Assembly: GCA_902778125.1 (NCBI GenBank)
Contig: CACYWH010000009.1
Span: 1 to 48,281, forward strand
Origin: an uncultured Erysipelotrichaceae bacterium
GTDB lineage: Bacteria > Bacillota_I > Bacilli_A > RF39 > UBA660
DNA: 48,281 bases
Reading direction: 5' to 3'
The stretch's first letter is position 1; the number at the start of each line of letters is the position of its first letter. This document shows, piece after piece, positions 1 to 48,281 of this stretch. The position numbers and the translations under genes were made by a program. A model generated the notes under the pieces. That model did not search any database. It saw only the letters and a list, made by a program, of their open reading frames with translations, and was not told the origin of the DNA.

Positions 1-1
1 A

Positions 2-697
2 ATAAGTAGCGATAGTACAAATACAGTACTCTTAGCAAAATATAATTTACTAGTTGGAGATGTATACAACAAGAATGGAAGTAATTGGGAATTTACGAAG
101 ACATTAACATCAAGTGATGCTGGATATGGATTACAAAGTGAGACAGCAAAAGGATCTTATAGCGGATGTACTGACTATACAGGAGTAGTGGCCTTTTCAG
201 GAAAAGGCTACTGGGATAATGCAAATTGTGTATCAGATGGTTCAGGTACAACTCCATGTTCAGGAACATCAGGATTAAAGAGTGAATATGCAAATTCAGC
301 AAATGCAGCAGGTAAAACTGGAAATTATTCAATACCACTTCCATATGTATATAACAGTAGTATGTCAAGTGTAGTACCAGAGTATATAACATATAATAAT
401 TCATGGAGAGCAGCACAAGATAATGGATACACAATTGCATATTATGTAGAAGGATATGTAAATACATTAAAGAGTTTAGGAGCATCAAATAATATAACAG
501 GAAGACTATTAACATATGAAGAAGCAAATAGTTTATCAAGCACAATAAAAGGTAATTGGTCTTATTGGCTTGGCTCTGCTTACAATCAGTACAGCGTTAG
601 GTTCGTGTATGGTGGCAGTATGTACAGCAACTACTTCTGGGATGATAACCACAACGGCGTTCGCCCGGTTATAGTTGTCAGTACGTCTGAATTCTAA
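2..697 (+). CDS. C-terminal part of a surface protein with a C-type-lectin-like end (5' truncated)
   Basis: An open frame runs in from the left edge, so the start lies outside the window; an internal ATG-free reading (from ISSDSTNTVL) continues without a break into the part that begins MAFSGKGYWD. About 231 codons are visible, ending in TAA. The C-terminus has the pattern RLLTYEEA, then YWLGSA, then GVRPVI, which resembles the ends of DUF6273/FGE-like (C-type lectin fold) domains. The gene at 7200 shares the GVRPV motif. From about 566 to the stop, codon use changes sharply: 15 of 28 codons between 581 and 664 end in C, in a genome that otherwise prefers A or T. Such proteins in related genomes often have a pilin-like N-terminus, but that part cannot be seen here. 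The function is unknown; display at the cell surface is inferred. Confidence 0.75.
   Translation: MSSDSTNTVLLAKYNLLVGDVYNKNGSNWEFTKTLTSSDAGYGLQSETAKGSYSGCTDYTGVVAFSGKGYWDNANCVSDGSGTTPCSGTSGLKSEYANSANAAGKTGNYSIPLPYVYNSSMSSVVPEYITYNNSWRAAQDNGYTIAYYVEGYVNTLKSLGASNNITGRLLTYEEANSLSSTIKGNWSYWLGSAYNQYSVRFVYGGSMYSNYFWDDNHNGVRPVIVVSTSEF
581..697 (+). other. Candidate diversity-generating retroelement variable region
   Basis: The last ~38 codons hold 53 G/C of 114 bases by my count (about 46%), well above the rest of the gene. They are rich in TAC, AGC, AAC, TTC, CAC and GGC, which are the products expected when AAC codons of a template repeat are changed at adenines. The stretch sits at the extreme C-terminus, on the lectin-fold end (GVRPV), and finishes in a GC-rich block at 652-667. 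Known diversity-generating retroelements have this layout. No reverse transcriptase or template repeat is visible in the window, so this is a hypothesis. Confidence 0.4.
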
Positions 698-719
698 TCA
701 TTGATATGCGATATTATTT

Positions 720-750
720 AAAATAAAACTTTTAAGTTTTATTTTTTTAT
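720..750 (+). terminator. Terminator after the surface protein gene
   Basis: AAATAAAACT (721-730) pairs with AGTTTTATTT (735-744) around a four-base loop and is followed by a T-run. The stem is AT-only, so weaker than others here, but it stands 23 bases after the stop codon. Confidence 0.6.
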
Positions 751-768
751 GTAAAGTAATACACTTTT

Positions 769-799
769 TTGCTTAATAATCTTGTGGATATTATATAAT
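769..799 (+). promoter_or_regulatory. Probable glmS promoter
   Basis: TTGCTT (769-774) and TATAAT (794-799) are separated by 19 bases. A second TATAAT overlaps at 800-805. The resulting leader is about 40 bases, too short for a glmS ribozyme. Confidence 0.45.
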
Positions 800-848
800 T
801 ATAATGTAGGGTGGAATATTTTTATTTCTATTTTATAAGGAGAATTAT

Positions 849-2645
849 ATGTGTGGGATTGTAGGTTATACAGGAAAAAGGAATGCTAAGGATGTTCTTA
901 TAACTTGTTTAAGAATGTTAGAGTATAGGGGATATGATTCTGCTGGAATTGCAGTTGTAGAAAATAATAAAGTTAGAGTTATTAAATCTGTTGGTAAAAT
1001 AGATAATTTGGAACAAAGTGTATCTAGATATGATTTATCAACATCAACAATTGGTATAGGACATACTAGATGGGCTACTCATGGTAAGGTTACTCTTGAA
1101 AATGCTCATCCTCATAAAGTTGGTAAAGTTACTTTAGTTCATAATGGCGTAATTGAAAACTATAAAGAAATAGATGAAAAATTAAATAAGTATGAATTTA
1201 AAAGTGAAACTGATAGTGAGAGAGTTTGTGCATTAATAGATTCATTTTATAATGGACATAATGAGATTGAAGCAATTAAAAAAGCAACTTCTTTATTAAA
1301 AGGAAGTTATGCTCTTGGTATTATTTTTGAAGGTAATAATAAATTATATGGTATAAAGAAAGATACTCCTTTGGTTTTAGGTATTGGAACTAATGAATAT
1401 TTTTTAGCTAGTGATATTTCTGCATTTTTAAAATATACAAAGGAATATATTGTTCTTGATGATAATGAAATAGTTGAAATAGGGAATAGTTTTAATATTT
1501 ATTATGAGGATAAGCAAATATATAAAAAGATAGAATATACTGATTATGATTTAGAAGAAGCTATGAAAAATGGTTATGAACATTATATGCTTAAAGAGAT
1601 AAATGAACAAATTGATATATCTCGTAAATTATATTCTAAATATATTAATGATGATAATTTTAGTGATAAGCTTATTGATTTTAGTAAATATAAAAGAATA
1701 GATTTTATAGGATGTGGTAGTGCTTATAATGCATCTTTAATAGCAAAATATTTTATTGATAAATATTGTACTAATGCAAATTTTTATTGTAATTCATATA
1801 TGGCTAGTGAATATAGATATACTAATCATTATTTTGATAAGGATGTTCTAACAGTTTTTGTATCACAAAGTGGTGAAACTGCTGATACTTTAGCATCACT
1901 TCGTATGTGTAATAGTGAAGGTGTTGATACTGTTGCTATAGTAAATGTTTTAACATCTACAATGGCTCGTGAGGCAAAATATGTATTGCCTATGCTTGCT
2001 GGACCAGAAATATGTGTTGCGACTACTAAGGGATATTTTTCACAAAGTTATATATGTAGTCTACTTGTATTAAATTTAATGTATAAAACTGGATTAATTG
2101 ATAAAGATAAATTATTAAGTATATTTGATGAATTTAAAAAATTACCTGAAAATATTGAAAAGGTAATTAATCAAGATTATAAAAAAGTTGCTAAATCAAT
2201 ATATAAGAGTGAAGATATATATTATATTGGTAGAGGCATAGATATATATTCAAGTTTTGAAGGAAGTTTAAAATTAAAGGAAATATCTTATATACATAGT
2301 GAATGTATAGGAGCAGGTGAACTTAAACATGGGCCTATAGCTCTTATATCTAAAGATACTCCAGTTATAGCTTTATTGAGTGAGTTTTCAGTTGCGGAAA
2401 AAACAATTAATAATATAAATGAAGCTAAATCTAGAGGAGCATATGTTGTTACAATTAGAAAGGAATCAATTAATGTTGATAAGAAATTATCTGATTGTGA
2501 TATAGTTGTACCTCTTACTAATGAGTTTATTCAAAACTTATTAATAATAATTGCATGTCAGTTATTGTCTTATGAAGTTGCTAAGCTTAGAAAATGTGAT
2601 ATTGATAAGCCTAGAAATTTATCTAAGAGTGTTACAGTGGAATAA
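849..2645 (+). CDS. glmS: Glutamine--fructose-6-phosphate aminotransferase (isomerizing)
   Basis: This cytoplasmic enzyme makes glucosamine-6-phosphate from fructose-6-phosphate and glutamine, the first step towards UDP-GlcNAc and the wall. The 598-residue protein starts MCGIVGYTG, so the N-terminal nucleophile Cys2 of the class II glutaminase domain is exposed after Met removal. GHTRWATHG and HNGVIENY follow. Two SIS sugar-isomerase domains fill roughly residues 270-590 (SQSGETADT, CVATTKGYFSQ), and the end DKPRNLSKSVTVE is typical. AAGGAG lies just before the ATG. The gene stands alone between its own promoter and terminator. In many Firmicutes a glmS ribozyme precedes the gene, but the leader here has no room for one. 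Confidence 0.97.
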   Translation: MCGIVGYTGKRNAKDVLITCLRMLEYRGYDSAGIAVVENNKVRVIKSVGKIDNLEQSVSRYDLSTSTIGIGHTRWATHGKVTLENAHPHKVGKVTLVHNGVIENYKEIDEKLNKYEFKSETDSERVCALIDSFYNGHNEIEAIKKATSLLKGSYALGIIFEGNNKLYGIKKDTPLVLGIGTNEYFLASDISAFLKYTKEYIVLDDNEIVEIGNSFNIYYEDKQIYKKIEYTDYDLEEAMKNGYEHYMLKEINEQIDISRKLYSKYINDDNFSDKLIDFSKYKRIDFIGCGSAYNASLIAKYFIDKYCTNANFYCNSYMASEYRYTNHYFDKDVLTVFVSQSGETADTLASLRMCNSEGVDTVAIVNVLTSTMAREAKYVLPMLAGPEICVATTKGYFSQSYICSLLVLNLMYKTGLIDKDKLLSIFDEFKKLPENIEKVINQDYKKVAKSIYKSEDIYYIGRGIDIYSSFEGSLKLKEISYIHSECIGAGELKHGPIALISKDTPVIALLSEFSVAEKTINNINEAKSRGAYVVTIRKESINVDKKLSDCDIVVPLTNEFIQNLLIIIACQLLSYEVAKLRKCDIDKPRNLSKSVTVE

Positions 2646-2646
2646 A

Positions 2647-2676
2647 AAAACAGCCTTTACGGCTGCCTTTTTATTT
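2647..2676 (+). terminator. Terminator after glmS
   Basis: CAGCC (2651-2655), loop TTTAC, GGCTG (2661-2665), then CC and a T-run directly after the stop codon. Confidence 0.8.
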
Positions 2677-2834
2677 ATCAATAATTGATATATCAACAAG
2701 GATTTTCGTACCAAATAAATTTAATATTTTCCCCGTTTGATGGCTTTATATATTACATTATTTTCTTTTAATTGTCAAGTATTAAATTTTAAAATAATTA
2801 TTTTGTAAATTTTTTAAAAAAGTATAATTTATGG

Positions 2835-2863
2835 TTGTATAAAAGTACTTATTAGTGTATAAT
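2835..2863 (+). promoter_or_regulatory. Promoter of the CotH-VTC-DUF4956 cluster
   Basis: TTGTAT (2835-2840), 17 bases, TATAAT (2858-2863). The Shine-Dalgarno AGGAG (2870-2874) and the ATG at 2882 follow. A GTG at 2855 that would extend the frame upstream is adjacent to the -10 box, so it is unlikely to be the start. The preceding 2676-2834 holds no gene; it includes a perfect TTGATATATCAA palindrome at 2685-2696. Confidence 0.6.
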
Positions 2864-2881
2864 TATACTAGGAGTTTTTGC

Positions 2882-5797
2882 ATGGAGTTTGATAGTAAGA
2901 AATTAAAATCTAATTTACCATTTTTAGCTATTTGTATTTTATTAATAGTTGTTTTCTTATTATTGGGATTAGTTAGTAATAAAAAACAAGCTAAATTAGA
3001 TAAAAAAGAACTTGTTGATGGTGATGTTAATATTTCTAAATTAGTTATAAATGAAATAATGACATCTAATAAAGGTACTTTAGCATACAAAGATGGTAAG
3101 TTATATGATTATATTGAAATATATAATGGTAATGATAATGATATAAATTTAAAAGATTATGGTCTTAGCGATGAAGATTCTAAAATTAAATGGGTTTTTC
3201 CTAGTGTAACAATTGAAGCTAAATCTTATTTAGTAGTGTTTTTAAGTGGAAATACTTCTTCTGATTTAAATGCATCATTTAAACTTAAATCTTCTGGTGG
3301 AGAAGTTGTTGCTTTATTTAAACCAAATGGTAAAGTTGTTGATGCGGTTGAAACAGTAGCACTTGAATCTAATACTGTTATGGCTAGAGATTTAAATGGA
3401 ACTTGGATTATTCAAGATTCTGGTACTCCTGGATATGCTAATACTAAGGAAGGACACACTGAATTTTTAGCATCTTTAGTTAGTAATGAAGAAAAGAAAA
3501 TAGTTATTAATGAAATATTACCAAATAATAAAGGCAATTTTAAGGATCCAAATGGTAATTATAGTGGGTATATTGAAATAAAGAATATTAGTAAAGAGAC
3601 TATAGATATTGCTAATTATGGGTTATCAAATAATGAAAATGTAAGTTTTAAATGGCAATTTCCTTCTAAGAGATTATCACCCAATGAAGTGTTAGTTGTA
3701 TGGACTAGTGGAATAAGCTCTAAAGAAGATAATTTAAGTACATCATTTAAATTAAATAATACTAATGGTTTTGCAATCTTAAGTGATAATAAGGGAAAAG
3801 TAATAGATAAAGTTGAATATAAGAACTTAGGAAATGGTATTGCATATATTAAACAAGGTGGTAAATTTTTAGAAAGTAATTCAGTATCACCTGGATATGA
3901 TAATACTGTTGATGGAATAAAGGCATTTCAGAAAAAATATTTATCTATGCCAAAAGATTTAGTTATTAATGAGATTATGAATAATAATTATTCATATTTA
4001 TCTCAAAATGCTGGTAATTATTATGATTGGATAGAATTATATAATAATAGTGGTAAAACAATTAATTTAGGTGATTATTGTCTTACGACAAATGATAATA
4101 CGATGTGTATGTATAATTTACCTAAAGTTGAACTTGAAAAGGGTAAATATTATATAGTAATGGCTTCTGGTAATACTAATTTATCTAATTCAAAATATAA
4201 ACATACTAATTTTAAGTTATCAGATACACAAGGTTTATATTTAACAAAATCAAATGATATAGTTGATTCATTATTAATTGCTAATGTTCCAAAAGGATAT
4301 TCAATGGGTAGGTCATCATCATATGGAATTTATTATTTTAGTAAACCTACACCAGGTGATAAGAATGGTAGTGGAACTGAAGCAGTATCATATGTACCTA
4401 AGGCTACAGTAACTCCCGGTGTATATAATAATGTTAAATCTCTATCGCTGGCATTCGATGGCTATGGTAAAATTTATTACACTACGGACGGATCAAATCC
4501 AACCACTTCATCAAAAGTATACAGTAGTCCTCTTAATATAAAGGAGACTACTGTTTTAAAAATGATGAGTAAGGAAGATGGGAAAATAGGAAGTGAAGTA
4601 AAAACATATTCTTATATAGTTAATGAAAATCATAAAATTCCTGTTATGTCTGTTACAATTAGCCCATCTGATTTAAAGCAGCTTCATTCTCATGCTTGGA
4701 CTGAAGGTTATATAAAACCTGCATATGCTGAGTTCTTTGAACTTAATGGAGAAGGATTTGAAATAGGCGCAGGTCTTAAATTATTTGGTGGTTCAACAAG
4801 AGGACATGCTAAAAAGAGTTATGAACTTAAATTTAAAAAACAATACGGTGATGGAAAATTAAAGTATCAAGTGTTTGATGATGTTGATAGTGCAATATTT
4901 GATTCATTAGTTCTTAGAACTGGTTCTCAGGATGAAATGGGTAATTATTCTAAAAAAGCTATTATTCGTGATTTGGTTGGTACAGCACTAGTTAAAGAAT
5001 ATACTAGTGTAGATGTACAGGCATATAAGCCAATAGCCCTTTATTTAAATGGTGATTATTGGGGATTATATTTTATACGTGAAAAAATTGATGAAACTTT
5101 GGTTGCTAATCATTATAATGTAGCAGCTGATAAAGATAAGACCGATTTACTTAGAATAGATGGACAAGTTAAGAGTGGAAGTAGAAGTAAATATAATAAA
5201 CTTGTTTCATATATTACGAATCATTCAATGAGTAATAATAGTTATTATGATGAAGTTGCTAAGCAGATTGATATAGAAAACATGTGCGATTTCTGGATTG
5301 CTGAAACATGGACAGCTAATAATGATATAGTTAATGTTAGATATTTTTCTAATCCGGATGTTGATAATGGTAAATGGAAATTTATTTTCTATGATTTAGA
5401 TAGCGCATTTTATAATGTTAATAAAAACTATTATCAATTTTCAACTAGTGCATCTGGTATGACACCATCACATTTTAGTACATTCTTACTTAGAAATCTT
5501 ATGAAGAATTCTAAATTTAAACAAACATATTTAGAAAGATTATCATATAATCTAAAGAATACATGGTCTACAGAAAATGTACTTAAAAAAATAGATGATG
5601 TTATTAATGAAATAGGAACAGATGAAATTAAAAGAAATATGGATCGTTGGAATAAAAGCTATAGTGAGTGGGAACGAAATGTTAATTTTGTAAGAGATTA
5701 TGCAAAAAATAGAAATAAATATATGATAAGTGGAGCCAAATCATATTTTGGTTTATCAAGTAGTGAAGTAAAGAAATATTTTGGTGATGTAAAATGA
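2882..5797 (+). CDS. Membrane-anchored lamin-tail / CotH-kinase protein
   Basis: The 971-residue protein starts MEFDSKKLKS with AGGAG seven bases ahead. An N-terminal membrane segment (about residues 12-33) is followed by three lamin-tail-like repeats. Each begins with a xxVINEI motif and a W/Y-IE(I/L) motif (about residues 55-185, 205-335 and 358-480). Next come a chitobiase-C-like module (YYTTDGSNPT) and a CotH kinase domain (about 590-900) with KLFGGSTRGHAKKS, LRTGSQDE, GLYFIREKID and FYDLDSAF. CotH proteins are atypical kinases; spore CotH of Bacillus phosphorylates coat proteins. Here the domain should lie outside the cell. It overlaps the next gene by four bases (ATGA), and the VTC and DUF4956 genes follow, a recurrent association. 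The substrate is unknown. Confidence 0.9.
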   Translation: MEFDSKKLKSNLPFLAICILLIVVFLLLGLVSNKKQAKLDKKELVDGDVNISKLVINEIMTSNKGTLAYKDGKLYDYIEIYNGNDNDINLKDYGLSDEDSKIKWVFPSVTIEAKSYLVVFLSGNTSSDLNASFKLKSSGGEVVALFKPNGKVVDAVETVALESNTVMARDLNGTWIIQDSGTPGYANTKEGHTEFLASLVSNEEKKIVINEILPNNKGNFKDPNGNYSGYIEIKNISKETIDIANYGLSNNENVSFKWQFPSKRLSPNEVLVVWTSGISSKEDNLSTSFKLNNTNGFAILSDNKGKVIDKVEYKNLGNGIAYIKQGGKFLESNSVSPGYDNTVDGIKAFQKKYLSMPKDLVINEIMNNNYSYLSQNAGNYYDWIELYNNSGKTINLGDYCLTTNDNTMCMYNLPKVELEKGKYYIVMASGNTNLSNSKYKHTNFKLSDTQGLYLTKSNDIVDSLLIANVPKGYSMGRSSSYGIYYFSKPTPGDKNGSGTEAVSYVPKATVTPGVYNNVKSLSLAFDGYGKIYYTTDGSNPTTSSKVYSSPLNIKETTVLKMMSKEDGKIGSEVKTYSYIVNENHKIPVMSVTISPSDLKQLHSHAWTEGYIKPAYAEFFELNGEGFEIGAGLKLFGGSTRGHAKKSYELKFKKQYGDGKLKYQVFDDVDSAIFDSLVLRTGSQDEMGNYSKKAIIRDLVGTALVKEYTSVDVQAYKPIALYLNGDYWGLYFIREKIDETLVANHYNVAADKDKTDLLRIDGQVKSGSRSKYNKLVSYITNHSMSNNSYYDEVAKQIDIENMCDFWIAETWTANNDIVNVRYFSNPDVDNGKWKFIFYDLDSAFYNVNKNYYQFSTSASGMTPSHFSTFLLRNLMKNSKFKQTYLERLSYNLKNTWSTENVLKKIDDVINEIGTDEIKRNMDRWNKSYSEWERNVNFVRDYAKNRNKYMISGAKSYFGLSSSEVKKYFGDVK

Positions 5798-6483
5798 AAA
5801 AAGAATATAATTATAGACATGAATTAAAGTTTAAAATTTCTAATAGTGCTGCAGAAGTATTAAAACAAAAATTATCTCTTATACTTGATAAAGATAAATT
5901 TGCATATTATAAAGATGGTTCATATTTGATTAAAAGTTTATATTTTGATGACAGAGATTCTAGTTCTTATTATGAAAAAATGGATGGAGTCTTATATAGA
6001 AAAAAATATAGAATAAGAATGTATAATGATGATGATACATTTATTAGATTAGAAAAAAAGATGAAACATAATAATTGGACTGCTAAAGAACAAATGTTGA
6101 TTTCAAAAGATATATATAGTAAAATATTAAATGGTAAGCTTGAAGAAATAGATAATCCAAGTGGATTATTACTTGAGTTTATTAATGATGTTAAAACCAA
6201 GGGATTGATACCATCTGTAATAGTTGAGTATCATAGAGTGGCTTTTACTTATCCTATTAGTGATGTTAGAATAACATTTGATTCTAATATACAAAGTGGT
6301 TTATATAATTATGATTTATTTAATACTAGTTATCCTAGATTCAATGTTGATGAAAAAGGAAAACAAGTATTAGAAGTAAAGTTTAATGAAGTATTACCTT
6401 TACATATTGCAAATGTATTAAATGATATTCCTAGTTGTAGGGAAGCTGTTTCAAAGTTTGCGTTATGTAGAAGTATTAAATAA
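5794..6483 (+). CDS. VTC-domain polyphosphate polymerase-like protein
   Basis: The 229 residues form a triphosphate-tunnel (VTC/CYTH-type) domain. Visible strands include YRHELKFKI at the start, IKSLYFDD, YRIRMYNDD, IRLEKKMK, VIVEYHRVAF, VRITFDSNI and VLEVKFNEV. The alternating Lys, Arg and Glu residues are those that line the tunnel in VTC4, which makes polyphosphate from ATP. No SPX domain or membrane segment is present, so it probably works in the cytoplasm next to the membrane protein encoded downstream. Translation is coupled to the CotH gene by the ATGA overlap. Polyphosphate synthesis is inferred from the family; the real product in bacterial CotH-VTC-DUF4956 clusters is not settled as far as I know. 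Confidence 0.88.
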   Translation: MKKEYNYRHELKFKISNSAAEVLKQKLSLILDKDKFAYYKDGSYLIKSLYFDDRDSSSYYEKMDGVLYRKKYRIRMYNDDDTFIRLEKKMKHNNWTAKEQMLISKDIYSKILNGKLEEIDNPSGLLLEFINDVKTKGLIPSVIVEYHRVAFTYPISDVRITFDSNIQSGLYNYDLFNTSYPRFNVDEKGKQVLEVKFNEVLPLHIANVLNDIPSCREAVSKFALCRSIK

Positions 6484-6494
6484 GGAGTGAAAAA

Positions 6495-7187
6495 ATGAGT
6501 GTAGTTGATACAATTAAAAAATCAGTGTTAGATAATTTTACAGGAACAATATCTGCTTGGGATATGTTATTATCTTTAGTAATAGCTTTCGCTATTGGTA
6601 TGTTTATTATATATGTATATAGAAAAACATATACAGGTGTTGTTTATTCTAAAGCATTTTCATTATGTATATTAATGTTATCTATGGTAACCGCTATGAT
6701 AATTAGAACAATTAGTTCAAATATATCATTATCATTAGGTATGGTTGGTGCTTTATCAATTGTACGTTTTAGAACAGCAGTAAAAGAACCAGTTGATACA
6801 GGATTTATGTTCTGGGGAATATCTGCTGGAATTATGACTGGTGCTGGATTATATGTTCCTGCATTAGTAGCATCATTAGGAATTGGAGTTTTGTATTTTG
6901 TAAGTTATTTATTAGGATTTAAGGTTTCAAATAGATATTTATTAGTACTTAAATATAAAACTAAAGCACATGAAGAAGTAATGAGAAAACTTAGAAATAT
7001 TAGGAAATTTAAAGTTAGAAGTAAATCAATATTTGGTGATTCAATTGAATTATCTTTAGAAGTTGATTTAAAGGAAAATAGTAAAAAAGCTAAATCTTTA
7101 GATACATCAATGGTTGATCAATTTAATGATATTGATGGAATAATTAACGCAAGTTTAATAGCATATCAAAATGATTTTGGGGAATAG
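6495..7187 (+). CDS. DUF4956 integral membrane protein
   Basis: The protein has 230 residues, with membrane segments at about 20-42, 52-75, 80-100 and 108-140 and a soluble C-terminal domain of ~85 residues. The motif SLGMVGALSIVRFRTAVKEP in the membrane part is the hallmark of DUF4956, which accompanies VTC and CotH proteins. The conserved arginines could handle an anionic polymer at the membrane; this is inference. AAGGAG precedes the ATG, and the gene begins 11 bases after the VTC gene. Confidence 0.88.
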   Translation: MSVVDTIKKSVLDNFTGTISAWDMLLSLVIAFAIGMFIIYVYRKTYTGVVYSKAFSLCILMLSMVTAMIIRTISSNISLSLGMVGALSIVRFRTAVKEPVDTGFMFWGISAGIMTGAGLYVPALVASLGIGVLYFVSYLLGFKVSNRYLLVLKYKTKAHEEVMRKLRNIRKFKVRSKSIFGDSIELSLEVDLKENSKKAKSLDTSMVDQFNDIDGIINASLIAYQNDFGE

Positions 7188-7199
7188 GAGAATAACAAG

Positions 7200-8600
7200 G
7201 TGGTTAAAAGAAGAGTTAAAATTAGACCAATTCTAGTAACACTAAATATAATAGTGTTACTTCTTATTGTGGGATTTTATTCTTATAGGCTAGTTAAATA
7301 CTACTTAGAAGAAAATGGAGATAGTGATGTTGAAAGTGGTGAAGTATTGCTTGTAGATGCAGTACTTAAAAAGCAAAAATTTGTCGATTTAACTGAAGGA
7401 TTGGTTTTTAATGAAGCTGATAAAGTTTATAGATTTATAGGAAATGTTGATGATAATTATATAGAATTTTCTGGAAATTTATATAGAATCATTGAAATAG
7501 ATGAAAGTAAAAATGTGAAAGCAGTTAGTGAAAAGTCAGTTACCAACATTTATGCTAATTTAGGTAATGGTTTTGCAAAATCATACATTAATAAATGGTT
7601 AAATGGAACTGATGATGCTAATAGTGGAGTTTATGAAAAAAATCTTTATGGTACAGAATTATTATTTAATACAACTATGTGTGATGATGTAATAGATGAT
7701 GTAACTAACATAACTTGTAAAGAAAAAAGTAGTGACTATAAAATTGGTTTATTATCATTATATGATTATGCTAAAATTGGTGGAAAAAGTGGTTATTTAA
7801 ATAATGGTGAAAACTTTTATTTAAATACACTTAATAGTGAGAAAAAGTATTATTATATTACTCATGATGGAGAAGTAAGTAATGGTGAATTAACTACTAA
7901 ATCATATGGTGTAAGACCTGTTATTACATTTAGTGGAGATGTGATTTTATTAAAAGGAAAAGGAACTTTAGAGGAACCATTTGTAGTTGAAAGTCATGAC
8001 ATTAATACAATAAAAGACTTATATGTTGGAAATATAGTTGAATTTTCTGATAATAAATTTGTAGTATTAGATATTACTGGTGATAATGTTAAAGTTGCTG
8101 CTACAGAAACTTTAAAAGATAGTGAAGGTAATGAAATCACAAGAGCATTTGGTGGTTCATCAAGTGCATATTCTGATAGTAAAAATACAATTGGAAATTA
8201 TTTAAATAATGATTATTATAAATCCCTTAAAAATAATGACTTAATTGTTAAGAGTGATTGGTATATTGGTAAATTATCTTTAGATAATCTTGATTATGCA
8301 AGAGTTAAATCATCTAAGGTATCATTAAATATTGGTATGTTAACTTTAGGTGATATGTTTGTTAGTGATGTTACTAATACGTTAACAATATTAAGAGGAA
8401 TTGAAGAAAATAAGATTGTATATGTAATAAATAAAGAAGGTAATTTCTATGGTGACTTTGTAAGTAAAAAGTATGGAATTAGACCAGCATTTTACTTAAA
8501 AGGTGATACTGTTATAAGTGAAGGAAAAGGAACTTTAGAAGAACCATATAAACTAGGAGTTAAGAATGAAGAAGAAAGTAAAGAAGATAAAGGAGAATAA
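7200..8600 (+). CDS. Membrane-anchored protein with two tandem DUF6273-like domains
   Basis: The start is GTG with AGGAG about nine bases upstream; residues 9-30 form a membrane anchor. Two related domains follow (about residues 55-265 and 270-460). Each ends with GVRPVITF or GIRPAFYL, then a shared GKGTLEEP motif, so the gene probably arose by internal duplication. The G(V/I)RP end resembles C-type-lectin-fold domains and the end of the truncated gene at the left edge. Codon use is ordinary for this genome, without the C-ending codons seen there. A binding or display role on the outer face is inferred. The next gene starts inside its 3' end (35-base overlap), so the two are probably co-translated. 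Confidence 0.75.
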   Translation: MVKRRVKIRPILVTLNIIVLLLIVGFYSYRLVKYYLEENGDSDVESGEVLLVDAVLKKQKFVDLTEGLVFNEADKVYRFIGNVDDNYIEFSGNLYRIIEIDESKNVKAVSEKSVTNIYANLGNGFAKSYINKWLNGTDDANSGVYEKNLYGTELLFNTTMCDDVIDDVTNITCKEKSSDYKIGLLSLYDYAKIGGKSGYLNNGENFYLNTLNSEKKYYYITHDGEVSNGELTTKSYGVRPVITFSGDVILLKGKGTLEEPFVVESHDINTIKDLYVGNIVEFSDNKFVVLDITGDNVKVAATETLKDSEGNEITRAFGGSSSAYSDSKNTIGNYLNNDYYKSLKNNDLIVKSDWYIGKLSLDNLDYARVKSSKVSLNIGMLTLGDMFVSDVTNTLTILRGIEENKIVYVINKEGNFYGDFVSKKYGIRPAFYLKGDTVISEGKGTLEEPYKLGVKNEEESKEDKGE

Positions 8601-9618
8601 AGAAAAGAAAAGTGTATTTACTGCTTTTCTTATAGTAATTGATATTATAGCCTTAGGATGCTTTTTTGTAGCCTACGGTCCTTTTGATTTCTTTAGGGAT
8701 TGGTTCGTTACAACTTCTATGACAACAATGTCACATAAATACTTTGCACATGTTTTATATAGTGAAGATATGCTTGAGAAAGTATTAGATAACAACAGAA
8801 TAATTGAATCAGAGGATCCTACTGATACATCTAAAATTAGTTTTAATGCTGATTATGAAAAAGATACATATGAATCAATATATGAAGAACAGGTTCTTAA
8901 AAAAGATAAAGGGAATGATATATATAAAGTAGTTGATATTGAAGGAGATTCTTGGGATGGAAAAATGGTTGTAGTTTATGATCCATCTAAATTAAAATTA
9001 GTATTTTCTAAAAAATATGGTAGCAAAGGTGAATATTTATCAACTATGGCAGAAAACAACAACGCTTTAGTTGCAATGAATGCATCTGGAGTATATCATC
9101 CTAATGGTCAAAATAGAGTTACTGGAACAGCTATATTAAATGGAAAAATATATGCTAAGGGAAGAGATATAGATAAAGGTGGAGGATTAATAGGCTTTAC
9201 TAAAGATAATGTATTAATGCTTACTAAAAAATCTGCTAAAGATGCTATTGCTGATGGTATGGATAGAGCAGTTGAATTTGGACCATTCCTAATTGTAAAT
9301 GGAAAAATTGCTGAATTTAAAGGAAATGGTGGATGGGGAATTGCCAACAGAAGTGCGATTGGTCAAAGACAAGATGGAATAGTATTATTAATGGCTATTA
9401 ATGGAAGAACATCTAAATCTGCTGGTATCTCTATGAAAGAACTTGCAGAAGTATTCCAAAAGTATAAAGCATACAATGCCGCTAATTTAGATGGCGGTGG
9501 AAGTTCTGCTTTATATGCTGTAGTAAATGGAAAGGGCGACTTAATTAATACACCAGCTGGATTTGGTTATCCAGGTGAAAGATACTTGCCAAATGCATGG
9601 ATGGTATTACCTGAATAG
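8566..9618 (+). CDS. Phosphodiester glycosidase family protein (NAGPA/DUF2233-like)
   Basis: The 350-residue protein has a basic N-terminus and a membrane segment at about 18-42. An extracellular domain (about 120-350) carries ALVAMNASGVYHPNG and, near the end, NLDGGGSSALY, both typical of the phosphodiester glycosidase (NAGPA) family. Relatives remove or process sugar-1-phosphodiester-linked groups in surface polymers. AGGAG (8555-8559) supports the ATG at 8566 inside the preceding gene. In this cluster it may trim or transfer a phosphate-linked sugar polymer; that role is inferred. Confidence 0.85.
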   Translation: MKKKVKKIKENKEKKSVFTAFLIVIDIIALGCFFVAYGPFDFFRDWFVTTSMTTMSHKYFAHVLYSEDMLEKVLDNNRIIESEDPTDTSKISFNADYEKDTYESIYEEQVLKKDKGNDIYKVVDIEGDSWDGKMVVVYDPSKLKLVFSKKYGSKGEYLSTMAENNNALVAMNASGVYHPNGQNRVTGTAILNGKIYAKGRDIDKGGGLIGFTKDNVLMLTKKSAKDAIADGMDRAVEFGPFLIVNGKIAEFKGNGGWGIANRSAIGQRQDGIVLLMAINGRTSKSAGISMKELAEVFQKYKAYNAANLDGGGSSALYAVVNGKGDLINTPAGFGYPGERYLPNAWMVLPE

Positions 9619-9626
9619 GAGGATAT

Positions 9627-10184
9627 ATGGAAATAGAATTTAAAAATCCAAAAATTTATTTAATATCTGGAAAGGCCAGACATGGAAAAGATACATTTTC
9701 TGGATATTTAAAAGAAGCCTATGAAAAAAATAATAAAAAAGTAATTGTAACGCAACTATCAAAATATATTAAATATTATGCTCGTGAAATGACAGGATGG
9801 GATTTAAGTGAAGAAACTAAACCACGTGAATTTTTACAACAACTTGGAACTGATGTAATAAGAGTAAAATTAGATAAGAATGATTTATTTATTAATAGAA
9901 TGAAAGATGATATAGAGATATTTAGTTACTTTTATGATGCTATTATAATAAGTGATGTAAGATTCAAGGCTGAAATTGATGGACTTAGAAGTTCTTTTCC
10001 AGAGTTAATTGCTGTTAATGTATTTAGACCTAATTTTGATAATGGTTTAACTGAAGAACAAAAAAAGCATAAAACCGAAATTGATTTAGATGATTATGAT
10101 AAATTCGATGTTAAGATAATCAATACTACATTAGAGAAGTTACAAGAAGATGCGGAAAATTTATACACGAAAATGAATGGGTAG
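9627..10184 (+). CDS. P-loop nucleotide kinase (deoxynucleoside monophosphate kinase-like)
   Basis: This 185-residue cytoplasmic protein has an N-terminal Walker A motif GKARHGKDT (about residues 15-23) and IISDVRFKAEID (about 110-121), as in phage-type deoxynucleoside monophosphate kinases. A dephospho-CoA-kinase-like or other small-molecule kinase is also possible. AGGAGG lies just upstream, and it sits eight bases after the glycosidase gene and 12 before pgk. A link between its product and the surface cluster is not obvious. Confidence 0.7.
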   Translation: MEIEFKNPKIYLISGKARHGKDTFSGYLKEAYEKNNKKVIVTQLSKYIKYYAREMTGWDLSEETKPREFLQQLGTDVIRVKLDKNDLFINRMKDDIEIFSYFYDAIIISDVRFKAEIDGLRSSFPELIAVNVFRPNFDNGLTEEQKKHKTEIDLDDYDKFDVKIINTTLEKLQEDAENLYTKMNG

Positions 10185-10196
10185 GTGTAAAAACAT

Positions 10197-11345
10197 ATGA
10201 AAAGTATAAAGGGTGTAAATGTTAGTGGTAAGAAAGTAATTGTAAGAGTTGACTTTAATGTACCTATAAAAGATGAAAATGTCGTTGATGATACTAGAAT
10301 AGTGGGTGCACTTAAAACTATTAAATATTTAGTTGATAATAAAGCTAAAGTTATTTTATTATCTCATTTAGGAAGAGTTGATTCACAAGAAGATAAAGAT
10401 AAAAATACACTAAGACCAGTTGCAAAGCATTTATCAACATTAATTGATACTCCAATATATTTTGTACCTTTAACAAGAGGTATGCTTGTCGAAAAGACTG
10501 TAGAAAATATGAATGAAGGAGAAATAGTATTAATAGAAAATACTAGACATGAGGATTATCCTAAAAAATTAGAAAGTTCTTGTGATGAAGCATTATCTAA
10601 ATATTGGGCTAATCTTGCAGATATATTTGTATTAGATGCATTTGGTTCTGCTCATAGATGCCATGCATCAACATATGGCATAAGTAAATTCTTACCTTCT
10701 TATTCTGGTTTCTTAGTTGATGAAGAAGTAGAAATGATAAATAATGCTATGCATCAAAGAAAAACACTAATATTAGGTGGATCTAAAGTTGATGATAAAA
10801 TTGGTGTTATAGATAATTTAGTTAATACAAGTGATGCTGTATTATTAGGTGGGGCTATGTGCTTTACATTCTTAAAAGCAAAAGGATATAATGTTGGTGC
10901 TAGTATAGTAAGTGAAGACAAAATTGATTATTGTAAAGATATGTTAGAAACAACAAGCGATAAATTATATTTACCAGTAGACGTTGTAACTCAAAATGGT
11001 ATAAAAGATATAGAAAATATGTCTGATGATGATATTGGATATGATATTGGTCCTAAAACAATTGCTAATTACGAAAAAGTTTTAGATAAGAGTACATTTG
11101 TATTATGGAATGGACCACTTGGTAAATATGAAGATAATGGATATATAGAAGGAACAAAACAAATAATGGAGTACCTTCATAAGAAGAAAATAACAACTAT
11201 GATAGCTGGCGGTGATGTTACTGGAGCTGCTAAAAGTTTAAATATAGAATTTGATTATGTTTCAACTGGAGGAGGCTCAACATTAGAATATCTAGAAGGA
11301 AAGAAATTTAAAACATTAGAAAGATTAAATGGAGAAAATAAATAA
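10197..11345 (+). CDS. pgk: Phosphoglycerate kinase
   Basis: Pgk transfers the acyl phosphate of 1,3-bisphosphoglycerate to ADP in glycolysis. The 382-residue protein shows VIVRVDFNVP, ILLSHLGR, ENTRHED, the hinge and nucleotide region (LGGSKVDDK, FVLWNGPLGKYE) and the C-terminal GGGSTLEYLEGK. It is slightly shorter than the usual ~395. It is the last gene before a terminator in the run that begins with CotH, an unusual place for a glycolytic gene. No promoter is evident in the 12-base gap. Confidence 0.96.
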   Translation: MKSIKGVNVSGKKVIVRVDFNVPIKDENVVDDTRIVGALKTIKYLVDNKAKVILLSHLGRVDSQEDKDKNTLRPVAKHLSTLIDTPIYFVPLTRGMLVEKTVENMNEGEIVLIENTRHEDYPKKLESSCDEALSKYWANLADIFVLDAFGSAHRCHASTYGISKFLPSYSGFLVDEEVEMINNAMHQRKTLILGGSKVDDKIGVIDNLVNTSDAVLLGGAMCFTFLKAKGYNVGASIVSEDKIDYCKDMLETTSDKLYLPVDVVTQNGIKDIENMSDDDIGYDIGPKTIANYEKVLDKSTFVLWNGPLGKYEDNGYIEGTKQIMEYLHKKKITTMIAGGDVTGAAKSLNIEFDYVSTGGGSTLEYLEGKKFKTLERLNGENK

Positions 11346-11367
11346 GCATTTTAATGCTTTTTTATTT
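11345..11367 (+). terminator. Terminator after pgk
   Basis: AGCAT (11345-11349), loop TTTA, ATGCT (11354-11358) and a T-run, overlapping the stop codon. Confidence 0.75.
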
Positions 11368-11438
11368 TGTGACAAAAACTTACAATTTTATACAAAATAT
11401 TACAAATTGATATGTAGAAATATATACAATTGTGGGGC

Positions 11439-11444
11439 TATAAT
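11439..11444 (+). promoter_or_regulatory. Possible spo0A -10 box
   Basis: TATAAT lies 18 bases before the spo0A ATG, with no good -35 at normal spacing. A TTTTGTCAC on the minus strand (about 11368-11376) faintly resembles a Spo0A box. Confidence 0.3.
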
Positions 11445-11462
11445 AAAATAAAAGGAGAAAAT

Positions 11463-12227
11463 ATGAAGATTAAAGTATTAGTAGTAGATGATAATGAAGG
11501 ACTAGTAGGTTTAATTAAGGAGTATTTTAGTAGTAGCGATAAAATTGAAATTATTAAGAGTGTATCTAATGGGGATGAAGCAATTAAAATATTGGAAGCA
11601 AATAAGATTGATTTTGATATTATGTTGCTTGACTTAATAATGCCTGTTAAAGATGGTATTTCTGTATTAAGTTATATGAAAGAAAATAATATTAAAAAGA
11701 AAGTTATTGTTATGACATCTTATAATGAAGAACAAACTATTAGAGATGTTAGTGAATATGGTGTTAGATATTATTGTTTAAAACCATTTGATTTGGAGGA
11801 TTTAAAAAATAAGATTATACAAACTATAACATATAAAAAGAATAATGATAAAATAATAGAACTTGAAAATAAGGATATTCAAATTCAAGTTACTAAATTA
11901 TTACATGCTCTTGGTATTCCATCACATATAAAGGGATATCAATTTATTAGGAGTGCTATATTAATGGTATATAATAATCCAGGATTAATAGGTGGTATCA
12001 CAAAGGAATTATATCCTGATTTATCAATTAAGTTTAACACTTCTATTCAAAGAGTTGAAAGAGCAATTAGACACGCTATTGAGGTATCTTGGCTTAGAGG
12101 TGATATTGATCTTATGGAGGATATTTTTGGCCATAGTGTTGATATAGATAGGGCTAAACCAACTAATTCTGAATTTATAGTAACAATTGCAGATAAATTA
12201 AGACTTGAAATGATTAATGTAAGTTAG
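11463..12227 (+). CDS. spo0A: Stage 0 sporulation protein A, response regulator
   Basis: Spo0A is the master regulator that commits Firmicutes to sporulation. The 254-residue protein starts MKIKVLVVDDNE with AAAGGAG upstream. The receiver domain has D9/D10, the phosphoacceptor Asp57 in LLDLIMPVKDG, Thr85 and Lys107 (CLKPFD). The C-terminal DNA-binding domain (about 145-254) is very like the family: LLHALGIPSHIKGYQF, GGITKELYPD, SIQRVERAIRHAIE and KPTNSEFIVTIADKLRLE. Sporulation, or a related developmental programme, is therefore likely in this lineage. It is a single gene bounded by a terminator that overlaps its stop codon. Confidence 0.95.
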   Translation: MKIKVLVVDDNEGLVGLIKEYFSSSDKIEIIKSVSNGDEAIKILEANKIDFDIMLLDLIMPVKDGISVLSYMKENNIKKKVIVMTSYNEEQTIRDVSEYGVRYYCLKPFDLEDLKNKIIQTITYKKNNDKIIELENKDIQIQVTKLLHALGIPSHIKGYQFIRSAILMVYNNPGLIGGITKELYPDLSIKFNTSIQRVERAIRHAIEVSWLRGDIDLMEDIFGHSVDIDRAKPTNSEFIVTIADKLRLEMINVS

Positions 12228-12245
12228 TCGTTTCAAGTTTTTCTT
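12203..12245 (+). terminator. Terminator after spo0A
   Basis: ACTTGAAATGATTAA (12203-12217) pairs over 15 positions, two of them G-U, with TTAGTCGTTTCAAGT (12224-12238). A T-run follows. The stem includes the last spo0A codons and the stop. Confidence 0.75.
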
Positions 12246-12289
12246 TAATAATTAATAATATTATGCTAAAATGTTTACAGGAGAAAATT

Positions 12290-13789
12290 ATGAAAAAAAT
12301 TATATTATTAATTTTAGATGGATTTGGAATTCGCAAAAGTGATAATGGTAACGTTATTAGCATGTCTAATATTCCAAATATAAAGAAAATAATGGAAGAG
12401 TACCCTATGAGTGAATTAGATGCTAGTGGTGAAGTAGTTGGTCTTCCTAAAGGTGAAAGCGGTAATTGTGAAGCATGTCATATGACAATTGGAGCAGGCA
12501 GAACCATTGAACAACCATTAACACTTATTAATAATAAGATAAAGGATAAAAGTTTTTTTGAAAATGATGAATTACTTGATTTAATGGACTTTGTAAATGA
12601 CAATAATAGTACGTTACATATGATCGGATTAATTTCTTCTAGTAATGTAAATAGTTGTGTTGAACATTTTTATGCTTCAGTAGCTCTTGCTAAAATTAGA
12701 AAGGTTAAAAATGTTATATTTCATTTTATAACTGATGGTAAAGAAGCACCTTTGTTTGAAGCAGAAAGTGTTATTACATCTTTTATGGAAAAGATAAATA
12801 AACTTAATCTTGGTACAATTGGTACTATATGTGGTAGATATTATGCTATGGATAGTGATAATAATTATGAAAGAGTAAAAAAAGCATATGATGCAATTGT
12901 TTATAATGTTGGAAATACATTTACAGATTATAGTAGATGTTTAACTCTACATTATAAAAACAATATTACAGATGAGTTTGTTAATCCAAGTATTATATTA
13001 AAGAATAGTAATATTAAAGATGGGGATGGAATATTATTCTTAAATTATAGAACTGAAAATATGAAAGAATTAATTTCTGCTTTTAGCAATGAAGAATTTA
13101 ATATGTTTAACACTAAAAAGTTCAATAATATTAAATGTGTTTCATTATATAGTGTTTCTGAAGATATTAATGCTGCTTATACTAATGAGACTATATCTAA
13201 TACATTTGGTAAGTATCTTGCTGATTTAGATTTTAAACAAGCAAGGATATCTGAATCTGAAAGGTATCAACATGTTACTTATTATTTTGATGGTGCAGAA
13301 GATATATTTGATAATAATTTATCTAAAATACAGGTTCCTTCTGTTAAAGTACCAAGATATGATGTTAAACCTGAAATGAGTGTTTCTGAAATAACTAGTT
13401 CTTTATTAAATATAATGGAAGATGATTATGATTTTATTCTTGTTAATTTTCCAAATCCTGATGTTTTAGGACATACGGGTAATATTCCTGCATGCGTACG
13501 TGCACTTGAGAGTATTGATATATGTATAGGGCACATATTAGAAAAAGCACAGGAGAATTTTTATGATGTTGTTATTACATCTGATCATGGAAATATAGAA
13601 TATATGAAAGATGAAAACGGAAATCTTATTAATAGTCATACAAATAATAAAGTACCATTTATTATTTGCAATAAGGATTATAAATTACAAAAAAATGGTA
13701 CACTAAAAGATGTAATACCTACATTAACTGATATGTATGAAATTAGCAAACCAAAAGAAATGACTGGTGAAAGTTTACTTATTAAATAA
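12290..13789 (+). CDS. gpmI: Phosphoglycerate mutase-like metalloenzyme (GpmI family) with Cys in place of the catalytic Ser
   Basis: The 499-residue protein aligns over its full length with cofactor-independent phosphoglycerate mutase (usual length ~510). The start is MKKIILLILDGFG, with AGGAG six bases ahead. Metal ligands are kept: Asp10 (LDGFG), PDVLGH, SDHGN and NSHTNN. The nucleophile loop, normally GNSEVGH, reads GNCEACH, with TGT at 12467-12469 encoding Cys60 in place of the phosphoserine. Substrate-binding positions also differ. The usual VHSH reads VNSC, DGRD reads DGKE, DRDKRWER reads DSDNNYER, FRPDR reads YRTEN, and TEKY reads SERY. The change in so many phosphate contacts suggests an altered or lost mutase activity. 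Its neighbour spo0A, and pgk upstream, do not settle this. The gene symbol denotes homology only. Confidence 0.85.
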   Translation: MKKIILLILDGFGIRKSDNGNVISMSNIPNIKKIMEEYPMSELDASGEVVGLPKGESGNCEACHMTIGAGRTIEQPLTLINNKIKDKSFFENDELLDLMDFVNDNNSTLHMIGLISSSNVNSCVEHFYASVALAKIRKVKNVIFHFITDGKEAPLFEAESVITSFMEKINKLNLGTIGTICGRYYAMDSDNNYERVKKAYDAIVYNVGNTFTDYSRCLTLHYKNNITDEFVNPSIILKNSNIKDGDGILFLNYRTENMKELISAFSNEEFNMFNTKKFNNIKCVSLYSVSEDINAAYTNETISNTFGKYLADLDFKQARISESERYQHVTYYFDGAEDIFDNNLSKIQVPSVKVPRYDVKPEMSVSEITSSLLNIMEDDYDFILVNFPNPDVLGHTGNIPACVRALESIDICIGHILEKAQENFYDVVITSDHGNIEYMKDENGNLINSHTNNKVPFIICNKDYKLQKNGTLKDVIPTLTDMYEISKPKEMTGESLLIK

Positions 13790-13812
13790 AAACACGAAAG
13801 TGTTTTTTATTT
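13788..13812 (+). terminator. Terminator after the gpmI-like gene
   Basis: AAAACAC, GAAA tetraloop, GTGTTTT and a T-rich tail, starting within the stop codon. Confidence 0.8.
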
Positions 13813-13871
13813 ACTTTATTAATAATATTTGGTATACTAATATTGTTATAATAAGGAAGTAGGGTGTTAGT

Positions 13872-15542
13872 GTGAATAATGATATTAACCAAAACAATTT
13901 AAATAATAATATAAATATGGGAAATGAAAATGGTGTAACTGTAGTACCGAATCCTGAAGTTGCAACACCAAGTGTAACTCCAGTTGAGCAAGTAGTTCCA
14001 GTAGCTCCAACTTCAGCACCTAGTGTTCAACCTGTTATGCCAGAAGTTAACGTGGCTCCAACAGTTGAAGCACCAAGTGTAACTCCAGTTGAGCAGACAG
14101 CTCCAGTAGCTCCAGCACCTAGTGTTTCACCAAATGCTCCAGCATCTATGCCTGTTAGTGAAACTCCAAGTACTGTAGTTACAAATACAAATCCTATAAA
14201 TGAAAATGCACAGGTTCAAGAACCAAATGCTAATATAGAACAACCTGTAAATACTTTTTATGAAAAAGATAAAAAGAAATGGCCTATAGTAGTGTTTGTA
14301 ATATTATTATTACTAGCAGGAGCCTTTGGATATTACTATTTTGTAATGACTAAGCCAAAAACATTAGTTACAAAAGTAGTAGATGCAATATTCCTAAAAG
14401 CAAAAGGATATGATGTATCAAGTTCGCTTACTACTAATGAAATCAATTCTATAAAATTTGATGGCAGTTTGACATTAACTTCTAGTGCTGATGAATATAG
14501 TAGCGTAAGTGGTTTAACAGCTAAACTTGGTCTTGGATATGATTTAAAAGATAGTAACAAAAATAAAACTGATATATCTGTTACTTTACAAAATCAAACA
14601 TTAGTAGATTTTGCTCTTTCAGTAGTAGATGATAAAACATATTTTGATTTTAAAAAAGCGTTATCAAAAGTTGTTTATGTAAAATCTTCAGATGATGAAA
14701 GTTCTCTTTCTTTAGATATTCCTACACCAAATGAAGATGAAATCAAAAAGAACTATGATAATACACTATATCTTATAGAAAAAATTAAGAGTACTTTAGT
14801 TAATAATATTACTGATAGTAAATTATCTAAGAAAGTTGCATTTAGTGATATTGATGGAAAGAAAACTCCTGTTAATGAAATAACTTATAAGATTGATTAT
14901 GCAGAATATAAAAAGATAAGTACTGCTATATATAATGAATTAATGAATGATGATAAATCATTAGATGCTTTATCAGGCATTGTTGGTGCTGATAAAGAAA
15001 CAATTAAAACTATGTTAAAAAACAAAATGGATAACATTAGTGAATTAGATTTAGATGGTGACATCAATGTATCATTAAGTATTGATGCTTTATCAAATAA
15101 ATTAGTAAAGGCAACTATTAAAGATAATAGTGGAGTAATAACATATGTTAAGAAATCAAATGAAAGCAATATTACATTTGATGCTAAAGATGAAATGAAT
15201 GTTAAAATCACTATTGATGAAAAAGAAAATAAGGTATTTGCTGATCTAAAAATGATAGATGGTGAAACTGTAGAACGTATGTCAGTAACATTGAAAGTAA
15301 ATAATATGGATAAAACTGGTATGGATATTTCAACAAGTTTAATATTATATGATACTCAAGATGTTAATAAAGAAGTATTATCTGTAGTTTTACAATTAAA
15401 TGCTGAATATAACAAAGAGATAGAAAGTGTTAATATAGCTAATGCAGTTGATATTGAAACATTAAGTCCTGAAGAAACGCAAAAGGTAAATGATGTGTTT
15501 ATGAGTCTAATGGGACTATTTGCATCATTCATACCTGAATAA
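13872..15542 (+). CDS. Membrane-anchored protein with Pro/Val-rich N-terminal region, unknown function
   Basis: The start is GTG (13872) with a GGAAG/AGGG purine stretch upstream. Residues 1-130 are low complexity: Asn-rich at first, then Pro-Ala-Val rich with imperfect repeats such as APSVTPVEQ. KKKWP and a membrane segment (about 137-158) follow, then a ~400-residue outer part rich in Lys, Asp and Ser with many beta-type stretches. The N-terminal part should be cytoplasmic if the basic residues before the helix stay inside. I do not recognise the outer domain. The gene is flanked by terminators, so it is transcribed alone. Confidence 0.8.
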   Translation: MNNDINQNNLNNNINMGNENGVTVVPNPEVATPSVTPVEQVVPVAPTSAPSVQPVMPEVNVAPTVEAPSVTPVEQTAPVAPAPSVSPNAPASMPVSETPSTVVTNTNPINENAQVQEPNANIEQPVNTFYEKDKKKWPIVVFVILLLLAGAFGYYYFVMTKPKTLVTKVVDAIFLKAKGYDVSSSLTTNEINSIKFDGSLTLTSSADEYSSVSGLTAKLGLGYDLKDSNKNKTDISVTLQNQTLVDFALSVVDDKTYFDFKKALSKVVYVKSSDDESSLSLDIPTPNEDEIKKNYDNTLYLIEKIKSTLVNNITDSKLSKKVAFSDIDGKKTPVNEITYKIDYAEYKKISTAIYNELMNDDKSLDALSGIVGADKETIKTMLKNKMDNISELDLDGDINVSLSIDALSNKLVKATIKDNSGVITYVKKSNESNITFDAKDEMNVKITIDEKENKVFADLKMIDGETVERMSVTLKVNNMDKTGMDISTSLILYDTQDVNKEVLSVVLQLNAEYNKEIESVNIANAVDIETLSPEETQKVNDVFMSLMGLFASFIPE

Positions 15543-15562
15543 TTTTAGTAAAAACTTAGAAA

Positions 15563-15598
15563 AAATCAAGAAAAACGCTTGATTTTTTTTATTTTTTC
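15563..15598 (+). terminator. Terminator overlapping the S10 operon promoter
   Basis: AAATCAAG (15563-15570), a seven-base loop and CTTGATTT (15578-15585), followed by a long T-run. The 3' arm contains the -35 hexamer of the next promoter. Confidence 0.8.
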
Positions 15599-15607
15599 GA
15601 ATATAAT
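15579..15607 (+). promoter_or_regulatory. Promoter of the S10-spc-alpha operon
   Basis: TTGATT (15579-15584), 17 bases, TATAAT (15602-15607). The start of transcription should be near 15614, which gives a leader of about 130 bases. Confidence 0.65.
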
Positions 15608-15613
15608 CATATA

Positions 15614-15743
15614 GAAACGACTGGCGAGGATATGCAAGGTTGCTGATACACCAGGTTAGGTTGAATTAAATCTAATTACATATCAGGTAATTTGCATCTA
15701 GCAAGTCTATATTAGAAAATTATAGGCGAAGGAGGAAATTAAT
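15614..15743 (+). promoter_or_regulatory. Structured leader RNA of the ribosomal protein operon
   Basis: Complementary segments nest around a central hairpin: GACT (15619-15622) with AGTC (15704-15707), ATGCAA (15632-15637) with TTGCAT (15692-15697), and CTGATA (15643-15648) with TATCAG (15681-15686). The inner loop holds AATTA/TAATT. S10 operons of Firmicutes often have a leader that is a target for feedback by a ribosomal protein (L4 in E. coli). The ligand here is unknown. Confidence 0.55.
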
Positions 15744-16052
15744 ATGTCTAAAGACAAAGTAAGAATCAGACTTAAATCTTTTGATCATAGAAGTATTGAT
15801 CAAGCTGCTGCAAAAATTGTTGAGACAGTTAAGAGAACTGGTGGAGTTGTTAGCGGACCTGTTCCACTACCAACAGAAATTGAAAAGATTACTATTTTGA
15901 GAGCTGTTCATAAATATAAAGATTCTCGTGAACAATTCGAAATTAGAACTCACAAAAGATTAATTGATATTACTAACCCTAGTAAAGAAACAATTGATGC
16001 TCTTGCACATTTAGATTTACCTAGTGGTGTTGATATCGTAATTAAGAAATAA
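15744..16052 (+). CDS. rpsJ: 30S ribosomal protein S10
   Basis: S10 (102 residues) is in the 30S head and, as NusE, binds NusB at boxA in rRNA antitermination. [32 protein letters not shown] and the ending [11 protein letters not shown] match the family. AAGGAGG precedes the ATG. It is the first gene behind the structured leader. Confidence 0.97.
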
Positions 16053-16072
16053 TTAAAGAAAGGAAAGTAAAA

Positions 16073-16894
16073 ATGAAAGGAATCTTAGGACGTAAAGTTG
16101 GAATGACTGAAGTCTTCACAACTGACGGAAAATTAGTACCTGTAACTGTTATTCAAGTTGAACCTAATGTTGTAACTCAAATTAAAACAGTTGAAAAAGA
16201 TGGGTACGATGCAATTCAATTAGGTGCTTTCGATAAAAAAGAAAAAGTATCTAATAAACCAGAAATGGGACATGCTAAAAAAGCAAATACATTACCTAAG
16301 CGCTTCTTAAAAGAAATAAGAGGAGTAGATACAACTGCTTATACTCTTGGACAAGTAATTAGCGCAGATGTATTTAAAAAAGGAGACACTGTTGATGTAA
16401 CTGGTACATCAAAAGGAAAAGGTTTCCAAGGTGTTATTAAGAGATGGAATCAATCTCGTGGACCTGAAACTCACGGATCTACTTACCACAGAAGAGTAGG
16501 TTCTCTAGGTACAATGAGACCAATGAGAGTTTTAAAAGGTAAAAAATTACCAGGACATATGGGACATGAAACAATTACAATTCAAAATTTAATGATTGTA
16601 GATGTTGATGTTGAAAATAAATACATATTAGTAAGTGGAAATGTTCCAGGAGCTAAAAATTCATTTGTATTTATTCGTGAAGCTGTTAAAGGAGATAAAG
16701 CATTTGGTGCTGTTGAATTAGTTTCTTATGAAGAATTAGTTAATGAAACTGCAGTAGAAAATGAAGAAGTTAAAGAAGAAGTCGTTTTAAATGAAACTTC
16801 TGAAAATACTACTGAAGAAGTAAAAAATGAAACTGAAGAAGTAACTGAAGAAACTCCTGTAGCAGAAGAAGCTAATGAGGAGGTGTCTGAATAA
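16073..16894 (+). CDS. rplC: 50S ribosomal protein L3 with acidic C-terminal extension
   Basis: L3 binds 23S rRNA near the peptidyl-transferase centre and starts 50S assembly. The core (about residues 1-215) is typical: [35 protein letters not shown] and KLPGHMGHE. About 55 residues are added at the C-terminus, nearly all Glu, Val, Thr and Asn (EEV repeats), bringing the length to 273 against a usual ~210. The tail is unlikely to bind RNA. The stop overlaps the rplD start by one base (TAATG), and the rplD Shine-Dalgarno GAGGAGGTG is read within the tail. Confidence 0.96.
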
Positions 16895-17517
16895 TGGCAA
16901 AGACTCAAGTTTTAAATTTAAATGGAGAAAAAGTAAAAGATTTATCTTTAAAAGATAGTGTATGGAATACTGAGGTAAATAGTGCAGTTATGCATGATGC
17001 AGTTGTTCTAGCACAAGCATCTATGAGACAAGGAACTGCTAGTACAAAAACTAGAAGTGAAGTGTCTGGTGGAGGACGTAAACCTTATAAACAAAAAGGT
17101 ACAGGTAATGCAAGACAAGGATCAACACGTAGCCCACAATGGCCAGGTGGTGGAATTGTATTTGGACCTAAACCAAGAAAATATGATAAAAAACAAAATA
17201 GAAAAGAAAGAAGATTAGCATTAAGAAGTGCTTTATCATCTAAATTCCAAGATAAAGAATTAGTAGTAGTTGAAAGCTTAGCATTAGCTGATAACAAAAC
17301 TAAGACATTTAATAAAATGTTAAAAGATCTTAAAATAGATGGAAAAGTATTAGTTGTATTTGATGAAGATAATGATAATTTATTCTATGCTTCTAGAAAT
17401 AATCAAAACGTTGCTGTAGTTAGTACAGAAGAAATTAATGTTTTAGATTTAGTAGCAACTAATTACTTACTTATTGAAGAAGCTTCTGTTAAAAAATTAG
17501 AGGAGGTGCTTAATTAA
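16894..17517 (+). CDS. rplD: 50S ribosomal protein L4
   Basis: L4 (207 residues) lines the exit tunnel and in E. coli also represses the S10 operon through its leader. The extended loop GGGRKPYKQKGTGNARQGS and PQWPGGGIVFGP are clear. It is coupled to rplC and rplW by one-base TAATG overlaps. As the first gene group after a structured leader, it is the first candidate for the feedback regulator. Confidence 0.97.
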   Translation: MAKTQVLNLNGEKVKDLSLKDSVWNTEVNSAVMHDAVVLAQASMRQGTASTKTRSEVSGGGRKPYKQKGTGNARQGSTRSPQWPGGGIVFGPKPRKYDKKQNRKERRLALRSALSSKFQDKELVVVESLALADNKTKTFNKMLKDLKIDGKVLVVFDEDNDNLFYASRNNQNVAVVSTEEINVLDLVATNYLLIEEASVKKLEEVLN

Positions 17518-17780
17518 TGAACGTTATCTTAGCACCAGTTATTACTGAAAAAAGTGAAACATTAAAATTACAAAATGTATATGTATTTAAAGTTGCAAAG
17601 AATGCTAATAAAACTCAAATTAAAAATGAGATTGAAAAAAGATTCAAAGTTAAAGTATTAAATGTTAATACATTAAATGCAGTACAAAAGAAGAGAAGAG
17701 TAGGAAGATATACAGGATTAACAACTGCTTATAAAAAAGCATATGTTAAACTTGCAGAAGGCTCTTCTATAGAATACTAG
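17517..17780 (+). CDS. rplW: 50S ribosomal protein L23
   Basis: L23 (87 residues) sits at the tunnel exit and is a docking site for SRP and trigger factor. It begins MNVILAPVITEKSE and has the basic strand KKRRVGRYTGLTTAYKKAYV. GAGGAGG lies in the end of rplD; the start overlaps the rplD stop by one base. Confidence 0.96.
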   Translation: MNVILAPVITEKSETLKLQNVYVFKVAKNANKTQIKNEIEKRFKVKVLNVNTLNAVQKKRRVGRYTGLTTAYKKAYVKLAEGSSIEY

Positions 17781-17790
17781 GAGGTAAAAT

Positions 17791-18621
17791 ATGCCAGTTA
17801 AGAATTTTAAGCCTAATACTCCTGGAACAAGAGGAATGAGCACATTAGTTAATGATGAAATAACTAAAAGTACTCCTGAAAAGAGTCTTCTTGTTAAAAA
17901 CAGTAAAACAGGCGGAAGAAATAATCAAGGTAAAATAACTGTTCGTCATATTGGTGGTGGAGTTAGACGTAAATATCGTGTTATTGATTTTAAAAGAAAT
18001 AAAGATGGTATTGAAGGTAGAGTAGCTTCAATCGAATATGATCCAAACAGAAGTGCTAATATTGCATTAGTAAATTATGTAGATGGTGAAAAAAGATATA
18101 TAATTGCTCCACTTAACTTAAAAGTTGGAGATAAAATTGAAAGTGGTGAAAATGCTGATATCAAAGTTGGTAATGCATTACCACTAGGAAATATTCCAGT
18201 AGGTACTTTAGTTCACAATGTTGAATTAAATCCAGGAGCTGGAGCAAAAATGGCTCGTAGCGCTGGAAGTAGTGTTCAAATCTTAGGTAAAGAAGGTAAA
18301 TATGTTATCTTAAGACTTAAGAGTGGCGAAACTAGAAAAGTTTTAGCTACATGTAGAGCTACAGTTGGTGAAGTAGGAAATACTGATTATGAACTAGTTC
18401 ACTTAGGAAAAGCAGGAAGAAAAAGACATATGGGAATTAGACCTACAGTTCGTGGATCTGTTATGAACCCTAATGATCACCCACATGGTGGTGGTGAAGG
18501 TAGAGCTCCAGTAGGACGTGCACAACCAATGACTCCTTGGGGTAAACCAGCTCTAGGACTTAAGACTAGAAAAACTAAAAAAGCATCTGAGAAGTTAATC
18601 ATGACTCGTCGTAAGAAATAA
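17791..18621 (+). CDS. rplB: 50S ribosomal protein L2
   Basis: L2 (276 residues) supports subunit association and the peptidyl-transferase centre. Family motifs are complete: [32 protein letters not shown] and, near the end, [18 protein letters not shown] with the conserved histidine. AGGAGG is placed just after the rplW stop. Confidence 0.98.
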
Positions 18622-18645
18622 GAAGAAAGGACCGTGAAATAACAA

Positions 18646-18915
18646 ATGTCAAGAAGTTTAAAAAAAGGACCTTACACATTTCCTAGACTTTTAAAAAGAG
18701 TTAAAGAGTTAAATGAAAAAGGTAAAAAAGAAGTAATTAAAACTTGGTCAAGACGTTCTACAATTTATCCTGAATTTGTAGGACATACATTTGCAGTTCA
18801 TAATGGACGTGAATTTATTCCTGTATATGTAACTGAGGATATGGTAGGACATAAACTTGGAGAGTTCTCACTTACTCGTAAGTTTACTGGCCATGCTGGA
18901 AGCGGTAAGAAGTAG
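18646..18915 (+). CDS. rpsS: 30S ribosomal protein S19
   Basis: S19 (89 residues) binds the 16S head with S13. [20 protein letters not shown] and [13 protein letters not shown] are typical. The nearest purine-rich Shine-Dalgarno (AAAGG, 18626-18630) is about 15 bases from the ATG, which is long; a three-codon reading GTG-AAA-TAA (18634-18642) lies in the gap. The start is fixed by the conserved N-terminus. Confidence 0.97.
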
Positions 18916-18924
18916 GAGGTATAA

Positions 18925-19275
18925 ATGGAAACTTATAGTATACATAAAGGAGCACAAATTGCTCCATTAAAAGCAAGAATGACTCTTGATCTTATCAGAG
19001 GTAAAAAAGTATCTCAAGCTGAAGCAATCTTACTTACTACTAACACAAAAGCTAGTAGATTAATAATTAAAGTTTTAAATTCTGCAGTAGCTAATGCTGT
19101 TAATAACTTTGGAGCTAATAAAGAAGATTTAGTTATAAAGGAAGCTTATATTAGTGAAGGTAGAACTTTAAAAAGAAGAAAAGCTGCTTCTCATTCAAGA
19201 GTAGCTAAAAATTATCATAGAACAAGTCATATTTATGTATGTGTTACAGATAATATGCAAAAGAAGGAGGACTAA
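18925..19275 (+). CDS. rplV: 50S ribosomal protein L22
   Basis: L22 (116 residues) reaches into the exit tunnel. [17 protein letters not shown] and the beta-hairpin region [16 protein letters not shown] are present. The hairpin looks complete. AGGAGG precedes the ATG; rpsC follows after two bases. Confidence 0.97.
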
Positions 19276-19277
19276 AC

Positions 19278-19955
19278 ATGGGACAAAAAGTAAGTCCAAT
19301 AGGACTTAGAATTGGTGTTAACAGAGACTGGGAAAGTAAATGGTATGCACCAACTAAGGATTTTGCTAAATATTTAGACAATGATTTAAAAATTAGAAAA
19401 TATTTAGATAAAGAATTAAAAGGATGTTCAGTTGCTTCTGTAGTAATCGAAAGAAATAATAAAAGAACAAATGTTACAATCAATACATCTAAACCTGGTG
19501 TTGTAATTGGCAAAGGTGGAGCTGATATTGAAAAACATAAAAAAACTTTACAAAAACTAACTGGTGAAGAAATCTATTTATCAATTGTTGAAGTTAAGAA
19601 TCCTGATTTAAACGCTGCATTAGTAGCTGAGGGAATTGCACTTCAAATTCAAAATAGAGCATCATTTAGAGCTGTACAAAAAAGAGCAATTAGAAATACA
19701 ATGAAAGCAGGAGCAGTTGGTATTAAAGTTGCTGTTTCTGGACGTTTAGCCGGTGCTGAAATGGCTAGAACTGAAACTTATACAGAAGGTACTGTACCTC
19801 TACATACTTTAAGAGCTGATATAGATTATGCTCATAAAGAAGCAGATACAATCTATGGAAAAATTGGTGTTAAAGTATGGATTTATAAAGGTGAAATACT
19901 TCCTGCTAAAAAGATAAAGGGAGGTAATGAAAATGTTAATTCCAAAGAGAACTAA
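19278..19955 (+). CDS. rpsC: 30S ribosomal protein S3
   Basis: S3 (225 residues) is at the mRNA entry site. [20 protein letters not shown], the KH motif [10 protein letters not shown] and the C-terminal domain ([25 protein letters not shown]) are clear. AGGAGG sits in the end of rplV. Its last codons overlap rplP by 23 bases. Confidence 0.97.
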
Positions 19956-20355
19956 ATATAGAAAACCTCATAGAGTTAGTTATGAAGGAAAAGCTAAGGG
20001 TAATACAGAACTTACTCAAGGTGAATACGGATTAATGGCTAAAGAAGGAGCATACATTACAGCTAGACAAATTGAAGCGGCTCGTATTGCTATGACTCGT
20101 CATATGAAAAACTTTAAAAGAGGAAAAGTATTTATAAATATTTTCCCACACTTAGCAAGAACTAAGAAACCTGCTGAGGTACGTATGGGTAGTGGAAAAG
20201 GTAATGTTGAAGAATGGGCAGCAGTAGTTAAGGAAGGTAAAATCATGTTTGAAATGACTGATGTTACTGAAGAAATAGCTCGTGAAGCTTTCCGTTTAGC
20301 AGGACATAAACTACCAATCAAAACAAAATTTGTAGCAAAGGAAGTGGCTAAATAA
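19933..20355 (+). CDS. rplP: 50S ribosomal protein L16
   Basis: L16 (140 residues) helps organise the A-site tRNA. The start is set at 19933 ([14 protein letters not shown]), because GGGAGG (19919-19924) is eight bases away, whereas an ATG at 19927 would be only two bases away. [22 protein letters not shown] and VRMGSGKGN are family motifs. Confidence 0.96.
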
Positions 20356-20570
20356 TGATAAAGATGACAGAAATTAGAAAATTAACCACTGAAGATTTAA
20401 ATAAAAAATTAGAAGAAAATAAGAAAGAATTATTTAATTTAAAATTTGCTCTTTCAACTGGTAATTTAGAAAAACCTCATAGAATTAAAGAATTAAGACA
20501 TGAAGTTGCTAAAATTAAAACAGTTTTAAGAGAAAGAGAATTAAATGAGAGTAAGGAGGAAGCTAAGTAA
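20355..20570 (+). CDS. rpmC: 50S ribosomal protein L29
   Basis: L29 (71 residues) is next to L23 at the tunnel exit. The middle reads LKFALSTGNLEKPHRIKELRHEVAKIKTVL, split here by residue groups as is usual for L29. The ATG at 20355 overlaps the rplP stop; a second ATG at 20364 would be farther from the AGGAAG at 20339. Confidence 0.94.
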   Translation: MIKMTEIRKLTTEDLNKKLEENKKELFNLKFALSTGNLEKPHRIKELRHEVAKIKTVLRERELNESKEEAK

Positions 20571-20827
20571 TGGAAAAGACTAAACAAGAAATAGTTGGAA
20601 AAGTTGTTAGTGCAACAAACAATAAAACAATCACAGTTGCTGTTGTAACTTATAAAAAGCATCCACTTTACAATAAAAATGTTAAAACTACTAAAAAATA
20701 TGCAGTACATGATGAAGAGAATAAAGCTAAAGTTGGAGATACTATTAAAGCTGTATCTTCACGTCCTCTATCTAAAACAAAACATTTTGTATTAGAAAGC
20801 ATTATTGAGGAAGCTGTTATTCTTTAA
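20570..20827 (+). CDS. rpsQ: 30S ribosomal protein S17
   Basis: S17 (85 residues) binds the 5' domain of 16S r[38 protein letters not shown] and [10 protein letters not shown] match. Its ATG overlaps the rpmC stop by one base, with AAGGAGG inside rpmC. Confidence 0.96.
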
Positions 20828-20844
20828 TAAGAAAGGAGAGAGTT

Positions 20845-21213
20845 ATGATACAACCAGAAAGCCGTTTAAAGGTAGCTGACAATTCAGGCGCTCGTGAAAT
20901 CTTAGTAATCAGAGTACTTGGTGGAAGCAAAGTTAAATATGGTAATATTGGAGATGTTGTTGTTGGAACTGTTAAGAAAGCAATACCAAGTTCAAATACT
21001 CCAAAAGGAAAAGTAGTAAAAGCTGTTATTGTTAGAACAGTAGAAGGCGTTAGAAGAGCTGACGGAAGTCATATTAAGTTTGAGGATAATGCCTGTGTAT
21101 TAATAAAAGATGATAATAGTCCTGTAGGAACTCGTGTTCTAGGACCTGTTGCTCGTGAACTTCGTGATAAAAACTACATGAAAATTGTTTCACTAGCTCC
21201 AGAAGTGTTATAG
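20845..21213 (+). CDS. rplN: 50S ribosomal protein L14
   Basis: L14 (122 residues) lies at the subunit interface. [19 protein letters not shown], the [13 protein letters not shown] strand and the ending [16 protein letters not shown]-like tail are as expected. AAAGGAG precedes the ATG. Confidence 0.97.
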
Positions 21214-21223
21214 GAGGAATATT

Positions 21224-21547
21224 ATGAAGATGAAAGTTGGAGATAATGTTCGTGTAATTACAGGAACTAATAAAGGAAAAGAAGGTAAAGTCTTAAAAAT
21301 ATTTAGAAAAGAAGGTAGAGTTGTTGTTGATGGTGTAAATGTTGTTAAAAAACATATGAAACCAAATAGAACAAATGAAACTGGTGGAATTTTAGAAGTT
21401 GAAGCTCCTATCCACATTTCTAATGTTAAGGTTTTAACTAAAGAAACTAAAAAAGAAGAAAAAGTAAAAGAATCTAAAAAAGAAGTAAAAAAGGAAGTTA
21501 AAGAAAAGAAAGCTTCTAAGAAAAAAGAAACTAAAGAAAGTAAGTAG
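21224..21547 (+). CDS. rplX: 50S ribosomal protein L24 with Lys/Glu-rich tail
   Basis: L24 starts 50S assembly and binds 23S rRNA through a KOW domain (VITGTNKGKEGKVLKI, residues about 10-25). The ending PIHISNVKVL closes the usual protein at about residue 70. Some 35 further residues are almost all Lys, Glu and Ser, which is longer than normal bacterial L24 tails. AGGAGG supports the start. Confidence 0.95.
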   Translation: MKMKVGDNVRVITGTNKGKEGKVLKIFRKEGRVVVDGVNVVKKHMKPNRTNETGGILEVEAPIHISNVKVLTKETKKEEKVKESKKEVKKEVKEKKASKKKETKESK

Positions 21548-21554
21548 GTGAATT

Positions 21555-22094
21555 ATGGAAACATTAAAAAAATTATATGAAGAAGAAATAGTTCCAAATT
21601 TAACTAAAAAGTTTAACTACACTACTAAAATGCAAGTTCCACGTTTAGAAAAAATAGTTCTAAATATGGGTGTTGGAGATGCTATTAGTGATCAAAAATA
21701 TTTAGATGCTGCTGTTCGTGACTTAGAAGCAATTGCTGGTCAAAAACCAGTTATTACAACTGCTAAAAAGTCTATCGCAGGTTTCAAACTTAGAGAAGGA
21801 AATAAAATTGGATGTAAAGTTACTTTAAGAGGTGACAATATGTATAACTTCTTAAATAAATTAATAACAATTGCTCTTCCTCGAGTTAGAGATTTCAGAG
21901 GAATATCTAAAAATAGTTTTGATGGAAGAGGTAATTATACTCTTGGAATTAGAGAACAATTAGTATTTCCTGAAGTAGAATATGATCAAGTTATAAAAGT
22001 TAGAGGTTTAGATATTGTTATGGTAACAACTGCTAAAACAAATGAAGAAGCTCTAGCGTTATTAACTGAATTTGGATTACCTTTTAGAAAATAA
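21555..22094 (+). CDS. rplE: 50S ribosomal protein L5
   Basis: L5 (179 residues) binds 5S rRNA and contacts the P-site t[56 protein letters not shown] and [16 protein letters not shown] are diagnostic. Confidence 0.97.
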
Positions 22095-22108
22095 GAAAGG
22101 AAATATTT

Positions 22109-22294
22109 ATGGCAAAGAAAAGTAAAGTTATATCTCAACAAAGAGGTAGCAAATTCTCTACTAGAAATTATACAAGATGCACTAGATGTGGACGTCCACA
22201 TGGTGTACTTAGCAAATTTGGTCTATGCCGTATTTGCTTTAGAGAACTTGCTTATAAGGGACAAATTCCAGGCGTTAAGAAATCAAGCTGGTAA
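22109..22294 (+). CDS. rpsN: 30S ribosomal protein S14, zinc-binding type
   Basis: This 61-residue S14 has two CxxC pairs (CTRC and CRIC) that bind zinc, as in the short S14 type. The ending IPGVKKSSW is typical. AAAGGA precedes the ATG. The following gap of 65 bases is the longest inside the spc part of the operon. Confidence 0.96.
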
Positions 22295-22324
22295 TTTGTA
22301 AAAAAATATAAAATAAACCACACA

Positions 22325-22340
22325 TTAACAGAGGTGTTAA
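22325..22340 (+). promoter_or_regulatory. Hairpin between rpsN and rpsH
   Basis: TTAACA, loop GAGG, TGTTAA, just before the rpsH Shine-Dalgarno GGGAGG. It has no T-run, so it is not a terminator. An operator for S8 or a processing site is possible. Confidence 0.35.
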
Positions 22341-22359
22341 TAAGAAGGGAGGACCTATA

Positions 22360-22755
22360 ATGGTTAATGACACTGTAGCAGATATGCTTACAAGAATTCG
22401 TAATGCTAATGCTATGAAGTATAAAACAGTAGAAATACCTGGTACTAAAATGACTAAGGGTATTGCTGATATTTTAACTAAAGAAGGATTTATAGCTGGA
22501 TATGAAGTTAACAAATTAGCTGTTGGTGAAATGTTAGTTGTAAATCTTAAATATTCAAAAACTAAAGAAAGAGTAATCAATGGCTTAAAGAGAATTAGTA
22601 AACCAGGATTACGTGTATATGCTAAGGCTGATGAAATGCCAAGAGTTCTTAATGGACTTGGAATTGCAATTGTTTCAACATCAGAAGGATTAATGACTGA
22701 TAAAGAAGCAAGAGCAAAGAAAATTGGTGGAGAAGTTTTAGCTTACATATGGTAG
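22360..22755 (+). CDS. rpsH: 30S ribosomal protein S8
   Basis: S8 (131 residues) binds helix 21 of 16S rRNA and in E. coli represses the spc operon. [34 protein letters not shown] and the end [12 protein letters not shown] are complete. GGGAGG precedes the ATG. Confidence 0.97.
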
Positions 22756-22762
22756 GTGTGTT

Positions 22763-23308
22763 ATGAGTAGAATCGGAAATAGAGTATTAACTATTCCTGC
22801 TGGAGTAGAAGTAACAATTGATGGAAATAAAGTAACAACTAAAGGACCAAAAGGAACATTAGAATTCAATTTTAAGAATGAAAATGTTGATGTAAAAGTT
22901 GAAGGTGCTAGTGTAGTTGTATCTAGAAAAAATGATTTAAAAGTTTCTAAACAATTACATGGTACTACAAATTCAGTTATTAATAATATGATGGTTGGTG
23001 TAAGTGAAGGATTCAAGAGAGAATTAGAAATCAACGGTGTTGGTTATAGATTCCAAGTACAAGGAAATAAAGTAATTATTACTGCTGGATATTCTCACCC
23101 AGTTGAATTAGTTATTCCTGAAGGTATTAAAGTTGAAATGCCTGACAAATCAACTACAGAATTAGTAATAAGCGGATATGATAAACAAGCAGTTTCTGAA
23201 TTTGCTGCTAATATAAGAAAAGTAAGAGGACCAGAGCCATATAAGGGTAAAGGTATTAAGTTCAAAGAAGAACATATCCGTCGTAAAGAAGGAAAGAAAG
23301 CTGCATAG
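22763..23308 (+). CDS. rplF: 50S ribosomal protein L6
   Basis: L6 (181 residues) lies near the sarcin-ricin loop. It has MSRIGNRVLTIPAGVEV, VNGVGYR-type NGVGYRFQVQG and the ending GPEPYKGKGIKFKEEHIRRKEGKKA. It begins eight bases after rpsH. Confidence 0.97.
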   Translation: MSRIGNRVLTIPAGVEVTIDGNKVTTKGPKGTLEFNFKNENVDVKVEGASVVVSRKNDLKVSKQLHGTTNSVINNMMVGVSEGFKRELEINGVGYRFQVQGNKVIITAGYSHPVELVIPEGIKVEMPDKSTTELVISGYDKQAVSEFAANIRKVRGPEPYKGKGIKFKEEHIRRKEGKKAA

Positions 23309-23321
23309 GAGGTAAAAGATA

Positions 23322-23675
23322 ATGATAAAAAAAGAATCAAAAAATGTATCAAGAGTTAAAAGACATGAAAAAATCAGAAGAACATTGTCTGGAACTAATG
23401 AAACTCCTAGACTTTGTGTTTTCAGAAGTAATGCTGGTATTTATGCACAATTAATAGATGATGTTAAAGGTGTAACACTAGCAAGCTCATCTTCTTTAGA
23501 ACTAAAACTTAAGGGTAATAATCTTGAAACTGCTAGTGCAGTAGGTAAAGATATTGCAGAAAAAGCTAAAAAAGCTAAGATTAAAACAGTAGTGTTTGAT
23601 CGTGGTGGTTATCTATATCATGGACGTGTTAAAGCATTAGCTGAAGCAGCTCGTGAAAATGGATTACAATTCTAG
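23322..23675 (+). CDS. rplR: 50S ribosomal protein L18
   Basis: L18 (117 residues) binds 5S rRNA with L5. Basic N-terminus [30 protein letters not shown], and the end [27 protein letters not shown] fit. AGGAGG precedes the ATG. Confidence 0.97.
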
Positions 23676-23685
23676 GGAGGAAATT

Positions 23686-24201
23686 ATGAACGAAAATAAA
23701 AGAAATACTCGTGAACCTAAGAAACTTTATGAAGATAAAATTATATCTATAGGTAAAGTTACTAAAGTTACACAAGGTGGACGTAATTTTAGATTTTCAG
23801 CTACTGTTGCAGTAGGAGATAGAAAAGGTAAAGTTGGAATTGGTACTGGTAAAAGTAAAGAAATTCCTGTTGCTGTAAGTAAAGCTATCAAGGAAGCTGA
23901 AAAGAATATAATTCATGTTAATTTAGTAGATGGAAGAACAATATCTCACGAAGTAACTGGTGTATGTGGAGCTGCTAAAGTTTTAATTAGACCAGCTAAA
24001 GAAGGACGTGGAATTATTGCTGGTGGATCTTCAAGAATTGTTTTAGAACTTGCAGGTGTTAAAGATGTAGTTGCTAAATCATTAGGAAGCAATACAAAAA
24101 TTAATACTGCTAAAGCAACAATTGAAGCATTAAGTTCTCAAAGAACTATTGAACATGCTGCTGAATTACGTGGAAAAACAGTTGAGGAGGTCTTAAAATA
24201 A
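23686..24201 (+). CDS. rpsE: 30S ribosomal protein S5
   Basis: S5 (171 residues) acts in decoding fidelity and mRNA entry. The start at 23686 ([13 protein letters not shown]) has GGGAGG upstream; an upstream in-frame start at 23653 would lie inside rpl[21 protein letters not shown] and [14 protein letters not shown] are typical. rplO starts on its stop codon; rpmD (L30), usually placed between them, is absent. Confidence 0.96.
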
Positions 24202-24644
24202 TGAAATTACATGAATTAAGTGTTGTTGATGGATCAACTCATAGAAGAAAAGTTGTTGGACGTGGACCAGGAAGTGGACATGGTAAAACATCTGGACGTG
24301 GTGAAAAAGGACAAAAAGCTAGAAGTGGTGGAGGAGTACATGCTTGGTTTGAAGGTGGACAAACTCCATTATATAAAAGATTACCTAGACGTGGATTTTC
24401 TAACGCAAGATTCACTCGTAGATATGCAATCGTTAACGTATCAGATTTAAATAGATTTAAAGATGGAGAAACAGTTACTCCTGAATTATTACTTGAATCT
24501 GGACTTGTTAAAAAAGAACTTTGTGGAATCAAAGTTTTAGGAAATGGTAAATTAGAAAAGAAATTAACAGTTAAAGCTAATGTATTTACTAATACTGCTA
24601 TTACTAAGATTGAAGAAATGGGTGGAACTACGGAGGTGATTTAA
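24201..24644 (+). CDS. rplO: 50S ribosomal protein L15
   Basis: L15 (147 residues) is a late 50S assembly protein. Its Gly/Arg-rich N-terminus ([19 protein letters not shown]) and GFEGGQTP-like [16 protein letters not shown] are diagnostic. The ATG overlaps the rpsE stop (TAATG). Confidence 0.97.
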
Positions 24645-24645
24645 G

Positions 24646-25902
24646 ATGTTTGCTACATTTAAGCAAATATTTAGATCTTCTAACAAAGATTTAAGAATAA
24701 GAATATTATTCACATTAGGTGCATTATTCATATTCGCACTTGGTAATTCTATAACTATACCTGGTATGAATGTTGTATCAGATGATATAGGATTCTTAGA
24801 ATTATTTAATGCTATGAGTGGTGGAGGACTTAAGCAATTTTCAATATTTGCTTTAGGTGTTATGCCATATATTAGTGCATCTATCGTAATTCAAATATTA
24901 CAAATGGATATCATTCCCTACTTTAAAGAGTTAAAAGAAATGGGAGAAGAAGGAAGAAGAAAAATATCTAAAATAACTAGATATCTAGGATTAGGCGTTG
25001 CATTTATTCAAGGTTTCTTCTATCCAATGATGTTTTTAGGAAAGAGTGCTATGGAACCTATTGGTTTCTTAAGAATAGCATTAATCCTAACAGCTGGTAC
25101 TGCCTTCCTATTATGGTTGGGAGATGAAATAACTAATAAAGGAATTGGAAATGGTGTATCATTATTAATCATGGCAGGTATTGTTAATACATTACCTAGC
25201 ATGTTTGTAACAGTATTTACATCTTTAATTCCAGGAGCATCTAATGCATTAATAGCATGGATTAAATTTGCAGTATTTATATTATTATATTTACTAATAG
25301 TTGTTGGAATTATATGGGTTGAAAATGCTGAGAGAAGAATACCAATTCAGTATTCAAATAGAAGTTCTGGAAGTTATGGTGGACAACAAACATTCTTACC
25401 ACTAAAGCTTAATTCAGCAAGTGTAATGCCTGTAATTATTGCTAGTGTTATTATGGGAATCCCATCAATAATACAAATGTTTGCTAAAGATAATGTTAAA
25501 TTAACTACATTTATTACTAACTATTTATCAACATCAAAACCAGTAGGTTTTATACTATATATAGTATTAATAATTGCATTTACTTATATTTATACATTCT
25601 TAACTATTAATCCAGAAGAATTATCTAAAAACTTAAATAAGAATGGTGGTTATATTCCTGGTATTAGACCTGGAAAGGAAACTAAGGAATATATATCTAA
25701 AATACTTGCAAGAATAACATTTATGGGTGCTATATTTATTGCACTACTTGCTGCAATACCAAATATATTTACATCTATAACTAAATTACCAGATGCAGTT
25801 AAATTAGGTGGAACATCTATATTAATCGCAGTTGGAGTTATTCTTGAAACATATAAGCAACTTGAAAGTTCTGTTGCATCAAGAAATTATAATAGGAGAT
25901 AA
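24646..25902 (+). CDS. secY: Sec translocon channel protein SecY
   Basis: SecY (418 residues) forms the protein-export channel with SecE and SecG. Ten membrane segments are visible. SIFALGVMPYISASI, the region GNGVSLLIMAGI, QQTFLPLKLNSASVMPVI and the ending region ILVAVG-like ILIAVGVILETYKQLES match. GGAGGTGAT precedes the ATG one base after the rplO stop. Confidence 0.97.
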   Translation: MFATFKQIFRSSNKDLRIRILFTLGALFIFALGNSITIPGMNVVSDDIGFLELFNAMSGGGLKQFSIFALGVMPYISASIVIQILQMDIIPYFKELKEMGEEGRRKISKITRYLGLGVAFIQGFFYPMMFLGKSAMEPIGFLRIALILTAGTAFLLWLGDEITNKGIGNGVSLLIMAGIVNTLPSMFVTVFTSLIPGASNALIAWIKFAVFILLYLLIVVGIIWVENAERRIPIQYSNRSSGSYGGQQTFLPLKLNSASVMPVIIASVIMGIPSIIQMFAKDNVKLTTFITNYLSTSKPVGFILYIVLIIAFTYIYTFLTINPEELSKNLNKNGGYIPGIRPGKETKEYISKILARITFMGAIFIALLAAIPNIFTSITKLPDAVKLGGTSILIAVGVILETYKQLESSVASRNYNRR

Positions 25903-25903
25903 T

Positions 25904-26563
25904 ATGAATTTAATTTTAATTGCTGCACCTGCAGCTGGTAAAGGTACATTAGCATCAATGCTAAATGAGAAATATGGGTTAATCTGTATTTCTGCAGGTG
26001 AACTTTTAAGAGGTGTTGACCCAACAACTGAACTTGGGAAAAAAATAAGAGAAATTCAATCAAGACGTGAACTTGTAGATGATTCAATTACAAATGAGTT
26101 AATGAAACAAAGATTGATGCAAGATGATATTAAGAATGGATTTATTCTTGATGGATATCCAAGACGTATGGCTCAAGTTGAAGCTGTCACTGAGATGATG
26201 AAAGAGTTAAATCTAAAAATTGATAAAGCTATATTAATGAATATAGATTATGAGACTGGCCTTAAGAGAACAATAGGAAGAAGAATTTGTCCTAATTGTA
26301 AAAAAACATATAATGTTTTAACTGGTGTTAATACACCTAAAGTTGAAAATATGTGTGATGATTGTAATGTTGAATTAACTTTAAGAAACGATGATAATGA
26401 AGAAACTTATAAAGCTGGTTATGCAACATTTATGCAAAATTGTCCAGCAGTAATTGAATATTATAAAAATCGTAATATGCTAATTGAATTAGATGCTACA
26501 GGTTCTGCTGATGACACAATGAGACAGTTAGAGAATATTTTAAAGGAAGTTAAAAATGATTAG
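25904..26563 (+). CDS. adk: Adenylate kinase
   Basis: Adk interconverts AMP, ADP and ATP in the cytoplasm. The 219 residues begin MNLILIAAPAAGKGT, with TAGGAG upstream. DGYPRR (AMP site) and a zinc-type LID with CPNC and CDDC are present. Two departures from the family exist: the P-loop is AAPAAGKGT, not GxPGAGKGT, and the arginine expected in the sequence DDNEExxxKR is missing (DDNEETYKAG; the equivalent of E. coli Arg167 becomes Gly). Other arginines (LLRG, GYPRR, IGRR, LRNDD) are kept, so activity is likely but may be altered. Confidence 0.93.
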   Translation: MNLILIAAPAAGKGTLASMLNEKYGLICISAGELLRGVDPTTELGKKIREIQSRRELVDDSITNELMKQRLMQDDIKNGFILDGYPRRMAQVEAVTEMMKELNLKIDKAILMNIDYETGLKRTIGRRICPNCKKTYNVLTGVNTPKVENMCDDCNVELTLRNDDNEETYKAGYATFMQNCPAVIEYYKNRNMLIELDATGSADDTMRQLENILKEVKND

Positions 26564-27305
26564 TATTAAAACAGAACAAGAAATTGAATTAATAAGAAAA
26601 TCTTGTAAAATAACACATGGTGTTTTATCAAGTCTTAAAGATTTTATAAAACCAGGAGTAACAGCAAAAGAGATAGACAAATTTGCATATGACTATATAA
26701 CTAGTCATGATGCTACTCCTGCATTTCTTGATTATGAAGGGTTTCCAGCAACAGCTTGTATTAGTATTAATGATGTAGTTGTTCATGGAATCCCTGATGA
26801 TACTGTCATTAAAGACGGAGATATTGTCAAAGTTGATATGGGTGCTATTTATAAAGGATATTATTCTGATTCTGCATATACTTATATAGTTGGTAAAACT
26901 AGTAAAAAAGTTCGTAAGTTTGTGCATGATACAGAAAAAGCTTTATATAATGGTATTTCAGTTATCAAAGAAGGAATTAAACTAAATCAAGTATGCTCTG
27001 CAATAGGTAGAGTGGCTCGTGAGAATCATTATGGAGTATTTACTTGTTTAACTGGACATGGAGTTGGACGTGAATTACATGAAGATCCTTATATACCTAA
27101 CTATAGTAATCATGAGAGTGAAGGTATAATATTAAAAGCAGGTATGGTACTTGCAATAGAGCCAATGTTTAGTTTAGGAACAAAGGAAGTATGGCTTCTT
27201 CCAGATGAATGGGGAATTGTTACTCAAGATGGAAGTTTAGCTGCACACTTTGAACATACAGTTCTCGTAACTAAAGATGGTTATGAGATATTAACAGGAG
27301 AGTGA
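26556..27305 (+). CDS. map: Methionine aminopeptidase, type I
   Basis: Map removes the initiator methionine. The 249-residue protein carries the five metal ligands: two Asp in KVDMGAIYKGYYSDSAY, His in TGHGVGRELHE, and Glu in AIEPMF and HFEHTVLV. The His of VVHGIP for substrate binding is present. Start overlaps adk by eight bases, with AAGGAAG upstream. Confidence 0.96.
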   Translation: MISIKTEQEIELIRKSCKITHGVLSSLKDFIKPGVTAKEIDKFAYDYITSHDATPAFLDYEGFPATACISINDVVVHGIPDDTVIKDGDIVKVDMGAIYKGYYSDSAYTYIVGKTSKKVRKFVHDTEKALYNGISVIKEGIKLNQVCSAIGRVARENHYGVFTCLTGHGVGRELHEDPYIPNYSNHESEGIILKAGMVLAIEPMFSLGTKEVWLLPDEWGIVTQDGSLAAHFEHTVLVTKDGYEILTGE

Positions 27306-27308
27306 AAA

Positions 27309-27530
27309 ATGGCCAAGGAAAAAGACGGTTATATTGAGCTTGAAGGAAAGGTATTAGAAGTTATACCTGGAGGAAAATTCAAGGTACAACTAGATAATGG
27401 GCATGTAGTAGAAGCTCACGTTTCTGGGAAAATGCGTTTAAACATGATTCGTATTTATCCAGGTGATACTGTGCTTATGGAAATACCAATTTGTGATTTA
27501 ACACGTGGGCGTATAATATATAGAAAGTAA
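27309..27530 (+). CDS. infA: Translation initiation factor IF-1
   Basis: IF-1 (73 residues) occupies the 30S A site in initiation. The OB-fold sequence [31 protein letters not shown] and the ending [10 protein letters not shown] are standard. Confidence 0.97.
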
Positions 27531-27543
27531 TGGAGGGATTAAA

Positions 27544-27657
27544 GTGAAAGTAAGACCATCAGTAAAAAAGATTTGTGACAAGTGTAAAATAATTAAAAGA
27601 AACGGAAAAGTTTGGGTAATTTGTGAAAATCCTAAACATAAACAAAGACAAGGTTAA
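27544..27657 (+). CDS. rpmJ: 50S ribosomal protein L36
   Basis: This 37-residue protein starts at GTG (27544), with GGAGGG upstream. It reads [15 protein letters not shown], then [26 protein letters not shown] together with the later C and H forms the zinc ribbon of L36. Placement between infA and rpsM is the standard one. Confidence 0.95.
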
Positions 27658-27670
27658 GTAGGAGGAAAAT

Positions 27671-28036
27671 ATGGCACGTATTAAAAATATTGACTTACCA
27701 AAAAATAAAAGGATAGTAGTAGCACTTACTTATATTTATGGAATTGGTCCATCAAGAGCACATCAAATTTGTACAGATGCAAAAGTTTCAGAAGATACTA
27801 GAACTGATAATTTAACTGTTGAAGAAATTAATCGTTTAAGAGCTGAAGCTGATAAATATGTATTAGTTGGTGACTTAAAAAGAGAAGTTGAAATGAATAT
27901 TAAGACTAAGATGGAAATTAATTCTTATCAAGGTACAAGACATAAAAAAGGCTTACCAGTAAGAGGTCAACATACAAGTAGAAATGCTAGAACTCGTAAA
28001 GGTAAAGGTAAGACTATTGCTAATAAGAAGAAATAG
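27671..28036 (+). CDS. rpsM: 30S ribosomal protein S13
   Basis: S13 (121 residues) bridges the subunits. [33 protein letters not shown] and the C-terminal [18 protein letters not shown] are clear. AGGAGG lies ahead. Confidence 0.97.
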
Positions 28037-28048
28037 GAGGGATAACTT

Positions 28049-28432
28049 ATGGCTTATAATAGAAGAAAAAGAAAAGCAAAGAGAGATATCACTGAAGGTC
28101 AAGCACATATTCACTCTACATTTAATAACACAATCGTAACTATTACTGATAATGATGGTGGCGTAATAAGCTGGGCATCTTCAGGAACAGTAGGATATAA
28201 AGGAAGTAAAAAGAAAACTCCTTTTGCTGCTGGTATGTCTGCAGAAGCTGCTGGTAAAGCTGCTTATGATTTAGGAATTAGAAAAGTAGAAGTATTCGTT
28301 AAAGGAATTGGCGGAGGACGTGAAACTGCAGTTAGAAGTTTACAAACAGCTGGACTTGAAATTACTGCTATTAATGATGTTACACCAGTACCACATAATG
28401 GATGTAGACCACCTAAGAGAAGACGTATATAG
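28049..28432 (+). CDS. rpsK: 30S ribosomal protein S11
   Basis: S11 (127 residues) lines the platform near the Shine-Dalgarno helix. [34 protein letters not shown] and the ending [13 protein letters not shown] are family marks. Confidence 0.97.
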
Positions 28433-28454
28433 TTAGGAAAGGGGAATAAATATC

Positions 28455-29402
28455 ATGTTAAAATTTATTAAACCAGATTATAAAGTTAATGAATATGTAG
28501 AAAGTAATTATTATGGAAAATTTGTTTTAGAACCACTTGAAAGAGGTTTTGGAACAACTATAGGAAACGCTCTTAGAAGAGTTATGCTATCTAGTTTAGA
28601 AGGTAGTGCAATTACTGATATTAAAATTGAAGGTGTAATGCACGAATTCCAAAAAATGGATGGAGTAGTAGAAGACGTAACTGAAATAATTTTAAATTTA
28701 AAGAAATTAGTATTAAAAAATCATAGTGAAAATGATCAAGTATTACACTTAAAAGCTACTAAAGAGGGAGAAGTACATGCTAAAGATATTGATAAGAATT
28801 CTGAAGTAGATATTATCAATCCTGATTTATTAATAGCAACATTATCAAAGGGTGGATCCCTTGATATGACTATGACTGTTTCAAATGGTCGTGGATATGT
28901 TGATGGAAAAGTTAATGCTGTAGCAGTTAAAGATGTAGTAGGTGCAATTGGAATTGATTCTTTATATAGTCCAATTGAAAGAGTAAGCTATGAGGTTGAA
29001 AGTGCTCGTGTAGGACAAAAAGATAATTATGATAAATTAATATTAAATGTTTGGACTAATGGAGCAATTAAACCTGAAGAAGCAGTTGCAAGAGCAGCTA
29101 AAATCATTATTGATCACTTTGAAGTTATTACTGATTTACATAATTTAACTGGACTTGAAAGTGTTTTAGCTGATAAAGAAGAAAATTCAGTTCAAAAGAC
29201 ATTAGAAACTCCTATTGAAGAATTAGATTTATCTGTAAGAGCATATAATTGCTTAAAGAGAGATGCAATTCATACATTACAAGATTTAACATCTAAGAGT
29301 GAAGCTGAAATGATGAAAATTAGAAATCTTGGTAAGAAGTCATTAAAAGAAGTATTAGATAAAGTTAGAGATATGGGACTAAAGTTCCGTGACGAAGATT
29401 AG
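28455..29402 (+). CDS. rpoA: RNA polymerase alpha subunit
   Basis: Alpha (315 residues) dimerises to assemble the polymerase; its C-terminal domain binds UP elements and activators. FVLEPLERGFGTTIGNALRRVMLSSLEG is the assembly part. The C-terminal domain (about 240-310) has LDLSVRAYNCLKRDAI and KIRNLGKKSLKEV. AAAGGGG precedes the ATG. Confidence 0.98.
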   Translation: MLKFIKPDYKVNEYVESNYYGKFVLEPLERGFGTTIGNALRRVMLSSLEGSAITDIKIEGVMHEFQKMDGVVEDVTEIILNLKKLVLKNHSENDQVLHLKATKEGEVHAKDIDKNSEVDIINPDLLIATLSKGGSLDMTMTVSNGRGYVDGKVNAVAVKDVVGAIGIDSLYSPIERVSYEVESARVGQKDNYDKLILNVWTNGAIKPEEAVARAAKIIIDHFEVITDLHNLTGLESVLADKEENSVQKTLETPIEELDLSVRAYNCLKRDAIHTLQDLTSKSEAEMMKIRNLGKKSLKEVLDKVRDMGLKFRDED

Positions 29403-29411
29403 GAGGATAAA

Positions 29412-29756
29412 ATGGCATTATATAGAAAATTAAATAGAGAAACTCGCGTAAGAAGAAGTATTTTATCTGGCCTTACTAAAAATGTTTTAGAATATGGTTA
29501 TGTTGAAACAACACAAGAACGCGCTAAAGAAGTTCGTAAATTTGTTGATAAAATGATAACATATGCTAAAAAAGGTGATTTAGTAGCTAGAAGAAAAGCA
29601 CTTGCTTTCTTAAATAATGATAATGAACTTGTTAAAAAATTATTTAATGAATATGCTAGTAAATATGCTGATAGAAAAGGTGGATATACTAGAATCATTA
29701 AACTTAAAGAAAGAGTTGGAGACGACGCTTTAATAGTTCGTTTAGAATTAGTGTAA
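29412..29756 (+). CDS. rplQ: 50S ribosomal protein L17
   Basis: L17 (114 residues) lies near the tunnel exit and ends the alpha operon. Its N-terminus is shorter than that of E. coli: it begins MALYRKLNRETRVRRSILSG. A terminator follows immediately. Confidence 0.96.
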   Translation: MALYRKLNRETRVRRSILSGLTKNVLEYGYVETTQERAKEVRKFVDKMITYAKKGDLVARRKALAFLNNDNELVKKLFNEYASKYADRKGGYTRIIKLKERVGDDALIVRLELV

Positions 29757-29758
29757 TT

Positions 29759-29783
29759 AGGTTGTTTATACAACCTTTTTATT
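29759..29783 (+). terminator. Terminator of the ribosomal protein operon
   Basis: AGGTTGT (29759-29765), loop TTAT, ACAACCT (29770-29776), T-run. It stands two bases after the rplQ stop. Confidence 0.85.
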
Positions 29784-29806
29784 TTACATTAATAAATTTA
29801 AAGTAC

Positions 29807-29835
29807 TTTATTTATAAAAATATTTGTAGTATAAT
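29807..29835 (+). promoter_or_regulatory. Probable promoter of the S41 peptidase gene
   Basis: TATAAT at 29830-29835 with TTTATT at 29807-29812, 17 bases apart. The -35 is weak. Confidence 0.35.
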
Positions 29836-29859
29836 TACATACAGAATAGGGTGATATAA

Positions 29860-31173
29860 ATGAAGGATGAAGAAACTAAAAAAACAAAAAGGGTAACTAA
29901 AAAAACAACTAAGAAATTAGATGATACTCCTAAAGTTAAGAAAACAGTTTCTAAAAAAGTTATTAAAAAAGAAGAACCTGTTAAAGAAGTAGAAAACAAA
30001 GTAGAAGAAAAGGTAACAGATAGTCATAAAAATCTAGAATTTACTTTAGTTGAAGTAATTGTTATTATTCTTATAACTGCTGCTTTAGTTAGTTTATCAA
30101 GTGGATTAATAGTATTAAAGTTTTATAATAAACTTGAAGATAATCCTATTAGAGGAAATGTTGATAGTTCTAATGAGATATTAGAAAATTATAATTATAT
30201 ATTAGAAAACTATGTAGATGATATTGATGCTAATGCTTTATCCGATGCAGCAATACAAGGAATGTATAATTATTTAGAAGATGAATATAGTATGTATTTA
30301 CCAAAAGATACTACCGATTCACTTCAAAAGCAATTGGCAGGTAAATATAGTGGCGTTGGTATTGAAATAACTATGAATGAACAAAATCAAATTGTTATAA
30401 ATAGAACATTTACAGATTCACCTGCTTATAAGGCTGGTCTTAAAAAAGGAGATATTCTTATTAAGTTAGATGATACAGATTTATCTGATAAAGATACTCA
30501 ATATGTTGCATCTACTATACAAGAAAGTGATAAAGCAGAATTTAATATTACTTATTTAAGAGATGGTAAAGAAGCAACTGTTAAATTAGTTAGAGAATTA
30601 ATTGAAATTGATTCAGTTTTATCTAGTGAATATGGAAATGTTGGATATTTAAAAGTTGATACATTTTCAGGAGTAACTGTGGATCAAATTAAAACTAAAT
30701 TAGATTCATTTAGTAAAAATGTAAATTCCTTAGTAATTGATTTAAGAGACAATACAGGTGGTTATCTAACTGCTGCTCACGATATTTCAGAATTATTTCT
30801 TGAAAAAGGTAGTGTTATATATCAAATAAAGGACAAAGATGGAAATATTACTAAGTATAAAGCAAGCAATGGAGTATATAAACATTTTAATAAAATAACA
30901 GTTCTAATTAATGAAAATAGTGCTTCTGCATCAGAAATATTAACACTAGCTTTAAAAGAAAATTTAGGTGCTTCTGTTGTAGGAACAAAATCATTTGGAA
31001 AAGGAACTGTACAAGAAACTAAAATGTTAAACAGTGGAGCTATGGTAAAATATACTACATCTTATTGGTTAAGCCCAAAAGGGAATTCAATTAATAAGAT
31101 AGGTATTGTACCTGATTATGAAGAAACAGATCCTAATAATCAATTAGAAAAAGCAATAACAGTAACAAAATAG
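29860..31173 (+). CDS. Carboxyl-terminal processing peptidase, S41 family
   Basis: This 437-residue membrane-anchored serine protease is of the CtpA/CtpB type. A Lys-rich cytoplasmic N-terminus (1-62) precedes a membrane segment (about 63-88). Then come a helical region with MYNYLEDEYSMYL, a PDZ domain (about 155-240; GVGIEITMNE, AGLKKGDILIKLDD) and the catalytic domain. The catalytic Ser lies in NENSASASEIL and the general base Lys in GTKSFGKGTVQ. CtpB of Bacillus acts in spore signalling, and spo0A is present in this window, but general envelope turnover is equally possible. The start has a GGGTG motif upstream. Confidence 0.93.
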   Translation: MKDEETKKTKRVTKKTTKKLDDTPKVKKTVSKKVIKKEEPVKEVENKVEEKVTDSHKNLEFTLVEVIVIILITAALVSLSSGLIVLKFYNKLEDNPIRGNVDSSNEILENYNYILENYVDDIDANALSDAAIQGMYNYLEDEYSMYLPKDTTDSLQKQLAGKYSGVGIEITMNEQNQIVINRTFTDSPAYKAGLKKGDILIKLDDTDLSDKDTQYVASTIQESDKAEFNITYLRDGKEATVKLVRELIEIDSVLSSEYGNVGYLKVDTFSGVTVDQIKTKLDSFSKNVNSLVIDLRDNTGGYLTAAHDISELFLEKGSVIYQIKDKDGNITKYKASNGVYKHFNKITVLINENSASASEILTLALKENLGASVVGTKSFGKGTVQETKMLNSGAMVKYTTSYWLSPKGNSINKIGIVPDYEETDPNNQLEKAITVTK

Positions 31174-31187
31174 TTACTGTTTTTACT
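31159..31187 (+). terminator. Terminator after the S41 peptidase gene
   Basis: ACAGTAAC (31159-31166) and GTTACTGT (31173-31180) with a T-run. The stem includes the final codons and stop of the gene. Confidence 0.8.
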
Positions 31188-31261
31188 TTACACTCAAAAA
31201 TTATTAAAAATAGTAAATAATAAATATATATGATAAAATAGAAATGTGAAAGAGGTGTCTT

Positions 31262-31801
31262 ATGAATATAAAAGTAGGAGACACACTTGTAATTCATTGT
31301 TATAAACATAATGGAGCAATTCATAAATCATGGACAATTGCTTATGTGCTAGATGTAAAAGAAGATTATATAGTACTCGGAAACGAAAATGTTTTAGTTA
31401 CTAAACAAGATGGAAGAACATGGAGAACAAAAGAACCAGCAATAATGTTCTTTTATAAGAATAGATGGTTTAATATAATAGCTCAGCTAAAAGCAAATGG
31501 TTTATTCTATTACTGCAATATAGCAAGTCCATATGTAATTGATGAAGGAGTCATTAAATATATTGATTATGATTTAGATTTAAGAGTATTTAATGATGGT
31601 GCATTTAAAATATTAGATAGGAATGAATATAATTATCATAAGAAATTAATGAACTATCCAAAAGAAATCAATTATATAATAAAAGAGGAACTATCATCAT
31701 TAATAGAGATGAAAAAAGCAAGTGAGTTTCCATTTGATTCAAATGCAATTGAATACTATTACAACATATTTAAAAAAATAACAAGTAATAGTAAAAAGTA
31801 G
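31262..31801 (+). CDS. DUF402 nucleoside tri-/diphosphatase (Ntdp-like)
   Basis: This 179-residue cytoplasmic protein matches the UPF0374/DUF402 family of Firmicutes, whose S. aureus member hydrolyses nucleoside tri- and diphosphates. Diagnostic stretches are LVIHCYKHNGAIHKSW, GRTWRTKEPAIMFFYKNRWF, YYCNIASP and YIDYDLDLRVF. AGAGGTG is the Shine-Dalgarno. The gene stands alone between terminators, before the rRNA operon. Confidence 0.9.
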   Translation: MNIKVGDTLVIHCYKHNGAIHKSWTIAYVLDVKEDYIVLGNENVLVTKQDGRTWRTKEPAIMFFYKNRWFNIIAQLKANGLFYYCNIASPYVIDEGVIKYIDYDLDLRVFNDGAFKILDRNEYNYHKKLMNYPKEINYIIKEELSSLIEMKKASEFPFDSNAIEYYYNIFKKITSNSKK

Positions 31802-31836
31802 TAAACATTTGCAAAAAAAAGGAATAAGATATATAG

Positions 31837-31868
31837 AAAGCATTAGAAATAATGCTTTTTATAATTTT
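31837..31868 (+). terminator. Terminator after the DUF402 gene
   Basis: AAAGCATTA (31837-31845), GAAA loop, TAATGCTTT (31850-31858), T-run. It isolates the rRNA promoters. Confidence 0.8.
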
Positions 31869-31881
31869 TTTAAAAAAGATG

Positions 31882-31910
31882 TTGACATTGCAATTTGAAA
31901 GTGTTATATT
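31882..31910 (+). promoter_or_regulatory. rRNA operon promoter P1
   Basis: TTGACA (31882-31887), 17 bases, TATATT (31905-31910). The core is almost identical to the downstream promoter at 32044-32072: the stretch of about 29 bases differs at two positions. Confidence 0.8.
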
Positions 31911-31920
31911 AATTGAGCAC

Positions 31921-31948
31921 TTGCGAAAAAGTAGCAAAATGATATAAT
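31921..31948 (+). promoter_or_regulatory. Possible middle rRNA promoter
   Basis: TTGCGA (31921-31926), 16 bases, TATAAT (31943-31948), with TGA just before the -10. It is weaker than its two neighbours. Confidence 0.4.
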
Positions 31949-32043
31949 ATTGGATCAAATGAGTTTAAAATTTAATTTTTACCCAGTAAAATCAGTAAAA
32001 ATTAAAAAAATGTCAAAAAAAATAGAAAATTGTAAAAAAGTTG

Positions 32044-32072
32044 TTGACATTGTAATTTGAAAATGTTATATT
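32044..32072 (+). promoter_or_regulatory. rRNA operon promoter P2
   Basis: TTGACA (32044-32049), 17 bases, TATATT (32067-32072). The upstream 31 bases are A/T-rich, like an UP element. The leader that follows holds a hairpin (32080-32109; GCAA with TTGC, CGAA with TTCG). Confidence 0.85.
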
Positions 32073-32109
32073 ATATGAGCAACCGAAGGAAATAAGCCTT
32101 TCGATTGCG

Positions 32110-32137
32110 AATGATCTTTGAAAACTAAGTAAAATAA
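32110..32137 (+). other. boxA-like site and 5' arm of the 16S processing stem
   Basis: AATGATCT (32110-32117) and CTAAGTAAAATAA (32125-32137) pair with AGATCATT (33881-33888) and TTATTTTACTTAG (33861-33873) beyond the 16S gene. The TGATCTTTGAAAACT stretch is the usual boxA region. RNase III would cut this stem. Confidence 0.65.
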
Positions 32138-32195
32138 TGAGTTTTGTAGACAGGATTAAATAATGAAATCAATTCTTTAACAATAAAAAGAATTT

Positions 32196-33767
<1,572 letters not shown>

Positions 33768-34059
33768 ATGGAGTTATTCTTATAGAAAAAGCATCGTTTT
33801 GCTGATTTAGATGTTTAACAACAAATCAGTACGTAGAACCTATCTACAAACATTTAAAAGTTATTTTACTTAGCTTTGAGAGATCATTAATTGACTCTCA
33901 AATTTATTGTAGTTTATACAATAATTGTTCTTTGAAAACTTGGTAATGTGATATGTATATATTATTTAACGAGCAATATATACAGAGTAATTTTTCTAGA
34001 GTAATCTAAATTATTTAGATATTAAGAAATCTTATCTCATCAAATTAGGAATTGTAAGT
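33768..34059 (+). other. 16S-23S spacer without tRNA genes
   Basis: No tRNA fold is visible in these 292 bases. The spacer holds the 3' arm of the 16S processing stem (33861-33888), a second boxA-like TGTTCTTTGAAAAC (about 33927-33940), and the 5' part of the 23S stem (TAATGTGAT, pairing with ATCACATTA at 36886-36894). Confidence 0.7.
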
Positions 34060-36867
<2,808 letters not shown>

Positions 36868-36895
36868 ATTTATTAATTTGAGTAATCACATTATC

Positions 36896-36924
36896 TTGTT
36901 TTCAGAGAACGATTATGGTATAAT
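36896..36924 (+). promoter_or_regulatory. Candidate separate 5S promoter
   Basis: TTGTTT (36896-36901), 17 bases, TATAAT (36919-36924), seven bases before the 5S 5' end. The -10 is perfect and the predicted start coincides with mature 5S. Confidence 0.5.
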
Positions 36925-36931
36925 ACTGTTA

Positions 36932-37036
36932 ATTGGTGACAATAGCAAAGTGGATACACCTCTTCCCATACCGAACAGAGAAGTTAAGCACTTTTACGGC
37001 GAAAATAGTGTAAGCGAAGATAGCAAGTTGCCAATT
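36932..37036 (+). rRNA. 5S ribosomal RNA
   Basis: About 105 bases, bounded by ATTGG and CCAAT. The central CCCATACCGAACAGAGAAGTTAAGC block is standard, cut here into its parts: CCCATACCGAAC and AGAAGTTAAG. A T-run of nine follows, so its own end stem may double as a terminator. Confidence 0.93.
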
Positions 37037-37048
37037 TTTTTTTGCAAT

Positions 37049-37078
37049 AAAATCCTTAATACATTTAGGATTTTTAAT
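37049..37078 (+). terminator. Terminator of the rRNA operon
   Basis: AAAATCCT (37049-37056) pairs with AGGATTTT (37067-37074), followed by T-rich bases. It comes after the T-run that directly follows 5S. Confidence 0.65.
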
Positions 37079-37102
37079 TTTCTAACAAGTTATTAACAAT
37101 TA

Positions 37103-37132
37103 AAAATGGTAAGTTTATTCACTTACCATTTT
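37103..37132. terminator. Two-way terminator between the rRNA operon and a minus-strand gene
   Basis: AAAATGGTAAGT and ACTTACCATTTT form a perfect 12-base stem around TTATTC. A T-rich end on either strand serves both converging units. Confidence 0.75.
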
Positions 37133-37600
37133 ATTTTCCATTAAGAAGTTTTTTAAATCTTCAAAATTTTTAATATCTTTTTTAGTATTTACTAATTTAT
37201 TGTTATCTACTAATATCACATAAGGTAAATAACCAGTATAATCTTTTAACTCATATGTTGTCTTATAAACATTTTTAACAGTATCATTTAAATCATCTAA
37301 TTCTATATAATATTCTTTAATATCGAATTTGGCTTCATCAAGACCTTTTTTGATTTCTTCACATCTTTTAGAAGTTTTAACACATAAGATTGTTAATACC
37401 TTAGTAGATCTATTGTCTATCATCCATTGTTTAGCTTCTTCAGGTATTTCAGTATTTTCTTCGACTTCTTTAGTTATTTCTTCAACTCTTTCTTTTTCTT
37501 TTTGAATCATTATTTCTTCTTGAGTTTGACATCCTGTTAGAAGTAATAATGCGCATAAGCTTGTGATTAATAATTTCTTTTTCACTTTCATCTTCACCAT
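37115..37600 (-). CDS. Lipoprotein with a thioredoxin-like C-terminal domain
   Basis: This 161-residue protein starts MVKMKVKKKLL, followed by a hydrophobic segment and the lipobox LLTGC (Cys24), so it is anchored as a lipoprotein. A Glu-rich helical linker (26-60) leads to a domain of ~90 residues with STKVLTILCVKTSKRCEEI and TGYLPYVILVDNNKLV. Together these look like a thioredoxin fold with a C-x5-C in place of CxxC and a cis-Pro-like LP. A redox role is not certain. It is the only full gene on the minus strand in this window. An internal ATG three codons on is another possible start. Confidence 0.8.
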   Translation of the reverse strand: MVKMKVKKKLLITSLCALLLLTGCQTQEEIMIQKEKERVEEITKEVEENTEIPEEAKQWMIDNRSTKVLTILCVKTSKRCEEIKKGLDEAKFDIKEYYIELDDLNDTVKNVYKTTYELKDYTGYLPYVILVDNNKLVNTKKDIKNFEDLKNFLMENKMVSE

Positions 37601-37666
37601 AAAAAGTATATTATAATTTTACATATTTTTCAATAAATATATGCTAAAATTATATTGGTGATAATT

Positions 37667-38989
37667 GTGAAAGAAAAACTAACATTAAAAAAAGATATAA
37701 AAGTTATATTATTTCTTTTATTATTGATAACAATTACAATATATATATTTTTACAGAATAATGTTACTAATAGAAATTTTGATAATGTTAGTACCGATGA
37801 ACCTAAAATAAATTATGAAATAACAGATACATTTGAAAGTGATTCAGATATAATTGAGAAGATTTTTGCAAATGGTATGAATCAAGAAGATTATAAAAAA
37901 ATATTTGAAAATGAATCTATTAATATGAATAATACTGGTGAATATGAAAAAATTGATTATGATTTTGAAAATATAATGCATTATTCTGATTTTGAAAAAT
38001 ATTTAAATGAACTATCAAAAGTAGATATAATCAATTTATATAAAATAGGTTCTTCTGTTGATAATAGAAATATTTATAATATAGAAATTGGTAAAGGAGA
38101 TAAAGTATTATTAATTGATTCTAATATTCATTCAGCAGAAGTAGCAAATACGCCTATTTTAATAAAGTTTTTAATCGATTTAACAAACAAATATGTATCT
38201 GGTGATAAAGAAACTATTGACATACTAAATCGCGTTAAAATAGCCGCAATTCCATGCGTAAATCCAGATGGATATGAAGTGTTTAATTTTGGAATAGAAT
38301 CTATTAATAATAAAGAATTATGGATATATAAAAATAAAGATGATGTTAATACGAATAATTTTAAATATAATGCTAATGGGGTAGATTTAAATAGAAATTT
38401 TCCTACTCAAAGTGGAGGATTATATTATAAAGATAAAGATTTAATTAGTAGTGTATCTTTATCTAAAACTACTAAAAAATATACTTATTTTGGTGGAGAA
38501 ACATTAGGAAGTGAACCTGAAACAAGAGCAGTTATGTATCAAATGTTAACACATTATAAAAAAGCATATGCTTATATTAATCTTCATAATCAGGGAAGAG
38601 TAATATATAGTGGCAAACCAAATTTATCAGATGAATATAATGACATAACTATTAGTTTATGTAATAGAATTGGTGATATTACTAAGTATAGAGTACATGG
38701 ACTTGAAAGAGAAGAAGTTGGAGAAGGTAATGATGGGACTGCATCTGACTTTATGGCAGAACTTGCTAATGGATTTGTTTTTAGTACTAAAACAGGTAGA
38801 TTATCAACATCAAGTTATAAGAATAATAATTGTACTTTAAAATATAGTGTACCTGCTATAGTAGTTGAAACTACAAGAGATTATCATAGAGATCCTAAAT
38901 ATTTTAAAGAAGAATATTATGATCATGGTGTTAAAGAAATGTTATTTGATTTATTAAATTATGGTATAAGTTTGCAAAATAATAATTAA
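37667..38989 (+). CDS. Membrane-anchored zinc carboxypeptidase (M14 family)
   Basis: The 440-residue protein has a membrane anchor near its N-terminus (about 12-32) and an outer M14 domain (about 100-430). Zinc and catalytic residues are visible: H and E in NIHSAEV, the substrate Arg in NGVDLNRNFP, the third zinc ligand in INLHNQG and the catalytic Glu in VVETTRDYH. Such enzymes trim peptides or wall stem peptides (gamma-D-glutamyl-type). The start is uncertain: GTG at 37667 (used here), GTG at 37658 or TTG at 37655; none has a strong Shine-Dalgarno. Confidence 0.88.
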   Translation: MKEKLTLKKDIKVILFLLLLITITIYIFLQNNVTNRNFDNVSTDEPKINYEITDTFESDSDIIEKIFANGMNQEDYKKIFENESINMNNTGEYEKIDYDFENIMHYSDFEKYLNELSKVDIINLYKIGSSVDNRNIYNIEIGKGDKVLLIDSNIHSAEVANTPILIKFLIDLTNKYVSGDKETIDILNRVKIAAIPCVNPDGYEVFNFGIESINNKELWIYKNKDDVNTNNFKYNANGVDLNRNFPTQSGGLYYKDKDLISSVSLSKTTKKYTYFGGETLGSEPETRAVMYQMLTHYKKAYAYINLHNQGRVIYSGKPNLSDEYNDITISLCNRIGDITKYRVHGLEREEVGEGNDGTASDFMAELANGFVFSTKTGRLSTSSYKNNNCTLKYSVPAIVVETTRDYHRDPKYFKEEYYDHGVKEMLFDLLNYGISLQNNN

Positions 38990-38993
38990 ACAC

Positions 38994-39022
38994 TTGAAAA
39001 CAAAGTATTATTTTGTTATAAT
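38994..39022 (+). promoter_or_regulatory. Promoter of tRNA-His
   Basis: TTGAAA (38994-38999), 17 bases, TATAAT (39017-39022). The tRNA begins 13 bases after the -10. Confidence 0.75.
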
Positions 39023-39034
39023 ACTTGTGCTTAT

Positions 39035-39111
39035 GGCGTAATTGGTGAAGTGGTTAACACGGCGGATTGTGGTCCCGTTATGCGTGGGTTCGATTCCCAC
39101 ATTGCGCCCCA
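39035..39111 (+). tRNA. tRNA-His (GTG)
   Basis: The acceptor stem is GCGTAAT/ATTGCGC with the extra G(-1) pairing with C73, which is specific to tRNA-His; CCA is encoded (39109-39111). The D stem GTG/CAC, the anticodon loop TTGTGGT with GTG, and GTGGG-TTCGATT-CCCAC are all clear. The anticodon stem ends in an A-C mismatch. Confidence 0.97.
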
Positions 39112-39123
39112 GATTGAAATCCC

Positions 39124-39159
39124 GTCGAAATTGGTACTTTTCGAAGTAAAAATTTCGAC
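39124..39159 (+). ncRNA. Stable hairpin in the tRNA-His trailer
   Basis: GTCGAAATT (39124-39132) pairs with AATTTCGAC (39151-39159). An inner stem TACTT/AAGTA carries a TTCG tetraloop (39140-39143), separated by a GG/AA internal loop. With the terminator at 39174, the transcript beyond the tRNA is about 90 bases with two strong hairpins. It could be a small RNA or a processing element. Confidence 0.45.
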
Positions 39160-39173
39160 TGAGATACATCATT

Positions 39174-39206
39174 AAAAGTTTTTCAGAAATGAAAAGCTTT
39201 TTTTGT
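39174..39206 (+). terminator. Terminator after tRNA-His
   Basis: AAAAGTTTTTCA (39174-39185), GAAA tetraloop, TGAAAAGCTTTT (39190-39201), then a T-run: a 12-pair stem. Confidence 0.85.
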
Positions 39207-39228
39207 GTTTCTAAAAGGAGATGATAAA

Positions 39229-39507
39229 ATGGTAAACATTGAAGAAAGAAAATTAGATATCGAGGAGGGAGCTAAAAAGAAATTTGGTATTATAGGTAAA
39301 TTCATTGGATATAAACCTAAAATGATAAATGGAAGTATTAGATCTATAGAAAGAACTAATATTAGTTATATTGAACCTCATAGGATTATTTATAAAGATA
39401 CAACATTCTTATTTTTTAACTATACTAATGAAGTTTATATAGAAGACTTAAATAATAAAATGAGAATAAGTGAAATTGAATCATATATGAAAAAGTTAAT
39501 ATCCTGA
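39229..39507 (+). CDS. Small soluble protein of unknown function
   Basis: The start ATG (39229) has AAAGGAGATGAT upstream; a longer reading from 39205 would include the terminator. The 92 residues are highly charged at the start (NIEERKLDIEEGAKKK), then contain SIERTNISYIEPHRIIYK and strand-like segments, with no membrane helix. I do not recognise the family. No promoter is clear after the tRNA terminator, so read-through or a hidden promoter must serve it. Confidence 0.65.
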   Translation: MVNIEERKLDIEEGAKKKFGIIGKFIGYKPKMINGSIRSIERTNISYIEPHRIIYKDTTFLFFNYTNEVYIEDLNNKMRISEIESYMKKLIS

Positions 39508-39636
39508 CTTTCTAACTTAAATATTATAATTACATTTACTATTATAAGTATTATAAAACTATATTTTATAAATTAAATCGAGATATTAAGAAATATATGT
39601 TATACTTTTAGTATATGTATTAAGGAGAAAGTGTTT

Positions 39637-40569
39637 ATGAAAAAGAAAAAAATAATTTTAATTATAATACTTGTTATTTTAGTCTTAATGTTAATACCAA
39701 TACCTATTAGATTAAAAGATGGTGGATCAATAGAATATAAGGCAATTTTATATAAATATACAAAAATTCATAGATTAAGTGAGACTTCATATACAGGTTA
39801 TGAAGATGGATGGGAATTAAGTATACTTGGTATTCACGTTGGTGGTGCAATAAACACATATGTATCAGCAGAACATATTATTAGTATAAGAAATGATGAT
39901 AAAATTATTAATGCTAACACAGGTGGTTTCTGTTATGAAAGTGGTACTTGCATTGATAAAATTGATTTTCAAGATTTTAGTTATGATAATATAACAACAT
40001 ATTATAATAATAAATTATATATAGAAAATTTAGATGGTACTATTAACTCTATAGAGTTGTTTGATTGTGGCACAAAAAAATTTATAGATACAAAAGTTGA
40101 TTTTACAAATGAATATATTATTACTCCAAGTATTAGTGGGTTATATATATTTAAAATAAATGCAATATATGAAGGAAAAAGTATTCATTATTATTTCTTA
40201 TCTGAAATTAATAAAACAAGTGGTGAAGAAATCAATCTTGATATAAGATTAAAAGAAAATAGTTTAACAAATAGTGGACTAACTATGATATTAAATAATT
40301 TTAGCAATAGGGATTTGGAGTATGGTAATCCATATAGTTTAGAAAAATATGAAAGAGGTTATTGGAGAACTTTAAAGCCAATTAACGAAATTGCATTTAC
40401 TTTACCGGCTTTTAGTTTAAATAAGAATGATTCTATAGAATTAAATGTTAATTGGGAATATGGATATGGTAAATTAAAAGGAAAATATAGAATTGTAAAA
40501 AAGTTTGATTATAGAGAAAATGATGATTATATTTCATTTAATAAATATCTTGAATTTGAAATAAAATAA
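39637..40569 (+). CDS. Membrane-anchored protein with a bacterial Ig-like C-terminal domain
   Basis: The start [12 protein letters not shown] has AAGGAG nine bases ahead. After a signal-anchor (about 4-22), the pattern [23 protein letters not shown] and [12 protein letters not shown] is a common beginning of Firmicute surface proteins of unknown role. Residues ~205-310 look like an Ig-like (Big_14-type) domain: [30 protein letters not shown] and YRIVKKF. No catalytic motif is seen. The preceding 39508-39630 holds no gene. Confidence 0.75.
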
Positions 40570-40570
40570 G

Positions 40571-40592
40571 AACGGATTATAATCCGTTTTTA
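40571..40592 (+). terminator. Terminator after the Ig-like protein gene
   Basis: AACGGAT, TATA, ATCCGTT and a T-run, right after the stop. Confidence 0.8.
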
Positions 40593-40594
40593 TA

Positions 40595-40603
40595 TGATAT
40601 AAT
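40595..40603 (+). promoter_or_regulatory. Possible extended -10 promoter
   Basis: TGATATAAT (TGn then TATAAT) lies 20 bases before the ATG at 40623. The -35 position is inside the preceding terminator and does not match. Confidence 0.35.
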
Positions 40604-40622
40604 AATTAATGAAAGTGATAAT

Positions 40623-41270
40623 ATGAAAGAAATTTTAAATAATATTAGAAAAGTGGAAGATAATTTGAAACTTAAAAATAAAATAATTAATACTATATTA
40701 ATATTTTTATTTGGTATTCTTTTAGGAGTATTCTCTAAATGGTTAGATAATTTATCTATTAATAACTTGGTATGGTGGATGAATATTGTTGAGAAATTAG
40801 ATTTAAATAATTTCTTTTCTAATATGGCAATTTGGTTATTTATTGCTGTTAGTATTTCAGTATTTAGTAAATCTCCTATAAGAGCTAGTATTAATGTATT
40901 TCTACTCTTTTTAGGCATGTGCATTAGTTATCATATATATACAATTGTTTTCAGCGGATTTAATCCAAGTAGTTATATGATGACTTGGTATGGATTTACT
41001 TTAGTATCTCCATTACTTGCATTCATATGCTGGTATAGTAAAAGTGATAATAAATTATCAATTATTATTAATAGTTTAATTATATTCATATTATTTATAA
41101 GTTGCTTTAATGTAGGTATGTGGTATTTTGATTTTAAAGGTATTTTATATACAATTGTTTTTATTGCAACTTGTATAGTTTTATATAAAAATCCATTTAA
41201 TTTTATAGTTAGTATTTTTGTTGGATTCATTTTGTCTTTATTGATAAGGGTACCTTTTATAAGCGGATAA
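40623..41270 (+). CDS. Polytopic membrane protein of unknown function
   Basis: The 215 residues have a short charged N-terminus and six likely membrane segments (about 22-42, 60-80, 85-108, 118-135, 142-165, 170-210). SKWLDNL and the aromatic segment [15 protein letters not shown] lie in loops. It resembles unnamed Firmicute membrane proteins; no transporter motif is seen. The Shine-Dalgarno is weak (AAAGTGATA). Confidence 0.7.
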
Positions 41271-41277
41271 TTACAAA

Positions 41278-41304
41278 TTGACAAATTCATAAATCAATTA
41301 TAAT
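41278..41304 (+). promoter_or_regulatory. Probable promoter before the 41327 gene
   Basis: TTGACA (41278-41283) and TATAAT (41299-41304), 15 bases apart; a second TATAAT at 41306-41311 is 22 bases away. Confidence 0.4.
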
Positions 41305-41326
41305 ATATAATTATAAGGAGGTAGTT

Positions 41327-41641
41327 ATGGCACTAGGTAAAAATGAAGCATTAGCCAGAATAGAAGGTCATAGACGCGCTATAAGGGAACACATTGAAAA
41401 ATTTTATAATTATCCTTATAGACAAGATAAAGAATTTGCTTTAAAGACTATTTATAGATGTCAAAGCGAAATTGAAAGTCTAAAAAGTAGATGCTCTGTC
41501 TATATTGAATCATCATGGGAAGATACTTGGACTGCACCATACTATGCTTTAACTAAAGAAGATTTAATAGTATTAAGAAATGAATTAGCTAGTATTATTG
41601 AATCTGATCAAAAGAAATTATTATTTATTAAAAATAATTAA
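41327..41641 (+). CDS. Small helical protein of unknown function
   Basis: AAGGAGG precedes the ATG. The 104 residues appear mostly helical: LARIEGHRRAIREHIEK and LKTIYRCQSEIESLKS have heptad-like spacing, followed by SSWEDTWTAPYYALTKED. No membrane helix or known motif is visible. A DNA- or protein-binding role is possible but unsupported. Confidence 0.7.
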   Translation: MALGKNEALARIEGHRRAIREHIEKFYNYPYRQDKEFALKTIYRCQSEIESLKSRCSVYIESSWEDTWTAPYYALTKEDLIVLRNELASIIESDQKKLLFIKNN

Positions 41642-41650
41642 CAATTATGT

Positions 41651-41680
41651 TTATAGCGAATACAAAAGTATTCGCTATAA
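41651..41680. repeat. Perfect inverted repeat before the HExxH gene
   Basis: TTATAGCGAATAC, AAAA, GTATTCGCTATAA: a perfect 13-base stem with no T-run behind it. It lies 21 bases before the next start codon, so it may fold in the mRNA leader or act as an operator. Confidence 0.6.
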
Positions 41681-41700
41681 ATGGGTTTTGGGGTATTATT

Positions 41701-42432
41701 ATGAATAAGGAAGAATTAGTTTTAAAATATATTTCAGTGGAAGACAGAAATTTAAAGAAGTATTATAATTTTATAGTGGATTTAATATATTTATATAATC
41801 TTGAATCATTTATAAAAAAAATAGAATTTGTAAATGATAGTAGTTTTTATGGATATTATGACAATAATAATAAAATTTTATATTTTAGTAGTAGTATTTT
41901 TTCTTCACCATTATATAATAATAATTCAAGTAAAGTAATTGTATATATTTTTCATGAAATATTACATGTGATTCAGCATCAACTAGTCTCTACTTGTAAA
42001 AATGATTCTTTTATAAGAGTGTTAGACAATAGTTTAAAAGGTTCAATTATTGATTATTCATCACTACTACCTTTTTATGAATATCAAGCTTATGTTAATA
42101 GTAATTTTGCTTTATATAATATATTAACAAAGGGACAAAATGTTGATGAAAGAGAAAATAGTAAAAGATTAATTAGAACTATTTTATATAATAATTATTA
42201 TAATTATATAAAACGATTTGAATCTCCATTTGATAGAGAAGTAAAAAAACAAGGACTATGTATTAAAGATAAAATAGAAGGATATGAAAATGCTACATCT
42301 AGATTACTTTTAGGACTTCCTGTTAATTACCAAGAATTTTTAGAATTTAATTATAAAATAAATAGTCATTATGATTTTAAAGGAGTTGATTTTTATGACT
42401 TATCAATTAACAAAAGAAGAATTAAGAAATAA
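41701..42432 (+). CDS. HExxH-containing protein, putative metallopeptidase
   Basis: The ATG at 41701 (MNKEELVLKY) is preferred to one at 41647, which would lie ahead of a perfect hairpin. The 243-residue protein has FHEILHVIQHQ (His85, Glu86, His89), a zinc-protease motif, followed by YEYQAYVN about 40 residues on, which may supply a third ligand. There is no signal peptide, so it should be cytoplasmic. Its 3' end overlaps the SpoU gene by 38 bases. I do not recognise the family. Confidence 0.72.
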   Translation: MNKEELVLKYISVEDRNLKKYYNFIVDLIYLYNLESFIKKIEFVNDSSFYGYYDNNNKILYFSSSIFSSPLYNNNSSKVIVYIFHEILHVIQHQLVSTCKNDSFIRVLDNSLKGSIIDYSSLLPFYEYQAYVNSNFALYNILTKGQNVDERENSKRLIRTILYNNYYNYIKRFESPFDREVKKQGLCIKDKIEGYENATSRLLLGLPVNYQEFLEFNYKINSHYDFKGVDFYDLSINKRRIKK

Positions 42433-42946
42433 TAAATCACGTAGAGATGAGTTTAAAAATATTGATAGAAATGATATATATGTTATTTTAGATAGTTTAA
42501 AAGTAACTCATAATATAGGCACTATATTAAGATTAGCAGATGCATTATTGGTAAAAAAGGTGTATATATGTGGTAATACTATAGTTCCTCCCAACAGAAA
42601 AATTAAAATGAGTTCTAGAGGGGCAGAAAGATGGGTACCTTGGGAATATTGTGAAAATGCTGTTGATGTTGCTAAAAAGTTAAAAGAAGATGGAGTACAA
42701 ATCGTTGCTGTTGAAGTTACAAATGATAGTATTGATTATAGAAATTTTTCACCTAAAAGACCTATATGTTTAATATTAGGAAGAGAATTTGACGGAGTTT
42801 CACAAGAATTATTAGATATTAGTGACTGTTCAGTTCATCTACCTTTATTAGGAATGTGTAATTCAATTAATGTTTCAACTGCAGCAAGCGTTGTATTATA
42901 TGATACATATGCTAAATTGGAATTATTAAAAAATAAAACGGAGTAA
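42395..42946 (+). CDS. SpoU/TrmH-family RNA 2'-O-methyltransferase
   Basis: The ATG at 42395 (MTYQLTKEEL) has AAAGGAG nine bases ahead. The 183-residue protein has the three SpoU motifs: THNIGTILRLADALLV with a conserved Asn and Arg, ICLILGREFDGVSQE, and CSVHLPLLGMCNSINVSTAASV. It forms a knotted fold that binds S-adenosylmethionine and methylates tRNA or rRNA ribose. The exact site cannot be told. Its start lies in the preceding HExxH gene. Confidence 0.9.
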   Translation: MTYQLTKEELRNNKSRRDEFKNIDRNDIYVILDSLKVTHNIGTILRLADALLVKKVYICGNTIVPPNRKIKMSSRGAERWVPWEYCENAVDVAKKLKEDGVQIVAVEVTNDSIDYRNFSPKRPICLILGREFDGVSQELLDISDCSVHLPLLGMCNSINVSTAASVVLYDTYAKLELLKNKTE

Positions 42947-42958
42947 TCCGTTTTTATT
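42935..42958 (+). terminator. Terminator after the SpoU gene
   Basis: AAAACGGA, GTAA (with the stop codon), TCCGTTTT and more T. Confidence 0.8.
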
Positions 42959-42959
42959 A

Positions 42960-42968
42960 TGTTATAAT
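42960..42968 (+). promoter_or_regulatory. Extended -10 promoter of the copper-type ATPase
   Basis: TGTTATAAT lies six bases before the ATG (42975), where transcription should begin about at the start codon. A leaderless mRNA is therefore possible; no Shine-Dalgarno is visible. Confidence 0.5.
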
Positions 42969-42974
42969 ATTGTT

Positions 42975-45158
42975 ATGAAAAAAGTAATATTGAAAATAGA
43001 TGGTATGAGTTGTAGTGCTTGTCAAAATAGGGTTGAGAAGTATTTAAATAAACAAGATGGTGTTAATGCATCAGTTAATCTTGTTATGCAACAAGCTCTT
43101 ATAGAATATGACGAAACAAAAGTATGTTTATCTGATTTAGATAGATTTGTAAGTGAATCTGGCTATAAAAGTTTAGGTGTTTATAATGAGAAGGAAGAAT
43201 CTAAAAAAGATAATACTATAACTTATTTAATTATATTCGGTTTTTTAATTTTATTAATAATGTATATTTCTATGTCTCATATGATTGGATTAAAAGGTAT
43301 ACCATTTTTAGATATGCATAAATATCCTGTTAATTATGCTATAAGTCTTTTAATACTTACAATACCATTTATATTATTTGGGTTTAATATTATTAAAAGT
43401 GGTATTTCTAAGTTATTACATTTTAGTCCTAATATGGATTCACTTGTATCAATTGGAATAATATCTAGTTTAATATATAGTACTATAAATCTAACATTAA
43501 TTATTAATGGTAGATATGAATTAGCAAGTCATTTATATTTTGAATCAAGTGCTATGATAATATATTTTGTTAAACTTGGAAGATATATTGATAAAAATTC
43601 AAAAGAAAGAACTAAAGAAGCTATAAAGGAATTAGTACAAATAACTCCAGATAGTGCTCTTATAAAAACAACTGACGGATTTAGAGAGGTTACTATAGAT
43701 GAAGTTAATAAGGGTGATATATTGATTTGTAAACCAGGAATGAAAGTTGCTGTTGATGGTGTTATTGTTAGTGGCGAAAGTCATTTTAATGAATCATTTA
43801 TTACGGGTGAAAGTATTTCCTACAAAAAGAAAATAGATGATCAAGTTGTTGCTGGTGCTATAAATTTAGATGGATATATAGAATATAAAGCTTTACATGT
43901 TGGGCCTGAATCAACTATATCTAATATAGTAAGATTAGTAACTGAAGCAACAAATACTAAAGCACCTATAAGTACACTAGCTGATAAGATATCAGGATAT
44001 TTTGTACCAGGAATTATCTTAATAGCCATAATTACTTTATTAACATACTTAGTTTTGGGACATTCATTTAATGAAAGTATCATTTCTTTTGTAACTGTTT
44101 TATTGGTGGCTTGTCCATGTGCTTTAGGACTTGCTACACCTCTTGCAATGGTTGTTAGTGTAGGTAATAGTGCCAGAAAAGGTATATTAATCAAAAGTAG
44201 TGAAGTTTTAGAAAATGCAAGAAATATTGATACAATTATTTTTGATAAAACTGGTACATTAACATATGGAAATTTAAAAATATCTAAAATATATAATTAT
44301 TCAGAATATAGTGAAAAAGAAATATTATCTAATATTGCATCTATTGAAAATTATAGTTCTCACCCAATAGCTAATTCTTTTAAGGAATATTATAATAAAG
44401 ATATTATTGCTAATAACTTTTCTAATATAAATGGCATTGGTGTTTGTGCTGAAATAAATAAAGATAAATATTATATTGGTAACAATAAATTAATTAAAAA
44501 AATTCATTTATTAGATAAACATAGAAGTGATGAATTAGAGTTAAGTGAAAAGGGAAATAGTATAGTTTATGTTATTAAAAATAAGAAAGTAATAGCTTTA
44601 ATTGGAGTTAAAGATGTTGTTAGGGATAATTCAAAACAAGTAATTCACAAATTATTAACATTAAAAAAAGATATTATTATGTTATCTGGTGATAATGAAA
44701 AAACTGCTACTAATATAGCAAATGAAATAGGCATTAAAAAAGTAATAGCAAATGTTTTACCTAATGAAAAAGAAAATATAATTAAAAAATTAAAAAAAGA
44801 CGGTCATAAAGTTATGATGGTAGGTGATGGTATAAATGATGCTCCTTCTTTAGTTAGTAGTGATATAGGTGTATCAATTGAAAATGCCAGTGATATTGCA
44901 TCATCATCTGCAGATATAATTTTGATTAACAATGATTTATCAAAAATAATAGATATATTTAATATAAGTAATAAAACAATTAGAATTATAAAACAAAATT
45001 TATTCTGGGCATTTATATATAATATATTTATGATACCTCTTGCAATAGGATTATTAAAACCATTTAATTTATCATTAAGTCCAATGTTAGCAAGTTTATT
45101 TATGACAATAAGTAGTTTAACTGTTGTATTAAATTCATTACGATTAAAAAATAAGTAG
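42975..45158 (+). CDS. copA: Copper-type P1B ATPase
   Basis: The 727-residue pump exports Cu(I) or a similar metal. An N-terminal heavy-metal domain carries GMSCSAC (Cys13, Cys16). Membrane segments come next, with the transport motif CPCALGLATP (Cys380 and Cys382). The actuator has FITGESISYKK in place of the more usual TGES-P. Asp424 in DKTGTLT is phosphorylated; SSHPIAN and GDGINDAPSL (about 617) complete the ATP site. The C-terminal pair of membrane segments ends in LSPMLASLFMTISSLTVVLNSLRL. No copper-responsive regulator is adjacent. Confidence 0.92.
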   Translation: MKKVILKIDGMSCSACQNRVEKYLNKQDGVNASVNLVMQQALIEYDETKVCLSDLDRFVSESGYKSLGVYNEKEESKKDNTITYLIIFGFLILLIMYISMSHMIGLKGIPFLDMHKYPVNYAISLLILTIPFILFGFNIIKSGISKLLHFSPNMDSLVSIGIISSLIYSTINLTLIINGRYELASHLYFESSAMIIYFVKLGRYIDKNSKERTKEAIKELVQITPDSALIKTTDGFREVTIDEVNKGDILICKPGMKVAVDGVIVSGESHFNESFITGESISYKKKIDDQVVAGAINLDGYIEYKALHVGPESTISNIVRLVTEATNTKAPISTLADKISGYFVPGIILIAIITLLTYLVLGHSFNESIISFVTVLLVACPCALGLATPLAMVVSVGNSARKGILIKSSEVLENARNIDTIIFDKTGTLTYGNLKISKIYNYSEYSEKEILSNIASIENYSSHPIANSFKEYYNKDIIANNFSNINGIGVCAEINKDKYYIGNNKLIKKIHLLDKHRSDELELSEKGNSIVYVIKNKKVIALIGVKDVVRDNSKQVIHKLLTLKKDIIMLSGDNEKTATNIANEIGIKKVIANVLPNEKENIIKKLKKDGHKVMMVGDGINDAPSLVSSDIGVSIENASDIASSSADIILINNDLSKIIDIFNISNKTIRIIKQNLFWAFIYNIFMIPLAIGLLKPFNLSLSPMLASLFMTISSLTVVLNSLRLKNK

Positions 45159-45166
45159 GTAATATT

Positions 45167-46054
45167 ATGAATAAAGAAGATGTATTAACAATGTTTTCTG
45201 CAATGAATTCTAATAATCCTAAAATAAATTTATTATTAAGTAATTTAGATTTCTTTGAAGATATTTGTAATTATATATTATCAAGAGGTGAAATTACTGA
45301 GCCACATATGAGTGGATTAACTAATTTATCTATAGAAGAATCATATGATATTTCAAAAAAAGTTTTAGATGGTATTAATCCAAGATATAGTAATATTTTT
45401 AATCAATACTTATCAAATGGAAATATTAAAGTAGAAGATAGAAGCATGTTCTATATGGGTGATGGAAGTGTATCATTAAATGAAAACGTAATAAAAATTA
45501 GATATGGAATACATAAAGATATAAATGATGTTTATTTAATAGTACATGAATTTATGCATTCTTTAAATGCAAAAAATGAGAAACAAAAAGAAAGAGAAAT
45601 ATTAACAGAGGGATTTGCAATATTCTCAGAATATAAAGTTTTAGAATATTTAAAAAATAATAATATTTTAGATGAAGAAAGCAGCATTTTACCGCAAATG
45701 AGAAATTATGCATTTTATTCAAGAATAAAATTACTGGGTGAATATATAAGAACTATTAGATATATTAATCAACATAAAGAAGAGTGTGTAAATTTAAGAG
45801 AAGCAAAAGAAAGTAATATTGATAAAATATTAGAAACAATTCAATATTCATGGGGAAGTATACTTTCAAATCTTCTTTATGGTAAATATATTAAACAAGA
45901 ATTTAATGATGATATGTATTCTAATATTAATGAAAATATGGGAAATGAAACTTATTATGATCTACTTTTTAAAAATGGTCTTAAGATAGAAGATTTTATT
46001 TATGGATATGAAGAAACAATTAAGTTAATTTCAAGTAATAAATTTTCTATGTAA
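45167..46054 (+). CDS. HEFMH-containing protein, putative gluzincin metallopeptidase
   Basis: The 295-residue protein starts MNKEDVLTMF with TAGGT upstream. Zinc motif HEFMH (127-131) is followed by ILTEGFAIFSEY, with Glu148 placed 17 residues after, as in gluzincins. The region is helical with no signal peptide or membrane segment. It is eight bases from the ATPase gene. The family is not known to me; it may be an intracellular peptidase or a derived, inactive form. Confidence 0.75.
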   Translation: MNKEDVLTMFSAMNSNNPKINLLLSNLDFFEDICNYILSRGEITEPHMSGLTNLSIEESYDISKKVLDGINPRYSNIFNQYLSNGNIKVEDRSMFYMGDGSVSLNENVIKIRYGIHKDINDVYLIVHEFMHSLNAKNEKQKEREILTEGFAIFSEYKVLEYLKNNNILDEESSILPQMRNYAFYSRIKLLGEYIRTIRYINQHKEECVNLREAKESNIDKILETIQYSWGSILSNLLYGKYIKQEFNDDMYSNINENMGNETYYDLLFKNGLKIEDFIYGYEETIKLISSNKFSM

Positions 46055-46062
46055 AAAAAATA

Positions 46063-46091
46063 TTGCATTTTAAATTAATATATGTTATTCT
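46063..46091 (+). promoter_or_regulatory. Promoter of the uraA leader
   Basis: TTGCAT (46063-46068), 17 bases, TATTCT (46086-46091) with TG one base ahead (extended -10). It lies right after the preceding stop. Confidence 0.6.
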
Positions 46092-46109
46092 TTTTAAGAG
46101 GAAAAAAGA

Positions 46110-46184
46110 ATGAATAAATTAATAGTTAAAAATTTATCTTGGTTATTTGTTGATAGTAGCGCTATTAATTTTGTTGTTATTTAA
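46110..46184 (+). CDS. Candidate 24-residue leader peptide of uraA
   Basis: AGAGG (46097-46101) precedes ATG at 46110. The reading is MNKLIVKNLSWLFV, then DSSAINFVVI, then TAA at 46182-46184. The last part of the frame is U-rich (TTTTGTTGTTATTTAA) and the stop overlaps the first arm of the terminator. This layout is that of pyrBI in E. coli. It may also be a true small protein. Confidence 0.45.
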   Translation: MNKLIVKNLSWLFVDSSAINFVVI

Positions 46185-46213
46185 TCTCATCATTTATTGA
46201 TGAGATTTTTTTT
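46183..46213 (+). terminator. Terminator/attenuator before uraA
   Basis: AATCTCATCA (46183-46192), loop TTTAT, TGATGAGATT (46198-46207), then a T-run. There is almost no room for another promoter before the uraA start at 46247, so uraA transcripts probably read through this site. Confidence 0.75.
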
Positions 46214-46246
46214 GCTCAAATTTATTGTTTTTTAAAGGAGGTAAAT

Positions 46247-47530
46247 ATGAAGAAAAACAGTAAAATGTTACTTGATGTTAATGACAAACCACCCATTTTA
46301 AAATGGATACTCTTATCATTACAACATGTATTTGCTATGTTCGGCGCAACTATACTAGTGCCAATACTTGTTAATAAAGCGGCAGGAAGTGAAGTATTAT
46401 CAATACCGGTTGCACTTGTTTCATCTGGTATTGGAACTCTAATCTATATTTTATGTACAAAAGGTAAAAGCCCAGTATATCTTGGTAGTTCATTTGCATT
46501 TATTACTCCTATGGCTGTTGCCTTTGCTAAAAGTGGAAAAGCAAGTGTATTTACTGCAATAATGGCAGTTGGACTTGTATATGTACTTGTTGCGCTAATA
46601 ATAAAATTTGCTGGCAAAAAATGGCTTAATAAATTATTACCACCAATAATAGTTGGTCCAATGATAATGATCATAGGATTATCACTAGCACCAACTGCAG
46701 TAGATGAAATAGGATTAAGTGCTACTGTTGTCCCTTGGAAAAATATAGTGGTAGCATTAGTTGCATTTCTTACAACAGCAATATTTGCTGTAAGGGGTAA
46801 AGGATTCTTAAAAGTCATTCCATTCTTATTAGGTATTGTTGCAGGATATATAGCATCTATGATTGTAGGTATAGTTGATTATAGTGGCATTACAAGTTCT
46901 AAATTCTTTAATCTTCCAAGTTTCTACTTACCATTTATTCACTATAAAATTAATTTTGGGGCATTACTTACTATATTACCAATTGCGTTAGTAACAATTT
47001 CAGAACATATTGGTGATCATAAAGTATTAGGTTCAATAATAGATAAAGATTTAATAGAAGATCCAGGTCTTGATAGAACATTAATGGGTGATGGACTTGC
47101 TACATTTGCAGCAGGTGTTATCGGTGGCCCTGCGAATACGACATATGGAGAAAATACATCAGTTGTTGGAATGACAAAAGTGGCATCAGTTTGGGTAACA
47201 GGGTTAGCAGCAATAATAGCAATAATATTTGGATTCTTAGGTAACCTTACTGCAGTTATATCATCAATTCCTTCTCCAGTATTAGGCGGAGTAGCGATTT
47301 TACTATATGGTTTTATATCTGTAAATGGTCTTAAAATATTAATACAAAATCAAGTAGATTTTGGTAATACTAAAAATATAGTGGTTGCTTCTACAATGTT
47401 AGTTTTAGGATTAGGTGGAGCAGCAATATCATTAGTAACTAAAAATATATCTGTATCAATATCAGGTATGTCTTTAGCAGCAATAATAGGTATTATATTA
47501 AATTTAGTAATACCAGAGGAGAAAAAATGA
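46247..47530 (+). CDS. uraA: Uracil permease (NCS2 family)
   Basis: This 427-residue nucleobase transporter imports uracil. About 14 membrane segments are visible. [24 protein letters not shown] (substrate region), ISEHIGDH with the conserved Glu, and [13 protein letters not shown] are typical of UraA/PyrP. AAAGGAGG precedes the ATG. Its last codon overlaps upp by four bases (ATGA), so import and salvage are coupled. Confidence 0.93.
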
Positions 47531-48153
47531 AAGAAATAGTTTTAACACATCCATTAATAACTCACAAATTATCAATCTTAAGAGATAAAAATACAGGTAC
47601 TAAAAAATTTAGAGAATTAGTAAGTGAAATAGCAATATTACTTTGTTATGAAGCATTAAAGGATGCTAAGTTAGAAAAAACAACAATATATACACCACTT
47701 GAAAAATATGAAACTAAATGTCTAAATGAAGACAATTATGCATTTGTACCTATTTTAAGAGCAGGAATGAGTATGGTTGACGGGATTATTAAAGTAATGC
47801 CTAATGCTAAAATAGGACATATAGGATTATATAGAAATGAAGAAACACTAAAACCAGTTGAATATTATTATAAAATGCCAGAAAACATTAATAAAAGAGA
47901 GGTACTGGTATTAGATCCAATGCTCGCTACTGGAGGAAGTGCTATTGCAACAATAGATAGATTAAAAAAAGATGGTGTTAAGAAGATTAAATTCTTATGT
48001 GTAATATCATCACCAGTAGGTATAAAAGCATTAGAAGAAGCTCATCCTGATGTACAAATATATACGGCTAGTGTTGATCGAGAACTTAATGATGTTGGAT
48101 ATATCTTACCAGGACTTGGAGATGCTGGAGATAGAGTTTACGGAACAAAGTAA
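47527..48153 (+). CDS. upp: Uracil phosphoribosyltransferase
   Basis: Upp makes UMP from uracil and PRPP. The 208 residues include [29 protein letters not shown] and the PRPP loop [12 protein letters not shown], with the C-terminal [16 protein letters not shown]. It is translated together with uraA. No terminator is visible between it and the insertion-sequence end. Confidence 0.97.
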
Positions 48154-48188
48154 TAATAAAAAACAAGTGATAATAATTAATCTGAAGT

Positions 48189-48208
48189 TGTCAACAAAAA
48201 GTAGACAG
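48189..48208 (-). repeat. Probable terminal inverted repeat of an IS3-family element
   Basis: TGTCAACAAAAAGTAGACAG resembles IS3/IS150-group ends and lies 10 bases outside the transposase stop. The other end is outside the window. Confidence 0.5.
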
Positions 48209-48218
48209 TAAAAAACAT

Positions 48219-48281
48219 TTATTTAAACCCTAGTTGAGTCCTATACTCAATTGGGGTTTTATAATTTAATGCATAACTTGG
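48219..48281 (-). CDS. C-terminus of an IS3-family transposase (OrfB type), truncated by the window edge
   Basis: On the minus strand the last 20 codons read PSYALNYKTPIEYRTQLGFK and stop. The NYKTPIEYR pattern is the usual end of the IS3-family integrase-core OrfB. The rest lies beyond the window, so whether it is intact is unknown. Confidence 0.7.
   Translation of the reverse strand, partial: PSYALNYKTPIEYRTQLGFK

Follow-up and report, generated by a model that had tools for sequence, protein, structure and literature searches.

The 3' end of the surface protein gene at the start of contig C9 (positions 566-670) is probably the variable repeat (VR) of a diversity-generating retroelement (DGR), located at the C-terminus of a secreted pilin-like protein and still being written by a reverse transcriptase (RT) and a template repeat (TR) outside the assembly. 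DGRs are bacterial machines that deliberately scramble chosen letters of a surface protein. An adenine-specific pattern of change, and templates accompanied by RTs in relatives, were both found in this analysis; the organism's own RT and template would lie beyond the assembled contigs, and the window copy would still be written. An active remote target was considered more likely than a relic. The window, 48,281 nt in length, is contig C9 from base 1, and the host draft genome (G000) comprises 1.27 Mb in 50 contigs and is 87% complete. The features are listed in Table 1.

Table 1. Positions of the predicted DGR target features (window coordinates unless a locus or contig is named)
Feature	Position	Strand	Remarks
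Pilin-like surface protein gene, 3' part (231 codons and stop)	2..697	+	Open frame; 5' part beyond contig start
Constant 5' border, WLGSA codons	566..580	+	Invariant in the six own copies; similarity to the G254 and G160 template repeats begins here
Variable region, NNC/NNT-type codons	581..655	+	34 variable columns, 31 with A among their states
GC-rich block GGCGTTCGCCCGGTT, likely IMH (initiation of mutagenic homing)	656..670	+	Unique in window; TR/VR divergence point in relatives
Constant C-terminal tail (IVVSTSEF) and stop	671..697	+	Common to the six copies
3' flank without two-hairpin element	698..741	+	Its sole hairpin (724-741, TAAAACT-TTTA-AGTTTTA) resembles a terminator and precedes T's
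Two-hairpin element	L110 (G000:C34) 393-450; L111 216-275; L112 220-280; G160:C12 near 1560-1610; G254:C22 after VR

The gene is cut by the contig start. Its surroundings are those of a core chromosome, with ribosomal protein genes including L3, L2, S3, L5, and L6, secY, rpoA, an rRNA operon, and a glmS-like gene at 849-2645 (named by eye from its sequence). A phage origin of the gene was rejected on the basis of this setting and because no pilin relative was detected in viral contigs, phage or plasmid records. A full-length homologue of 413 aa (L055, from the record of isolate RUG840, a second genome of the genus) has the same C-terminal tip and is 77% identical to the window protein. Its N-terminus carries the N_methyl prepilin motif (PF07963, E=1.1e-7), as does a further full-length homologue, L103; in the window fragment itself no such motif is visible. 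N-terminal halves with MKKRGFTLVELLAV sit on other contigs of G000. They run out where C3, C19, C15, and C27 end, and most open with a prepilin motif, for example MKKRGFTLVELLAVIAILAIL; an additional, disrupted half is found at the end of C30. The assignment to prepilins comes from these halves and from the homologues. At residues 183-226, DUF6273 was matched with E=4.7e-5, just over Pfam's cut-off. The variable region is C-terminal, as placed in the first-pass annotation. AlphaFold2, run on a three-row alignment, gave an unusable model (mean pLDDT 33) and no confirmation of a lectin fold, and a PDB profile search returned only pilins, matched at the N-terminus. From these data the target is predicted to be a secreted protein of the type IV pilin-like, DUF6273 type. 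In genome G160 (L094, L096), the variable tip also sits on camelysin-like N-termini (PF12389, weak) that are not of the prepilin type, which could reflect modular exchange of anchors.

At positions 581-664, 15 of 28 codons end in C, exactly as counted in the first-pass annotation. Among 9,938 windows of 28 codons from the 31 ORFs of the window, the maximum elsewhere is six, and C-ending codons amount to 4.0% overall. The G+C content is 46.5% at 581-694, matching the earlier estimate of about 46%, and 47.0% at 566-697, whereas the remainder of the gene has 33.2% and the window as a whole 29.6%. A difference of 46% versus 30% could indicate that foreign GC-rich DNA was imported into an AT-rich genome, its origin then explaining the codon usage. 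However, the deviating composition is limited to the VR and the IMH while the constant flanks are host-like, and templates of DGRs from the same family have an equally AAC-rich makeup. The numbers of changes at A and at other residues per copy relative to the templates, given below, also disfavour an import, which is hardly credible.

The region 500-700 is represented by six copies in G000, on contigs C9, C34, C26, C39, C43, and C7, none of them more than about 700 bases from the end of its contig. Since these C-terminal copies as well as the N-terminal halves are located at contig ends, the assembly broke in the central stretch common to these genes, which form a family of at least six members situated beside housekeeping genes. 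Among the copies, 34 of the 75 columns of 581-655 vary. A is among the states in 31 of them, and the remaining three (646, 649, and 655) are C/T third positions. Pairwise difference amounts to 25% in the VR, third positions making up 7% of it. In the 93 bases before the VR it is 6.5%, of which third positions account for 57%, and beyond the VR it is 3.9%. The copies thus differ about four times as much in the VR as just upstream, almost solely at codon positions 1 and 2. A contrast of this kind is left behind by mutagenic retrohoming and would not be expected of drift, selection, or recombination alone.

Compared to a template inferred from the own copies, that is, from the same sequences it explains, 10-17 of 33 adenines and 0-3 of 65 other residues were changed per copy. 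In C26 and C39, 10/33 and 17/33 adenines were changed, respectively, with no substitution at any other residue. The adenine-type changes in AAC codons anticipated in the first-pass annotation were recovered among the six paralogues. An even spread of paralogue differences over all bases, which had been named there as an argument against a DGR, was not observed; differences are restricted to template-adenine columns. The possibility that one of the six copies is the template was rejected, all six being coding VRs with scattered A-derived states. Ahead of its VR, the copy on C7 (L109, reverse strand) has a frameshifting deletion of about 60 bases; it may be a pseudogene or the product of an assembly collapse.

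Ordinary divergence of paralogues without any DGR, in which they recombine and a lectin-like surface is under diversifying selection, was weighed against the same data. Six paralogues do exist, and about 370 bp including the VR are shared between C34 and contig C75 of genome G006, so that segments move between genes or species unless assemblies are chimeric. Yet changes are confined to template-adenine columns, third-position change is nearly absent, and real templates with RTs exist in relatives. Recombination shuffles variants but cannot make changes adenine-specific, and recombination with a paralogue, the main alternative of the first-pass annotation, is disfavoured by this pattern. Divergence without a DGR is thus very improbable. 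The stretch shared with G006 extends over positions 1-380 of G006:C75 (L056, RUG840) and 1-375 of G000:C34 (L110), which belong to different species. The VR is identical, the only two base differences lie upstream, and similarity is lost about 10 bases past the IMH. This sharing may be due to recent transfer, to gene conversion, or to chimerism of an assembly.

Template repeats are present in the related genomes G254, G160, G330, and G390. In G254, which represents another genus of the same family, a cassette consists of target gene, template repeat, a MutS-domain-I (MutS_I) protein, bAvd, and an RT bearing the motifs SQ and YMDD. Five of the six own copies align to its template without gaps, and so does C39 if a 3-base insertion is disregarded. 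A is present in this template at 30 of the 35 variable columns of the own copies versus 9 of the 66 constant ones (Fisher p=8e-13; the columns are not fully independent). When the template was slid along the alignment, no signal was obtained at offsets 1, 2, 4, and 5, and a weak one at 3 and 6 that stems from codon periodicity. With the own inferred template as query against 22 genomes, the genuine templates of two other genera, in G254 (79%) and G160 (77%), ranked above the VRs of these genomes, and matches of about 66-73% to template-like repeats beside RTs were obtained in further genera.

For G254, targets could be compared to the TR of the same genome. The cis target is changed at 18/39 adenines and 0/59 other residues, and two remote targets on other contigs at 19/39 and 3/59, and at 20/39 and 2/59, respectively. 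Taken together, the three targets confirm that remote writing occurs in G254. The cis target (L099 2451-3717, minus strand) is divided into two overlapping frames, by which the N-terminus is separated from the VR; a frameshift or an assembly error could be responsible. In G160, a template/variable repeat pair is found on C12 (L094 1411-1890), a 25-kb contig without an RT, and the only RT detected in this genome is located on another contig beside a different template. Service in trans may therefore be usual. In both G254 and G160, template and variable repeat bear GTTCGCCC and part immediately 3' of it. The block GGCGTTCGCCCGGTT occurs only once in the window even if three mismatches are allowed (0.05 expected). 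It is GC-rich, located at the 3' end of the VR, and corresponds to the point where TR and VR part, and the homing signal suspected at this place in the first-pass annotation is accordingly seen as a likely IMH.

Related DGR RTs (E<=1e-40) were detected in 166 of 386 sampled genomes of the family (43%) and in 118 of the 251 best ones (47%). Within the genus, DGR RTs are present in G002 and G014; the ones in G002 go with a template of another type. RVT_1 matches in G007, G008, G012, G015, and G017, and another two in G002, were discounted because their sequence was not DGR-like or no TR lay nearby. The accessory proteins bAvd and MutS_I beside RTs were observed in relatives only. In G254 and G014, MutS domain I is a separate small gene adjoining bAvd, and in G002 (L045 340-1857, minus strand) a DGR RT is fused to this domain at its C-terminus (PF01624, E=3.8e-5).

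In the 87%-complete G000 assembly, no RT was found by PF00078. A DGR-RT-specific profile was also negative in G000 and positive in four further genomes searched alongside, all four of which had contributed to the profile; an RT simply missed by Pfam was for this reason rejected. A single BPP-1 RT query, run without a control, had no match in G000 either. A template repeat was likewise not found in this assembly, so that the whole-genome search for both components suggested in the first-pass annotation came back empty. Absence from a complete genome had been named as the decisive result, and the present genome is incomplete. Absence from an 87% draft is weak evidence, since RTs are common in the family, two genomes of the genus contain them, and a template without an RT on its contig is known from G160. 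The earlier proposal of a DGR region served in trans is consequently upheld as to the DGR, by the adenine-specific pattern and the templates beside RTs in related genera, and is left without its partners in the own assembly.

The missing components could also mean that the copies are relics, written by a DGR in the past, with RT and template since lost and only drift and recombination at work now. The third-position changes common to the window copy and C43 (TGATAAC versus TGACAAT), both without the 3' hairpin element described below, and the damaged C7 copy with its deletion and frameshift are compatible with such a loss. On the other hand, zero non-A changes versus 10 and 17 of 33 A changes in C26 and C39 are expected of recent writing, the assembly is incomplete and broken within this very gene family, and DGR RTs occur in nearly half of the better family genomes (47%). 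A relic is therefore unlikely, though it keeps some weight. If the copies are still targets, an RT/Avd complex would reverse-transcribe the template RNA, erring at adenines, and the cDNA would replace the stretch between WLGSA and the IMH block GGCGTTCGCCC. AAC/AAT codons would mostly be rewritten at the first two positions with C or T persisting at the third, which would explain the excess of C-ending codons. No fewer than five sister genes elsewhere in the genome share the same inferred template, whose real counterpart in this species would be close to TTGGCTCTGCTAACAATCAGAACAACGTTAGGAACGTGAATGGTGGCAGTATGAACAACAACAACTTCTGGAATGACAATAACAACGGCGTTCGCCC in sequence and accompanied by a DGR RT.

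A two-hairpin element follows the VR in C34, C26, C39, the cis target of G254, and two targets of G160, and thus occurs in three genera. The first hairpin is short and GC-rich with a GAA or GTAA loop; in C34, C26, and C39, an 8-bp stem with a GAA loop lies 29 bases 3' of the GGCGTTCGCCC block. The second hairpin reads GGGAGCGA...GGA...GGTCCC in G000 and G160, and a search of 26 genomes with this pattern (up to three mismatches) gave hits only after VRs. Predicted pairs partly co-vary, 4 of 12 being changed on both sides in an alignment of five sequences, a small sample. Rfam contains no family for the element. Phage DGRs have a hairpin/cruciform downstream of the VR, with a stem of 7-10 bp and a GRNA loop, which is not universal for membership, and in BPP-1 it is needed for efficient target recognition (PMC3240598). 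The two-hairpin element is a possible target-recognition element.

The element is absent from the 3' flanks of the window copy, C43, and C7, and a downstream hairpin/cruciform of the phage kind was not found for the window copy. This copy may be written less or not at all, which is a lead only. Since it has no two-hairpin element and, like C43, deviates at two non-A positions (C/T at 646 and 649), it is perhaps rarely written or derived from another template. At these positions both copies read TGATAAC, the other four TGAC followed by a T-ending codon, hinting at a second or older template. In G000 and G254, element-bearing copies show 1, 0, 0, and 0 non-A changes versus 2, 3, 1, 3, and 2 in element-free ones; in G160 the values are 3 and 7 versus 3 and 12. 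As G160 is not clear, this weak trend is not claimed. It is a doubtful suggestion at present that, among dispersed pilin-like tips served by one template, the element decides which copies are written and which serve as a silent stock of old variants, the window copy being of the stored kind. With two classes of targets at hand, the role of the element in choosing remote targets is directly testable. The six-copy gene family, the prepilin N-terminus, and the absent 3' hairpin element had not been foreseen in the first-pass annotation.

Comparison to known systems revealed both common and distinct traits. The DGR of Bordetella phage BPP-1 (Mtd/TR/Avd/Brt) has an adenine-limited C-terminal VR and a GC-rich IMH as well, and the same cassette parts are found in the related genomes. 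Unlike in BPP-1, the target is cellular, chromosomal, and pilin-like, several targets are dispersed, RT and TR are not adjacent and were not found in the own assembly, and relatives possess a MutS_I accessory protein; MutS-like accessory proteins have been described (PMC10053308), as have modular targets with C-terminal VRs (PMC8144416). Models of other DGR targets show DUF6273 as a C-type-lectin-like domain (PMC10743442), and VRs at the end of DUF6273 domains are known (PMC11792537). Among such targets (tentaclins, phages nd4/nd12; Faecalibacterium prophages; PMC10743442, PMC11792537), the C-terminal VR of the DUF6273 domain in Faecalibacterium phages is similar, but these are phage proteins, whereas a prepilin-type N-terminus beside housekeeping genes is found here. 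Cellular targets linked to pilins (DUF1566 group, PMC6642488) also join a variable or lectin-like domain to a pilus-type protein, but the N-termini here are of the type IV prepilin (N_methyl) or camelysin-like type, and the VR domain family differs by Pfam. Multiple VRs occur in 28.6% of 948 non-redundant DGRs, which likewise combine a single template type with many targets (PMC6642488); in contrast, the targets described here are scattered over at least six chromosomal loci and fall into two 3'-flank classes. In the literature searched, neither a dispersed prepilin-type target family in this lineage nor the two-hairpin element is described.

A hint in raw sequence has thus led to a cellular DGR system with several unlinked pilin-like target genes in uncultured, probably rumen, bacteria, in a family of which more than 40% of the sampled genomes carry a related RT. 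If the system is active, the tips of surface appendages would be rewritten at many loci from one template, and the bacteria would have a means of varying adhesion or of escaping phages.
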